From NCBI GenBank assembly GCA_016209015.1, contig JACQWY010000027.1, positions 124,001 to 188,000 on the forward strand: 64,000 nucleotides of DNA, given 5' to 3'. The notes under the pieces are model-generated. The model had not been told where the DNA came from. It searched no databases and saw nothing but the letters and a program-made list of their open reading frames with translations. Of this stretch, positions 1-64,000 are shown in pieces. Position numbers and translations under genes: made by a program. How positions within the stretch are numbered: the first letter of the stretch is position 1; each line of letters starts with the position of its first letter. The stretch is from Gammaproteobacteria bacterium (GTDB lineage: Bacteria; Pseudomonadota; Gammaproteobacteria; Ga0077536).

Positions 1-378
1 CTGATAGCAGATGCTCGTGATGCGCTCGATCGGCAGGAGCTTGGAGACGCTCGTGAATTCCTCGAGCGTGCGGCCGCCGTGGACGTATTCCATGACGATG
101 TAGAAGTGCCCGTTGTCGCTGCCGGCGTCGTAGATCGCGGTGATGTTCGGATGCTTGAGCATCCCGGCCGCCTGCGCCTCGTTGAAGAAGAGACGCCTGT
201 AGATCTGCGCGTTGTCGCCGTCTTCGACGTGCTCGCTGCGCGCGACCTTGATCGCGACCGGACGATCGATGAAAGGGTCCTGGGCGAGGTAGACGGTCGC
301 CATGTTCCCTTCGCCGATCTTTTTCAGGATCTGGTACTTCCCGAGCGCTTTGCCTTCGAGTGTGGACTCCGAGCTCAT
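1..378 (-). CDS. Serine/threonine protein kinase, N-terminal part only
   Basis: The first 126 residues of a Hanks-type Ser/Thr kinase are present; the gene runs off the left edge. The start is ATG at 378. Visible N-lobe elements are the glycine-rich loop (IGEGNMATVY, about residues 20-29), the ATP-anchoring lysine in VAIKV (about 43), the helix-C glutamate in FFNEA, and the hinge segment IVMEYV. The loop has Ala where the third Gly of GxGxxGxV is usual, which is tolerated in some kinases. The catalytic loop and any membrane or sensor domains lie outside the window. Such kinases phosphorylate Ser/Thr residues that FHA domains can read; an FHA protein lies at 41720-43309, but no link can be shown. 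The family assignment is secure; the substrate is unknown. Confidence 0.9.
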   Translation of the reverse strand, partial: MSSESTLEGKALGKYQILKKIGEGNMATVYLAQDPFIDRPVAIKVARSEHVEDGDNAQIYRRLFFNEAQAAGMLKHPNITAIYDAGSDNGHFYIVMEYVHGGRTLEEFTSVSKLLPIERITSICYQ

Positions 379-735
379 GCGCACCCCGTGCACGACGCGC
401 GCTGCCGCGCGCTTCCCGACCCGAGACCCTCGAATTCCTGCCGATATCTGCGACGCTTCACACCTGCTCCTTGCGGCCAGCCCGGTTTCGAGCCTTCGGG
501 TTCATAGCGGCCATGGGCATCAGCGCTTGACGGATGCCGGCGCGCGGTCCCCGACCGCGCCGGATTGTAGGCCATTACCGGTGCCCCAACCACGACTCGC
601 GACGCGATTCGCCACGTTTCCGGCGGGAACGCCCCCGCGCCTCCGGGGTCTCAGTTCGAGTCAATCCTGGCCGGCGGCGTGAAGTGCCTCTACACTTGCA
701 CGCGCGCGAACGCCCACCCACGACGAGGTCCCCTG
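379..735. other. Intergenic region between the divergent kinase and DsbC-like genes
   Basis: No convincing gene is visible. The region should hold both divergent promoters. A possible -10 hexamer TACACT (691-696) faces the DsbC-like gene but lacks a good -35. A short GC-rich hairpin around 541-560 is the only visible structure. Open frames crossing it have no homology I recognise and look like GC-driven noise. Confidence 0.4.
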
Positions 736-1464
736 ATGAAGCCGAGTAAACTCCTTGCCGCCCTCTGCCTGCTTGCTGTCGCCTGCGCGACGCGTGCCGA
801 GGACGATCTCCAGAAACGGCTGACGGCACGTATCCGCTCCGTGCTCCCGGACGCCAAAGTCACCAGCGTGAAGCCGGCCCCGATCGCGGGCCTCTACGAG
901 ATCATGATCGGTCCGTCACTGCTCTACATGACCGAGGACGGCAAGTTCATCGTCAAAGGCGACATCTTCGACGTGGCCGCGAAGCACAACGTCACCATGA
1001 GCCGCCGGGCCCAGGCCCGCGTGGAGGGCTTCAAGTCGCTGGGCCCGGATTCGATGATCGAGTTCGCCCCCGCCAGTGGACAGGCCAAGCGTACGCTCTA
1101 CGTGTTCACGGACATCGACTGTGGTTATTGCCGCAAACTGCACAAGGACATCAAGACGCTCACCGATGCCGGCATCGCGGTGCGCTACCTGGCGTTCCCG
1201 CGTACCGGACTGAACAGTGAGTCCTACAACAAGGCCGTCGCGGTCTGGTGCGCGCCCGATCGCAAACAGGCCCTGACCGACGCGAAGAACGGCAAGACCG
1301 TCGAATCGAAAGAGTGCCCGAACCCGGTGAAGGACCACTTCAGAATGGGCGAGGCGATGGGCGTGCACGGCACCCCGGCCGTCTATCTCGACACCGGCGA
1401 GGAACTGGGCGGCTACATCCCGCCAGGTGAAATCGTCCGCATGCTGAACGAGGGCGAGATCTGA
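736..1464 (+). CDS. dsbC: Periplasmic thiol:disulfide interchange protein, DsbC/DsbG type
   Basis: A 242-residue thioredoxin-fold protein, close to the length of DsbC. Residues 1-20 form a signal peptide ending in TRA. An N-terminal dimerisation-like domain (about 21-105) precedes the thioredoxin domain, which has a CGYC active site at 129-132 and a cis-proline loop (HGTPAVYL). DsbC isomerises wrong disulfides in periplasmic proteins and is kept reduced by DsbD. The CGYC dipeptide is the one typical of DsbC. The ATG at 736 is chosen over upstream starts because it is followed directly by the signal peptide and is preceded by GAGG at 724-727. It is followed after about 50 bases by a rightward TPR gene. 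DsbG is the alternative, but CGYC and the length favour DsbC. Confidence 0.87.
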   Translation: MKPSKLLAALCLLAVACATRAEDDLQKRLTARIRSVLPDAKVTSVKPAPIAGLYEIMIGPSLLYMTEDGKFIVKGDIFDVAAKHNVTMSRRAQARVEGFKSLGPDSMIEFAPASGQAKRTLYVFTDIDCGYCRKLHKDIKTLTDAGIAVRYLAFPRTGLNSESYNKAVAVWCAPDRKQALTDAKNGKTVESKECPNPVKDHFRMGEAMGVHGTPAVYLDTGEELGGYIPPGEIVRMLNEGEI

Positions 1465-1516
1465 CGGAAGTCCCGGTTCGGGCCCGACCCGGGCGCTCGC
1501 AGGGACGGCGCAGCCG

Positions 1517-4342
1517 ATGTTCGAAAAATTGTTCTCGAGGCGTCGGCGTTCCAGCCGGCGCCGCAGTCACCGCCAGCGCCGCATCCTTGCGATTGCGGCT
1601 CTCGCCATCAGCCTCGGTGCCGCCGCGTACTGGCGTCTGCATCGCGACTCACCGGACGAACTGCTGTCGCGCGGCCTCGAACGTGCCGCCCAGGGTGATC
1701 TCCGTGGCGCTCTCGTCGATCTGAAGGCCGGCCTCGCCGCCGCGCCCGGCCGCGCCGCAGCGCGTTTCGAGCTCGGTAAAGTCGAACTGCGGCTCGGTGA
1801 CGCCGCCTCCGCGTTGAAGGAGTTCGATGCTGCCCGCGGCCTCGGTCTCAACAGCGACGCCCTCGCGCAGGCGGCAGTCGGTGCCGCCATCGCAGCGGGC
1901 AGGCTCGATCGCGCGGGGGCCGATTTCGCGCTCTATGCGCGGGCCGATCAGGCCGGGTGGCTGTTGTTGAAGGGCGAGCTCGAATTTGCCGGCGGACGTC
2001 ATGCCGAAGCCCGTGCCTCGCTCGAGGAAGCGGCCCGGCGCGACCCCGCGCGTACCGACATCGCGCGGGCGCTCGTCCGCGCCGAGCTCGCGCTCGGCGA
2101 GCGGGCCGGCGCGCGGCGGGCGATCGACGCGGCGCTCGCGACGGACGGCAAGGACGCCGAGACCTGGCTGCTCAAAGGCCAGCTCGATCTCGCCGAGGAG
2201 CGGCATCCGGCCGCGCTCGCCGCGTACGAGCGCGCGCTCGCCCTCGATCCCCACGCGGCGCGGGCCCGGTTCGGCGTCGCCGCCGTCCGCATCGCGAGCA
2301 AGGAGTATACGGCTGCGGGCAAGGCGCTCGACGAGCTCGGTCCCGCCGCGAACGACGACCCGCGCGTGCTGTACGCGCGCGCGCTCATCGCGAACGGTTT
2401 GAACGAACCCCGGGCCGCACTCGCCGCGCTGCGCAAGGCCCTGCAGGTCGCGCCGCGCGCGCGAGAGAGTCTGCTGCTCGCGGCGGATCTGCATTTTCGT
2501 CTCGGCGAATACGGCCCGGCTGCCGATTACGCGCGGCGCCTGCTCGAGCTCGATCCCGGGGACCCGCTCGCGCAGCGGCTGCAGAAAGCGATTGCTCTCG
2601 CCTCGGGCCGGCTCGAGCACGCGCTCGGGGCGCTCGCGGGCACCGATCCCGAGCACTTGAACGATCCGCAACTGCTCTCCCTGCTCGGTACGACGTATCT
2701 CAAGAACGGACAATACGCGGCCGGCGCGAAGACGCTCGCCCGCGCCACGGCGCTCGCGCCCGATTCGTCACCCATCCGTCTGCAGTTCGCGCTGACGAAG
2801 CTCGCCACCGGTGAAGTCGATGCGGCCGTGCGCGAGCTCGAGGCCTTGCGCACGGCCGATCCCGACTACCTCCTCGCGGAAGTCGCCCTCGTGCTGCTGG
2901 AGCTCGATCGCCAGCAGCCAGAGGCCGCGCAGGCCGCGATCACGCGGGCCCTCGCCGCGCATCCTGACGAGCCGGTGCTGCTCAACACGCGCGGTTACGT
3001 CGAGGAACGGAGCGGCGCGGTCGATGCGGCGCGACGGATCTACGAAAGCGTCGCGAAGGCGGCACCGGATTTCCTGCCGGCGCGCTTCAATCTCGCGCGC
3101 CTCGACAACGCCGCCGGCATGCCGGAAGCAGCACAGGCGCGCTACCGCGCGATCCTCGAACATCATCCGCATCAGGCCGACGCGCTCAATGGACTCGCCG
3201 CGCTCGCGATGACGGCCGGCAACGAAGCGGAGGCCGAACGCCTGTGGCAGGAGGCGCGCGACAACAATCCCGAGGCCGTGCTGCCGCGCGTGATGCTCGC
3301 CCAGCAGGCACGCCTGCATCACAAGCTCGATCTCGCCGCGCAGTTCGCCGAGGAAGCGCGCGCGCTCGGTCCGTTCCTGCCGCTCGTGCAGTACGAGTTC
3401 GCACTCGCGATGCTCGCGACCGACCATGCCGACCGGGCTGTCGAGCCCTTGCAGAGTCTCGTCGCGCGCTTTCCGAAGTCCGCGCCGTTGCTGCGGCTGA
3501 TGTCGTCGGCCTACGGACGGACCAGGGACGACGCGCGGCTCGAGGCCACGCTCCGTGCGTTGCTCGATCTCGCGCCGGGCGACGGCGAGGCGACGCGGGC
3601 GCTCGCCGGCATCGCGATCGACAAGGGCGACTCGGCGGCCGCCGAACGCCTCGCCGCGGGCATCGAGAAATCCGATGCCGCAGCGGCGGCTGAGCTGCGC
3701 GGCGACGTCGCCGCCGCGGGCGGGCACCTCGACGCGGCGCTCGCGGCTTACGAACGGGCGCAGAAGACCACGCCTTCGTCCCGCGTGCTCGTCAAGCTTC
3801 AGCACATGAACGATCAGCGCGCGACCGGTGCCGAGCTCTTCCCGGAATGGATCGCCGCCCATCCCGATGATCTCGGCACCCGGCTCGCGGCAGCGACGCG
3901 CTGGCAGCGCCTCGGTCGGAACGCGGCGGCGCGCGAGCAATACGAGTGGATCGTGAAAGCGGTGCCTCGACACGCGCTCGCGCTGAACAATCTGGCCTGG
4001 CTCTGTTTCGAAGCGGGCGACCCGCGTGCCGCGGATTTCGCGCGCCGCGCCGTGGCGGCGGCGCCGGAACGCGCGGAGTATCTCGATACTTACGGTTGGC
4101 TGCTGTTCAAGCAGGGCAACACGGAGCAGGCGCTCGATCTGCTGCGCAAGGCCGTGGAACGCGCGCCAGGCGAGCCCGATCTGCATTACCACCTCGCCGC
4201 GGCGCTCGCGGACGGCGGCCAGAAGCCGGCCGCGCGCACTGAGCTCGAAGCCGCGCTGGCCAAGCCCGCCGCGTTCCCGAGCCGGAAGGACGCGGAAGCC
4301 TTGCTGAGCGAGCTCGGCCACCCGCCAGAAAGCGCTGAATGA
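1517..4342 (+). CDS. Large TPR-repeat protein resembling PrsT
   Basis: A 941-residue protein with an Arg-rich cytoplasmic N-terminus ([10 protein letters not shown]), one membrane span (about 23-42), and then almost entirely degenerate tetratricopeptide repeats (recurring A..AL..A...P...A pattern) to the C-terminus. Length and stretches such as AEVALVLLELDRQQPEAA resemble PrsT, the TPR protein of exosortase/PEP-CTERM loci involved in exopolysaccharide and surface protein export. No exosortase, PEP-CTERM protein or polysaccharide gene is in this window, so the functional link is inference. It is probably a membrane-anchored periplasmic scaffold. The start ATG at 1517 follows the DsbC-like gene by 52 bases. 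It ends 37 bases before the convergent DUF3108 gene, with a small hairpin (4368-4389) over the junction. Confidence 0.7.
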   Translation: MFEKLFSRRRRSSRRRSHRQRRILAIAALAISLGAAAYWRLHRDSPDELLSRGLERAAQGDLRGALVDLKAGLAAAPGRAAARFELGKVELRLGDAASALKEFDAARGLGLNSDALAQAAVGAAIAAGRLDRAGADFALYARADQAGWLLLKGELEFAGGRHAEARASLEEAARRDPARTDIARALVRAELALGERAGARRAIDAALATDGKDAETWLLKGQLDLAEERHPAALAAYERALALDPHAARARFGVAAVRIASKEYTAAGKALDELGPAANDDPRVLYARALIANGLNEPRAALAALRKALQVAPRARESLLLAADLHFRLGEYGPAADYARRLLELDPGDPLAQRLQKAIALASGRLEHALGALAGTDPEHLNDPQLLSLLGTTYLKNGQYAAGAKTLARATALAPDSSPIRLQFALTKLATGEVDAAVRELEALRTADPDYLLAEVALVLLELDRQQPEAAQAAITRALAAHPDEPVLLNTRGYVEERSGAVDAARRIYESVAKAAPDFLPARFNLARLDNAAGMPEAAQARYRAILEHHPHQADALNGLAALAMTAGNEAEAERLWQEARDNNPEAVLPRVMLAQQARLHHKLDLAAQFAEEARALGPFLPLVQYEFALAMLATDHADRAVEPLQSLVARFPKSAPLLRLMSSAYGRTRDDARLEATLRALLDLAPGDGEATRALAGIAIDKGDSAAAERLAAGIEKSDAAAAAELRGDVAAAGGHLDAALAAYERAQKTTPSSRVLVKLQHMNDQRATGAELFPEWIAAHPDDLGTRLAAATRWQRLGRNAAAREQYEWIVKAVPRHALALNNLAWLCFEAGDPRAADFARRAVAAAPERAEYLDTYGWLLFKQGNTEQALDLLRKAVERAPGEPDLHYHLAAALADGGQKPAARTELEAALAKPAAFPSRKDAEALLSELGHPPESAE

Positions 4343-4379
4343 GACCAGCCTGGAGGTTTCGGAGCGTCCTCGAGCTTGT

Positions 4380-5105
4380 TCACTCGAGGCGCTGGAGGAG
4401 GGCGGTCGTGATCTTGCCGTCTTTCTCGCGATGCTCGATCTTCACCGGGAGAAAGCCGAGCTTCGGGGCGCACCACAATACGGTGCGCCGCTTGCTGCTG
4501 CCGTTCACGCGCTCGATGCGCGTGGTGTCGAACGTACCGGCGGGCGTGACGACCTGCTCGTCACCGCGCCGCGCGAGCACGTAATCCGTGATGCCGTCGC
4601 CGTCCGCGACGCTGTACGTCAGCGTGGCGCCCGAGGCGAGGTCGCCCATCACCGCGAGCTGGTAGACGAGCTTGTCGAGCAGGCCGGCTCTCGACGTCGC
4701 CTGACTTTCGCGTCCCTTGTATCGCGTCGTGAGCGTGCCCGCCTTCCAGTCGAAGACGACGGCGAGCGCGCGCTTCTTCTTCTTGCCGCCGGGGTCGTAG
4801 TCGTAACGCTCGGGACGGGGCCGTCCGTCGAGGAGCGTGCCGCGGCTCGTCTCGACGATCCGGCCGTCCTGGAACATCGCGGCGATCCCCGTGGCCTCGA
4901 CGGTGGACGAGAGCTCGTAGCCGTGGTTCGTGCCGAGCGCGAGCTTGCGCGTCATCGTGCCGACGGTCATCTTGCCCATCGCGAGCGCGTACGTGGCGGT
5001 GAAGGGTTTCAGCGCGTCGGCATGCGCCGCGAGAGGCGCGAGCACCGCGAGCAGGAGCAGGGCAGGTCGCCATTCGAGGCGTCGGGTCGGACCGTGAATG
5101 CGCAT
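4380..5105 (-). CDS. DUF3108 family exported protein
   Basis: A 241-residue protein with a signal peptide (hydrophobic core [14 protein letters not shown], cleavage near residue 30) and a DUF3108-type beta-rich body. Typical family features are the opening [15 protein letters not shown], the middle [15 protein letters not shown], and the closing pattern in which a value computed for an ester or sugar-like property is compared ([22 protein letters not shown]). Members are periplasmic proteins of unknown function, often near outer membrane or LPS genes, as here where it is divergent from hldE. The start ATG at 5105 is the only one giving a complete signal peptide. No biochemical function should be assigned. 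Confidence 0.8.
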
Positions 5106-5132
5106 GGCCTTGTGTTAAGATTCAGCGACTTT

Positions 5133-5154
5133 CCGCCGGTCGCGCGACCGGCGG
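5133..5154. repeat. Perfect 22-bp palindrome in the DUF3108/hldE divergent spacer
   Basis: Ten-base arms (left CCGCCGGTCG, 5133-5142; right 5145-5154) are separated by CG. It lies between two divergent starts, just upstream of a possible -10 TATACA (5169-5174) for hldE. It could be an operator or a DNA/RNA hairpin; there is no T-tract for an intrinsic terminator. Confidence 0.6.
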
Positions 5155-5185
5155 ACCTCAGGGCCCAGTATACACAGTACACATC

Positions 5186-6634
5186 ATGAAACGACGCGTT
5201 GCAGAGCTGGCGTCAGCACGGATCCTCGTCGTCGGCGACGTCATGCTCGACCGCTACTGGTCGGGCAGCACGACGCGCGTCTCCCCCGAAGCACCGGTGC
5301 CGATCGTGCGCGTGACGGGCGTCGAAGAGCGCGTCGGCGGTGCGGCGAACGTCGCGGCGAACGCTGCGGCGCTCGGCGCGACGGTCGATCTCGTCGGGGT
5401 CACCGGCGCCGATCCGGAATCCGCGCGGCTCGCGTCCCTCTGCGAGGTCGCGGGCGTCGGCGCGCACTTTCGTGCCGTCGCCGATTTGCCGACGATCGTG
5501 AAGCTGCGCGTCGTCTCGCAGAACCAGCAGCTTCTGCGCCTCGACTTCGAACATCCGCCGCAGGCCGCGGCGCCCACCGGGTTCGCCGAGCTCGTCACGG
5601 CGCGGCTCGCCGGATGCGGCGTCCTCGTGCTCTCCGACTACGGCAAGGGAACCCTCAGCGGCGTCGCGGATCTCATCGCCATCGCGCATCGTCAGGGCAC
5701 GCGGGTCGTCGTCGATCCGAAAGGCCGGGACTTCGCGCGCTATCAGGGCGCGGATCTCATCACGCCGAACATGAGCGAGTTCGAAGCCGTCGTCGGCCGC
5801 TGCGCCGGCGAAGTGGAGCTCGTGCAGAAGGCGCTCGCGCTCTGCGCCGAACGCGAGTTCGCCGCGATACTCGTCACGCGCAGCGAGCACGGCATGTCGC
5901 TCGTCCGGCCCGGGCATGACCCTTTGCATCTGCATGCCGAAGCGCGCGACGTCTACGACGTGACCGGCGCCGGCGACACGGTGTGCGCGACGCTCGCCAC
6001 CGCGCTCGCCGCAGGCTTCGACATGCCTGATGCGATCCGTCTCGCGAACACCGCCGCCGGCATCGTCGTCGGCAAGCTCGGCACTGCCGTGATCCGCAAC
6101 GCGGAGCTCGCCGCCGCGCTGCATGCCCACGAGGCTGGCGAGCAGGGGATGGTCGATCGTGACGAGCTCGTGCGGCGCGTCGGTCTGGCGCGCGAACGCG
6201 GCGAACGCATCGTGATGACGAACGGCTGCTTCGATCTGCTGCATGCCGGTCACGTGCGTTATCTGCGCGCTGCGGCCGAGCTCGGCGATCGGCTCATCGT
6301 CGCGGTGAATTCAGATGAGTCCGTGCGGCGTCTCAAGGGCACCGGCCGGCCGCTCAATCCGCTCGCGGAACGCATGGAAGTGCTCGCCGCGCTCGCCGGC
6401 GTGGACTGGGTCGTGCCTTTCGACGAGGAGACGCCGCGCGATCTCGTCGCCGCCGTCCTGCCGGACGTGCTCGTGAAGGGCGGCGATTACCTCGTCACGC
6501 AGATCGCGGGTGCGCAGGAAGTCCTCGCCGCGGGCGGCGAGGTGCTGACGCTGCCGTATCACGCGGGGCTCTCCACCACGAACATCATCTCGAACATGCA
6601 GGCGTCGGACGTGGACGCCGGGAGTGCCCCGTGA
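5186..6634 (+). CDS. hldE: Bifunctional heptose-7-phosphate kinase / heptose-1-phosphate adenylyltransferase
   Basis: A 482-residue two-domain enzyme of the ADP-heptose pathway. The N-terminal PfkB/ribokinase domain (about 1-320) phosphorylates D-glycero-D-manno-heptose 7-phosphate; its signatures are [15 protein letters not shown] and the C-terminal [14 protein letters not shown] with the catalytic Asp. The C-terminal nucleotidyltransferase domain (about 340-475) has [15 protein letters not shown], with the HxGH motif, and transfers AMP to heptose 1-phosphate. Length matches fused HldE/RfaE. It is cytoplasmic and supplies ADP-heptose for the LPS inner core. The next two genes are hldD, starting inside its stop codon, and waaA, giving a coupled operon. 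The ATG at 5186 is fixed by its proximity to the promoter region and by family alignment. Confidence 0.96.
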
Positions 6635-7575
6635 TAGTCGTCACCGGCGGCGCCGGATTCATCGGCAGCAACCTCGTCCACGAGCTCAATGCGCGCGGCC
6701 GCCAAGATTTGATCGTCGTCGACGATCTGAGCGACGGGCACAAGTTCGTCAATCTCGTCGGCAGCATGGTCGCCGACTACTACGACAAGGACGAATTCCT
6801 CGCACTCGTCGCCGCGCGTGGCCCGCGGCTGCAGAACGTCGACGTCGTCTACCATCTCGGCGCGTGCTCCGACACCACGGAATGGAACGGGCGCTACATG
6901 CTGGATGCGAACTTCCGTTACTCGCGCGAGCTGTTCGATTTCTGTCAGGAACGCGCGATTCCCTTCGTGTACGCCTCGAGCGCCGCGGTCTACGGCGGCG
7001 GCACGGAGTTCGTGGAGACACCGGCCTGCGAGTGTCCTCTCAACGTCTACGGCTATTCGAAGCTGCTGTTCGATCAATACGTCCGCCGTTTCCTCGCCGC
7101 GCCGCGTGCGCGGGTCTGCGGCCTGCGTTACTTCAACGTCTACGGGCCGCGCGAGCAGCACAAGGGCCGCATGGCGAGCATCGCCTTCCACACGAACCGG
7201 CAATTGAAGGAGCAGGGCGTCGTGAAGCTGTTCGGCGCCTCGCATGGTTGCCCCCCGGGCGGCCAGCGCCGCGATTTCGTTTCGGTCCACGACGCCGTCA
7301 AGGTGACGCTGTGGTGCGGTACGGAGGCGACGGAGTCGGGGATCTTCAACTGCGGCACCGGCCGTGCCGAGACTTTCAACGCCGTCGGGGAGGCAGTGCT
7401 CGCGTGGCATGCCACGGGCCGCATCGAATACATTCCGTTTCCCGAGGATCTCGCGGGCGCCTACCAGGCCCATACGCAGGCCGACCTCAGCCGCCTGCGC
7501 GCCGCCGGCTACGCCGAGCCGTTCCTGGACGTGGCCGCCGGCACGCGGCGCTATCTCGACTGGTTGAACGGGTGA
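6631..7575 (+). CDS. hldD: ADP-L-glycero-D-manno-heptose 6-epimerase
   Basis: A 314-residue NAD(P)-dependent short-chain epimerase. The Rossmann motif [15 protein letters not shown] is at the N-terminus, the catalytic YGYSK (Tyr/Lys pair) follows SSAAVYG, and [18 protein letters not shown] is typical of HldD. It converts ADP-D,D-heptose to ADP-L,D-heptose for LPS core assembly. It starts with GTG at 6631, overlapping the hldE stop in GTGA, so translation is coupled. It ends in another GTGA overlap with waaA. Length is within family range (about 310). Confidence 0.96.
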
Positions 7576-8840
7576 GAGCGCTCTATACCGTCGCCTTCAT
7601 ATTCTCGCTCCCGCTGATCCTGCTGCGCCTGTGGTGGCGCGGCCGGCGCAATCCCGGCTACCGGGCGCGCTGGTGGGAACGCTTCGGGATCTATCGCGGC
7701 ACGCCGCTGCTCGACCGTCCGGTGTGGATCCACGCGGTCTCGGTGGGCGAGGTGAGCGCGGCTTCGCCACTCATCAAGGCGCTGCGGGATCGCCATCGTC
7801 AGCTCCCCATCCTCGTCACGACGACGACGCCGACCGGCTTCGACACCGTGTCCCGGCAGTTTCCCGGTGCGGTCGCGCACGTGTATTTCCCCTACGACGT
7901 ACCGTTCGTCGTGCGTCGTCTGTTGCGGCGGTTCCGGCCGCGCGCACTCGTTTTGATGGAGACCGAGCTCTGGCCGAACGTCGTCGCCGTGTGCACTGCC
8001 GACGGCGTCCCCGTTTATCTCGTGAATGCACGCCTCTCCGCCCGCTCGGCAGAGCGTTACGCGATCCTGCCGCGCATGACGCGGAAGATGCTCGAGGGCT
8101 TCAGCGGTATCGCGGTCCAGAACGCCGCCGATGCCGCGCGCTTCCTCGATCTCGGTGCGCCGGGCGCGCGCACGCAGGTCACGGGCAGCATGAAATTCGA
8201 CGTGAGCTACCCGGCGAGCCTGCGTGAGGAAGGCGCGGCGCTGCGCCGAGAGCTCGGGGTGAACCGCCCCATCCTGATGGCCGGCAGCACCCGGCCCGGC
8301 GAGGAGGAGGTCGTGCTCGAAGCGTTCGCGATCCTCCGTCAACGCCATCCCAATTGCCTGCTCGTGCTCGCACCGCGCCATCCCGAGCGCTTCGAATCGG
8401 TCGTCGCAATGTGCCGGCAGCGCGGCTTCGCGGTCGTCTCGCGCCGCGCCGGCCAGGCCTGCACCGAGGACACGGCGGTCTTCCTGCTCGACACGATGGG
8501 CGAGCTCATGTGTTTCTACGCCGCGTCCGACGTCGCATTCGTCGGGGGCAGCCTGGTGCCGGCAGGCGGCCACAACGTGCTCGAGCCCGCAGTTGTCGGC
8601 GTGCCGATAGTGGTCGGACCGCATCTCTTCAACTTCGCGGAGATCTCGACACTCCTCGAAGCAGCCGGCGCGCTGAAGATCGTGCAGGGTGCTGCCGACA
8701 TGGCAGCCATGGCGTCGCGCTGGATGAGCGACAGCAACGCGCGCGATCTCGCGGGGTGTGCGGGGCGGGACGTCGTGATGCAGAGCCGGGGTGCCACCGA
8801 GCGCACGCTCGCGCTGCTCGCGACGAGCCTCGGCGCATAG
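7572..8840 (+). CDS. waaA: 3-deoxy-D-manno-octulosonic acid (Kdo) transferase
   Basis: A 422-residue GT30 glycosyltransferase. It has an N-terminal membrane anchor (about 1-20), the conserved [21 protein letters not shown] containing the catalytic Glu, METELWPN, and the C-terminal GGHNVLEPA nucleotide-sugar motif. It transfers Kdo from CMP-Kdo to the lipid A precursor at the inner membrane. The true start is GTG at 7572 in GTGA overlap with hldD; the frame stays open far upstream, but only this start gives the family N-terminus (VRALYTVAF). Together with hldE and hldD it makes an LPS inner-core operon. Confidence 0.95.
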
Positions 8841-8963
8841 CCGGGAGACCGCCATCCGGCGCACGGCGAATGGGAGAAAATCCCCGATTTGACGATCTCG
8901 AAATGCTATCCTTCGTACCTGCGACATCGAGACCTCTCGCAGCTCAGCAGTGGAGAAAAGATC

Positions 8964-9611
8964 ATGAAGACACGTAGCCGATTCCTGCCGGCGATGCCGG
9001 CCATAGCGGCGGTCGCGGCCCTCCTCACGCCGGCCATCGCGGCCGCGCAGACGCAGGTGTTCGCCTACCCTGCGGCCGGACAATCCGCGGAACAGCAGTC
9101 CCGCGACAAGTACGAATGCCATAACTGGGCCGTGAGCCAGACCGGATTCGACCCGACGCAAGCCGCGCCGCTGCCGCCGGCGAACCAGCCGCCGCCGGCT
9201 TACGGCTACAGCGATCAGCGTCCGCCGCCACCGCCTCAGCAGAGCAGCGGCGGCTTTCTCGGCATCGGCAACGGCGGTGCGCTGCAGGGTACGGGCATGG
9301 TCGGTGACGCGGCGACGGGCGCGGCGCTCGGTGCGGCGGGTGGCGCGATCGCGGGCAACGCGGGACAGGGCGCGGCGATCGGCGCGATCGCCTCGACGCT
9401 GTTCGGCGCCTATAAGCGCTCGTCGACCGATACTTCGCCGCAGCAACAGCAACAGGCCTACCAGCAGCAGCAGTATCAGCAACAGCAATACCAGCAGCAG
9501 CAATACCAGCAACAGTCGAATCAGGTGTATGCGGATCGGCTGAACAAGCAGTCGGACTACAACACCGCGTTCGGCGCCTGCATGAAGAGCCGCCAGTACA
9601 GCATCAACTGA
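8964..9611 (+). CDS. Exported glycine-zipper protein with a Gln-rich repeat tail
   Basis: A 215-residue protein with a signal peptide (about 1-27, ending AIAAA). A short domain with one Cys (KYECHNWAVSQTGFDP, about 50-65) precedes a Pro-rich linker, a glycine-zipper hydrophobic stretch (GDAATGAALGAAGGAIAGNA, about 112-145), and a low-complexity tail of repeated YQQQQ units. It ends with a second Cys-containing segment (YNTAFGACMKSRQYS). The layout resembles small YMGG/glycine-zipper envelope proteins of unknown function. The ATG at 8964 has a good Shine-Dalgarno (GGAGA, about 8952). A strong terminator follows at 9647-9672. I infer a periplasmic or outer membrane-associated location. Confidence 0.75.
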   Translation: MKTRSRFLPAMPAIAAVAALLTPAIAAAQTQVFAYPAAGQSAEQQSRDKYECHNWAVSQTGFDPTQAAPLPPANQPPPAYGYSDQRPPPPPQQSSGGFLGIGNGGALQGTGMVGDAATGAALGAAGGAIAGNAGQGAAIGAIASTLFGAYKRSSTDTSPQQQQQAYQQQQYQQQQYQQQQYQQQSNQVYADRLNKQSDYNTAFGACMKSRQYSIN

Positions 9612-9646
9612 AAGTCACGGGCGGCGCATCGGGCGCCGTCGAAACG

Positions 9647-9672
9647 ATACGGGCGCCCTCGGGCGCCCGTAT
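9647..9672. terminator. Bidirectional hairpin terminator
   Basis: A perfect 12-bp stem (ATACGGGCGCCC, 9647-9658, with 9661-9672) lies between the convergent glycine-zipper and isochorismatase genes. The T-rich flank is short (TTCGTT), so strength is uncertain. Confidence 0.7.
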
Positions 9673-9711
9673 TCGTTCAGGAGGATCGCGGACTCCGCGA
9701 CGGCCGAGTTC

Positions 9712-10281
9712 TCAGCGCAGCATCGCCTGGATGGCCTTGAAGCTCTCGTGCCGCGAGCTCCCCAGCCATTCGAACACCACGGATTCCGCGCTCGCGATGT
9801 TGACGCCGCAGCGGCGCATGCGATCGAGCGCGTTCTGATAATTCTCCAGCCGCCGCGAACAGATCGCGTCCTCGACGACGAAGACTTCATAGCCCGCCGA
9901 CTTGAGATCGAGCGCCGTCTGCAGCACGCAGATGTGCGCTTCCATTCCGACGAGGATGACCTGCCGGCGACCGCTGCCCGCGAGCGCGGCCGCGAAACCC
10001 TCGGCGCCGCAACAGCTGAACGAGGTCTTCTCGAAGTTGCGCGTCGTGGACGACAGCGCGGCGGCGACGGTGGGATGCGTCGGGCCGAGACCCTGCGGAT
10101 ATTGCTGGGTATGCAACGCAGGAACGCCGAGCAGCCCCGCCGATTTCGCGACCAGGCAGGTGTTCTCGATGACGCGGTTCAGGACCTTGCCCGGCATCGC
10201 ATCGCCGAGCCGCTGCTGGATGTCGACGATCACGAGCTGGCTCTGCGCCGCATCGCATTTGTAGTTTTCAGTGTTTGCCAT
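9712..10281 (-). CDS. Isochorismatase-family cysteine hydrolase
   Basis: A 189-residue alpha/beta hydrolase of the isochorismatase superfamily. The catalytic triad is visible: Asp20 (VIVDIQQRL), Lys85 (NFEKTSFSC) and the nucleophile Cys118 (VGMEAHICVLQTA). Members include nicotinamidases, isochorismatases and YcaC-type hydrolases of unknown substrate; the short length and GMEAHICV resemble the YcaC-like group. The substrate cannot be predicted. The start ATG at 10281 is preferred over upstream starts because it begins just before the core fold and has AGAGGG upstream. It stands alone, facing the terminator at 9647-9672. Confidence 0.85.
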   Translation of the reverse strand: MANTENYKCDAAQSQLVIVDIQQRLGDAMPGKVLNRVIENTCLVAKSAGLLGVPALHTQQYPQGLGPTHPTVAAALSSTTRNFEKTSFSCCGAEGFAAALAGSGRRQVILVGMEAHICVLQTALDLKSAGYEVFVVEDAICSRRLENYQNALDRMRRCGVNIASAESVVFEWLGSSRHESFKAIQAMLR

Positions 10282-10457
10282 GATGCCCTCTGCTGTGGAT
10301 TCGTTGTCGCGAGTCGGACCGCCGATGCACTCCGTCCGTGGTGCCATCCCCGACCCCTGCCGTCGTGGCAAGGCGGGACGTGATGCGATGGCGCAGGACG
10401 CTCCGGTTCCGGCAGGGGGAGCGCCGACGGCGCAATACTACGCTGTAGGCGGCTGGT

Positions 10458-10482
10458 GAAAAACCGGCACGCGCGGTGCCGG
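10458..10482 (-). terminator. Rho-independent terminator after tolC
   Basis: Read leftward: CCGGCAC, a five-base loop, GTGCCGG, then TTTTTC. The stem is 10464-10470 with 10476-10482. A second small hairpin lies at 10504-10519. This closes the leftward pcm-rhodanese-tolC operon. Confidence 0.75.
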
Positions 10483-10529
10483 CGCAAGAAAATTGCACAT
10501 ACTCCGCCGTATGCGGCGGTTGGCGGAAG

Positions 10530-11903
10530 TTAACGCGGCGTTGTCGCGGGTGCGGTAGCGGAACTCTGCAGCCAACTGTTCGCGAGTTGGATGTCTTCGG
10601 GACCGAGCGTCCCCGCCGCCTGTTTCAGGCGCAGCACGTTCAGCACGTAGTCGTAGCGGGCACGCGCGTAATCGCGCTTCGCCTGTGACAGGCCGCGTTC
10701 CGCGGTGACGACGTCGACCGCCGTACGCGTGCCGGCTTCGTAGCCCGCCCGTGTCGATTCGAGTGCGGTCTGCGATGAGACGACCGCCTGCTTCAAGGCC
10801 TGGACGGAGCTGATCTGCGTGACGACGCCGAGATAGGCTTCATGCGCCTGGCGGTAGACCGCGCGCTTTGATTGCTCGAGCCGATCGAGCGCGCCGGTGT
10901 GCTGGTGCTGCGCCTGGCGCACGCGGGACGTCACGAGGCCGCCGGCGTACAACGGGATATTCAGGTTCACGCCGATGTCGCTCTGCTCGACGTCGGTCTG
11001 CCCGAAACGCCCGCCCGTCGAGCTCTCGCCGTGGCCGCCGACGATGTCGAGCGTCGGCAGATGGCCGGCGTACTGGTTGTGGATCTCCTCGGCCGCGATC
11101 TCGGCGGCGATGCGCGCCGAGGCGAGATCGAGATTCTGGGTGAGCGATGTTTCGGTCCAGGCCTCGACGTCGGCCGGATTCGGCACGACGAGCGGGATTT
11201 CGTCTCTCAGCGGTACGAGTTGCGGGATGTAACTCCCGGCCGTCTCGCGCAATTCCTCGCCCGCGTTGTCGAGCTGGTTGCGGGCCTGGATTTCGCTCGC
11301 GACGGCGCGGTCGAAGCCCGCCTGCGCTTCCTGGACGTCGGTGATCGCGACGAGCCCGACCTGGAAGCGCTGCTGCGCCTGCTCGAGCTGGCCTTTCAGC
11401 GATTCCTTCTCGGCGCGGGCGAAGGCGAGATCGTCTTCGGCGGCGAGCACGTTGAAGTAACGCTCCGAAGCGCGCACCAGCAGCGCCTGGCGCGCGGCGT
11501 CCTCGGCGTACTGCGCCTGCTTGACCCGCTTGTCGGCCTCCTGGAGCTGCACGTAGCGATCGTAGTGGAAGACCGGCTGCGTCACCGCCAGGCGATAGTC
11601 CCACTGGTCGAAGCCGATCTGGCCGCCGGCGCCGAATGCCGAGCGCGTCGCGGACGTGATGTCCTGCTCGACGCGGCTCGCGTCCACGCCGAACGAGAGT
11701 TGCGGCCGCCACAGCAGGGCCTTCGCCTGCGGAATGCCTTCGCCGACCGCCCGCGTGTTCGACTGGGCCTCGAGATATTGGGGATCCGAAGCCTCGGCCA
11801 GTTGCATGACGGCGAGCAGATCGGTCGCGGCGCGGGCCGGACCGGCCGCGCCGAACGCGGCAAGGGCGAGACACGCGAGTAGCCGTTGAGTGTGTTCCAG
11901 CAT
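10530..11903 (-). CDS. tolC: TolC-family outer membrane efflux channel
   Basis: A 457-residue outer membrane factor. A signal peptide (about 1-25, CLALAAFGAAGPARA) is followed by two internally repeated OEP domains rich in long heptad-like helices (periplasmic alpha-barrel). Typical motifs are LRPQLSFGV-like (WRPQLSFGVDAS), the strand regions RLAVTQPVFHYDRY and GVNLNIPLYAGGLV, and the C-terminal GTRTAVDVVTAERGLSQAKRD. It forms the trimeric exit duct for RND, MFS or ABC efflux and type I secretion. Length fits TolC (about 450-495). It is last in the pcm-rhodanese-tolC operon. It could also serve the RND pump at 51-55 kb, which has no outer membrane factor of its own. Confidence 0.93.
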   Translation of the reverse strand: MLEHTQRLLACLALAAFGAAGPARAATDLLAVMQLAEASDPQYLEAQSNTRAVGEGIPQAKALLWRPQLSFGVDASRVEQDITSATRSAFGAGGQIGFDQWDYRLAVTQPVFHYDRYVQLQEADKRVKQAQYAEDAARQALLVRASERYFNVLAAEDDLAFARAEKESLKGQLEQAQQRFQVGLVAITDVQEAQAGFDRAVASEIQARNQLDNAGEELRETAGSYIPQLVPLRDEIPLVVPNPADVEAWTETSLTQNLDLASARIAAEIAAEEIHNQYAGHLPTLDIVGGHGESSTGGRFGQTDVEQSDIGVNLNIPLYAGGLVTSRVRQAQHQHTGALDRLEQSKRAVYRQAHEAYLGVVTQISSVQALKQAVVSSQTALESTRAGYEAGTRTAVDVVTAERGLSQAKRDYARARYDYVLNVLRLKQAAGTLGPEDIQLANSWLQSSATAPATTPR

Positions 11904-11941
11904 GATGGATCCGAAAAGCTTGTTGTGGTTGGTCGGGTCGT

Positions 11942-12262
11942 TCAGTACCGCGCCATGTCGCGCTCGACGAAGTCGGCCCAGGCGTCGACGCCGCCGTCGA
12001 GGTTCACGATCTCCGTGAAGCCGAGGCGGACGAGGAAGCCGCAGGCCTGCAGGCTGCGCATACCGTGATGGCAGATCAACACGAGCTCGCGATCGCGCGG
12101 AAGTCCCTCCACGCGCGCGGCAAAACCGCCGAGCGGAAAGTTGACGGAGCCGTCGATGCGGCAGATCTCGTACTCCCAGGGCTCGCGCACGTCGACGAGC
12201 AGCGGGCCCGGTGCGCCCGACTCGAGGCGCGCCTTGAGCTCGAGCGGAGAGTACGCGCGCAT
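11942..12262 (-). CDS. Single-domain rhodanese-like sulfurtransferase
   Basis: A 106-residue protein consisting of one rhodanese domain. It has the entry motif LLVDVREPWEYE and an active-site loop starting at Cys64 (ICHHGMRSLQ), followed by GGVDAW. The intact Cys suggests a persulfide-carrying enzyme, with thiosulfate or another sulfur donor; the physiological partner is unknown. Small GlpE-like proteins are similar in size. It lies 4 bases after the pcm stop and 38 bases before tolC, in the same leftward operon, an arrangement seen in other gammaproteobacteria. Confidence 0.9.
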   Translation of the reverse strand: MRAYSPLELKARLESGAPGPLLVDVREPWEYEICRIDGSVNFPLGGFAARVEGLPRDRELVLICHHGMRSLQACGFLVRLGFTEIVNLDGGVDAWADFVERDMARY

Positions 12263-12266
12263 CCCG

Positions 12267-12920
12267 TCAGAACTCGAACCGGGGCCGCGGCTCCGCGCCG
12301 ACGAGAGGCTCGACTTCGATTTCGAACAGGGATTCGACCGCGAGATCGCTCGCGGACACGCGGGTGATGAGCAGTGCTTCCATCGGATGGGCCGCGCCGA
12401 CGACGACGAACAGGCGTCCGCCGACCGCGAGCTGGGCCTCGAGCGCCGGCTGACGCGCGGCGACGGAACCGGTGACCGCGATCGCGTCGTACGGTGCGCC
12501 GGCGGCGTGACCCTTCAGGCCGTCGCCGACGAGGGTCTCGACGTTCGTGAGCCCCGCGGCGCGCAGCTTCTGCGCGGCGGCGGCGCTGAGCTCGGGATCG
12601 ATTTCGAGCGTGGCGACGTGCTGCGCGAGATGCGCCATGAGCGCCGTCACGTAGCCGCTGCCGGTGCCGATCTCCAGGACGCGATCCGTGGGCTTCAGAT
12701 TCAGGGACTGGACGAGGCGTGCTTCGACCTTCGGCGTCATCATGGCGCGGCCGTTGCCGAGCGGGATGCGGATGTCGGAGAACGCGAGCAGGCGATAGCT
12801 CTCCGGAACGAAACGCTCGCGCGGAATGGCCATCACCGTGTCGAGCACCGTCTGGTCGAGCACGTCCCAGGTACGGATCTGCTGCTCGACCATGTTGAAT
12901 CTGGCTTGATTGAAGTCCAT
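12267..12920 (-). CDS. pcm: Protein-L-isoaspartate O-methyltransferase family protein
   Basis: A 217-residue SAM-dependent methyltransferase. The PCMT signature regions are NMVEQQIRTWDVLD (a substitution-rich variant near the N-terminus), the post-helix region MMTPKVEARLVQSL, and SAM motif I VLEIGTGSGYVTA (about residue 80). PCMT repairs isoaspartyl residues in aged proteins. The N-terminus and the QQIRTW segment belong to the Pcm-like branch often found next to tolC in proteobacteria, whose activity on isoaspartate is less certain than for E. coli Pcm. The ATG at 12920 is the first gene of a leftward operon, divergent from thiC. Confidence 0.88.
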   Translation of the reverse strand: MDFNQARFNMVEQQIRTWDVLDQTVLDTVMAIPRERFVPESYRLLAFSDIRIPLGNGRAMMTPKVEARLVQSLNLKPTDRVLEIGTGSGYVTALMAHLAQHVATLEIDPELSAAAAQKLRAAGLTNVETLVGDGLKGHAAGAPYDAIAVTGSVAARQPALEAQLAVGGRLFVVVGAAHPMEALLITRVSASDLAVESLFEIEVEPLVGAEPRPRFEF

Positions 12921-13041
12921 CAGGTCTCGTCCCGTCGTTCGGTAGGGTGATTCGCCCGGTCGCCGTCCGTGCTGAGAACGCGGGCGAGTGCGGCATTCAA
13001 GGCCGGGGGATTATACGATATAGTCACGACCACGACAGCAG

Positions 13042-15092
<2,051 letters not shown>

Positions 15093-15093
15093 C

Positions 15094-15906
<813 letters not shown>

Positions 15907-15907
15907 G

Positions 15908-16057
15908 GAAGCTCTGAACAAGTCCATCCTGGACGGTTCATAGGGCGGCAGGCCGGAAGCGTGGTTCTTGCCCGCCGTCCGGGAACAATGTCTTACACCG
16001 GTGTTCCCGGCGGCACGTCCCTGTGCCGCAGTGAGCTCTGAACCTGTTCAGAGCTCC
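15908..16057. repeat. Compact inverted-repeat element (MITE/REP-like)
   Basis: The 150-base spacer between convergent genes is bounded by GAAGCTCTGAAC (15908-15919) and its near-perfect inverse GTTCAGAGCTCC (16046-16057). Inside are a hairpin at 15915-15940, a long one (15974-15987 with 16002-16014), and an 11-bp palindrome at the right end (16033-16043 with 16046-16056). There is no reading frame of note. It may also act as a transcription terminator for both flanking genes. Confidence 0.65.
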
Positions 16058-16069
16058 CTCGATCCCGCT

Positions 16070-17056
16070 TCAGGCGGCGTTCCGCGCCGCCCTGAGCTCG
16101 CGCAGCGCCGCCCGCGGATCGCCGCCGCGGCAGGCGAGCTCGCCGAGCGTGCGTCGCCAGCGCCGCGCCCCGGGCTGACCCTGCTGGAGGCCGTGCAGCG
16201 GCGCGAGCAGAGCGCGCAGTCGCGCGCCGGCCGCGAGTCTCGCCTCGCAATAATCGAGATAGGCCTCGAGGATCCCGGGGCGTGCGACCGGACGCACGGG
16301 TGCCCCGAAGACCGCGGCGTCCACGTCCGCGAGCAGCCACGGCGTGTCGTAGGCCGCGCGTCCCACCATCACGCCGTCGACGTGCTCGAGCGCGGCGAGC
16401 GCCGCTGCGTGATTCATGAGTCCCCCGTTCAGCACGATGCGCAGCCGCGGGAAATCGCGTTTGAGGCGGTACACGCGCGGATAGTCGAGCGGCGGAATGG
16501 TCCGGTTCTCGTGTGGACTCAGACCGTGCAGCCAGGCTTTGCGCGCGTGGACGATGAACGTCTCGCAGCCGGCGGCAGCGACGGTGTCGACGAACTTCAC
16601 GAGATGCTCGTAGGAGTCGAGGTCGTCGATGCCGAGACGCGCCTTGACGGTCACCGGCACGCCGACGGCGGCACGCATCGCCGCGACGCAGTCCGCGACG
16701 AGCGCAGGTTCGGCCATGAGACAGGCGCCGATGCGGCCAGACTGCACGCGGTCGCTCGGACAACCGACGTTGAGATTGATTTCCGCATAACCCGCGTCGG
16801 CTCCGAGGCGCGCGGCCGCTGCGAGCGCCCGCGGATCGCTGCCGCCGAGCTGCAGCGCGAGCGGCGCCTCTTCGGGCGAGTGCGCGAGGAAACGCGACGC
16901 ATCGCCGTGCACCAGCGCGCCTGTGACGATCATCTCCGAGTAGAGCCGTGCCTGGCGCGACAGGAGACGCGCGAAGTAGCGGTATTCGCGGTCCGTGCGA
17001 TCGAGCATCGGCGCGATGCAGTAGCGCCAGGGATCGTGATGCTGCTCAGTGGGCAC
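16070..17056 (-). CDS. dusA: tRNA-dihydrouridine(20/20a) synthase
   Basis: A 328-residue FMN-dependent enzyme reducing uridines at D-loop positions 20/20a of tRNA. The start YCIAPMLDRTDREYRYFARLL is typical of DusA, as is HARKAWLHGLSPHENRTIPPL. The catalytic Cys99 lies in INLNVGCPSDRVQSG, and NGGL plus DGVMVGRAAY form the phosphate site. DusB and DusC lack the GLSPHENR block, which supports the subtype. The start ATG at 17056 lies inside the 3' end of mutH (11-base overlap), so it is co-transcribed with glnD and mutH. Confidence 0.94.
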   Translation of the reverse strand: MPTEQHHDPWRYCIAPMLDRTDREYRYFARLLSRQARLYSEMIVTGALVHGDASRFLAHSPEEAPLALQLGGSDPRALAAAARLGADAGYAEINLNVGCPSDRVQSGRIGACLMAEPALVADCVAAMRAAVGVPVTVKARLGIDDLDSYEHLVKFVDTVAAAGCETFIVHARKAWLHGLSPHENRTIPPLDYPRVYRLKRDFPRLRIVLNGGLMNHAAALAALEHVDGVMVGRAAYDTPWLLADVDAAVFGAPVRPVARPGILEAYLDYCEARLAAGARLRALLAPLHGLQQGQPGARRWRRTLGELACRGGDPRAALRELRAARNAA

Positions 17057-17717
17057 GGCCGAGCGCCTCGTCGAGGATGCGCCGCGTGAACGTCGCGCGC
17101 AGGTAGAAGCCGCGCGGCAGCGTGCGGCCGGGATCGCCGGCTTCGTCGTGAGCGCGCGTGAGGCCGCGACCGTTCACCGCCTTCGGCCGGATCTGCAGAT
17201 ACGTGCCCAGGCGCGCATCGATCTCACCGAGCTTGCCGAGCGCGACCAGCTCCATGTGCTCCTCCCAATCCGCGCGCAGCACGGCTTCGATCTCCGGCGA
17301 GGGGCTCCACAGGAACGGCGTGCCGATGCGCCGCGCGCCGACAGCGAGGCCGGCATCGGCCTCGAATGGCATCCAGAGCACGCGCGCGAGCTTGCGGCGT
17401 ACGAGCGATCCCGGCCAGTCGAGTCCGGCAGTCCCGCTGAGCGGGACGACACAGACGTAAGTCGACTCACGCGGCTGCCCGCGACGATCCACCGGCAGCG
17501 TCTTCAGTTCGACCCCGATGCCTTCGAAGTCGGGCACCGGCCGCGAGCCGGCGCTCGCGCCCAGCGCGAGCTCCATCAGCTCGCCCAACCAGCCTTTGGC
17601 ATGCCGCAGATCGGTGGGCACCGGTGCGCCGAGCTCGCGCGCGATTTCGGTGAGGCTGCGGCCGGCGAGTGCGTTCGCCCGTTGCTCGAGCTCGCGTTCG
17701 CTGGCCGGCGGGATCAC
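17046..17717 (-). CDS. mutH: DNA mismatch repair endonuclease MutH
   Basis: A 223-residue endonuclease that nicks the unmethylated strand at hemimethylated GATC after activation by MutS/MutL. The restriction-like active site Asp63, Glu70 and Lys72 is visible in VPDFEGIGVELKTLPV, and KGWLGELMELALGA supplies the further conserved Glu. The C-terminal half carries LGTYLQIRPKA. Length matches E. coli MutH (229). It starts with GTG at 17717, overlapping the glnD stop in GTGA; the frame is open far upstream inside glnD, but the family N-terminus begins here. Its presence implies a Dam-type methyltransferase elsewhere in the genome and strongly supports Gammaproteobacteria. Confidence 0.95.
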   Translation of the reverse strand: MIPPASERELEQRANALAGRSLTEIARELGAPVPTDLRHAKGWLGELMELALGASAGSRPVPDFEGIGVELKTLPVDRRGQPRESTYVCVVPLSGTAGLDWPGSLVRRKLARVLWMPFEADAGLAVGARRIGTPFLWSPSPEIEAVLRADWEEHMELVALGKLGEIDARLGTYLQIRPKAVNGRGLTRAHDEAGDPGRTLPRGFYLRATFTRRILDEALGRAH

Positions 17718-20398
17718 TTGTCGAGCTCGCGCAGCGTGTTGAGGATTTCCGTGCGCAGGCAGATCTGCGTGGACTCGTCGTCGACGGGCTGGTTCTCGAG
17801 GTCGGTGAGGTAGAAATAGTCTTCCACGCGCTCGCCGAACGTCGCGATGCGCGCGTCGTGCAGGCGAACGCCGCAATTCTGCATCGCGCTGCCGATGACC
17901 GAGAGAAAGCCGGGGCGGTCCGCAGCGATCACTTCCATCACGGTGCGCTTGTGTACGAAGTCCGGCGTGAACTCGACGGAGGCCGGCACCGAGAAATGCT
18001 TCAGGCGCCGTGCATAGTGCGACGGCACGCGCGGGGAGGCCGCGAGCGATTTCGAGCGCAGCGCCGTGCGCAGCTTGCTCTGGATGTCGTGTACGCGCGC
18101 CGGATCGGTGACGGGCTTGCGCGTGTCGGCTTCCAGCACCATGAACGTGTCGAGCGTGAAGCCGGATTCGGAGGTGATGATGCGCGCGTCCTGCACGTCG
18201 AGCCGAAGACGATCGAGCGCCGCCGAGGCGATCGCGAAGAGATAGTCCATGTCCTGGGCGTAGATGAAGATCGCCGTGCTGCCGCGCTTCTCGAAATTGC
18301 GGATGGCGATGACCGGCAGGTCGTCCGCGTCTGCCGTCAGGATCACTTCGGTATGCCAGGCGATCTCGTAGGGCCGGTGGCGCATGAAATAGGGCTCGCT
18401 GAGCGTGTCCCAGAGCATCGCGACCGTGCTCTCCCGGAAGCGCGTGAAATCGAGCTCCTTCAGCGCCTCGTTCTTGATCGAGGACAGACGCGCGACCCGA
18501 TCCTGATAGTGCTCGGCGCCGCTGCGCAACAGACGGCGCGTCGCGACGTAGAGCTCGGAGAGCAGCGATTCCTTCCAGGACGTCCAGAGCTCGGGGTTCG
18601 TGCCGCGGACGTCGGCGACCGTGAGCAGGAACAGATAGTCGAGGTGAATGATGTCGCCGACGAGCTCGCCGAAGTCCTTCACGACCTCGGGGTCGTAGAT
18701 GTCCTTGCGCTGCGCCGTCGCCGACATGATCAGATGATTCTTCACGAGCCACGTCACGAGATTCGTGTCGAAGCTCGACAGGCCGTGCAGCGCGCAGAAC
18801 TCAGCCGCCGCCTCCGCCCCGACCTCGGAGTGATCTCGTCCCGAACCCTTGCCGATGTCATGGAACAGTCCGCATATGTAGAGCAGCTCGAGCTTCGGGA
18901 TCTGCTCGATGATTTGACGCACGAGCGGCGGCTGATCGCTCTCGGTGATCGGATAGGAGAAGCGTCGCATGTTGCGCAGGACGAACAGCGAGTGCTCGTC
19001 CACGGTGTAGACGTGGAAGAGGTCGAACTGCATGAGGCCCTCGACCTTCGCGAACACCGGCAGATACGCCGCGAGCACGCCGTAGCGGTGCATGCGTTGC
19101 AGCTCGTGGCCGATGCGCCGCGGTTGTCGCAGGATCTCCATGAAGAGGCTGCGCGCGCGGATGTCGCGGCGCAGCTTGTCGTCGATGAGATGCAGACTCT
19201 CGCGGATGAGCCGGATCGTGCTCGCCCGTACGCCCTTGATGGCCGGGTTCTTCTGCAGCAGCAGGAATACTTCGAGCAGCGCCGGCGGTGTGCGCAGGAA
19301 GACCTTGTCGTGCGCAACCTCGATGTAGCCGTTGCGGATCTGGAAGCGGCGATTGAGCGGCGCGGCGCGCGCGCTGCGGTCGCGCTGCAGGATCGCCTCC
19401 TGGAAGAGCTCGAGCAGCATCTCGTTCAACGCGGAGAGCTCGCGAACCGTGCGGTAGTAGGTCTTCATGAACTGCTCGACGGCGCGGTTGACGCTGTCGT
19501 CGCTGTAGCCGAAGACGACGGCGACGCGCTGCTGGTGCTCGAAGAGCAGCCGGTCCTCGCGCCGTCCGGCGAGGAAGTGCAGCGCACAACGGATGCGCCA
19601 GAGATAGTTGCGACCACGCTCGAGCGTCTCGAACTCCGCGGCGGTGAGGAAGCCGTGGCCGACGAGCGTCTCGAGGCCGTAGGTCGCGAAGTGGCGGTTC
19701 GCGACCCACGAGATCACCTGGATGTCGCGCAGGCCGCCGGGGCTCTCCTTCACGTTCGGCTCGAGCTGATTGAGCGCGTCGTTGTGGCGCTGGTGGCGCT
19801 GCTCCTGCTCGTGCGCCTTGGCCTTGAAGAAGTCGTCGGCGGGCCAGATGTCCGCGCGGGTGAGTGCTGCACACAGCGCGTCGAATTCGGAAACGGGACC
19901 GACGATCAGTCGCGCCTCCATCATGTTCGTCATGATCGTGATGTCGCCGATCGCGCGCTCCACGCAGTCGGCGACCGTGCGCACGCTGTGGCCGATCTCG
20001 AGGCCGATGTCCCACAGGAACGCGAGGAAGCTCTCCATGCCGCGCGCCTCGTCGGCGGTCGGTTCGCGCGACAGCAGGATGCAGATGTCGACGTCCGAAT
20101 ACGGATGGAGCTCGCCGCGTCCGTAACCGCCGACCGCGAGCAGGGCGTGCGGCACCGTGTGCAGGCCGAATTTCCGCCACGCGCGCTGCACGACGTCGTC
20201 GATCACGGCAGCGCGCAGGTGCACGAGCTCGGTGGCGGGCGTGCGGGTCAGGAAGCGCTGCTTCATGCGCTCGTGCGCGCCGGCGAGGAAGGCGCGCAGG
20301 GTCGGGGCATCGACGTCGTCGCCCTGCGAGAGGCTCAACAGCGCTTCCAGCGCGTCGGGATCGACCAGCGAGGCGGGACTCACGGGACTCTGCATCAT
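17714..20398 (-). CDS. glnD: [Protein-PII] uridylyltransferase / uridylyl-removing enzyme
   Basis: An 894-residue nitrogen sensor that uridylylates PII proteins (GlnB/GlnK) when glutamine is low and deuridylylates them when it is high. Domains in order are: nucleotidyltransferase with GGYGRGELHPYSDVDI (catalytic Asp102 and Asp104); a central helical GlnD domain; an HD hydrolase domain with HDIGKGSGRDHSEVGA; and two C-terminal ACT domains (about 700-890) for glutamine sensing. Length equals E. coli GlnD (890). The start at ATG 20398 (MMQSPV) is chosen since the upstream extension has no family similarity and lies in the map-glnD gap. Located 33 bases after map and overlapping mutH. Confidence 0.96.
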   Translation of the reverse strand: MMQSPVSPASLVDPDALEALLSLSQGDDVDAPTLRAFLAGAHERMKQRFLTRTPATELVHLRAAVIDDVVQRAWRKFGLHTVPHALLAVGGYGRGELHPYSDVDICILLSREPTADEARGMESFLAFLWDIGLEIGHSVRTVADCVERAIGDITIMTNMMEARLIVGPVSEFDALCAALTRADIWPADDFFKAKAHEQEQRHQRHNDALNQLEPNVKESPGGLRDIQVISWVANRHFATYGLETLVGHGFLTAAEFETLERGRNYLWRIRCALHFLAGRREDRLLFEHQQRVAVVFGYSDDSVNRAVEQFMKTYYRTVRELSALNEMLLELFQEAILQRDRSARAAPLNRRFQIRNGYIEVAHDKVFLRTPPALLEVFLLLQKNPAIKGVRASTIRLIRESLHLIDDKLRRDIRARSLFMEILRQPRRIGHELQRMHRYGVLAAYLPVFAKVEGLMQFDLFHVYTVDEHSLFVLRNMRRFSYPITESDQPPLVRQIIEQIPKLELLYICGLFHDIGKGSGRDHSEVGAEAAAEFCALHGLSSFDTNLVTWLVKNHLIMSATAQRKDIYDPEVVKDFGELVGDIIHLDYLFLLTVADVRGTNPELWTSWKESLLSELYVATRRLLRSGAEHYQDRVARLSSIKNEALKELDFTRFRESTVAMLWDTLSEPYFMRHRPYEIAWHTEVILTADADDLPVIAIRNFEKRGSTAIFIYAQDMDYLFAIASAALDRLRLDVQDARIITSESGFTLDTFMVLEADTRKPVTDPARVHDIQSKLRTALRSKSLAASPRVPSHYARRLKHFSVPASVEFTPDFVHKRTVMEVIAADRPGFLSVIGSAMQNCGVRLHDARIATFGERVEDYFYLTDLENQPVDDESTQICLRTEILNTLRELDK

Positions 20399-20430
20399 GG
20401 CGTCGGGCCCGGCGCTTGCGATAGGCGGGA

Positions 20431-21198
20431 TCAGAACTGCTCCTCGCGCCGTGCGGTGAGGACTTCGTGACCCGAATCCGTCACGAGGATCGTGTGTTCC
20501 CACTGCGCCGAGAGGCTGTGGTCCTTCGTGACCACCGTCCAGCCGTCGGGCAGCAGACGGACGTGGCGCTTGCCGGCATTGATCATCGGTTCGATCGTGA
20601 AAATCATCCCGGATTGCAGCAGATGCCCGGTGCCGGGCTGGCCGTAGTGCAGTACCTGCGGCTCCTCGTGGAATTCGCGCCCGATGCCGTGGCCGCAGTA
20701 TTCGCGGACGACGGAATAGTGCAGGCCCTCGGCGAGTCGCTGAATCGCGGCGCCCACGTCGCCGAGCCGTGCACCGGGCCGGACCATCTCGATGCCGGTC
20801 AGCAGACAGTCGTAAGCGGTCTGGACGAGACGCTGGGCTTTCGGGGCGACTGCGCCGACGCAGTACATCTTGCTCGTGTCCCCGTGGAAGCCGTCCTTGA
20901 TGACGGTGATGTCGACGTTCACGACGTCACCGTCCTTCAGCCGCTTCTCGCTCGGGATGCCGTGGCACACGACGTGGTTGATCGACGTGCAGATCGATTT
21001 CGGGAAGCCGTGGTAGTTCAGGGGCGCGGGGATCGCGTGCTGGACGTTCACGATGTGGTCGTGGCATCGCCGGTCCAGCTCATCGGTGCTGACGCCCGGT
21101 TTGACGTGTTCGTCGATCATCTCCAGCACCTCCGCGGCGAGACGGCAGACGTGGCGCATCTTGATGATCTCTTCCGGCGTTTTGATCGAGACGGGCAT
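20431..21198 (-). CDS. map: Methionine aminopeptidase, type I
   Basis: A 255-residue cytosolic metalloprotease removing initiator Met. The five metal ligands sit in conserved blocks: DVVNVDITVIKDGFHGDTSKMY (two Asp), GHGIGREFHEEP (His), FTIEPMIN (Glu) and QWEHTILVT (Glu). It has the short N-terminus of type I enzymes, and length fits (E. coli 264). ATG 21198 gives the canonical start MPVSIKTPEEI; a TTG six codons upstream is an alternative. It is divergent from rpsB, the usual map/rpsB arrangement in this class, and is the first gene of map-glnD-mutH-dusA. Confidence 0.96.
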   Translation of the reverse strand: MPVSIKTPEEIIKMRHVCRLAAEVLEMIDEHVKPGVSTDELDRRCHDHIVNVQHAIPAPLNYHGFPKSICTSINHVVCHGIPSEKRLKDGDVVNVDITVIKDGFHGDTSKMYCVGAVAPKAQRLVQTAYDCLLTGIEMVRPGARLGDVGAAIQRLAEGLHYSVVREYCGHGIGREFHEEPQVLHYGQPGTGHLLQSGMIFTIEPMINAGKRHVRLLPDGWTVVTKDHSLSAQWEHTILVTDSGHEVLTARREEQF

Positions 21199-21220
21199 GA
21201 CGGGGCTGGTACTCAACTCA

Positions 21221-21249
21221 TTGTTGCAACGAAACTTCTATGGTATAAA
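21221..21249 (+). promoter_or_regulatory. Sigma-70 promoter of rpsB
   Basis: TTGTTG (21221-21226) and TATAAA (21244-21249) are separated by 17 bases and placed about 130 bases upstream of the rpsB start. This is the best promoter match in the window. Confidence 0.7.
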
Positions 21250-21282
21250 GCGCGCGCTCACCGAGCAATTCATTAATTCGCA

Positions 21283-21349
21283 CACACGCCGGCACATTAT
21301 GCCTGGGTGTCCGGTCGGAAATCCGCCGGATTGGCATATGGGGCGTGTG
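21283..21349 (+). promoter_or_regulatory. Structured rpsB leader, candidate S2 autoregulatory element
   Basis: CACACGCC (21283-21290) pairs with GGCGTGTG (21342-21349), enclosing two hairpins: 21291-21303 (stem GGCA/TGCC) and 21310-21330 (stem TCCGG/CCGGA). The leader ends 14 bases before the Shine-Dalgarno. In E. coli, S2 represses its own mRNA through a structured leader; equivalence here is inference. Confidence 0.5.
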
Positions 21350-21375
21350 GAGGCCCAACCCGACAGGAGTTGACC

Positions 21376-22293
21376 ATGACTGACGTAAGCATGCGCCAGA
21401 TGCTAGAGGCTGGCGTGCATTTCGGGCATCAGACCCGTTTCTGGCACCCCAAGATGGCCGAGTACATCTTCGGGGAACGCAACAAGATCCACATCATCAA
21501 TCTCGAAAAGACGCTCCCGCTGTTCAACGACGCCATGAACTTCATGGGTCGGCTCGCGGCGAAGCGCGGCAAGGTGCTGTTCGTCGGCACGAAGCGCGCG
21601 GCGCAGGAAGCGGTCCAGAGCGAAGCGGCACGCTGCGGCATGCCCTACGTGAACCGCCGCTGGCTCGGCGGCATGCTGACGAACTTCAAGACCGTCAAGC
21701 AATCGATCAAGCGTCTGAAGGATCTCGAGGGCGTGATCAACAGCGGCGGGCTAGACCGCGTGTCGAAGCGCGAAGCGCTCACGCTGCGCCGCGAGTACGA
21801 CAAGCTCAACCACGGTCTCGCCGGCATCAAGGACATGGAGCGCCTGCCCGACGCGCTGTTCGTGATCGACGTCGGCTACGAGCACATCGCGATCGCCGAG
21901 GCCGCGAAGCTCAAGATTCCGGTCATCGCGGTCGTCGACACGAACAGCAACCCGGATCACGTCGACTATGTGATCCCGGGCAACGACGACGCGATTCGCG
22001 CCATCAACCTCTATCTTCACGGCGCCGCAGAAGCGGTGATCGACGCACGTCTCACGCTGTCCGCGGCCGCCACCGGCGCTCAGGACGAGTTCGTGGAGCT
22101 CGACGAGTCCGGCGCGCCGGTCGTGCCGGATGGCGCCAAGCGCGACGAGCGCTCCGATCGCGGTGATGGCCGCGACGATCCGCGCCGCGGCAAGAAGAAG
22201 GTCACCGGCTCCAAGAAGAAGCCGATGGTCCGCAAGGTCCCCGGGCCACGCGCCGACACGCGCCCGCAGACCGACGGGGCGGGCGCGGAGTAA
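21376..22293 (+). CDS. rpsB: 30S ribosomal protein S2 with extended C-terminus
   Basis: A 305-residue S2. The family core (about 1-230) is standard: [50 protein letters not shown] and [24 protein letters not shown]. coli S2 has 241 residues; here about 70 more follow, highly charged and low in hydrophobics ([14 protein letters not shown], then [14 protein letters not shown]), probably disordered. The ATG at 21376 has AGGAG at 21364-21369 and matches the family start; the upstream in-frame start lies in the leader. S2 binds the 30S platform and is needed for S1 recruitment. It heads the operon, followed by an attenuator and tsf. Confidence 0.97.
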
Positions 22294-22303
22294 GCGCGCC
22301 CGG

Positions 22304-22333
22304 GCGGGCGCCCCGCGGCGCCCGCTTTTTTTT
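22304..22333 (+). terminator. Intrinsic terminator/attenuator between rpsB and tsf
   Basis: The stem GCGGGCGCC (22304-22312) pairs with 22317-22325 across a 4-base loop and is followed by eight T residues (22326-22333). It lies inside an operon, so it probably reduces rather than ends transcription into tsf, as in the E. coli rpsB-tsf operon. Confidence 0.9.
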
Positions 22334-22357
22334 CCAGTTTCTCGAGGATATTCAGGT

Positions 22358-23239
22358 ATGCAGATCACTGCTGCGCTCGTCAAAGAGCTCCGCGAACGTT
22401 CCGGCGCGGGCATGATGGAATGCAAGAGCGCGCTGGTCGCGACGAACGGCGACATCGAGGCGGCGTTCGAGCACCTCCGCAAGTCCGGCGCGGCGAAGGC
22501 CGCGAAGAAGGCCGGCCGCATCGCCGCCGAAGGCGCGATCGTCGTGCTGGAGAAGGGCAAGGTCGCCGTCATCGTCGAAGTGAACAGCGAGACCGATTTC
22601 GTCGCGAACGACGAGAATTTCGTGAAGTTCGCGAACGCCGTCGCCGACACCGTCATCACACAGGAGCCGGTCGACGTCGACGCGCTGAACGCGCTCACGC
22701 TGTCCGGTGCGGGCGAGACGGTCGAGACCGCGCGCCAGAACCTCGTCGCGAAGATCGGCGAGAACATTTCGGTGCGCCGCTTCGCGCGCGTCGAAGCCGT
22801 TGCGGGTGCGCTCGGCGCCTACCTGCACGGCAAGCGCATCGGCGTGCTCGTCGAGCTCGAAGGCGGTAGCGCGGAGCTCGCGAAGGACGTGGCGATGCAC
22901 GTCGCCGCGAGTAACCCGGTGTGCGTCGCCGAGAGCGACGTGCCGTCGGCGCTGCTCGAGAAGGAGCGCGAAATCCGCCTCGCGCAGGCCGCGCAGAGCG
23001 GCAAGCCGGCGGACATCGTGGAAAAGATGGTGACGGGCCAGATGAGGAAGTTCATCGCCGAGTCGACGCTGCTCGGCCAGGCGTTCGTGAAGGATCCGGA
23101 CACCACGGTCGGCAAGCTCGTCGCCAAGGCCGGCGCGAAGGTGCAGCGCTTCATCCGTTTCGAGGTGGGCGAGGGCATCGAGAAGAAGAGCGTCGATTTC
23201 GCCGAGGAAGTGGCCGCTCAGGCCCGCGCGGTGGAGTAA
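22358..23239 (+). CDS. tsf: Translation elongation factor Ts
   Basis: A 293-residue guanine nucleotide exchange factor for EF-Tu. The N-terminal UBA-like module [20 protein letters not shown], the core motif [11 protein letters not shown] that contacts EF-Tu (TDFV), and the dimerisation subdomain and C-terminal module ([22 protein letters not shown]) are all present. Length equals the gammaproteobacterial form (283-295). The ATG at 22358 is the family start. It follows rpsB across the attenuator and precedes pyrH by 4 bases. Confidence 0.97.
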
Positions 23240-23243
23240 GCCG

Positions 23244-23978
23244 GTGACCGCCGACGAGCAGCATACGCCTCCAGTCTATCGCCGCGTCCTGATCAAGCTC
23301 AGCGGCGAAGCGCTGATGGGCGATCAGGACTACGGCATCGACCCCGCCGTGATTGCGCGCATCGCGACCGAAATACACGACCTCATCAAAGCCGGCGTGC
23401 AGGTCGCGATCGTGGTCGGCGGAGGCAACATCTTCCGGGGCGCGGGCCTTGCCGCGAAAGGCATGGATCGCGTCGCCGCCGACCAGATGGGCATGCTCGC
23501 CACCGTCATCAATGCGCTCGCCATGCAGGACGCACTGGAGCATCGCGGGATGTTCGCGCGCGTGATGTCCGCCATCAAGATCAACGAAGTGTGCGAGGAC
23601 TACATCCGTCGCCGCGCCGTGCGCCATCTCGAGAAGAAGCGCGTCGTGATCCTGGCGGCGGGCACCGGCAATCCGTTTTTCACCACCGACTCCGCAGCGA
23701 GCCTGCGCGCGATCGAAGTCAACGCGGATCTCATGATCAAGGCCACGAAAGTCGATGGCGTCTATTCGGCCGATCCGAAGAAGGTGCCGGACGCCGTCCG
23801 TTACGACGTGCTGCGCTACGACGAGGTCCTCGATCGCAAACTCGGCGTGATGGACGCGACCGCCGTGGTGCTGTGCCGGGACAACCACATGCCGCTGCGC
23901 GTCGTCGACATGACCGAGCCCGGAACCTTCGTGCGCGCGGCGCTCGGTGAGAACGTCGGTACGTTCGTCACAACATAG
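23244..23978 (+). CDS. pyrH: Uridylate kinase
   Basis: A 244-residue amino-acid-kinase-fold enzyme converting UMP to UDP with ATP, the committing step to UTP/CTP. Motifs are [13 protein letters not shown] at the phosphate site, [41 protein letters not shown] and [13 protein letters not shown]. Bacterial UMP kinases are hexameric, activated by GTP and inhibited by UTP. It starts with GTG at 23244 just after tsf; length matches E. coli PyrH (241). Confidence 0.97.
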
Positions 23979-23987
23979 GGACACGCC

Positions 23988-24545
23988 ATGATCCGAGACA
24001 TCATCAAGGACGCGCAGCAGCGCATGGACAAGTCCATCGAAGCCTTCAAGCTCGAGCTCGCGAAGATCCGCACCGGCCGCGCCCACCCGAGCCTGCTCGA
24101 TCACGTGTCGGTCGACTATTACGGCACGCCGACACCGATCACGCGCGCCGCGAACGTCGTCGTCGAAGACGCGCGCACGCTGACGATCTCGGCCTGGGAC
24201 AAGGCCATGGTGAACATCATCGAGCGCGCGATCCTGGAATCCGACCTCGGGCTCAATCCGAACACTGCAGGCACGGTCATCCGCGTGCCGATCCCGCCGC
24301 TCACCGAGCAGCGCCGGAAGGATCTCGTGAAGGTCATCAAGGCCGAGGCCGAACACGCCCGCGTCGCCGTGCGCAATATCCGCCGCGACGCGATCGCCGA
24401 TTTGAAGGATCTCCTCAAGGAAAAGGAAATCTCCGAAGACGACGAGCGCAAAGGCCAGGACGAGGTCCAGAAGCTGACGGACGCCCACGTCAAGAAGATC
24501 GACGAGATGCTGTCGGCCAAAGAACACGAGCTGATGGAAATCTGA
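23988..24545 (+). CDS. frr: Ribosome recycling factor
   Basis: A 185-residue tRNA-mimic protein that, with EF-G, splits post-termination ribosomes. Family blocks are [49 protein letters not shown] and the final helix with [17 protein letters not shown]. Length is exactly that of E. coli RRF. The ATG at 23988 lies 9 bases after pyrH, in the standard tsf-pyrH-frr-uppS order. Confidence 0.98.
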
Positions 24546-24562
24546 GGCCGGACGTCCGATCC

Positions 24563-25315
24563 ATGCGCAACGGTCTGCCGCGCCACGTGGCTATCATCAT
24601 GGACGGCAACGGGCGCTGGGCGAAACGGCGTCAACTGCCGCGCATCGCGGGCCACCGCGCAGGTGTCGAGAATGTCCGTACGGTCGTGCGCCGCTGCGCC
24701 GAGCTCGGCATCGAGGTGCTGACGCTCTTCGCGTTCTCGAGCGAGAACTGGCGCCGGCCGCCGACCGAAGTGCGCCTCCTGATGGATCTCTTCGTGATGG
24801 CTCTCGACCAGGAGGCGGCAAAGCTCCACGAGAACGGGATCCGCCTCCAGGTCATCGGTGACCGGACGGCGTTTCCGAAGCGCCTGCAGCGCACGATCGC
24901 CTCGGCCGAGGCACTGACCCGCGACAACCGCGCGCTGACCCTCGTCATCGCCGCGAATTACGGTGGACGCTGGGATATCGCCCAGGCCGCGCGCAAGCTC
25001 GCGGAGGACGTACGCGCCGGCACGCTGGAGCCGGCCGACATCACCCCGGAGGCGCTTTCGCCGCACCTCTGTCTGAGCGGCCTGCCCGAGCCCGATCTCT
25101 TCATCCGCTCCGGCGGCGAGGAGCGGATCAGCAATTACCTGCTCTGGCAACTCGCCTACACCGAGCTGTATTTCACCGACTGCCTCTGGCCGGATTTCGA
25201 CGCAGCGCAATTCGAAGTTGCGCTCGAAAGTTACGCCTGCCGGCAACGGCGTTTCGGCATGACGGGCGACCAGGTCGAGGGCCGGGAAGCCCCGGCGGCG
25301 GTGCCCGGCGTATGA
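24563..25315 (+). CDS. uppS: Undecaprenyl diphosphate synthase (cis-isoprenyl transferase)
   Basis: A 250-residue cis-prenyltransferase adding eight isoprene units to farnesyl diphosphate to make the C55 carrier for peptidoglycan and O-antigen. HVAIIMDGNGRWAKRRQLPRIAGHRAG holds the catalytic Asp and FPP-binding residues; FAFSSENWRRP and the C-terminal RSGGEERISNYLLWQLAYTELYF are diagnostic. Mg-dependent and cytosolic at the membrane face. Length fits (E. coli 253). The ATG at 24563 begins directly at the family N-terminus; cdsA follows 43 bases later. Confidence 0.97.
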   Translation: MRNGLPRHVAIIMDGNGRWAKRRQLPRIAGHRAGVENVRTVVRRCAELGIEVLTLFAFSSENWRRPPTEVRLLMDLFVMALDQEAAKLHENGIRLQVIGDRTAFPKRLQRTIASAEALTRDNRALTLVIAANYGGRWDIAQAARKLAEDVRAGTLEPADITPEALSPHLCLSGLPEPDLFIRSGGEERISNYLLWQLAYTELYFTDCLWPDFDAAQFEVALESYACRQRRFGMTGDQVEGREAPAAVPGV

Positions 25316-25358
25316 ACCGGGCACGGGCGTCCGCTCCCGTGCCGGTCGATCCTTCCGC

Positions 25359-26177
25359 ATGGTGAATCCGCGCTACGTCACGGCGGCCGTGCTCGCGCCG
25401 GCCGTCCTGGCCGGCATGTTGTGGCTGCCGACCGCGGGGCTCGCGGCACTCTTCGGTTTCTTCCTCCTCGTCGGCGCCTGGGAATGGGCGGCGCTCGGCG
25501 GTTTCGAATCTTCGACCTCGCGCCTGGTCTACACGGTTCTGACCGGCGTGCTCGCGGCCGCGTGTTACCCGACGCTGCTCCCCGCGGCCGCGCCGGGCGT
25601 GGTATTCGCCCTCGCGAGTGTCTGGTGGGCGGTCGCGGGCGCCCTGATCGTCCTGTATCAGGTGAGCGGAGTGACGTGGTTGCGGGGTCCGGTCCAATTG
25701 AGCATCATCGGCTGGTGCGCGCTTCTGCCGGCCTGGCTCGGGATATTGTGGCTGCACGCTCGCAGCCCCGGTCTGCTGATCGGTCTGTTCCTGCTGATCT
25801 GGCTGGCCGATACAGCGGCTTATCTGGGCGGCCGGCGCTGGGGCAAACGCAAGCTCGCCTCGCGAGTCAGCCCGGGCAAGACCTGGTTCGGCGTCGCTTC
25901 GGCGGTCGTCGCGGTCGCCGCGGCCGCGGGTGTCGCGGCCTTCGTCTGGACGCCGCTCGCGGCGCACCGGCCGCTCGCGATGGTCGGCGCCGCGCTGACG
26001 GTGGTGGCGGCCGTCATCGGTGATTTATTCGAGAGCCTCGTCAAGCGCCGACGCGGGGTGAAGGACAGCGGCAATCTGCTGCCGGGACACGGCGGGGTGC
26101 TCGATCGCATCGACAGCCTGCTCGCCGCGGCACCGATCTATGCCTACGGCGTGAACAAGGTGGTGCATCTGTTGTGA
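25359..26177 (+). CDS. cdsA: Phosphatidate cytidylyltransferase
   Basis: A 272-residue polytopic inner membrane enzyme making CDP-diacylglycerol, the precursor of all phospholipids. Seven to eight hydrophobic spans are visible. The C-terminal CTP_transf_1 signature is complete: [10 protein letters not shown], then [33 protein letters not shown] with the essential acidic residues. The ATG at 25359 is used; the gene ends in GTGA overlap with dxr. Confidence 0.95.
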
Positions 26178-27355
26178 TAGGACTTGCCATACTCGGTTCG
26201 ACAGGAACGATCGGCGTCAATACCCTCGACGTCGTGCGGCGCCATGCCGGGCGCTTCGAGGTCATCGCGCTCACCGCGAACCGCAACGTCGCCGGGTTGC
26301 TCGAGCAGTGCCGCGAATGGCGCCCGCGCTTCGCCGTCATGGTCGATCAGGGCGCGGCGGCGGAGCTCGTACACGCCTGCCGCTCCGCGGGGCTGCCGAC
26401 GGAGGTGCTCGCGGGCGAGGAGGGCCTCTGCGTCGTCGCCGCCCATGCCGACGTCCGCTACGTCATGGCGGGCATCGTGGGGGCTGCGGGACTCCTGCCG
26501 AACCTCGCGGCGGCGCGCGCCGGCAAGCGCGTCATGCTCGCGAACAAGGAATCGCTCGTCATGTCCGGGGCGCTGTTCATGGATGCGGTCAAGGCGAGCG
26601 GTGCCGAGCTCCTGCCGATCGACAGCGAGCACAACGCCGTCTTTCAATGCATGCCCCCGGATTTCGAGCGCGGACTCGCCACGCGCGGCGTCACGCGCAT
26701 CCTGCTCACGGCTTCAGGCGGCCCGTTCCGCGCCACGCCGATCGAGCAGCTCGAGCACGTCACGCCGGAGCAGGCCTGCGCTCATCCGAACTGGGTCATG
26801 GGCCGCAAGATTTCCGTCGACTCCGCGACGATGATGAACAAGGGGCTCGAGATCATCGAGGCCTGCTGGCTCTTCGGCACGGGACCGGAGCGCATCGACG
26901 TCGTCATCCATCCGCAGAGCGTGATTCATTCCATGGTCGAATACGTCGACGGCTCCGTGCTGGCGCAGCTCGGCAATCCGGACATGCGTACGCCGATCGC
27001 CTACGCGCTCGGCTGGCCGGAACGCTGCGTGTCGGGCGTCGGCGCGCTCGATCTGTTCACGGTGAAGAAGCTCGATTTCGAAGCGCCGGACGACGTGCGC
27101 TTTCCCTGTCTGCGGCTGGCGCGCGAAGCGATGGCGACGGGCGGCACCGCGTCCGCGATTCTGAACGCCGCGAACGAGGAGGCCGTCGCCGCCTTCCTCG
27201 ATCGGCGGCTGAAGTTCACGCACATCCCGCGGCTCGTAGGGGATGCGCTCGCCGCGTTGCCGGCGCGGCCGGCGGACACACTCGAGATCGTGCTCGAAGA
27301 CGACCGCCGGGCGCGCGAGTTCGCGCACGCCGCGCTGCGGGGTCTCGCGGCGTGA
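26174..27355 (+). CDS. dxr: 1-deoxy-D-xylulose 5-phosphate reductoisomerase
   Basis: A 393-residue NADPH-dependent enzyme, first committed step of the MEP isoprenoid pathway and target of fosmidomycin. The NADPH-binding start [31 protein letters not shown], the metal/substrate site [19 protein letters not shown] and [23 protein letters not shown]-like ([15 protein letters not shown]) are intact. It starts at GTG 26174, overlapping the cdsA stop, and ends in GTGA overlap with rseP. It feeds UppS in the same operon through IPP. Confidence 0.97.
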
Positions 27356-28719
27356 GCTCCTTCCTCCAGACCGCCGCGGCCTTCGTCTTCGCGCTCGGCG
27401 TGCTGGTGAGCGTCCACGAATACGGACATTTCTGGGTCGCGCGCCGGCTCGGCGTGAAAATCCTCCGCTTCTCGCTCGGTTTCGGCAAACCGCTCTGGCT
27501 GCGCCGCTTCGGGCCGGACGGCACCGAGTTCGCCGTGGCCTCGATCCCGCTCGGCGGCTACGTGCGGATGCTCGACGAGCGCGAGGGGCCGGTCGCGCCC
27601 GAGGAGCGCGCCCGGGCATTCAATACCCAGTCGCTGTCGGTGCGCGCCGCCATCGTCCTCGCCGGACCGCTCGCGAACTTCGCGTTCGCCTTCGTCGCCT
27701 ACTGGATGATGTATCTCGCGGGCGTCAGCGGACCGCGGCCGATCATCGGCGAAGTCGAGCCGGCGTCCATCGCCTACGAAGCCGGACTCCGCAGCGGTTT
27801 TGAGATCACCGCCGTCGACGGCCGGGAGACGCACACCTGGGACAACATGTTCCGCTCCTCGATTCGCGCGGTGCTCGACCGCCGCACCGTCGAGCTCACG
27901 GTGCAGACGACCGACGGCGGTTCGGCCATCGTGCGCCTTGGCTTCGCGGGCGTCTCGCTCGACGACGTCACGCAGGGCGACTTCTTCGCGAAAGTCGGCT
28001 TCCGGCCGTTCCGCCCCGAGATTCCGCCCGTGCTCGGCAAGGTGTTGGCAGGGGAGCCCGCGGCGCGTGCCGGTCTCTTGGCAGGCGATCGCGTGGTGAG
28101 CGCGGACGGCAAGCCCATCGACGACTGGTTCCACTGGGTCGATTACATCGTCAAGCATCCCGAGCAGCCGATCGCGGTCGTCGTCCGGCGCGGCAGCCGG
28201 GACGTCGCCGTGACGGTCGTGCCGCGCCTCGACGAAGAGAAGGGCGTGAAGCGCGGGCGGATCGGCGCGGAGCTCGATCGCGCTGCCGTGCCGAAGGAGA
28301 GCGTGCCGCTCGGGACCGAGCGCTATTCGCTGTTCGCGGCGGCGGGCCGTGGCGCCGAGGCGGTCGCGGACACGACGGTCACGACGCTGAAATTCCTGGG
28401 CCGCATGCTGGTCCGCGAAGCGTCGCTGCAGAACCTGAGCGGACCGATCAGCATCGCGCAGATCGCGGGCCAGTCGGCGCAGCTCGGCCCCTCGCGCTTC
28501 CTCGAATTCCTCGGTCTCGTGAGCGTCAGTCTGGGCGTCCTCAACCTCATGCCGATCCCGATGCTCGACGGCGGACACTTGCTCTATTACCTGATAGAAT
28601 CCATTATGCGCAGGCCGATGCCGGAGACTGTTCAAGTATATGGTCAACAAGTCGGCATGCTGCTGCTGCTGGGGCTCATGGGGCTGGCGATGTACTTCGA
28701 CATCATGCGCATCCTGTAG
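27352..28719 (+). CDS. rseP: Site-2 protease RseP (inner membrane zinc metalloprotease)
   Basis: A 455-residue intramembrane protease that cleaves RseA after DegS and so releases sigma-E, and degrades remnant signal peptides. The active-site HEYGH (His22, Glu23, His26) lies in the first span, and the second zinc motif [13 protein letters not shown] near the C-terminus. Two PDZ domains occupy about 115-310 ([14 protein letters not shown] and [16 protein letters not shown]). The start GTG at 27352 overlaps the dxr stop; an in-frame extension reads back through dxr but is not credible. It sits directly upstream of bamA, a classic envelope stress context. Confidence 0.96.
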
Positions 28720-28805
28720 GAGAACGACGAACGGCAGTGCGCGTACGCGGTCGCTCTCGGTCGGGCTGATAGACGCTGGTGACAAAGAAAGAACAATACA
28801 GATAA

Positions 28806-31100
28806 ATGCTGAAATCCCTCGCTAAACGCTGGGTGCCGTTGGCTGCGTTGTTGTTGGTTTCGCGGCTGGCATTCGGGGTCGATACCTTCATAGTTGACGA
28901 CATCCGCGTAGAAGGGCTGTCCCGGATCTCTCCCGGTACGGTGTTCAACTATCTCCCCATCACGGTCGGCGACAAGGTCGACGACCAGAAAGTGCAGGAC
29001 GCGGTCCGCGCCCTGTACAAGACCGGCTTCTTCCGCGACGTCCGACTCGAGCGCGACAACGACGTGCTCGTCGTCATCGTCTCGGAGCGCGAGTCGATCG
29101 CCGACATCACCTTCGAAGGCAACAAGGCGATCAAGACCGACGATCTCCTGAAGGGTCTGAAGGACATCGGCTTCGCGAAAGGCGAGGTCTACAACGAGTC
29201 GAAGCTCGACAAGGTCACGCAGGAGCTCCGCCGTCAGTACTACGCGAACGGCAAGTACGGCGTGAAGATCGACTCGAAGGTGATCCCGATCGATCAGAAC
29301 AGTCTCTCGATCGCCTTCAAGATCCAGGAAGGCGAGGCGGCACGGATCAAGGAAATCAACATCGTCGGCAACAAGGTCTTCTCCGACAAGGAGATTCTCA
29401 AGGGCTTCAAGCTCACGACGCCGAACTGGATATCCTGGTTCACGAAGGACGACCAGTATTCCAAGCAGAAGCTCGGCGGCGATCTCGAGACGATGCGCTC
29501 GCTCTACCAGGACAACGGCTACATCAATTTCACGGTCGAGTCGACGCAGGTCTCGATCACGCCCGACAAGTCCGACGTCTACATCACGGTCAACATCGAC
29601 GAGGGCGAGAAGTTCACGGTGGGCGACGTCAAGATCGCAGGCCGGCTCATCGTCGACGAGAAGGTGCTGTTCAAGCTCGTCCAGACCCAGAGCGGGGGGG
29701 TCTTCTCCCGCAAGCAGCTCACCGCGACCAGCAAGGACATCACGGACCGTCTCGGAGACGAGGGCTATGCGTTCGCGAACGTGAACGCGATCCCGAAGGT
29801 CGACAATGCGACGAAGACCGTCGCGGTGACGTATTTCATCGACCCGGGCCAGCGCGTGTACGTGCGCCGGATCAGCTTCGTCGGCAATGCCAAGACGCGC
29901 GACGAGGTCATGCGTCGCGAGATGCGTCAGCTCGAAGGCGGCTGGATCTCGACGAAGATGGTCGAACGTTCGAAAGTGCGCCTGCAGCGCCTCGGCTACT
30001 TCGAGGAAGTGAACGTCGAGACGCCGGCGGTACCGGGCATGACGGATCAGGTCGACGTCAACTTCACCGTGAAGGAACGTCCCTCCGGCAATCTGCTCCT
30101 CGGTCTCGGCTTCTCGCAATCGCAGGGTCTGATATTCAATACGAACGTCACCCAGGACAACTTCCTCGGCAGCGGCAAGAGCGTGAGCTTCGCGTTCAAC
30201 AACAGCGACATCAACCGCACGTTCAAGCTCGGTTACATGAATCCGTACTGGACGATCGACGGCGTGAGCCGGGGTTTCAACGTCGGCTACCAGGAAACGG
30301 ACGCGAGCGAAGGCCTGATCACCCGATTCACCTCGCGGACCGCCTCCGCCGGCATGAACTTCGGCATCCCGATCACCGAGTACAACTACATCGGCACGGG
30401 CGCGTCGTTCGAGGCGACGCACATCGGCACGAACCCGCTGTTCCTCGCCCCCGAGGTCGCGGGCTTCATCGCCGACGAGGGCGCGAGCTTCAAGACCGTG
30501 CGCCTGAACGCCTCGTTCTCCTACGACACGCGCAATTCCGCGATCTTCCCGACGAAGGGTGTGTTCGATCAGATCAGCGCGGAAGTGGCGGTGCCCGGCG
30601 GCGACCTGACGTTCTACAAGCTCTTCCTCGACTCGCGCATCCTCATTCCGCTCGTCAAGGAATACGTGCTCGTGTTCAAGGGCAACGTCGGCTATGGCGA
30701 TTCCTACGGCGACACGAAGCAGTTGCCGTTCTTCGAGAACTTCTACGGCGGCGGTCCGCGTTCGGTACGCGGCTTCGAGGAGAACTCGCTCGGCCCGCAG
30801 GATATCTACACGCGGTCGCTCGGTGGCGATCTGGAGCTCGTCGGCAATGCCGAGCTCGTCATTCCCGTGCCGTTCCTCTCCGAAATCAAATCCGTCCGGC
30901 TCAGCGGCTTCTACGATGCCGGCAATATCTATGGCGCAGGCCAGGACGTGACGTTCCGGAGCATCCGCATGTCGGCGGGGCTTGCGGGTATGTGGGTATC
31001 GCCGTTCGGTCTGATTTCTGTTAGTTTCGCCGAGCCGTTCCACACCCAGTCCCAGGACAAGATCCAGCGGTTCCAGTTCACCTTCGGCACCACGTTTTAG
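28806..31100 (+). CDS. bamA: Outer membrane protein assembly factor BamA
   Basis: A 764-residue Omp85 protein, the essential insertase for outer membrane beta-barrels. The signal peptide (about 1-23, cleavage after FG) is followed by five POTRA domains (about 24-420; the first begins FIVDDIRVEGLSRISPGTVFNYLPI), then a 16-strand barrel. The loop 6 motif VRGFEENSLGPQD (VRGF) and terminal strand ending RFQFTFGTTF with the C-terminal Phe are present. Length is slightly shorter than E. coli BamA (810). The Shine-Dalgarno before ATG 28806 is weak. Its neighbours rseP and skp form the usual outer membrane biogenesis group. Confidence 0.97.
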   Translation: MLKSLAKRWVPLAALLLVSRLAFGVDTFIVDDIRVEGLSRISPGTVFNYLPITVGDKVDDQKVQDAVRALYKTGFFRDVRLERDNDVLVVIVSERESIADITFEGNKAIKTDDLLKGLKDIGFAKGEVYNESKLDKVTQELRRQYYANGKYGVKIDSKVIPIDQNSLSIAFKIQEGEAARIKEINIVGNKVFSDKEILKGFKLTTPNWISWFTKDDQYSKQKLGGDLETMRSLYQDNGYINFTVESTQVSITPDKSDVYITVNIDEGEKFTVGDVKIAGRLIVDEKVLFKLVQTQSGGVFSRKQLTATSKDITDRLGDEGYAFANVNAIPKVDNATKTVAVTYFIDPGQRVYVRRISFVGNAKTRDEVMRREMRQLEGGWISTKMVERSKVRLQRLGYFEEVNVETPAVPGMTDQVDVNFTVKERPSGNLLLGLGFSQSQGLIFNTNVTQDNFLGSGKSVSFAFNNSDINRTFKLGYMNPYWTIDGVSRGFNVGYQETDASEGLITRFTSRTASAGMNFGIPITEYNYIGTGASFEATHIGTNPLFLAPEVAGFIADEGASFKTVRLNASFSYDTRNSAIFPTKGVFDQISAEVAVPGGDLTFYKLFLDSRILIPLVKEYVLVFKGNVGYGDSYGDTKQLPFFENFYGGGPRSVRGFEENSLGPQDIYTRSLGGDLELVGNAELVIPVPFLSEIKSVRLSGFYDAGNIYGAGQDVTFRSIRMSAGLAGMWVSPFGLISVSFAEPFHTQSQDKIQRFQFTFGTTF

Positions 31101-31177
31101 GGCTGGTCGGAATTTGCTTACAATAGCCCGACTTAGAGCTGTCCCAACCTAGAAATCATCAGCACTGGAGCAATGCT

Positions 31178-31702
31178 TTGTTTATGGTCAACCTCAGACG
31201 CGCTTTAATCGTGCTCACCGGCACGCTCGCCCTGTCCAGCCCGGCATTTGCCGCCGACTACAAGATCGGCGTGATCAATGCCGACCTGGTACTGCAGTCC
31301 GCACCCCAGTTCGCGGCGATGAAGAAGAAGCTCGAGCAGGAATTCGCGTCGCGCGACAAGGCGCTCGTCGAGGCCCAGAAAGAACTCAAGGGGCTCGAGG
31401 ATCGTGCGCAGAAGGACGGCTCGATCATGAGCGAGAGCGAACGGACCCGCACCGAGAAGGACATCATGAAGAAGCGGCGCGATCTGAAGCGCCAGTACGA
31501 CGAGTTCCGTGAAGACGTGAACCTGCGTCAGAACGAGGAGACCGGCAAGGTCAACGCGGAAATCCTGAAGGCGGTTCAGCAGATTGCGCAGGAGCAGAAG
31601 TTCGACATCGTGCTCGGCCCGGGCGTGATCTTCGCGAGCAAGACGGTCGACATGACCGACCAGGTCATCCAGAAGCTCAAAGGTGGCGGCGCGGACAAGT
31701 AA
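31178..31702 (+). CDS. skp: Periplasmic chaperone Skp/OmpH
   Basis: A 174-residue holdase of unfolded outer membrane proteins. A signal peptide (cleavage near SPAFA|ADYKIG) is followed by a short beta body and long charged coiled-coil helices (about 45-140, many K/E/R), which make the trimeric tentacles, then FDIVLGPGVIFASKTVDMTDQVIQKL typical of OmpH. TTG at 31178 is 7 bases after GGAG (31167-31170); the alternative ATG at 31184 is two codons later with poorer spacing. Both give the same mature protein. It lies between bamA and lpxD as in other gammaproteobacteria. Confidence 0.93.
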   Translation: MFMVNLRRALIVLTGTLALSSPAFAADYKIGVINADLVLQSAPQFAAMKKKLEQEFASRDKALVEAQKELKGLEDRAQKDGSIMSESERTRTEKDIMKKRRDLKRQYDEFREDVNLRQNEETGKVNAEILKAVQQIAQEQKFDIVLGPGVIFASKTVDMTDQVIQKLKGGGADK

Positions 31703-31714
31703 GTCCCGGACGCC

Positions 31715-31754
31715 GCCGGCCGGTCCGCCCGCTCCGCGCGGTGGTCCGGCCGGC
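31715..31754 (+). other. GC-rich hairpin between skp and lpxD
   Basis: GCCGGCCGG (31715-31723) pairs perfectly with 31746-31754 across a 22-base loop. There is no T-tract, so it is not a normal terminator. It may be a processing or attenuation site, or fortuitous in GC-rich DNA. Confidence 0.4.
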
Positions 31755-31777
31755 AACTCCCGCCGGCAGCCGAGGGC

Positions 31778-32770
31778 GTGACCGCGGGGGGAATCGCGCT
31801 CGCGGAGCTCGCGGCGCGGTTGGGCGCCGAACCGGCGGCGGGCAGCACCGTGATCACGCGGCTCGCCCGTCTCGATGAAGCAGGGCCAGAGGCCCTCAGT
31901 TTTCTTCCCAGCGCGCATTACAGGCCCCTGCTCGGCGCGAGCCGCGCGGGCGGTGTGCTCGTTACGGCGTCCTGCGCCGCGGAGTGCGTTCCTGGCACTG
32001 CGCTCGTGGTGAAGGACCCGGTGCTCGCCTGCGCGCTCGCCGCGCACTGGCTGCCGGTGACTGCGCCCGGGCATTGCGCGGCTGCATTCTGCGACGGCGG
32101 GCATCGGCCGTCCCGCATCGCGGGAGATGCGGAAGTTCACCGTTCGGCCGTCGTCGGCTGCGGCGTGACGATCGGCTCCGGGTCCCGGATCGAACCGGGC
32201 GCGGTGGTCGGTCCCGACGTGCGCATCGGCGATTACTGCCGGATCGGCCCGCATGCCGTCCTCGGCGCGGGCGTCAAGCTCGGCAATCGCGTCGCCGTGG
32301 GGGCGGGCGCGACGATCGGTAAGGAAGGCTTCACGCTCGTCCGCCACGGCCGGCAATGGCTGCGGATCCCGAGCTTCGCGGCGGCGTGCCTCGACGACGA
32401 CGTCGAGCTCGGCGCGCAGTGCACCGTCGATCGCGGCGTGATGGAAGCGACCCGTCTCAGGCGGGGCGTAAAATTGGACAATCAGGTACACGTGGGGCAC
32501 GGCGCCGACGTCGGCGCGGACACGGTGATCGCGGCCGGAACGAGAATTGGCGGCGAAGCTCGAATCGGGGCCGCCTGCCTCATCGGCGGCGGGGTCGTGA
32601 TCCGGGAGGGGCTCGCGATCGCGGATGCGGTCGTGATCACGGGCGGGAGCCACGTCATCCGGCCGCTCCGGGAGCCGGGCCGCTCGTATTCCTCCGGCTG
32701 GCCGGCGCGGCCGAGCCGGAGCTGGTGGCGCGTGGTCTCGCGTCTGGGCAAACTTGGCGAAAAGTCCTGA
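31778..32770 (+). CDS. lpxD: UDP-3-O-(3-hydroxyacyl)glucosamine N-acyltransferase
   Basis: A 330-residue enzyme for the third step of lipid A synthesis, using acyl-ACP to N-acylate UDP-3-O-acyl-GlcN. The N-terminal uridine-binding domain (about 1-100, [18 protein letters not shown]) is followed by a left-handed beta-helix of hexapeptide repeats (about 105-290). The catalytic His is in [14 protein letters not shown]. The C-terminus (YSSGWPARP) is typical. It starts with GTG at 31778. It is followed by fabZ, lpxA and lpxB, which use the same acyl-ACP pool. Confidence 0.95.
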
Positions 32771-32843
32771 CCGTGGCGACGCATGGCGTGCGGTGCGCGG
32801 CCCGGGGGGGCTTCAAATTCGAGAGGAGCACGGTAGCAGCGTC

Positions 32844-33290
32844 ATGGAAATCCCTATCCGGCAAATCATGGAGATGCTTCCGCATCGCTACCCGTTCCTG
32901 CTCGTCGATCGCGTCATCGATTGCACGCCCTTCGAAACGATCAAGGCCATCAAGAACGTGACGTTCAACGAGCCGTTCTTCACGGGCCACTTCCCGGACA
33001 AGCCCATCATGCCCGGTGTGTTGATCCTCGAGGCAATGGCGCAGGCCACGGGCCTGCTGGCGTTCTATTCGAACAACGCGGTCAGCAACGCCAAGAACAC
33101 CTACTACCTCGTCGGCGTCGACAAAGCGCGCTTCAAGCGACCGGTCGAGCCCGGGGATCAGCTCGTCATTGAAGCCCGGCTGATCAAGCGCAAGCGCGGC
33201 ATTTATCAGTTCCAGGCCACTACCCACGTCGGGGACGAATTCGTGTCCTCGGCGCAATTCCTCACCACCGAGCTGGAAGCGAAAACTTGA
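32844..33290 (+). CDS. fabZ: 3-hydroxyacyl-[ACP] dehydratase
   Basis: A 148-residue hot-dog-fold dehydratase of fatty acid elongation. The active-site His is in [14 protein letters not shown] and the Glu in [18 protein letters not shown]. It competes with LpxA for 3-hydroxyacyl-ACP, so its location next to lpxA is functionally meaningful. The ATG at 32844 is chosen because the family N-terminus begins there and GAGGAG lies upstream; the in-frame extension overlaps the lpxD end and is not conserved. The stop overlaps the lpxA TTG start (TTGA). Confidence 0.97.
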
Positions 33291-34072
33291 TCCATCCCTC
33301 GGCGCAGATCGATCCGGACGCGAGGCTCGGCGCCGGGGTCAGCATAGGACCCTGGTCGATCGTCGGTCCCGGCGTCGAAATCGGCGACGGCACGGAGATC
33401 GGACCGCACGTCGTGTTGAGAGGACCGACGCGGCTCGGGCGCGAAAACCGTGTCTTCGCGTTCTGTTCGATCGGCGAGGTGCCTCAGGACAAGAAATTCC
33501 ACGACGATCCCGACTCGCGGCTCGAGATCGGCGACGGCAACACGATCCGCGAGTACTGCAGCATCAATCGCGGTACGAGCGGCGGTGGGGGCGTGACGCG
33601 CGTCGGCTCGGACAACTGGATCATGGCCTACTGCCACGTCGCCCACGATTGCATCATCGGCGATCATGCGATCCTCGCGAACCACTCGACGCTGGCCGGC
33701 CACGTCACGCTCGGCGACTACTGCATCCTGGGCGGTTTCACCGGTGTCCATCAGTTCTGCCGCCTCGGCGAGAGCGCGTTCACCGCGATATCCTCGATCA
33801 TCGTGAAGGACGTGCCGCCCTACGTGATGGTCGAGGGCAACACGGCACGGGCGCGCGCCATCAATCGCGAAGGTCTGAAGCGTCGCGGCTTCGAGACGCG
33901 GACGATCGAGGCGCTGAAGCGCGCCTATCGCACGCTCTACCGGCAGGGGCTCACGCTCAATCGCGCGCTCGAGGAGCTCGCCGAGATGGTCGGCGAGACG
34001 CCCGAACTCGCGAAGCTCATCGAATTCATCCGCGCGTCGGAGAGAGGCATCGTCCGCTGCCGGCGTGATTGA
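33287..34072 (+). CDS. lpxA: UDP-N-acetylglucosamine acyltransferase
   Basis: A 261-residue trimeric left-handed beta-helix enzyme, first step of lipid A synthesis. The start [22 protein letters not shown] is typical. The catalytic His is in [28 protein letters not shown], and the acyl-chain ruler region [14 protein letters not shown] follows. It has the C-terminal helical domain of LpxA (about 190-261). The start is TTG at 33287 in TTGA overlap with fabZ. It ends in another TTGA overlap with lpxB. Rare TTG starts may limit expression relative to FabZ. Confidence 0.96.
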
Positions 34073-35244
34073 ATCGTGCGGCACGCGTGCTGAAAGTCGG
34101 AATCATCGCCGGTGAGGCCTCGGGAGATCAGCTCGGCGCCGCGCTGATCGCGGCGCTGCGCGAAATCGCGGGCGACGTCGACGTCGAAGGACTCGCCGGG
34201 CCGCGCATGGTGGCCGCTGGTTGCAGACCGCTCGCCGGCATCGACGAGCTCTCCGTCCTCGGCATCGTCGAGGTGCTGCGTCACTACCCGCGCCTGTGGC
34301 GGCTGCGCGAGCGGCTCATCCGCCATTTCATCGCCAGCCCGCCCGACGTCTTCGTCGGCATCGACGTGCCGGATTTCGTGTTGAACGTCGAATCGCGTCT
34401 GCGCGCCGCGGGCATCCCGACGGTGCACTACGTGTGCCCGCAGGTGTGGGTGTGGCGGCAGCACCGTATCCCGGGGATAAGGCGCGCCATCGACGTGCTG
34501 CTCGCGGTGTTTCCCTTCGAGGTCGGATTCTTCGCGCGCTTCGGGATCACCGCGCGTTTCGTCGGGCACTCGATGGCCGATGCGCTGCCGTCCGTTCCCG
34601 ATCCCGCGGCGGCACGGGCCGCGCTCGGCCTGCCGGCCGAGGGGCGGATCGTCGCGCTCATGCCCGGCAGCCGGAGTCAGGAGATTGCCCGGCTCACGGA
34701 TCTCTTTCTCGATGCCGCAGTGCGGGTGCGGGCCGCCGAGCCCGCCGTGCGCTTCATCGCGGGCGTGGTGAACCCGGCGCGCGCCGCGGCGCTGCTCGCG
34801 AGGCGCGATGCCGTCGCGCCCGGGTTGCCGCTCGAGGTCTACAGCGCGCGCTCCCCCGAAGTGCTGACGGCGGCCGACGCCGCGCTCGTCGCGTCCGGCA
34901 CGGTGACCCTCGAAGCCATGTTGTGCCACACGCCGCTCGTCGTCGCGTACCGCATGGCCCCCCTCAGTTTCCGTATAATCAAGGCCGCATCGAAGTCGCG
35001 CTTCGTGGCAATCCCGAACATCCTGGCGGGCGAGGCAGTGGTACCCGAATTTCTCCAGAACGATGCCCGACCCGCGGCGCTCGCCGACGGCCTGCTGCAT
35101 TGGCTGCGGTCGGCCGCCGCGGTCGAGCGCTACAGAGCGTATTGCACGGCCACGAGCGCGACGCTGCGCAACGATGCCGCGCGCGCTGCGGCACGCGCCA
35201 TCGTCGATCTCGTGCACGAACGCGCGGCAGCCGGCCGGCCATGA
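34069..35244 (+). CDS. lpxB: Lipid-A-disaccharide synthase
   Basis: A 391-residue GT19 glycosyltransferase condensing UDP-2,3-diacyl-GlcN with lipid X. Motifs are [13 protein letters not shown], the central [32 protein letters not shown] in which PQVWVWR is diagnostic, [13 protein letters not shown], and [16 protein letters not shown]. It is a peripheral inner membrane enzyme. The TTG at 34069 overlaps the lpxA stop; GTG at 34087 is a possible internal alternative that begins immediately before the family core. The gene ends in ATGA overlap with rnhB. Confidence 0.95.
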
Positions 35245-35813
35245 TCACCGCCGGTGTCGACGAGGCAGGCTGCGGGCCGCTCGCCGGTCCGGTCTACGCT
35301 GCGGCGGTGATCCTCGCGCCGACGCGTCCGATCGCGGGCCTCGGCGATTCCAAGACCCTCACCGCGCCGCGCCGCGCCGCGCTCTACGACGAGATCCTCG
35401 CGCACGCCGTGGCCTGGGGCGTCGGGATCGCGAGCGTCGCGGAAATCGACGAATTGAACATCCTGCGCGCCCGCCTGCTCGCCATGCAGCGCGCGATCGC
35501 CGCGCTGTCGCGGAGGCCCGGACAGATCCTCGTCGACGGCAAGTTCTGCCCCGAGTTCGCGGGCCGTGCCGTCGCGATCGTCAAGGGCGACGTGTGGGTG
35601 CCGGCGATCAGCGCCGCCTCGATCGTCGCGAAAGTGCTGCGCGACCGCGCCATGCTCGAGCTCGACGCCGAGCTGCCGCAATACGGCTTCGCCGAGCACA
35701 AGGGCTACGGCACGGCCGGGCACCTCGCGGCGCTCGACCGCCATGGTCCGTCGAGCGCGCACCGCCGCTCGTTCCGTCCCGTGCGCGAGCGGCTCGCCGC
35801 CGTGCTGTCCTGA
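35241..35813 (+). CDS. rnhB: Ribonuclease HII
   Basis: A 190-residue RNase H fold enzyme that removes RNA and single ribonucleotides from DNA duplexes. The acidic DEDD site begins with [21 protein letters not shown] (Asp and Glu). The usual Arg in DEAGRGP is Cys here. The second Asp is in LVDGKF, and [10 protein letters not shown] is the conserved block. Length matches E. coli (198). The start ATG overlaps the lpxB stop (ATGA) and dnaE begins 7 bases after its end, the typical lpxB-rnhB-dnaE order. Confidence 0.95.
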
Positions 35814-35820
35814 GATCGCG

Positions 35821-39264
<3,444 letters not shown>

Positions 39265-39393
39265 TCGCCGCTTCCCACGCGCGAGGAATTGCAAGATCAT
39301 TGCGAAAAGCAGGCGGGCCGACGGGCCGGCGCCGAGGCGAGGGGGGTCGCCTGGGCGACGGTGGTCCCGCGAACATGAACGAGGGTAGTCCTG

Positions 39394-40383
39394 ATGTCGG
39401 ATCCGGTCGTCGAACAGACGCAATTCAATCTTACCTTCCTCGATTTCGAGCAGCCGATCGCGGAGCTCGAAGCGAAGATCGAGGAGCTCCGCAAGGTCGG
39501 CAACGATTCGGAGCTCGACATCTCCGGCGAGATCGGCCGGCTGCAGGAGCGCTCGAAGGATCTCGCGAAGCAGATTTTCTCCAATCTCACGTCCTGGCAG
39601 GTCTCGCGGCTCGCGCGTCATCCGCAGCGGCCGTTCACGCTCGACTACGTGGAGCGCATCCTCACCGACATCGAGGAACTGCACGGCGATCGCCTGTTCG
39701 GCGACGATCCCGCGATGGTCTCCGGCATCGGCCGGCTCGACGGCCGCGGCGTCGCATTCATAGGCCACCAGAAGGGCCGCAACACGAAGGAGAACCTGCG
39801 CCGCAACTTCGGCATGCCGAAGCCCGAGGGTTACCGCAAGGCATTGCGCATCATGGAGCTCGCGGAGCGGTTCCGCCTGCCGGTGCTGACGTTCATCGAC
39901 ACCCCCGGCGCCTATCCCGGCATCGACGCCGAGGAGCGGGGGCAGAGCGAGGCCATCGCGCGCAACCTCATGGTGATGGCGAATCTGCGCACGCCGATCG
40001 TCGCCGTCGTCATCGGCGAGGGCGGTTCGGGCGGTGCGCTCGCGATCGGCGTCGCGGATCGCGTGATGATGCTGCAATACGCGACCTACGCCGTGATCTC
40101 GCCCGAGGGCTGCGCCTCGATCCTCTGGAAGAGCGCCGAGAAGGCCTCCGATGCCGCGGAGGCGATGGGCATCACCTCGGCGCGTCTGCAGCAGCTCGGA
40201 CTCATCGATCAAATCATCGAGGAGCCGCTCGGCGGCGCGCACCGCAATTGCGATCTCATCGCCGATCGCGTCCATCTCGCCGTCGCCGGTGCGCTCGAGA
40301 AGCTCGTCATGCTCGACTCCGAACAACTCCTGAACCAGCGTCACGGCCGGCTCAACCGCTTCGGTGAGTTCACCGAGAAGTAA
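39394..40383 (+). CDS. accA: Acetyl-CoA carboxylase carboxyltransferase subunit alpha
   Basis: A 329-residue subunit that with AccD transfers CO2 from carboxybiotin to acetyl-CoA, the first committed step of fatty acid synthesis. The start [21 protein letters not shown] and the crotonase-like core [28 protein letters not shown]-like block are present (e.g. [15 protein letters not shown]), as are [20 protein letters not shown] and [12 protein letters not shown]. coli AccA has 319 residues. It follows dnaE after a 129-base gap that shows only GC-rich sequence. Its last 20 bases overlap the start of tilS. Confidence 0.97.
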
Positions 40384-41710
40384 GCTCGCCGCGACCGTCG
40401 CGGCGCGGCTCGCAGCCGAGCTCGCGACGCTGCCGGAGTGTCGCCGTCTCGTGGTCGCGTTCTCCGGCGGGGTCGATTCCCGCGTGCTTCTCGACTGCCT
40501 CGTGCGCGAAGGTCCGTTCCCGCCGCTCGCGATTCTCGCCTGTCACGTCGACCATGGTCTGAATCCCGACAGCGCGCAGTGGGCGGTGTGGTGCGCGTCG
40601 CGCGCCGCCGCGCACGGCGTCGCGTTTCATGCCGAGCGCCTGCCGCCGCGCGCCGAGGACGGCGAAAGTGCCGAGGCCTGGGCGCGGCGCCTGCGCTACG
40701 GCGTGCTCGAACGGATCTCCGAAACCGGCGATCTCCTCCTGACCGCGCATCAGCGCGAGGACCAGGCGGAGACGCTGCTGCTCGCCGCGCTGCGCGGCGG
40801 CGGCCCGCGCGGATTGAGCGGGATCGCGCCGGCGCGCCCGCTCGGCCGCGGCCGTCTCGTACGTCCGTTGCTCGACGTCCCGCGCGCCGACATCGAGGCC
40901 TATGCGGAGCAGTGCGGCCTCGACTGGCTCGAGGATCCCTCGAACGGCGAAGCGCACTTCGACCGCAATTTCCTGCGCCATCGCATCCTGCCGCTGCTGC
41001 GCACCCGCTGGCCGGCCGCGGACGTGACGCTCGCACGTGTCGCGGAGCTGCAGCGCGAGGCCGCGGACGAGCTCGAGGCCATCGCCGATCGTGAGCTCGC
41101 GCGGCTCGTCGTCGCGCCGGGCGAGCTCGATCTGGCCGCTCTGCGCACGCACGCGCCGCCGCTCCGCCGGCTCCTGCTCCGGCGCTTCGTCGCGGCCGCC
41201 GGACGGCCGCTCCCCTCCCATGAGCACCTCGCGCAGATCGAGCGCTGTCTCGTCGACTCGGGACCGGAGGCGGCGGGACCGGTGGTGTGGGGCGGCGTGG
41301 CGTTGCGGCGTTATCGCGATCGTCTCCATCTCGGCGCGCCGCAGGCGGTGCCTGCCGCGGACGCGTGCTGGCGATGGACGGGGGAGCGGCTTTTCGAGCT
41401 GCCGCACGGCACGCTCACGACGCGGGAAATGTGCGGCGCGGGGCTCGCGCTGCGGACGATTGCCGGCGCGGACGTCGAATTGCGCCTGCGCCGCGGCGGC
41501 GAACGCTGCCGCCCGGCGGGACGCGCGCACAGCCAGACCTTGAAGCACGTATTGCAGGAGCGCGGTGTGCCGCCGTGGCGGCGCGCGGGACTGCCGCTCG
41601 TCTATGCGGACGGGACACTCGTCGCGGTCGCGGATCTCTTCGTCTGCGAGGGCCACGTCGCGCGCGACGCGGAACCGGGCCTCGCGCTCACCTGGTCGCC
41701 GCGCGACTGA
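40364..41710 (+). CDS. tilS: tRNA(Ile)-lysidine synthase
   Basis: A 448-residue PP-loop ATPase that attaches lysine to C34 of tRNA-Ile(CAU), changing both codon reading and charging identity; essential. The PP-loop [15 protein letters not shown] (about 28-42), CHVDHGLNP and [19 protein letters not shown] are intact. The middle (TilS substrate) domain and C-terminal domain ([20 protein letters not shown]) with [15 protein letters not shown] are also seen. The GTG at 40364 overlaps the accA end by 20 bases and gives the family N-terminal length. It ends 9 bases from a convergent gene. Confidence 0.95.
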
Positions 41711-41719
41711 GGCGCGGGC

Positions 41720-43309
41720 TCACTCCGGCGTGCGCGTCCGGATCATGATCGTCGGCTCTTCGGCCTCGTAGTGTTCGTCGTGGCAGGTGTAGCGAAGCTC
41801 GACTTCGCCGATCTCGACGCGATCGCCTTCCTCCAGCACCGCCGATTCGACGCGCGCCCCGTTCACGAACACGCCGTTCGCCGACGCGAGATCGCACAGC
41901 ACGTAGCGGCCCTGATCGTTCATGCGGATCTCGGCGTGCAGGCGCGAGACGGAGCGATCCTCGAGGCGCAGATCGTTGTTGCGGCTGCGGCCGATGCGCC
42001 AGGGCAGGCTCGAGATCGCGTGCCGCAACGAGGGCGGCTGGATCGCGACGAGGAAGGCATGCGAGCGCGGCGCCGGTGCCGGCGCGTTGCCGGCGGGGAC
42101 CGTGATCGGCGGCTGCTCGGCGGATCTGCGTCGCGCCATGATGAAGAAGGCCACGGCAATACCGAGGATCAGCACGACCGGCGTCGCCATCGCGATCGGC
42201 CAGCCGATGCCGCGCGGCGGCACGAATTCCCGGCGCTTGCGGGCCGGCGGTGCGCCGCCTTCCGGCGCAGGCGCGGCGGCGGGCGCGGCCGACGATGCAG
42301 GCGGCGCCGCGGGCGCTGCCGCAGGGGGCGGCGGCGCGGTGTCGACCGCGGCCTGCGGCGCCCCGGTGTGAGCGAGCGGAATCGGCAGGGCCAGCTCGAT
42401 CGGCCCGTCCGCGCTCTGCAGGGCGATCGTGAGCGTCGTGACGTCCGCAGTCAGCTTCGCGGCGAGCTCGTCGAGCGCGAAATCGACCGTGCCGCCGCTC
42501 TCGGCCGCGGCGAGCAGCGCGGTGAAGAACGCGTCGGGCAGCGCGGCCTGCGGGCCGCCTGCCGCGGCGAACACGCCGCCGGTTTCCTCGGCGAGCCGGC
42601 GCAGCGTCTGCATGCCGACCGCGAGCGCGGTCGAACGCGGATAACCGATGGCGGAGATCACCACGTCGGCGGCGCGCGCGGCATGCACGACGTCCTCGAG
42701 GTGGTAAGCCGTGTCCTCGGCGAGACCGTCGGAGAGCAGCACGAGCTCGCGGCGCGCGGCCGGCACGGCGGCGAGCTGCTTCACGCCCTCGATCGCATTG
42801 CGGTAGAGCTCGGTGTTCAGGCCCGTCGCGCGCAACGCCGCGGCGCGGCGCGTGATGTCCGCGGGCGCGGCGCCGGGCGCGGCGAGCATGACGAGATCCG
42901 CATCGAAGCTCGCGAGCCCGAAACGTCGCTGCGGGGTGGCGAGCGCGAGCAGGCGGCCGATGTGCGCGGCGTATTCGTTCATCACGGGCTGCCGCCCGGG
43001 ATCGCTGGTATCGACGAGGATCAGCACCGCCGTCGTGTCGGTGCCGGCGGTGAACGGTTCGAGCCGCGCCGCGGCGACATTCGCCGTGCCGGCCGCGAGC
43101 GTCGCGCCGCCGGCCGTGCCGCCGGCCTTCAGCCGGTAGTCGCAGTGCAGGCGATTCCCCGCGGCGGGCGTGCAGGCGACGGCCGCGCGCTCGTCCTGGC
43201 GCGTCGCCGCCGGCAGCGTCGTGACCGCGAGTGCGCCGGCCAGCAGGAGCGCGGCACGCGCGAGCTCACTTCTCGGGGAACAGGGGATCGGGAAGATCGA
43301 AGAACTCAA
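41720..43309 (-). CDS. Transmembrane protein with periplasmic vWA domain and cytoplasmic FHA domain
   Basis: A 529-residue protein, last of a leftward five-gene operon. A signal-like hydrophobic segment (about 16-35) precedes a von Willebrand A-like domain (about 92-290). The metal-site loop reads DTSDP (100-104), not canonical DxSxS, though SDG (193-195) and a Thr near 166 remain, so metal binding may be altered. A Pro/Ala linker (325-357), one membrane span (about 369-391) and an FHA domain (about 425-510) follow, with WRIGRSRNNDLRL, SVSRLHAEI and SANGVFVNG intact. FHA domains bind phosphothreonine, so this could relay periplasmic events to a cytosolic kinase partner (inference). The TTG start at 43309, overlapping the upstream gene by 44 bases, is the best available but uncertain. 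Confidence 0.82.
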   Translation of the reverse strand: MSSSIFPIPCSPRSELARAALLLAGALAVTTLPAATRQDERAAVACTPAAGNRLHCDYRLKAGGTAGGATLAAGTANVAAARLEPFTAGTDTTAVLILVDTSDPGRQPVMNEYAAHIGRLLALATPQRRFGLASFDADLVMLAAPGAAPADITRRAAALRATGLNTELYRNAIEGVKQLAAVPAARRELVLLSDGLAEDTAYHLEDVVHAARAADVVISAIGYPRSTALAVGMQTLRRLAEETGGVFAAAGGPQAALPDAFFTALLAAAESGGTVDFALDELAAKLTADVTTLTIALQSADGPIELALPIPLAHTGAPQAAVDTAPPPPAAAPAAPPASSAAPAAAPAPEGGAPPARKRREFVPPRGIGWPIAMATPVVLILGIAVAFFIMARRRSAEQPPITVPAGNAPAPAPRSHAFLVAIQPPSLRHAISSLPWRIGRSRNNDLRLEDRSVSRLHAEIRMNDQGRYVLCDLASANGVFVNGARVESAVLEEGDRVEIGEVELRYTCHDEHYEAEEPTIMIRTRTPE

Positions 43310-43787
43310 TGGACACTCCTCGGCTGCCGGCGTGGCTCAGGTCGTTCGGATGGGCGGCGTGGCCGGGTCCCTCGATACGCTCGCCGATCTGCGGCAGATT
43401 CTTGTGCAGCTTGTTCCCGACGTCCACGGTCTTGAGCTGCAATTCGGCAGAGAACGGAAACACGAACGCCCTCGGCACGGGACGCGCGGTGCCGCCGAGG
43501 TTCATGTCCGTCACCCAGAAATAGATCGCGCCCTTCGAGGCGCCGCTCTTGTCGGGCTCCTGGACGTGAAGCCCCACGACGTTGAAGCGCGCCGGCAGCA
43601 CCGCGGGCACCGTCGGCCAGCCCGCGAGCTGCGGCAGGCTCGTCCACGACAGCCACAGCGTCGCGCCGACGAGCGCGGTCGCCCCGAGCTTCACCCACCA
43701 CGGCCACGGCGTGAGGACGAGGACCTTCACGAGCAGCAGCACGAGGAGCGCATAGGCCCCGACGAGCATCCAGAGCGCGGTGTTCAT
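43266..43787 (-). CDS. Two-span membrane protein, paralogue of its upstream neighbour
   Basis: A 173-residue protein of unknown function. Two hydrophobic spans (about 5-26 and 32-50) are followed by an exported or cytosolic domain with the pattern GWPT..AVLPARFNVVGLHVQEPD, GASKGAIYFWVTDM, RPVPRAFVFPF, and NLPQIGE. The same pattern in the same order occurs in the adjacent gene at 43784-44308, so the two arose by duplication. The ATG at 43787 overlaps that gene's stop (ATGA). It ends inside the vWA/FHA gene's start region. I know no named family. By context it is a structural subunit of the ExbB-like/vWA membrane system. Confidence 0.75.
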   Translation of the reverse strand: MNTALWMLVGAYALLVLLLVKVLVLTPWPWWVKLGATALVGATLWLSWTSLPQLAGWPTVPAVLPARFNVVGLHVQEPDKSGASKGAIYFWVTDMNLGGTARPVPRAFVFPFSAELQLKTVDVGNKLHKNLPQIGERIEGPGHAAHPNDLSHAGSRGVSIEFFDLPDPLFPEK

Positions 43788-44308
43788 CGCACGGCCTCCT
43801 TGCTCGGCGGCACGTCGGGCGGCGCGTCGCGGAGCGTTATCTTCGCGCTCTTCTGGCCGCGCTGGTCGCGGTTGCGCGGCACGCCGAACGGATCCTTGTC
43901 GTCCTCCGCTTCACCGATCTGCGGAATGTTCTGGCGGAGCTTGCCGTTCGCCTCCGTGAACTTCGCCTTCAGCTCGGGCGTGAACGGCAGGCGATAGGCG
44001 CGCGGCCGCGCATCCGCGCCGGCCTGCATGTCCGCGGCCCAGAAGAAGACATCGCCTTTTGCGCCCGTCTGCGGATCAGGCTCCTGGATGTAGATCGCGT
44101 AGAGATTGAATTTCTTCGGCACCGCGCCGTCCGTCGGCCAGCCGAGCCGCGTCGGCAGGCCGTAGTACACGGCGACGTACGCCGCCGAGACGAGCGCGAT
44201 GATCGCGATTTTCGCGCCCGGTCGCCAGCGCGAGTAGAGGCACAGTCCCAGCAGGACCGCCGCCGTGACCACGTAGAGCGCGACGAGCGCGCCGATGCCG
44301 AGCGTCAT
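43784..44308 (-). CDS. Two-span membrane protein of the same duplicated family
   Basis: A 174-residue protein, two predicted spans (about 4-25 and 31-50), then a soluble domain with GWPTDGAVPKKFNLYAIYIQEPD, TGAKGDVFFWAADM, ARPRAYRLPF and QNIPQIGEAEDDKDPFGV. Shared spacing with the next gene marks a tandem duplication with substantial divergence. The C-terminus here is charged and ends KEAVR. It follows the DUF at 44352 by 43 bases in the same leftward operon. I do not recognise the family; the tryptophan-rich FWxxDM core may be a binding surface but that is speculation. Confidence 0.75.
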   Translation of the reverse strand: MTLGIGALVALYVVTAAVLLGLCLYSRWRPGAKIAIIALVSAAYVAVYYGLPTRLGWPTDGAVPKKFNLYAIYIQEPDPQTGAKGDVFFWAADMQAGADARPRAYRLPFTPELKAKFTEANGKLRQNIPQIGEAEDDKDPFGVPRNRDQRGQKSAKITLRDAPPDVPPSKEAVR

Positions 44309-44351
44309 GAGCCACTCCTCGTTGTGAGCTTGCCGGAGCCGGGATGCACGT

Positions 44352-44975
44352 TCATTCGCGTTTGAACGCCTTGCTGACCAGGCTCTTCTGCAGATGATTC
44401 ACTTCGCCGAGACTGCCGTCCTGGAGGATCGTGAAGCGCAGCGCCGTCTTCTCGTCGTCCTTCCGTTCCAGCGTGAGCGTGTCGTAGTAGAGCACCTGCA
44501 GCCGGGGATTGATCTTGTCGATGCGCACCGTCACCGGCACCGGCCGGCCGTTTTCCGTCGCGTAGTAGTGGACGTTCACGACGTACTCGCCGGGAATGAC
44601 GCCGCGGACCGTCGTCACTTCCTGGTTCAGCGGGTTGACGATCGTGCGCCCGTTGATTTCGAGCGTGTCGTTCAGGTTCCCGCGATCGTCGCGGTCGAGA
44701 TGGATGAGCCCCTGCTCCTTGTTCTGGAAGTAGATGAGCTGTCCGGCCGGGTCCTCGACGTAGGTGTCGATGTCGTTCGGGTCGTTGTCCGGCCAGGTCA
44801 CGGTGATGATGTACTCTGCCTTCGGATCGATGAGGCCCTTCTTCGCCTCGGGATTCATGAACAGCACCGACAGCACGAAGAGATAGGTGATCGCCTGGAT
44901 GATCTTGAACAGGACGGCGGTGATGGGATCGAAGGGCTGGCGATTCCGGTTGCTGCCGCGGCCGCGAAAGGACAT
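44352..44975 (-). CDS. Single-span membrane protein with beta-rich periplasmic domain (possible ExbD/TolR counterpart)
   Basis: A 207-residue protein. An Arg-rich N-terminus (about 1-13), one span (about 19-40) preceded by an Asp in QPFDPITAVLF (Asp16), then a beta-rich domain: YIITVTWPDNDPNDIDTYVEDP, IYFQNKEQGLIHLDRDD, VRGVIPGEYVVNVHYYA. The WPDNDPNDIDTYV...DP pattern resembles DUF2135/YfaP-type beta-sandwich domains. The topology (short cytosolic tail, one span, periplasmic domain) is that of TolR/ExbD, and the gene directly follows the ExbB-like gene, so a stator partnership is plausible. It has no recognisable ExbD sequence signature. Start ATG at 44975. Confidence 0.72.
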   Translation of the reverse strand: MSFRGRGSNRNRQPFDPITAVLFKIIQAITYLFVLSVLFMNPEAKKGLIDPKAEYIITVTWPDNDPNDIDTYVEDPAGQLIYFQNKEQGLIHLDRDDRGNLNDTLEINGRTIVNPLNQEVTTVRGVIPGEYVVNVHYYATENGRPVPVTVRIDKINPRLQVLYYDTLTLERKDDEKTALRFTILQDGSLGEVNHLQKSLVSKAFKRE

Positions 44976-45043
44976 CCGGCGTCCTCAGCCGCGGAACGAT
45001 GGACGGCGCGACGGCTTCGCGAGCGGGCGGACAGGGTGCGGCA

Positions 45044-45796
45044 TCATGCAGCCGGCCGGCCGGCGGCGAGGCGCGGCATGACCTGCACTTCCTTGATGTA
45101 GATCGCCGTCTCGACGAGACGGTCCAGCGCGCGCTCGAGGAGCTGATAGGGGATGCCGAGCAGGATGCCGCCGACGAGGCTCGCGAGCGTCGTGTAGAGC
45201 GCCGTGCTCATGCCGATGCTCATCTGTTTCAGCACTTTCTGCATCGTCGTGGCATCGAGCGTCGCGGTATCGGCGATCGAGCCGAGCATGAGGATGAAGC
45301 CGACGAGCGTGCCGAGGAAGCCGACCTTCAACATCACGTCGATGTAGAACCAGCCGAAGTCGTTCGCGCTGCGGAGCTTCGAGGCATAGGCTTCGAGCAG
45401 CTCGCTGCCCGCCTCGCCGGCCTCGTTCGCGGCCAGGGCGCGCGGGTGCGCGGCGTAGAGGTCGGCGAGGTATTCCGCGACGAGCCCCGCGGGCAGCGCG
45501 CCGCCCGGCGTCGCGAGGCCGCGGCCCTGCACCGAGATCGGTTCCTCGCCGCGCGTCGCGAGCGCGGCGGTCAGCGCATCGGCGCGATCGATCTCGCGCG
45601 AGAGGTAGAGCGTGCGCCGGAACGTGTGCCCGAGGCCGATGCCGTACATCACGATGAGGACGATGCAGATGCGGCTCTGATCGGCCTCCACCATGGCCTG
45701 CACGAGCCCTTGATCGACGCACACGACGGCGCCGAAGACCACGAGGCCGAAGAGGCAGAACCAGAGGAGCAGCGGCAGATGCTTGGGCTGTGTCAT
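45044..45796 (-). CDS. MotA/TolQ/ExbB-family proton channel protein
   Basis: A 250-residue inner membrane protein with spans near 8-28, 43-60, 150-173 and 195-217. The last two carry the family signature: LKVGFLGTLVGFILMLGSI and MSTALYTTLASLVGGILLGIPY, corresponding to TM2/TM3 of ExbB/TolQ that line the proton path. A cytosolic domain (about 61-148) separates the pairs, as in MotA. Members use the proton gradient to move a partner in the periplasm. It is the first gene of a leftward five-gene operon that has no tonB, tolA, tolR or motB, and is not a flagellar context. The ATG at 45796 is clear. Partner and role are unknown. Confidence 0.88.
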   Translation of the reverse strand: MTQPKHLPLLLWFCLFGLVVFGAVVCVDQGLVQAMVEADQSRICIVLIVMYGIGLGHTFRRTLYLSREIDRADALTAALATRGEEPISVQGRGLATPGGALPAGLVAEYLADLYAAHPRALAANEAGEAGSELLEAYASKLRSANDFGWFYIDVMLKVGFLGTLVGFILMLGSIADTATLDATTMQKVLKQMSIGMSTALYTTLASLVGGILLGIPYQLLERALDRLVETAIYIKEVQVMPRLAAGRPAA

Positions 45797-46186
45797 GGGC
45801 GCGCGGAATCAGTTCGGGAACGGTGCCAGGATCGGGCGGACGCCAGTATACACGGCGGGCCGGCGGTGTCTCGGCGGACGGGGGCGGAGGGGAAATTTGC
45901 CCGGGATGCGGAATGCGCCGAGCCGCGGCGAGGATGCTCGCATCGCCCGCGAGGTGTCGTCCCGGCGCAGGCCGGGACCCAGTCGGTCACCCTCGGCTGC
46001 GGCGGTGAGCTCCGGTGTTGGTCGACACCACGAGCGCTCGGGTTCTCGGCAGCATGGTGCCCGGAACTCGCTTCGTTCGGGCGCTCTGGAAGCCGGGGTA
46101 TGACCCGCGTGGATAACTCGCGATTCCGTCGGGTACTGGGAACGACGCTTCGGGCGCGAGTTACCCACACGCGTCAGACCCCGGGA
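45797..46186. repeat. Intergenic repeat cluster with several hairpins
   Basis: There is no credible gene in these 390 bases; short frames here give repeat-type peptides only. The hairpin GTCCCGGC/GCCGGGAC (45959-45966 with 45971-45978) followed by CCAGTC belongs to a sequence type widely repeated in high-GC proteobacterial genomes. A second imperfect hairpin lies near 46065-46090. A larger inverted repeat pairs GTGGATAACTCGCG (46109-46122) with CGCGAGTTACCCAC (46155-46168), one mismatch. The left part must also carry the promoter of the ExbB-like operon; none is clear. Confidence 0.65.
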
Positions 46187-46663
46187 TCACTTTCCGACCA
46201 CGTACTCCAGGATGTCGCGGATCTCGCCGTTCAGGCGCTTCGCGAACGCGACGACGCGCGGGTCCTTGTGCTGCTCGGGCAGGAGGATGGCACTCACGAC
46301 GGTGCGGTGGTCCGCGACGTGGACCGTGATGCGGCAGGGCATGAGCGCGATGAAATCGGGATCGAGCAGCAGCACCTCGCGCGCGTTCTCGAGGTTGCAG
46401 AAATGAATCACCTCGACATCGGGGAAGTCTTCGTAGCCGCGATCGCGCAGCCCCTTGCCGATGGCGTTGCGGCCGGTGATGCGGTAGTTGCGCTCGGTGA
46501 TCGCGAACTCGATTTCCATCACCACGTCGTCGAAGGACTTGTCGGTGGTGGCGCGGGCGATGCGGTCGCCGGCCTCGGTGACGGCGACCTCGGGGGCCGG
46601 GGCCGCCACGCCCGGAACGAGCAGCGCCGCGAGCAGGAGCAGGCGGCGGGCGACCCGGATCAT
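46187..46663 (-). CDS. Exported DUF302 family protein
   Basis: A 158-residue protein with a signal peptide (about 1-22, LLLLAALLVPGVAAPA) and one DUF302 domain (about 40-150). The family core KSFDDVVMEIEFAITERNYRI, the middle FPDVEVIHFCNLENAREVL and the PCRITVHV strand are present. DUF302 proteins have a BPI-like/TATA-box-like fold and no established function; exported versions occur beside envelope enzymes. The start ATG at 46663 overlaps the L,D-transpeptidase stop (ATGA), so the two proteins are made together. Two Cys residues (HFC, PCR) could form a disulfide. Confidence 0.82.
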   Translation of the reverse strand: MIRVARRLLLLAALLVPGVAAPAPEVAVTEAGDRIARATTDKSFDDVVMEIEFAITERNYRITGRNAIGKGLRDRGYEDFPDVEVIHFCNLENAREVLLLDPDFIALMPCRITVHVADHRTVVSAILLPEQHKDPRVVAFAKRLNGEIRDILEYVVGK

Positions 46664-47232
46664 TCCTTGATCGTGACCTTCGTGCCGACGGCGACGAGGT
46701 TGCGCAGCTCGTTGACCTCGGGGTTCGTGAGCGCGATGCAGCCCTTCGTCCAGTTAGCGTGGCGATGGATGATCAGCGTATCGCTGTCGTCGGCGGGCAG
46801 GCCGTGGATGCCGATCGCGCCGCCGAGCCGCGTGTTCTGCGGCGGCAGCGTGCCGGCCTTGCGCGCGCTCACGATGCGGTCGAAATCCACGCGCGAGATC
46901 AGCTTGTTCTTCAGCCCGAAGTAGGCGTCCTTCACGTTCGGGTAGTCGAGCCGCATGAAGAGATGGAACGGGCTGTTGTCGACCATCTCGGTGACGTGAT
47001 AGACCCCGAGCGGCGTGCGCTTGTCGCCGGATTCGCGCTTGTCGCCGCGGCCGCCGCTGCCGAGCGCGACGTGGTAGCGCTTCGCGATGGCCTCGCCGCG
47101 TTTCAGCAGGAGCAACTGGTCGTTCTTGTGGATTTCGATGTCGTAGGCCGTGGCGTCGCCGCCGCCGTCTGCCCGGACCGTCGGCGCGCTCACCATCAGG
47201 CCCAGCAGCAGTGCATACACAGGCACTCGCAT
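46660..47232 (-). CDS. L,D-transpeptidase (YkuD domain) family protein
   Basis: A 190-residue exported protein with a signal peptide (about 1-21) and a YkuD domain (about 30-188). The catalytic block is conserved: IGIHGLPADD (His143), DTLIIHRHANWTKGCIALTN (His158, Cys165). Such enzymes form 3-3 peptidoglycan cross-links or anchor lipoproteins; short single-domain ones like YafK-type proteins may hydrolyse instead. GDKRTPLGVYHV is the usual donor-site strand. The start ATG at 47232 has GAGGA 8 bases upstream; a longer frame upstream lacks a signal peptide. It is followed by DUF302 with a 4-base overlap and is divergent from cytochrome b561. Confidence 0.88.
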   Translation of the reverse strand: MRVPVYALLLGLMVSAPTVRADGGGDATAYDIEIHKNDQLLLLKRGEAIAKRYHVALGSGGRGDKRESGDKRTPLGVYHVTEMVDNSPFHLFMRLDYPNVKDAYFGLKNKLISRVDFDRIVSARKAGTLPPQNTRLGGAIGIHGLPADDSDTLIIHRHANWTKGCIALTNPEVNELRNLVAVGTKVTIKE

Positions 47233-47425
47233 GCGCTGGTTCCTCGTCGTTGATGTCGTCGGCCGCGCGCCGCGGAGTCTGGTCCTGCGCGCGTCGCTCC
47301 CGGCGGTCCGTGGGCGCCCGTCCGCCGCGAGCCCTGTCGTTTTCTTTATGATCGGATTGTATGCCGAGGCGCGCCCCAGCGTCACGCTGTGTAGAATGCT
47401 GCGCTCGTCCAGCCGGTCCGAGGCC

Positions 47426-47956
47426 ATGAACAACCCGACACGCTATACGCTGCCCGCCATCGTCTTGCATTGGCTCATGGCCGCCCTCGTCGTGACGCTC
47501 TTCGCGCTCGGCTGGTACATGGTCGAGCTGCCGAACGGGCCGCAGCGCGGCGAGATGTTCGCACTCCACAAGTCGATCGGCCTGACCGTCCTGTGGCTGC
47601 TCGGCCTGCGCTTCGCCTGGCGTCTGGGCCATCGCCCGCCGGTGCTGCCGGCCTCCATGGCCGCCTGGCAGCGCCGGCTCGCCACCGGCGTGCATCATCT
47701 GCTCTACCTGCTGCTCCTGCTGCAGCCGGTGTCCGGCTACGTCTCCTCCTCGTTCAGCGGCCACGATACGAAGTATTTCGGGATCCCGCTGCCGGGCTGG
47801 GGCCATCACGACGCCGCCGTGAACGAATTCTTCACCGAGGTCCACGAAGTCGTCTCGGTCGCGCTGCTGACGGCGATCATCGTCCACCTCGTCGGCGCGC
47901 TGTCGCATCTGCGGCCGGGCGAGGAGAACGTCCTGCGCCGCATGTGGCCGCTCTAG
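47426..47956 (+). CDS. Cytochrome b561 family protein
   Basis: A 176-residue four-helix diheme membrane cytochrome of the bacterial b561 (CybB) type. Probable axial histidines are His15 (VLHWLMA), His48 (ALHKSIG), His140 (VHEVV) and His154 (IVHLVGA), placed in four spans (about 11-31, 48-66, 88-106, 141-162). The WYMVELPNGP and GHDTKYFGIPLPGW segments are typical. CybB oxidises ubiquinol and can pass electrons to periplasmic superoxide; other members serve unidentified donors. The ATG at 47426 matches the family start; a longer frame upstream overlaps the divergent gene. It may share regulation with the kinase that follows 27 bases later. Confidence 0.93.
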   Translation: MNNPTRYTLPAIVLHWLMAALVVTLFALGWYMVELPNGPQRGEMFALHKSIGLTVLWLLGLRFAWRLGHRPPVLPASMAAWQRRLATGVHHLLYLLLLLQPVSGYVSSSFSGHDTKYFGIPLPGWGHHDAAVNEFFTEVHEVVSVALLTAIIVHLVGALSHLRPGEENVLRRMWPL

Positions 47957-47983
47957 GCCGCGCGCACCGGGCGGCGGCACGGC

Positions 47984-49456
47984 ATGACCCTCTCGCTGCG
48001 CCGCCTGCTGTTCTCGCACGACCTCGCGTTCCTGCTGCTCGTCGTCGTGACGGGTGCGATCGCCGGCGCCTGGGCGTTCTTCTGGCAGCAGACCTCGGCG
48101 GAATCGCTGCGCCTGAACGAGCTTGCGCACACCGCCGAGGGCATCCGCACGCTCGTCTACCGGCAGATCAAGGAAGCCGAGCTCGCGCGGCTGCGCGAGG
48201 ACGTCGATGCCGCGAAGACCGTCAATGCGTTCACCCACGACATCGGCGGCGGCTTCAATGCACTGCGCCGGCGCTCGGCCTCGCGCGCGGAGGACTACGC
48301 GATCCAGAGCCTGCAGCAGGCCTACCAGGCGCTGCAGGCCGACGTCCGCGCGATGTTCGAGGATCCCTATCTGCTGAATCGCATCGTGCGCCTGAAGCTG
48401 CTCGACCCGCGCTACGAAGAGCAGATCGTCGGCGGCTTCGAAAGTGCGTATCGCGACCTGCTCGGTCTCGTCAGCCAGGAGCTGCGCAGCGAGGAGGCGC
48501 ACGTCGCGCGCTGGACGCGACTCGCGCCGCTGCTCGTGCCGGCGCCCATCCTCTTCGCCGTGGGGCTGCTCGTGCTGTCGCGGGCCCGGCTGAACAGCGG
48601 CTTCGTGCAGCCGATGCGCGAGGTGATGGCGGGAGTGCGGCGGATGCGCGGCGGCGAGCTCGGTCACCGGCTGCCGGAGCACGGCGTCGCCGAGCTCGCG
48701 GCGCTCGCGGAGAGCGTGAACGAAATGGCGGCGGAGCTCGCCGCGAGCCGCGACCGGCTCGTCGATACCGAGCGTCAGGCGGCGCTCGGTACGCTCGTGC
48801 CGGTCGTCGCCCACAACATCCGCAATCCGCTCGCCGCGATCCGCGCGAACGCACAGATGCTCGAGCACGCCGAGACGCCGCAGGAAATCGCCGAGGGCGC
48901 CGCTGCGATCATCTCGACCGTCGACCGGCTCGGCCGCTGGGTCAACGCGCTCGTTTCCTATCTGCACCCGCTGCAACCGGTGCTGCGCACGCATCGCGCG
49001 GCGGCGCTCTTCGAAGACGTGATCGCGCTGCTGCCGCCGCGCGTCGCGGACAAGAATCTGCGCTTCGAGCGCCAGCCCTGGCACGAGACCGCGGAGATCG
49101 AGGTCGACGCGGATCTCATGGAGCAGGCGCTGTACGGGCTCCTGCTGAACGCCGCCGACGCCTCGCCCGCGGGCGCGACGATCGTGCTCGGCGTCGAAGC
49201 GCTCGCGGGCGGGCTCCGGTTCTCGATCGCCGATCGCGCGGGCGGCATGCCGTTCCTGCCCGAGCCGGGCGGCCTCACGCCGGGGCCGACCACGAAGCGC
49301 TTCGGCACCGGCCTCGGCATCCCGGTCGCCTACAAGGTCTGCAAGGCCCACGGCTGGGCGCTCTCGTTCGCGATCGAGCAGGGCGTCGGTACGACCGTGA
49401 CGGCGTTCGCGCCGCTGGAACGACGCACCACGGATCCCGGGGCGAACGATGGATGA
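47984..49456 (+). CDS. Membrane sensor histidine kinase with atypical HNIRNP box
   Basis: A 490-residue kinase. TM1 (about 12-33), a periplasmic helical sensor (about 35-180), TM2 (about 182-200) and a HAMP domain (about 203-255) precede the DHp region. The phosphoacceptor is His277 in PVVAHNIRNPLAAIRANAQ; the usual acidic residue after His is Asn. The ATPase domain has a recognisable N-box (LLLNAADASP), a G1 box (ADRAGGMPF, where DxGxG is partly altered) and G2 (FGTGLGIPVAYKV). It overlaps the sigma-54 activator gene by 8 bases and is clearly its partner. The signal is unknown; the RND pump downstream hints at envelope or metal stress. Confidence 0.9.
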   Translation: MTLSLRRLLFSHDLAFLLLVVVTGAIAGAWAFFWQQTSAESLRLNELAHTAEGIRTLVYRQIKEAELARLREDVDAAKTVNAFTHDIGGGFNALRRRSASRAEDYAIQSLQQAYQALQADVRAMFEDPYLLNRIVRLKLLDPRYEEQIVGGFESAYRDLLGLVSQELRSEEAHVARWTRLAPLLVPAPILFAVGLLVLSRARLNSGFVQPMREVMAGVRRMRGGELGHRLPEHGVAELAALAESVNEMAAELAASRDRLVDTERQAALGTLVPVVAHNIRNPLAAIRANAQMLEHAETPQEIAEGAAAIISTVDRLGRWVNALVSYLHPLQPVLRTHRAAALFEDVIALLPPRVADKNLRFERQPWHETAEIEVDADLMEQALYGLLLNAADASPAGATIVLGVEALAGGLRFSIADRAGGMPFLPEPGGLTPGPTTKRFGTGLGIPVAYKVCKAHGWALSFAIEQGVGTTVTAFAPLERRTTDPGANDG

Positions 49457-50849
49457 GCTGAGCCTCGAGGTCGCGCCGGTGCCCGCGCGGATCCTGATCG
49501 TGGAGGACGAGGCGCTGTTCGCGAAGGCCGTCGCGCGCCGGCTGCAGAAGGCGGGCTACGTATGCAGCGTCGCCGGCACGCTCGCCGAGGCCGAAAGCGC
49601 GCTGCGTGCGGACGAGCCGGATCTGCTGCTGCTCGACATGCGGCTGCCGGACGGCTCGGGCCTCGATTTCCTGCAGCGCCTGCGTGGACCGCTGAAGAGC
49701 GAGGCGCCCGTGATCGCGATGACGGCCTATGGCGACGTGGACGATGCGGTCACCGCGATGAAGCATTCCGCCGCGGATTATCTCAAGAAGCCGATCGATC
49801 TCGACGAGCTGCTGCTGAACGTCGACAAGGTGCTCTCGCACCAGCGCGTGACGCGGCAGCTCGAGTATTCGCGCACCCGCGAGGCGGCGGCGGGCGAGGG
49901 CGCGGAGTGCATCGGCGCGTCCGAGGCGTTGCGCCTCCTGCGCCAGCAGATCGAGCGCATCGCGAGCCTGAGCCGCGTGGCCGACGCGGTGCCGCCGACG
50001 GTGCTCGTCGTCGGCGAGACCGGCACCGGCAAGGACGTCACGGCGCGGCTCCTGCATCGCGCGTCCGAGCGCCGCGCTCGGCCGTTCGTCCACGTCGACT
50101 GCGCGGCCCTGCCGAAGGACCTCATCGAAGCCGAGCTCTTCGGCCACGTGAAGGGCGCGTTCACGAGCGCGCTCGCCGAGCGCACCGGGCTCATCGAGGC
50201 CGCGGAGGACGGTGTCGTCTTCCTCGACGAAATCGGCGAGCTGCCGCTCGAACTGCAGCCGAAGCTGCTCGCGGTGCTCGAGCGCCGCACGCTGCGCCGC
50301 GTGGGTTCGAGCCAGGAACGGCGCATCGGCGCGTGGTTCATCGCCGCGACGAACCGCGACGTCACGCGCATGGTCGCGGACGGCACGCTGCGCTCGGATC
50401 TCTATTACCGTCTGAACATCCTCACGCTGCCGCTCGTGCCGCTGCGCGATCGCGGCCAGGACGTGCTGCTGCTCGCCGAGCACTTCGGCCGGCAGGTGGC
50501 GCGGCGCTACCAGCTCCCGGCGTTCGCGCTCGCCGAGGATGCGAAGCGCGCACTGCTCGCCTATGCCTGGCCCGGCAACGTGCGCGAGCTGCGCCACGTC
50601 ATCGAGCGCGCCCTGCTCTTGTCGGGCGACGGCCGGATCACGGCCGCGAGCCTGCTGCTGCAGGGTCCGGCGCCCGCGGCGGGCGTGCCGGCCGGCATCG
50701 ACCTCACGACGTTGACGCTCGACGCCGCCGAGAAGCTCGTCATCGAGAGCGCGCTCGCACGCTGCGGCAACAATGTCTCCGAAGCCGCCCGCCAGCTCGG
50801 CATCACGCGCATGACGATGCGCTACCGCATGAAGCAGCACGGCCTGTGA
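49449..50849 (+). CDS. NtrC-family sigma-54-dependent response regulator
   Basis: A 466-residue activator. The receiver domain (about 13-130) has phosphoacceptor Asp63 in LLLLDMRLPDGSG and switch residues T/K (MTAYGD, YLKKP). The AAA+ domain (about 150-390) has Walker A GETGTGKD (189-196), Walker B VVFLDEIGELP and the sigma-54 contact loop written GAFTSA (236-241) instead of GAFTGA. A Fis-type helix-turn-helix ends the protein (NNVSEAARQLGITRMTMRYRMK). It activates sigma-54 promoters on phosphorylation by the preceding kinase. Targets are unknown; I could not see a clear -24/-12 site in the neighbouring spacers. A TATACT (50859-50864) follows the gene, facing DUF1244. Confidence 0.94.
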   Translation: MDELSLEVAPVPARILIVEDEALFAKAVARRLQKAGYVCSVAGTLAEAESALRADEPDLLLLDMRLPDGSGLDFLQRLRGPLKSEAPVIAMTAYGDVDDAVTAMKHSAADYLKKPIDLDELLLNVDKVLSHQRVTRQLEYSRTREAAAGEGAECIGASEALRLLRQQIERIASLSRVADAVPPTVLVVGETGTGKDVTARLLHRASERRARPFVHVDCAALPKDLIEAELFGHVKGAFTSALAERTGLIEAAEDGVVFLDEIGELPLELQPKLLAVLERRTLRRVGSSQERRIGAWFIAATNRDVTRMVADGTLRSDLYYRLNILTLPLVPLRDRGQDVLLLAEHFGRQVARRYQLPAFALAEDAKRALLAYAWPGNVRELRHVIERALLLSGDGRITAASLLLQGPAPAAGVPAGIDLTTLTLDAAEKLVIESALARCGNNVSEAARQLGITRMTMRYRMKQHGL

Positions 50850-50895
50850 GGCCACCCGTATACTAAGGTCCCACCCGATCCAACGAGAGACACGC

Positions 50896-51192
50896 ATGAG
50901 CACCGACACCCAGACCGAACTCGAAGCCGCGGCGTTCCGCCGCCTGCGCGATCACCTCCGCGAACGCCCCGAGGTGCAGAACATCGAGCTGATGTCGCTC
51001 GCCGGCTTCTGCCGCAACTGCCTCGCCCGCTGGTATCGCGAAGAGGCTGCCGCGCGCGGCATCACGATCGACGACCCGGCGGCGCGCGAGCTGATCTACG
51101 GCATGCCTTACGAGCAGTGGAAAGCGCAGCACCAGCGCGAGGCGACGACCGAGCAGCAGGCCGCCTTCCAGGCCCGGCATCCGGAGCAGTGA
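50896..51192 (+). CDS. DUF1244 family protein
   Basis: A 98-residue cytosolic protein belonging to DUF1244. The conserved blocks AAAFRRLRDHLRERPEVQNIELMSLAGFCRNCLARWY and the closing ARELIYGMPYEQWKAQ-type segment (e.g. YGMPYEQWKA) are complete; the two Cys in CRNC are a family hallmark. Function is unknown, no signal peptide, widespread in proteobacteria. The ATG at 50896 is preceded by GAGAGA. The stop overlaps the GTG start of the membrane fusion protein gene (GTGA), suggesting coupled expression, although DUF1244 is not normally an efflux component. Confidence 0.93.
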   Translation: MSTDTQTELEAAAFRRLRDHLRERPEVQNIELMSLAGFCRNCLARWYREEAAARGITIDDPAARELIYGMPYEQWKAQHQREATTEQQAAFQARHPEQ

Positions 51193-52232
51193 TCCGGGCC
51201 CGCGTGTCGCGCCGGCTGCGCAACGCGGGCCTGCTGCTCGCGCTCGGCACGGCCCTTGCCGCCGCGCATGCGGAGGGCGACGGCGCGGCGAAGGGCGGCA
51301 TGCCGCAGCCGCGTGTCGAGATGCGCGACGGGCGCGCCGAGCTCAGCCTGCCGGCGGAATTGCAGACGCGGATCGGGCTCGAGGTCCAAGCGGCCACCGC
51401 TACGCAATATCGCCCCGAAGAGCTCGCGTTCGCCGAGGTGCTGGATGCGACCGATCTGCTGCGCGCCCGCGACGACTACCGCCAGCGGCGGCTCGAGCTC
51501 GACGCCGCGGGCGCGGCGCTCGCGGCCGAGGAAACGCAGATCGCACGCCTCGAATCCATGCACAAGCAGGGCGCGCTCGTGGCGCCTGGCGAGCTGCACC
51601 AGGCGCGGCAGAACGCGCTCCAGCTCCGGGCGCGGCAGCGCCAGGCCGCGAACGACCTCGACGGTATGCTCGGTCGCGTGCGCTATGCCTGGAATGCGGC
51701 ACTCGCCGAGCATCTGGAAGATCCGCACGACACCCTGCTCGACGATGTCGCCGCCGGCCGGCAGAGCCTGCTCGCGATCGGACTCGGCAGCGATCGCGCC
51801 TTGCCGGAGGGCGTCGGCGAAGTCTCGATAGCCGCGCGTGCCGAGCGTGCGACGGCGACGTCGACGCCGCTGCTCGGGCCGACGCCGCGCGCCGCGCGCT
51901 GGCTCGGACCGACGTTCCTCGCCGCGAGTACCGCGCCCGAGCTGCGCGTCGGCAGTCAGCCCGCGGCCTGGATCGCGAGCGCGGCGGCGCCGCTCGCGGG
52001 CGTCGAGATCGCGGGCACGGCAGCGGTCTGGCACGGCGGCCGGCAATGGGCCTACGTGCGTCGTGGCGCGGACACGTTCGAGCGCCGGGCGATCGCGCCG
52101 CGGTCGTCGGGGCCCGGGCGCCTTTTCCTCGAACAGGGCATCGCGGCGGGCGAGGAAGTCGTCGTGCAGGGCGCTGCGACGCTGCTCGCGGAGGAATTCC
52201 GCTGGGCGATCCCCGAGGAGAACGCCGACTGA
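51189..52232 (+). CDS. RND efflux periplasmic adaptor (membrane fusion protein)
   Basis: A 347-residue protein with a signal peptide (LLLALGTALAAAHA, about 12-25). It has a short beta-barrel/lipoyl-like start (LPAELQTRIGLEVQ), a helical hairpin (about 95-170; DYRQRRLELDAAGAALAAEE, then QARQNALQLRARQRQ), and C-terminal beta domains (GTAAVWHGGRQWAYVR, GIAAGEEVVVQGA). This is the HlyD/CusB layout, though short and divergent; the second lipoyl half is not obvious. Few Met, Cys or His residues suggest no CusB-like metal site. The GTG at 51189 overlaps DUF1244's stop. Its partner is the RND permease 27 bases downstream. Confidence 0.82.
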   Translation: MIRARVSRRLRNAGLLLALGTALAAAHAEGDGAAKGGMPQPRVEMRDGRAELSLPAELQTRIGLEVQAATATQYRPEELAFAEVLDATDLLRARDDYRQRRLELDAAGAALAAEETQIARLESMHKQGALVAPGELHQARQNALQLRARQRQAANDLDGMLGRVRYAWNAALAEHLEDPHDTLLDDVAAGRQSLLAIGLGSDRALPEGVGEVSIAARAERATATSTPLLGPTPRAARWLGPTFLAASTAPELRVGSQPAAWIASAAAPLAGVEIAGTAAVWHGGRQWAYVRRGADTFERRAIAPRSSGPGRLFLEQGIAAGEEVVVQGAATLLAEEFRWAIPEENAD

Positions 52233-52259
52233 TGTCCGCTCGCGCCTGAGCCGCGCCGC

Positions 52260-55200
52260 ATGCTGGCAGGCATCGTCGAGTCCTCCATCCGTTTCCGCGG
52301 CGTCGTCGCGCTGCTCGCGCTCGCGCTGACCGCCTACGGTGTGCTGCGCGCCTCGCGCGCGGGCCTCGACATCTTCCCCGAATTCTCGCCGAAAGCGGTC
52401 ATCGTGCAGACCGAGGCGGCCGGCATGGCGCCGGAGCAGATCGAACAGCTCGTGACGCGGCCGATCGAGGCCGCGCTCACGGGCCTCATCGGGCTCGATC
52501 ATCTGCGCTCGGAATCGATCGAGGGGCTCTCCGTCGTGACCGCGGAGTTCCGCGACGACACGGACATCCTGCGCAACCGCCAGCTCGTCGCCGAACGGCT
52601 CGCAGACGTGCGTCGCGAGCTGCCCGGGAACGCCGGCATCCCGATGGCCGTGCCGCTCGCCTCGTCCTCGGCGACGGTGCGCACGATAGGGCTCAGCTCC
52701 GGGCGCGCCGATCTCATGACGCTCCGCGATCTCGTCGACACGAGCCTCGTGCCGGCGCTGCTCGCGGTGCCGGGCGTGGCGGACGTGAATGTGTTCGGCG
52801 GCGGGGTGCGGACGCTGCGCATCGCGATCGACCCCCAGGCCCTGCGCCGCGCCGATCTGTCCGTCGCCGAGCTCGTCGACGCCGTGCTGGGCGCGGCGAA
52901 TCCGGGTGCGGCACTCGGTTTCGTCGAGAACTCGAATCAGCGCCTGTCGATCGCGCTGAGCGGCACGCCGCAGACCGCGGATGCGCTCGCCGCGATCGTG
53001 CTGAAGCAGGGGCCCGCGGGCCGCTTGCGCCTGGGCGATCTCGCGACCGTGCGCATGGCGGCGGAGCCCGCGATCGGCGGCGCGCAGATCATGGGCAAGG
53101 CCGGCATCGTGATGATGGTGATCGGCCAGTACGGCGCGAACACGCTCACGGTGTCGAACGCCCTGAAAGACGTGCTCGACGGTTTCGAGCGGCGGCTCTC
53201 GCGCGAACGGATCACGCTCTATCCCGCGCTCTTCGTGCCGGCGAACTACATCGAGGCCTCGCTGCACAACATCGCCGAGCATCTGACGATCGGCGGCGGT
53301 TTCGTGCTGCTCGTGCTCGCCCTGTTCCTGTTCGACGTGCGCGCGGCCTTCGTCTCCGCGGTCGCGATCCCGCTCTCGCTGCTCGGCGCGCTGCTCGTGC
53401 TGCTCGAGGCCGGCATGAACGTCAACATCATGGTGCTGGGCGGTCTGGCGATCGCGCTCGGCGAGGTCGTCGACGACGCGATCATCGACACCGAGAACAT
53501 CTATCGCCGGCTGCGCGAGAACCGCCAGTCGGCCGCCCCGCGCCCGGCCGCGGAAGTCGTGCTGCGCGCCTCGCTCGAGGTGCGCGGCTCCGTCGTCTAC
53601 GCGAGCTTCATCGTCGCGCTCGTGTTCGTGCCGCTGCTCACGATCCCCGGCGTCGCGGGCCGGCTCTTCGCGCCGTTGGGGATGACGTACATCCTCGCCA
53701 TCGCGGCCTCGCTCGGCGTCGCGCTCACCGTGACGCCGGCGCTCTGTTGCCTCCTGCTCGCGCACGCCGGACTGCGCGCCGACGACCCGCCGCTCACGCG
53801 CTGGGTGAAGCCGGGCTACCGCATCGTGCTCGGACTCGTCGCCCGGCGGCCGTGGCCGACGCTCGTCGCGACGCTCGCGGTCTGCGCCGCGACGCTCGCG
53901 CTCCTGCCCCGGCAGGCCGAGCAGTTCCTGCCGCCGCTGCGTGAAGGCCATTACATTGTCCACACCACGGGGCTGCCCGGGACTTCGCTGACCGAGACGC
54001 TGCGCCTGGGCAGTCGCCTGACGGAGGAGATCGCGCGCCTCCCGGGCGTCACGACCGTCTCGCAGTGGGCGGGCCGCGCCGCGCGCGGCGCGGATACCTA
54101 CGGCACGCACTACAGCGAATACGAAGTGAACCTCGAACCGATGTCGGGGCGCGAGCAGCAGCGCGTCGCGGACGACATCTGCGCACTCGCCGCCGGCTTC
54201 CCCGGCATGACGCTCGAGGTCAATACGTTTCTCACCGAACGTGTCGACGAGACGATCTCCGGCTATACCGCGCCCGTCGTCGTGAACGTCTATGGCCAGG
54301 ATCTCGTCGCGCTCGACGAGAAGGCGCGCCAGATTGCCGCGATCATGCGAAGTGTGCCGGGTGCCGCGGGCGTGCAGGTCCGTTCCAGCGCCGACGTGCC
54401 GCTCGCCCAGGTCGAGCTCGATCCCGAACGGCTCGCGATCCACGGCGTGAAGCCGCAGGAGGTGACCGCGACGCTCGCGACCGCCTACGACGGAGCGGAG
54501 GCCGGCAAGGTGTTCGTCAACAACCGCCTCGCCCGTGTCGTCGTGATGCTCGACGATGCCGCGCGGCAGGATGCCGGAGCCATGCTCGATTTGCCGGTGC
54601 GCACGGGCGACGGCCGGCTCGTGCCGCTCGCGGCGGTCGCGGACGTCGAGCAGATCGGCGGACGCTACAACGTGCTGCACCGTGCGGGACAGCGGCTGCA
54701 GGCCGTGACCGGCACCGTGACGGGCGGCGATCTGCGGCGCTTCGTGAAGGAGCTCGCGCGGCGCATCGAGGCGGAAGTCGACGTCCCGGGCGACATGCGC
54801 CTCGAGTACACGGGCGCGAGCGTCGAGCAGGCGCGGGCGCGCGAGGATCTGATCGTGCACGCGGCGCTCGCCGGCATCGGCGTGCTCGCGCTCGTCTCAC
54901 TCGCCGTCGGCAGTGCACGCCACGTGCTCCTGATCCTCGTGAACCTGCCGTTCTCGCTCGCCGGCGGCGTGCTCGCGGTCGTCGCGACCGGCGCGACGCT
55001 GTCGATAGGGTCCGTCGTCGGCTTCGTCACGCTGTTCGGGATCACGGTGCGCAACAGCATCATGCTCGTCTCGCACTACCGTCATCTCGTGGTCGAGGCG
55101 GGTCTCCCCTGGAATCTCGAGACGGCATTGCGGGGCGCCGAGGAGCGCCTGCCGTCGATCGCCATGACGGCGCTCGTCACGGCGCTCGCGATGCTGCCGA

Positions 55201-55355
55201 TCGCGACGAACAGCGACAACGCCGGCCGCGAGATCATGGGGCCGATGGCGACGATCATCATCGGCGGGCTCGTGTCCTCGGCGATCCTCAACCTGCTCGT
55301 GATGCCGTCGATCATGCTGCGTTTCGGGAGGTTCGGCGCGCCGCGGGCGGATTGA
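52260..55355 (+). CDS. RND efflux transporter permease, heavy-metal efflux-like
   Basis: A 1031-residue, 12-span inner membrane pump. Features of the CzcA/CusA branch are the opening LDIFPEFSPKAVIVQTEAAGMAPEQIEQLVTRPIE (start LDIFPEFSPKAVIVQTEAAG), proton-relay acidic residues in the fourth span (ALGEVVDDAIIDTENI), two large periplasmic loops (about 35-330 and 560-850) and the repeated second half. Proton-driven export through an adaptor and an outer membrane channel is expected. The substrate is not certain; I see no Met cluster that would indicate copper. There is no outer membrane factor gene here; TolC at 10530-11903 may serve. The ATG at 52260 follows the adaptor gene. Confidence 0.92.
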   Translation: MLAGIVESSIRFRGVVALLALALTAYGVLRASRAGLDIFPEFSPKAVIVQTEAAGMAPEQIEQLVTRPIEAALTGLIGLDHLRSESIEGLSVVTAEFRDDTDILRNRQLVAERLADVRRELPGNAGIPMAVPLASSSATVRTIGLSSGRADLMTLRDLVDTSLVPALLAVPGVADVNVFGGGVRTLRIAIDPQALRRADLSVAELVDAVLGAANPGAALGFVENSNQRLSIALSGTPQTADALAAIVLKQGPAGRLRLGDLATVRMAAEPAIGGAQIMGKAGIVMMVIGQYGANTLTVSNALKDVLDGFERRLSRERITLYPALFVPANYIEASLHNIAEHLTIGGGFVLLVLALFLFDVRAAFVSAVAIPLSLLGALLVLLEAGMNVNIMVLGGLAIALGEVVDDAIIDTENIYRRLRENRQSAAPRPAAEVVLRASLEVRGSVVYASFIVALVFVPLLTIPGVAGRLFAPLGMTYILAIAASLGVALTVTPALCCLLLAHAGLRADDPPLTRWVKPGYRIVLGLVARRPWPTLVATLAVCAATLALLPRQAEQFLPPLREGHYIVHTTGLPGTSLTETLRLGSRLTEEIARLPGVTTVSQWAGRAARGADTYGTHYSEYEVNLEPMSGREQQRVADDICALAAGFPGMTLEVNTFLTERVDETISGYTAPVVVNVYGQDLVALDEKARQIAAIMRSVPGAAGVQVRSSADVPLAQVELDPERLAIHGVKPQEVTATLATAYDGAEAGKVFVNNRLARVVVMLDDAARQDAGAMLDLPVRTGDGRLVPLAAVADVEQIGGRYNVLHRAGQRLQAVTGTVTGGDLRRFVKELARRIEAEVDVPGDMRLEYTGASVEQARAREDLIVHAALAGIGVLALVSLAVGSARHVLLILVNLPFSLAGGVLAVVATGATLSIGSVVGFVTLFGITVRNSIMLVSHYRHLVVEAGLPWNLETALRGAEERLPSIAMTALVTALAMLPIATNSDNAGREIMGPMATIIIGGLVSSAILNLLVMPSIMLRFGRFGAPRAD

Positions 55356-55381
55356 ACGACGGAAGCAATCCTACGTATGAG

Positions 55382-55475
55382 GTCCGATTAGCGTCAGCGT
55401 AATCGGACGCTGGACATGTCTCGACGCCACGCCCGCGTCGGCGCCGAACGTCCGATTACGCCTGCGGCTACGGAC
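55382..55475. repeat. REP-like inverted repeats between convergent genes
   Basis: GTCCGATTA (55382-55390) pairs with TAATCGGAC (55400-55408) around a 9-base loop. GTCCGATTA recurs at 55450-55458, followed by an imperfect partner ending CGGAC at 55475. The unit lies exactly between the convergent RND pump and cyclase genes and may act as a terminator or be a dispersed REP-type sequence. Confidence 0.65.
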
Positions 55476-57824
55476 CTATTTCGTGCCGAGGCTCCACACG
55501 CCGTCCCAGGGCTCGGGCGGCGGCACGGCGTCGTAGCGGCGCGCGCGGCGCTGGAAGATGAGGCTCGGGCGGTCCCGCGGATCGACGGCGAGCGCGCGCT
55601 CGAAATGCGCGATCGCCGCGCCGAACGAGCGCCCGCGATAGCTCGCGAGGCCCCGCGCGAAGTGACCGAGCAGCTCGGCCCGGCCGGACGGCAGCTCGCG
55701 ATCGGCGAAGCCGAGCACCTCGTAGACCGCGACCGGATTCGCCTTGCCCTTCACGCGCAGCAGATCGAGCTCGCGCAGCACGTAGCGTTCCTTCAGGAGC
55801 GCGACGGTGAGCCCGCTCGTCAGGATGCGCGTGCCGAACACCTTGTTCGCGCCTTCGAGGCGCGAGGCGAGATTCACGCCGTCGCCGATCACGGTGTAGT
55901 CCATGCGCCGTGACGAACCGACGTTGCCGGCGACGACCTGGTCGGAATTGATGCCGATGCGCATCGCGAGCGGTGGCGTGCCGGCGGCGGTGCGGCGGCG
56001 GTTGAAGAGCGCGAGCGCTTCCTGCATACGGATCGCCGCGGCGATCGCGTTGTCCGCGTCCTGCGCCCCCGGGAACGGCGTCCCGAATACCGCCATCAAG
56101 CCGTCGCCGATGAACTTGTCGAGGATGCCGCCGTGCGCGAACAGCACTTCGACCATCTCGCCGAAGTGCGTGTTCAGCAGCGCGAGCGTCTCCTGGGCCC
56201 CGATGCGCTCCGCAATCGTCGTGAAATCCGCGATGTCGGTGAAGAGCACGGTCGCGAGCTGGAAGCGCCCGCCGATGACGGCCTCGCCCTGCGCGAGCAC
56301 CTGCTCGGCGACTTCCCGCGTCATGTAACGCGCCATCGCCGCGCGCACGCGCTTCTCCTTCGTGATGTCTTCCATCACCAGCGTGTAACCGATGACGCGG
56401 CTCTCGGGGTCGCGCAGCGGCGAGACGATGAGATTGACCGAGGTGCCGTTGCCGTCGGCGCCGCGCAGGAGACCGTCCATGGTCACGTCCGACGTGCCGC
56501 TCGCGGCCACGCGCTTCACCGCGCGCCGGACCCAGGCCCGGCCGTTGCCGAAGACGTCCTCGACGGAGGCGCCGAGCAGGCGACCCGGCTCGCGGCCGAT
56601 GAGCGTCGCTGCCGCGTCGTTGACCTTGACGACGTTCAGCGCGAGATCGAGCGTCAGCACGCCGTTCGTCAGGCTCCTGAGCACGTTGTCGTTGTAATTG
56701 CGCTCCTGGAGCACTTCCTGGAACAGGCGCGCGTTCTCGAGCGCAATCGCACTCTGCGCCGCGAGGAGCTCCAGCCGGCGCTGATCGCGCAGCGAGAATA
56801 CGCCGTGACGGTGGTTCAGCACCTGCATGATGCCGGTCGCGAGGCCGAGCTTGTTGATCACCGGCACGCAGAGGATGGAACGCGTCCTGAAGCCGGTGCG
56901 CCTGTCGATTTCCGGGTTGAAGCGCGGATCGCCGTACGCGTCCTGGATGTTGATCGGCGTGCGGCGCGTGAAGGCCTCGCCCGCGATGCCGGTGTCGGCC
57001 GGGATGCGGAGCTCCTTCGCGCCGACGCCTTCCGCGATCCTGGACCACAGCTCGTTGCGCACGGGATCGTGCAGGAACAGCGTGCTGCGTTCCGCATCGA
57101 GGAGCTCGGTCGCGATCGACATGATCTTGCGGAGCAGGGTGTCGATGTCGAGCTCGGAGGACAGCGCCTGCGTGACCTCCATGAGCTGCGATTCCTCGCG
57201 CGTCGAAACGCGTGCGCGCTCGAAGAGGTGGGCGTTCTCGATCGCCGTGGACATGTGCGCCGTGAAGGCCTGCAGCAGCACTGCATCCGCCGGCGTGAAG
57301 GGGCCGCTGCGCTTGTTCAGGACCTCGGTGACGCCGATCGTCTCGCCGCGCCAGGAGCGGACCGGGACGCACAGGATGCTCTGTGTGCGGAAGCCGGTCT
57401 CGAGATCGATCGCCTGATTGAAGCGGGTGTCGGCGTAAGGATCGGCGATGATCTCGGGCTCGCCGGTCAGGAATACGGCGCCGGCGATGCCGCTGCGTGC
57501 ACTGAAGCGGATTTCGCGCACGAGCCGGCCCTGTGCGACGCGCGAGAACAGCTCGTCGCTGTCGGCGTCGTAGAGGAAGAGTGTGCTGCGCTCGGCGTCG
57601 AAGGCGTCGGTGATGAGCGCGACGATGCGCGTCAACATCAACTCCAGCGACAGCGGCTCGCGCGACTTCTGCGCCGCCTCGGTCAGGGCGCCGAGGCGGC
57701 GGGCGAGCGCGTGGGCATCGAGCGGCGGCGTGCCCGGGCCCGCGGTGCCCAGTGCGGACAGCGCTTCGCTCAACGCGCTATCCGTGTAGCGGCGGCCGAA
57801 TTGTGCGAGGTGTTCGGAGCTCAT
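55476..57824 (-). CDS. GAF-GAF-PAS class III adenylate/guanylate cyclase
   Basis: A 782-residue soluble multi-sensor protein. Two GAF domains (about 60-215 and 235-390, each with the repeated SILCVPV strand) precede a PAS domain (about 405-530, ending GYTLVMEDITKEK) and a class III cyclase domain (about 545-715). Cyclase residues include both metal Asp positions (VLFTDIADFTTI and LDKFIGDGLMAVFG) and the transition-state pair in GDGVNLASR, so it is probably active; base specificity is not determined. A C-terminal stretch (about 720-770) resembles a TPR. It has no membrane span. It starts at ATG 57824, divergent from the NarL-type kinase. The in-frame region beyond this start belongs to other genes. 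Confidence 0.93.
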   Translation of the reverse strand: MSSEHLAQFGRRYTDSALSEALSALGTAGPGTPPLDAHALARRLGALTEAAQKSREPLSLELMLTRIVALITDAFDAERSTLFLYDADSDELFSRVAQGRLVREIRFSARSGIAGAVFLTGEPEIIADPYADTRFNQAIDLETGFRTQSILCVPVRSWRGETIGVTEVLNKRSGPFTPADAVLLQAFTAHMSTAIENAHLFERARVSTREESQLMEVTQALSSELDIDTLLRKIMSIATELLDAERSTLFLHDPVRNELWSRIAEGVGAKELRIPADTGIAGEAFTRRTPINIQDAYGDPRFNPEIDRRTGFRTRSILCVPVINKLGLATGIMQVLNHRHGVFSLRDQRRLELLAAQSAIALENARLFQEVLQERNYNDNVLRSLTNGVLTLDLALNVVKVNDAAATLIGREPGRLLGASVEDVFGNGRAWVRRAVKRVAASGTSDVTMDGLLRGADGNGTSVNLIVSPLRDPESRVIGYTLVMEDITKEKRVRAAMARYMTREVAEQVLAQGEAVIGGRFQLATVLFTDIADFTTIAERIGAQETLALLNTHFGEMVEVLFAHGGILDKFIGDGLMAVFGTPFPGAQDADNAIAAAIRMQEALALFNRRRTAAGTPPLAMRIGINSDQVVAGNVGSSRRMDYTVIGDGVNLASRLEGANKVFGTRILTSGLTVALLKERYVLRELDLLRVKGKANPVAVYEVLGFADRELPSGRAELLGHFARGLASYRGRSFGAAIAHFERALAVDPRDRPSLIFQRRARRYDAVPPPEPWDGVWSLGTK

Positions 57825-58016
57825 GGTGGCGGCGTCGGACTCGCGCTCGGGGTGGACGGGATGGAAGGGGAGGAGTGCGCACCTGCCCCGCGGCGTCCGG
57901 TCCGCGTGCGTTATACTGCCCGCCGCCGCGCGGCCAGACGCGCGACGGGGCCCGCATTTTCCATCGTTCACGATGCGGACACAGTTCTCCACAAAGCCAT
58001 CGACCGGGCTCAGACG

Positions 58017-59366
58017 ATGAATCTCCGCCTGCGGCTGACGCTGCTCCTGACCTCGATTTTCGTCATCACGCTCGGGGTCGGCGCGGGCTACGTGATGAAG
58101 AACGCCCGTGCCGCGGTCACGGACGAGCTCCTGTCCTCGCTCGATCTCGCCTCGAGTCTCATCGGCCTGATGGTTGCGCAGGAAGCGAGCGAGACCTCGG
58201 CGCCGGACCCGGTGCGGCTCGCGCGCCAGCTCACCGGCCTCGGTCATCCGCGGCATCTGCACATCGAGCTCTCGAGCTCGCCCGAGGCCCTGGTGCTCGC
58301 CCTGCCCGCGGCGGGCGGCAATCGCGCCCGCGCGCCCGACTGGTTCATCCGCACGATTGAGCCGGACAGGCTGGACCTCCTGCGCAGCGTGCGCGTGCCG
58401 AACAGCGGCCTGCACGTGATCGTGCGCGCCGATCCGGCAGCCGAGATCTCGGAGGTGTGGAGCGAGACGCGGCTCATGCTCGGCGTGCTCGTCGCGTTCG
58501 GCGTCGTGGCCGTCGCGCTCGTGTCGCTCGTCGTCGGCCGCGCGTTGCGGCCGCTGTATGCCGTGGCCGCAGCACTCGAGCGCGTCGAGCGCGGCGAGTA
58601 CGCCTCGCGTGTCGCCGGCAGCGGCTCCTCGGAAGTCGACGCGATCGCGGAGCGCTTCAACCACATGGCGAGCGTGCTCGAACGATCGCATCGCGAAATG
58701 ACGGCGCTCGCGACGCGTTCGCTCGCGATCCAGGAAGAGGAGAGGCGCAATCTCGCCCACGAGCTGCACGACGAGATGGGCCAGTCGATCAGTGCGATCA
58801 AGGCGCTCGCAGTGTCCATCGGCCAGCGTGCGCCGGCCGCCGACGGCACGCTCGCGACGAGCGCGGCGACGATCGCGAACGTCTGTACCGATGTCTACGA
58901 TCGGGTGAGGCATATGATGATGCGGCTGCGTCCGATCATCCTCGACGAGCTCGGCCTCGTCACGGCGCTGCAGAACATGATCGACGACTGGAACGGCCAC
59001 CACGAGGAGACGTTCTGCCGTTTCGACGTGACGGGCCGTGTTCCGTCGCTGTCGCCGGAGACGAGCATCAACCTCTTCCGCATCGTGCAGGAGGCGCTGA
59101 CGAACATCGCGCGGCATGCACGCGCAACCGAAGCGGCGATCGTGCTCGCCGTCGAGCCGCTGGCGGGCGGGCGCGCGAAGCTCCGGCTCCGAATCTCCGA
59201 CAACGGCGTCGGCTTCGACGTCGACAGGATCGCCCGCGGCCTCGGCCTCGTCGGCATCGCCGAGCGCGCGCGGGCAATCGGCGGGACGCTCTCCCTTGCC
59301 TCGCGCGCGGGCGCGGGCACACAATTCGAGCTCGATCTGATTCTCGAACCGGAGTCCCCCGCATGA
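58017..59366 (+). CDS. NarL-type sensor histidine kinase (HisKA_3)
   Basis: A 449-residue membrane kinase. TM1 (about 8-27), a periplasmic domain (about 30-155), TM2 (about 158-180) and HAMP (about 181-233; LRPLYAVAAALERVERGEY) precede the DHp. The phosphoacceptor is His251 in NLAHELHDEMGQSISAIKAL, the HisKA_3 pattern. The ATPase domain has NIARHARATEA (N-box) and DNGVGFDVD, GLGLVGIAERARAIGG. The ATG at 58017 gives the complete first span; the frame is open far upstream over the divergent cyclase, but that is not coding. The stop overlaps the response regulator start (ATGA). The signal is unknown; by position it may control the TonB-receptor/PQQ-related region to the right. Confidence 0.93.
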   Translation: MNLRLRLTLLLTSIFVITLGVGAGYVMKNARAAVTDELLSSLDLASSLIGLMVAQEASETSAPDPVRLARQLTGLGHPRHLHIELSSSPEALVLALPAAGGNRARAPDWFIRTIEPDRLDLLRSVRVPNSGLHVIVRADPAAEISEVWSETRLMLGVLVAFGVVAVALVSLVVGRALRPLYAVAAALERVERGEYASRVAGSGSSEVDAIAERFNHMASVLERSHREMTALATRSLAIQEEERRNLAHELHDEMGQSISAIKALAVSIGQRAPAADGTLATSAATIANVCTDVYDRVRHMMMRLRPIILDELGLVTALQNMIDDWNGHHEETFCRFDVTGRVPSLSPETSINLFRIVQEALTNIARHARATEAAIVLAVEPLAGGRAKLRLRISDNGVGFDVDRIARGLGLVGIAERARAIGGTLSLASRAGAGTQFELDLILEPESPA

Positions 59367-60013
59367 GCACTGTCAGCGGCCGCATCAAGGTCCTGCTCGT
59401 CGACGACCACGCCGTCGTCCGCGCGGGCTATCGCACGCTGCTCGAGGGCAATGCGGCGATCGAGGTCGTGGCCGAGGCGGAGAGCGGCGAGTCGGCCGTC
59501 AAGCAGTTCATCGATCGCGCGCCCGATCTCGTGGTCATGGATCTGAGCCTGCCGGGCATCGGCGGGCTGGAGGCGATCCGGCGCATCGTCGCGCGTCGGC
59601 CCGACGCGCGCATCCTCGTGTTCAGCATGCACGAGGACACGGTTTTCGTGGAGCAGGCGCTGCAAGCCGGCGCACGCGGTTACATCGGCAAGTCGAGCGC
59701 GCCGAACGTGCTCGTCGAGGCGGTGAAGCAGATCGCCGCGGGCAGCGTCTATCTCGATCCCGACATCGCGCAGCGGCTCGCGTTCCAGAAGACGCGCGGC
59801 GCGAGCTCGCCGTTCTCCGGACTCTCGACGCGCGAATTCGAGATCTTCTGCCTGCTCGCCGAAGGGCTGACCGTCGCCGACATCGCGAAGCGCCTGTCCC
59901 TCTCGGGCAAGACCGTCGCGAACTACGCCACGCAGATCAAGGGCAAGCTGGAGGTCGCTTCGAACGCGGAAATGGCGCGGCTCGCCATCCGCCACGGCTT
60001 CATCAAGGCCTGA
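59363..60013 (+). CDS. LuxR/NarL-family response regulator
   Basis: A 216-residue regulator. The receiver domain (about 8-125) has DDHAVVRAGYRTLL, phosphoacceptor Asp60 in LVVMDLSLPG and a Lys in YIGKSS. The C-terminal LuxR-type helix-turn-helix (about 150-210) reads LSTREFEIFCLLAEGLTVADIAKRLSLSGKTVANY. The ATG at 59363 overlaps the kinase stop, so the pair is coupled. Pairs of this class control PQQ-dependent alcohol oxidation in Pseudomonas (ExaDE, AgmR); the location next to a TonB receptor and PQQ-associated proteins makes a similar role possible, but only by inference. Confidence 0.94.
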   Translation: MSTVSGRIKVLLVDDHAVVRAGYRTLLEGNAAIEVVAEAESGESAVKQFIDRAPDLVVMDLSLPGIGGLEAIRRIVARRPDARILVFSMHEDTVFVEQALQAGARGYIGKSSAPNVLVEAVKQIAAGSVYLDPDIAQRLAFQKTRGASSPFSGLSTREFEIFCLLAEGLTVADIAKRLSLSGKTVANYATQIKGKLEVASNAEMARLAIRHGFIKA

Positions 60014-60192
60014 GCGCGGGCCGCGCGCGCCCGTCGACGGCAACCGGGCCGGGAATTTGTCCCGGCTCATACAGATAAAATCCCGCAGTTCGATCGCCTG
60101 CCTCCTGTCCCCGAGGCGGAGCCGCCCGGCTACCATGCCTGCTCGGGCCGCGAGGGGTGCGGCCCACACGATGCCGAAGGGGACTGCAGGAC
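60014..60192 (+). promoter_or_regulatory. Spacer/leader before the TonB receptor
   Basis: It holds a hairpin CCGGGA/TCCCGG near 60050-60064, which may end the regulator transcript, a possible -10 TAAAAT (60076-60081) without a clear -35, and a stable leader hairpin GGGCCGC/GCGGCCC (60145-60151 with 60159-60165). No conserved blocks of a cobalamin or other known riboswitch are seen. Confidence 0.4.
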
Positions 60193-62514
60193 ATGAGATC
60201 GGAGACTCGCATCGCGCCTGGTTTGCTGCTGCTCGCGGCGCTGCCCGGGCTCGCCACCGCCGCACCGGAAGCCGACGAGAGCATCGAAGTCGTCGCCACG
60301 ACGCCCGCGCACGGCGTCGGATTACCGAAAGACAAGCTGCCGTTCAAGGTCGAGACGGTGAATGCGCGGACTTTGCAGGGCGCGCAGACGACGGACGTCG
60401 GCGACTTCCTGAATCGCACCGTCGGCAGCGTGAGCGTCAACGCGGGGCTCGCGAATCCGCTGCAGACGGATCTGCAGTTCCGGGGCTTCACGGCCTCGCC
60501 CGTGCTCGGCCTGCCGCAGGGGCTCGCGATCTTCCAGAACGGCGTGCGCATCAACCAGCCGTTCAGCGACACGATCGACTGGGACCTCATCCCGCAATCC
60601 GCGATCGCGAGCATGAACCTCATCGCCGGCGCGAATCCGATCTTCGGCCTGAACACGCTGGGCGGTGCGATCTCGATGGAGATGAAGAACGGCTTCACAC
60701 ACCCGGGGCACAGCGTCGAGGTGACCGGCGGTTCTTTCGGACGCGTCACGACGACGCTCGAATCGGGCGGCAACGACGGACGGTTCGGCTATTACGCGAA
60801 CGTGAGCTTTCTCGACGAGGACGGCTGGCGCGATGCATCGCCCTCGCGCGCGGTGAATTTCTACTCGAGCCTGGGTTGGCACACGGAGAGCGCGACACTC
60901 GATCTCGACATCGCACATGCGGACACGGATCTTCTGGGCAACGGCCCCGTGCCCGCGCAGTTGCTCGCGCAGGACAGGGCCGCGATCTTCACGACGCCCG
61001 ATCAGAGCCTGAACGAGATGACGTCGGTCGAGCTCGAGGGCACGCGCTGGTTCGGCGAGACGGTGCAGCTTTCCGGCAATCTCTACTGGCGGGAGATCGA
61101 CACGGATTATCTGAACGGCAACGACACGGCCTACGACGAATGCTCGGGAACGGGGCCGGCCGTGCCGGGCTTTCCGCCATCCGGCGGGCTCGCGGATTAC
61201 CGCTGCCGCGAGGCGGGCACGGCCGGGGAGGAACCGCTCGTCGACCGCGCCGGCAATTTCGTCGGCGCCGACGTCGATGCGATCAACAACCGGGATCAGC
61301 GCCGGCAGCGTGCTTATGGCCTCGCGGGGCAGAGCACGTTCGGCGGCAAGCTGTTCGGGCACGATAATCAGTTCATCCTCGGCGTCGCCTACGGCAAGGG
61401 CGATGCGGAGTTCAATTCGCAGGAGGAGCTCGCACGGCTCACGGCGAAGCGCAGCACCTTCGGTCTGGGCAGCTACGTCCTCGATGGCGACCACGGCATG
61501 AAGTCGCGCGCGACGAACACGGGCGTCTATCTCACGGATACCTTCGACGTCACGCAGGCGCTCGCGCTCACCGTGTCCGGACGCTACAACCACACCGACA
61601 TCGTGCTCCGCGACACGCTCGGCAATGCCGCGGCCTTGAACGGCGAGAGCACCTACGAGCGTTTCAACCCGGCGGTCGGTGCGACGTTCAAGCTCACGCC
61701 CGCGGTGAGCGTGTTCGGGAGTTACAGCGAATCCTCGCGCGCGCCGACGCCGGTCGAGCTCGCCTGCGCGAGCCCCGACGCGCCGTGCACGCTGCCGAAC
61801 GCCTTCCTCGCAGACCCGCCCCTGAAGCAGGTCGTCGCGGAGAGCCTGGAAGGGGGCTTCCGCGGGACCTTGCCGGGGCACACGAGCTGGAGCCTGAGCG
61901 CGTTCCGCACCATCAGCGCCGATGACATCGTCTTCCAGTCGAGCGGCGGCTCGACCGGCGCCCAGGGCTTCTTCGCGAACGTCGGCGACACGAGCCGGAT
62001 CGGCATGGAGCTGGAGTTCGACGGCGACTGGCGCGGACTGCACTGGTTTGCGGACTACAGCTTCGTGCAGGCCGAGTTCGACGATTCGTTCACCGAGAAC
62101 AGCGCCAACCATCCGCTCGCCGACGCGAACGGCCAGCTCCTCGTGCCGCGCGGTGCGAGCATCCCCGGCATTCCCGAACACGCCGTGAAGATCGGCGGCG
62201 ACTACGGCTTCGCCTCGGGGCTGACGCTGGGCGCAGACCTCGCCGCGAGCGCTGGACAGTATCTGCGCGGCGACGAGGCGAATCTGCTCGGGCGCACCGC
62301 GCCGTATGCGATCGTGAACGTGCGCGGCGAATATCACGTGAACGAGCACGTCACGCTGCTCGCGCGGGTGGAGAATCTCTTCGATACGGACTACGAGACG
62401 TTCGGGGCGCTCGGTGACGCGACGCAGGTGCTCGGCGCCGGCTTCGACGATGCGCGCTTCCTTTCCCCCGGCGCGCCGATCGGCGGCTGGGTCGGCGTGC
62501 GGCTGGGCTTCTGA
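60193..62514 (+). CDS. TonB-dependent outer membrane receptor
   Basis: A 773-residue receptor. The signal peptide (about 1-23, LLLLAALPGLATAA) is followed by a TonB-box-like ESIEVVAT, a plug domain (about 40-170: DVGDFLNRTVGSVSVN, LQFRGF, GLAIFQNGVRINQPF, NPIFGLNTLGGAISM) and a 22-strand barrel ending in FLSPGAPIGGWVGVRLGF with the C-terminal Phe. It takes up a scarce ligand with energy from TonB. The ligand is not evident; given the neighbours, PQQ or a lanthanide/metal complex are candidates, iron-siderophore or cobalamin alternatives. The ATG at 60193 is preferred for its adjacent signal peptide. A strong terminator follows. Confidence 0.93.
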   Translation: MRSETRIAPGLLLLAALPGLATAAPEADESIEVVATTPAHGVGLPKDKLPFKVETVNARTLQGAQTTDVGDFLNRTVGSVSVNAGLANPLQTDLQFRGFTASPVLGLPQGLAIFQNGVRINQPFSDTIDWDLIPQSAIASMNLIAGANPIFGLNTLGGAISMEMKNGFTHPGHSVEVTGGSFGRVTTTLESGGNDGRFGYYANVSFLDEDGWRDASPSRAVNFYSSLGWHTESATLDLDIAHADTDLLGNGPVPAQLLAQDRAAIFTTPDQSLNEMTSVELEGTRWFGETVQLSGNLYWREIDTDYLNGNDTAYDECSGTGPAVPGFPPSGGLADYRCREAGTAGEEPLVDRAGNFVGADVDAINNRDQRRQRAYGLAGQSTFGGKLFGHDNQFILGVAYGKGDAEFNSQEELARLTAKRSTFGLGSYVLDGDHGMKSRATNTGVYLTDTFDVTQALALTVSGRYNHTDIVLRDTLGNAAALNGESTYERFNPAVGATFKLTPAVSVFGSYSESSRAPTPVELACASPDAPCTLPNAFLADPPLKQVVAESLEGGFRGTLPGHTSWSLSAFRTISADDIVFQSSGGSTGAQGFFANVGDTSRIGMELEFDGDWRGLHWFADYSFVQAEFDDSFTENSANHPLADANGQLLVPRGASIPGIPEHAVKIGGDYGFASGLTLGADLAASAGQYLRGDEANLLGRTAPYAIVNVRGEYHVNEHVTLLARVENLFDTDYETFGALGDATQVLGAGFDDARFLSPGAPIGGWVGVRLGF

Positions 62515-62520
62515 TCACGG

Positions 62521-62549
62521 GCCCGGGCGCGCATTTGCCGCGCCCGGGC
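62521..62549. terminator. Bidirectional hairpin terminator
   Basis: A perfect 11-bp stem (GCCCGGGCGCG, 62521-62531, with 62539-62549) around a 7-base loop CATTTGC, followed by GCTTTCGTT. It lies between the convergent TonB receptor and beta-propeller genes. Confidence 0.8.
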
Positions 62550-62557
62550 GCTTTCGT

Positions 62558-63505
62558 TCAATCGTCGATCGCCACGCCCCAGGGCGCATCGCCCACGGGG
62601 ATCTGCGCGATCGCCTTGTTCTCCTTCGTATCGATCACCGAGACCTGGTTGCTCGCGCCGTCCGTCGAATAAATGCGCGAACCGTCGCGGTTCATGGCGA
62701 GACCCCACACGCGTTTGCCGACCGGGATCTCATGCAGGACCGCGAGCGACTTCTCGTCGATGACGAAGACCCGGTTCGCGCGGCCGCCGGCGACGTAGAG
62801 CTTCGTGCCGTCGCGGCTGATCAGGATGTCCTTCGGCTTCGCCTTGTCGTCGGCGAGCGGCACGTGGCCGATGATCTTGCCGGTCGACGCCTCGATCTTC
62901 TTGACCTCCGCACCGATCTCCGAGGTCGCGTAGACGATGCTGCCGTCGCGGTTGAACGTCGCCGCGCGCGGGCGGGCGCCGACGAGCACGTTGGCCGTGA
63001 TCTTGTATTCGGGGATCGCCAGGATGTGGATGAGATTGGAGGATTCGCTCGTGACGATGGCGCGCTTGCCGTCGGGTGAAATCGCCACGCCCTCCGGCTC
63101 GTTGCCGACTTTCACTTCCTGGATGAGCTTGCCCGTCGCGGGATCGTAGATCGACGCCATCGCGTCGTTCTCGTTCGAGATGTAGATGTTGCCGTTCGGA
63201 TGCACCGCGAAAGTCTCCGGATCCTCGCCACAATGGAATTTGCGGAGCACCTTCAGACTCTGCGGATCGAGCACTGCGATCGAATTCTCGTTGCTCACCG
63301 CGACGTAGATCGCGCTGCCGTCGGGCGCCCGGCCGATGCCGCGCGGACGCTTGCCGATGTCGACGGTGGCGGTGACCTTGTTCGTCGCGAGATCGATCAC
63401 CGAGACGTTGTCGGAATTCTCGTTCGTGACGAACAGGCGGTTCGTGGGGGCGGCCGCGCAATTCGCGGCGACACACAGGAGCAGGGCCGGGGCAAAGAAT
63501 TTCAC
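62558..63505 (-). CDS. Periplasmic YVTN beta-propeller protein, PQQ-catabolism-associated type
   Basis: A 315-residue exported beta-propeller with about seven YVTN-type repeats (e.g. RLFVTNENSDNVSVIDLATN, GKRPRGIGRAPDG, VGNEPEGVAISPDGKRAIVTSESS, VGKRVWGLAMNRDG, VPVGDAPWGVAIDD-like end). The combination of GKRPRGI, EPEGVAISPDGK, VLVGARPRAA and KRVWGLA resembles the propeller family linked to PQQ-dependent alcohol dehydrogenase systems. A signal peptide (ALLLCVAANCAAA) opens the protein. GTG 63505 is chosen because AAAGGA lies 6 bases upstream; ATG 63520 is five codons earlier. It is co-directional with and 29 bases after the binding protein gene. Role unknown. Confidence 0.78.
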   Translation of the reverse strand: MKFFAPALLLCVAANCAAAPTNRLFVTNENSDNVSVIDLATNKVTATVDIGKRPRGIGRAPDGSAIYVAVSNENSIAVLDPQSLKVLRKFHCGEDPETFAVHPNGNIYISNENDAMASIYDPATGKLIQEVKVGNEPEGVAISPDGKRAIVTSESSNLIHILAIPEYKITANVLVGARPRAATFNRDGSIVYATSEIGAEVKKIEASTGKIIGHVPLADDKAKPKDILISRDGTKLYVAGGRANRVFVIDEKSLAVLHEIPVGKRVWGLAMNRDGSRIYSTDGASNQVSVIDTKENKAIAQIPVGDAPWGVAIDD

Positions 63506-63534
63506 GGCGGTTCCTTTCATGAAGTGGTGGGATT

Positions 63535-64000
63535 TCACGGGACGCATTGTGATTCACCGAGACTCGCGAGATCGTCGACGTCGGCCACGCCGCGCACCGG
63601 CGCCTCGCCGACGATTTTCTCACCCGCAACGAGGAGAATCGGCTGACTCAACTGGCCGTTCGGGCGGAAGCTCATCGTCGAACCTTTCTGGCCGTCGAAC
63701 GCGAGCTTCGTACGCAGCGCTTCGACGAGCATCGCGGGCGCGGCGTTCCGGGTCTGCGCAATCAGATCGGTGACGAGCTTGACGCCCGCCCAACCGCTCC
63801 AGGCCGTGTCGTCCATGGGGTGTTCGAACCGTTTCTCGAAGCGGAGGTTCAACTGCGAGGCCGCGTACTTCTCGAACTTCGGATGCCAGGCGCGGGCCGC
63901 GACCTGCGCGTCCGGATGCTGCTTGCGCCATTGCGCGACGGCATCGTTCAGCATGCTCGTGCTGGGGATGACATGAAAAAGATTCGGCGCGCATCTCGCG
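63535..64000 (-). CDS. ABC-type periplasmic substrate-binding protein, C-terminal part (PQQ-ADH-associated type)
   Basis: The C-terminal 154 residues of a periplasmic binding protein; the gene continues past the right edge, and no start is in the window. Visible segments are CAPNLFHVIPSTSMLNDAVAQW, WHPKFEKYAASQLNLRFEKR, HPMDDTAWSGWAGVKL and STMSFRPNGQLSQPILLV. These match the type-1 periplasmic binding fold and resemble the binding protein family annotated with PQQ-dependent alcohol dehydrogenase systems. The ligand is unknown. It is transcribed leftward into the beta-propeller gene, which supports one operon whose head lies outside the window. Confidence 0.72.
   Translation of the reverse strand, partial: ARCAPNLFHVIPSTSMLNDAVAQWRKQHPDAQVAARAWHPKFEKYAASQLNLRFEKRFEHPMDDTAWSGWAGVKLVTDLIAQTRNAAPAMLVEALRTKLAFDGQKGSTMSFRPNGQLSQPILLVAGEKIVGEAPVRGVADVDDLASLGESQCVP

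Follow-up and report, generated by a model that had tools for sequence, protein, structure and literature searches.

Proton-driven motors of the MotA/ExbB type power the Ton and Tol systems and flagella, and the ring motors driven by the proton motive force (PMF) form a small set of known machines. In the motors that have been reviewed, a conserved aspartate in the middle of the membrane is the proton-binding site (PMC9389320). A 2025 survey concluded that more PMF-driven ring motors await discovery; in the vWA force-transducer families that it describes, there is either an SHLS transducer helix or a pore helix that lies within the vWA protein itself (PMC12204202).

We have analyzed a locus of five genes in a 64,000-nucleotide stretch of gammaproteobacterial DNA (the window, from which the coordinates of the locus are taken). 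An earlier note on this DNA had proposed that they form a unit encoding a proton-driven envelope machine of the ExbB family, with a dedicated partner and an output through a vWA-FHA protein.

Results

Organization of the locus

ORF calling gave five open reading frames on the leftward strand, at the positions and with the short gaps or overlaps that the earlier note had described. Passing from A to D, there are gaps of 68 and 43 bp, followed by overlaps of 4 and 44 bp. Gene A (45044..45796, minus strand, as are all five) encodes a MotA/TolQ/ExbB-family protein of 250 amino acids, for which hydropathy predicts four spans. It scores 34.3 bits against Pfam MotA_ExbB (PF01618), above the cut-off of 22.9, and the head gene was thus correctly assigned to this family. 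Its similarity to characterized members is remote, and a PDB sequence search returned no match. Gene B (44352..44975; 207 amino acids) encodes an axle-type subunit with one span and, from AlphaFold and profile comparison, a predicted periplasmic DUF2135-related domain. C1 (43784..44308; 174 amino acids) and C2 (43266..43787; 173 amino acids) are two-span proteins, hydropathy giving two spans for C1 and one or two for C2; C2 ends in LPDPLFPEK, and the C-terminal PEK motif has been lost from C1. Gene D (41720..43309) has a TTG start and encodes 529 amino acids, comprising a signal peptide, a periplasmic vWA-like domain, a transmembrane span and a cytosolic FHA domain; hydropathy finds two spans, the signal peptide included.

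A DUF302 protein and a YkuD L,D-transpeptidase are encoded on one side of the cassette (46187..47433, minus strand), with two genes that we take from their sequences to be accA and tilS on the other (39394..41710, plus strand). These neighbors are syntenic in a gammaproteobacterial group of loci, in which the trio A-B-C lies between the YkuD/DUF302 pair and tilS/accA, often together with D. The host genome of 5.7 Mb contains 11 MotA_ExbB matches, that of gene A being the weakest.

The locus resembles ExbBD and TolQR (PMC12505986) in the family match of A, in the single N-terminal span of B with its P-x-x-D motif and in the A-then-B operon. It differs in that A has four spans rather than three, that the B domain is of DUF2135 rather than ExbD/TolR type, and that there is a near-obligatory third gene, C, without TonB or TolA. 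Stators of the MotAB/PomAB type share the four-span A and, with the Asp-type members of the present family, a single-span B with an intramembrane Asp; however, B here lacks the OmpA-type peptidoglycan domain, and there is no flagellar context. No Pfam match to an ExbD/TolR or OmpA-type periplasmic domain was found in B.

A, B, and C are a conserved unit in bacteria

We read the neighborhoods of relatives by ORF calling and HMMs, the gene calls in the relatives being mechanical. Among 95 non-redundant bacterial loci, A was adjacent upstream of B in 92, with one further case at a contig end, and C was adjacent downstream of B in 94; the median gaps within the trio were 4 and 14 bp. The genes therefore co-occur in other genomes, in the order A-B-C in nearly all of these loci, and this order rules out chance adjacency. 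As a five-gene unit the arrangement holds in part: A-B-C is conserved, whereas D and the second C are lineage specific.

B was present in 27 of 229 sampled gammaproteobacterial genomes (20 of the 198 good ones) and in 30 of 240 alphaproteobacterial genomes (26 of the 195 good ones), the latter count including at least two weak matches that may be other DUF2135 proteins. The trio thus occurs in approximately 10% of the Gamma- and Alphaproteobacteria sampled; in the GTDB contig collection, at least 456 stretches contain B. A profile search also located the trio in alphaproteobacteria with genomes of 7–9 Mb, and it was read from the ORFs of Azospirillum brasilense replicons. This retention across genera and classes bears out the idea of an envelope machine of the ExbB family that has its own dedicated partner. 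The surroundings of the cassette are diverse. Three cassettes (L052, L054 and L063) lie within clusters of genes for PQQ dehydrogenase, SoxYZ, metallo-beta-lactamase-fold and rhodanese proteins.

The earlier note could match the locus to no named system, and neither could we. B, C1 and C2 reached no Pfam, NCBIfam or PADLOC family, and we found neither a description of the trio nor a mention of DUF2135 in the literature searched, which excluded preprints and most subscription journals.

The periplasmic domain of B

The AlphaFold model of B (mean pLDDT 81) comprises a transmembrane helix at residues 17–40 (44856..44927) and a beta domain corresponding to the predicted periplasmic region, approximately residues 53–191 (44403..44819). 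The domain model superimposes on TerD structures with Z scores of 9.3–11.4 over 132–143 residues, the next unrelated fold giving Z of about 5.9. Yet sequence profiles gave no support for kinship in a comparison with five TerD sequences, and in B the domain is fused to an axle-type span. We therefore do not claim TerD homology, for which the fold alone speaks. By contrast, profile comparison aligned B with DUF2135 (PF09906, YfaP-like) with E = 3e-13 over about 114 columns, using two DUF2135 sequences only; here too B differs in its fusion to the axle-type span. In Pfam scoring the B of this locus reaches 17.7 bits against DUF2135 (cut-off 22) and a near relative 22.3 bits (G091), and a weak match was obtained for 8 of 26 relatives scanned. 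Searching the PDB with the B sequence gave nothing meaningful. In one locus (L173, 3083–6439) a large protein has vWA-like and repeat regions with a DUF2135-type domain at its C-terminal end, so that a single polypeptide can also combine vWA and DUF2135.

Five acidic residues, the two Asp of a DxD motif (D68, D70), the two of an RDD motif (D96, D97) and one Glu (E119), are invariant even in distant members of the family. Because of this invariance the sequences suggest that the domain may bind metal.

The two-span protein C

C1 and C2 are homologous, with 32% identity in a common alignment. In the AlphaFold model of C2 (mean pLDDT 87) a small beta domain accompanies two helices. The stretch that separates the two spans is positively charged, which by the positive-inside rule suggests that the beta domain is periplasmic. 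Structural matches to it were weak and OB-like only (best Z 6.8, 74 residues), and we have discarded this likeness as a clue to function. The C relatives scanned gave no consistent curated family, and C had no match in a PDB sequence search.

D is an optional accessory

The FHA domain of D occupies residues 437–501 (41807..42001; Pfam PF00498, E = 3.8e-20). Its vWA-like domain (42578..43027) matches VWA below threshold (E = 1e-4), with DTSDP at the expected metal-binding DxSxS motif; this spelling is common to most relatives. The architecture of D varies, being either vWA-TM-FHA or just TM-FHA. Within the 95 loci the fourth gene is D in 36 and a lipoprotein gene in 22, while 37 have neither, and the vWA-FHA output that had been placed at the core of the machine is therefore not a core part. 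The lipoprotein, which belongs to another group of loci, has a Cys that is invariant and is weakly similar to DUF3108. At one locus (L109, 7153–9995) a single A-B-C cassette is followed by three copies of the lipoprotein gene.

The span of this B lacks the expected aspartate

Across the family the span of B carries the motif D-P-F-T-D-L-L-F-N. The second Asp is that of P-x-x-D, as in the ExbD-type sequences NVVPYIDV and NVTPLVDV of the same genome. Alignment places Ala20 (44916..44918) at this conserved proton-carrier position in the B of the present locus, and Lys24 (44904..44906) in place of the conserved Asn four residues further on. Of 109 bacterial records, 96 have Asp at this position and 13 have Ala; these 13 belong without exception to the lineage of this bacterium, and 12 of them have two C genes. 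Five alphaproteobacterial loci (L166–L170) have Val, and all 48 viral rows, some of them repeated, keep the Asp. In a tree set of 117 sequences Lys replaces Asn in 17 of 17 Asp-less records and in none that have the Asp, and the upstream Asp16 is retained in all 17. The tree requires two changes to account for the Asp-less state, but an AU test does not reject a single one (p = 0.37), and for this reason we do not claim two independent origins.

A has conserved lumen threonines in its last two spans, T163 and T202/T203, which are 98–100% conserved in the column table. In the Asp-less lineage of this bacterium A has changed in step with B, by Q216P and G206S.

By the usual rule, then, the earlier description of the machine as proton driven does not follow for this copy, whose B has no equivalent of ExbD Asp25. 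It is best read as a derived form, to which the term proton driven cannot be applied without qualification. One could go further, and suppose that in this lineage the complex is unenergized and serves as a sensor or scaffold, relaying to the cytosolic FHA domain a signal from the periplasm (binding of metal by B, or of ligand by the vWA domain). The change of Asp to Ala or Val, always accompanied by Lys, would fit such a role, as would the duplication of C with loss of the C-terminal motif from one copy and the attachment of an FHA domain in part of the lineage. However, the lumen threonines of A are 100% conserved there, which would be unexpected if the ion path had gone, and D is missing from 8 of the 13 Asp-less records. 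We regard this as a tentative alternative, with the balance of probability against it.

Phages carry compact versions of the cassette

Relatives of B occur in 27 phage records, some of them GenBank/RefSeq duplicates, and all from isolated phages of Rhizobium or Sinorhizobium. The trio is found in lytic as well as in temperate phages, with B flanked by A and C as in RHph_I1_9 (105343–106832); in the temperate phage 16-3 the three genes are p038, p040 and p042. The AP-16-3 paper is silent on p036 and p040. IMG/VR contributed 42 further contigs, with the full trio in 41 and the remaining one cut by the contig end. The cassettes are found in unrelated phage groups with genomes of approximately 60–170 kb, and on contigs of up to 296 kb. 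Phage C proteins match the bacterial C profile weakly (E = 4e-5 to 3e-3), and since these scores are weak their identity rests partly on gene position. Viral A has a median length of 161 residues, compared with 248 in bacteria, because, as an alignment shows, it lacks the cytoplasmic loop. None of the phage proteins tested had a PHROG.

That phages possess the trio speaks for a function at the envelope that is of use in infection, rather than a role in nutrient uptake. It might be supposed that the phage trio is an infection module, acting in superinfection exclusion or in control of the envelope or lysis, and that the cellular copies have been domesticated from it. This would accord with the spread of cassettes over unrelated phage groups, and with a gene for a secreted trypsin-like serine protease that lies immediately before the A-B-C cassette in 16-3-like temperate rhizobial phages (L257, 5247–6146; L258, 3111–3821; L214, 3577–4224). 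Against it, the viral trio sits among replication or structural genes rather than in a clear lysis module, the neighbors sampled including members of the portal or head-tail adaptor, head closure, head maturation protease and single-strand binding families. We consider this reading rather unlikely. In five viral contigs (L234, L240, L242, L243 and L245) a multi-span transporter-like gene adjoins A (L234, 2549–3565; L243, 2483–3508). We presume that it resembles transporters of the SbmA/BacA type; for the copy in L234 there is a match to a PHROG without an assigned function.

Discussion

Taken together, we think it fairly probable that A-B-C represents ion-driven complexes of the inner membrane, a MotA/ExbB-type family that had not been named. 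We infer a 5:2 assembly, in which a pentameric ring of A would enclose two B subunits at their spans. In the usual, Asp-type form, proton transfer between the lumen threonines of A and the Asp in the B span would drive movement of the paired periplasmic domains of B. C, with a periplasmic domain beside the ring, might couple this movement to an envelope target, which could differ between lineages, being the lipoprotein in some and the vWA region of D in others. This role for C is a guess from its gene position, given that the TonB/TolA SHLS motif is absent. In the Ala/Lys lineage the ring would still be built, and either coupling may have shifted to the neighboring Asp16, or the complex may persist in a diminished form, regulated or sensing, that is read out via the cytosolic FHA domain of D.

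Ton, Tol, the 2025 vWA families and Zorya were each rejected as the identity of the system on their defining features. With the Ton/Tol force transducers or the motor-coupled vWA families (PMC12204202) the locus shares a TolQ-like ring gene and, next to it, one for a membrane-tethered vWA protein, but SHLS is found in none of 167 C sequences and none of 49 D sequences, the pore-type helix resides in a separate B, C is an extra component, and the vWA gene, where present, is optional and continues into TM and FHA regions; we consider membership of these groups very improbable. A Zorya-like anti-phage defense system is still less credible, since the likeness is confined to weak PADLOC matches of A, the best being to the two-span core of ZorA (E = 3e-3 to 1e-5), whereas A, at 250 amino acids against 460–700 in most ZorA models, is without the long tail of ZorA, PADLOC gives no match for B, C or D and ZorC/D are missing, lytic and temperate phages themselves carry the trio, and the gammaproteobacterial locus lies in stable housekeeping synteny.

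If the proposal of an ion-driven A-B-C family is correct, it would add to the known motors a family that is spread over two proteobacterial classes and has both a DUF2135 periplasmic domain and a further, near-obligatory subunit. The phage forms, including that of the classical temperate phage 16-3, would offer a minimal natural motor. It is conceivable, though we hold it doubtful, that phages carry a miniature ion-driven envelope motor of their own for infection, and that some cellular lineages, that of this bacterium among them, have rebuilt it with Lys for the proton-carrying Asp, so that its need for ions is different or absent. The paired switch of Asp to an apolar residue and of Asn to Lys would be a natural experiment, through which any requirement of such rings for the transmembrane Asp becomes directly testable.
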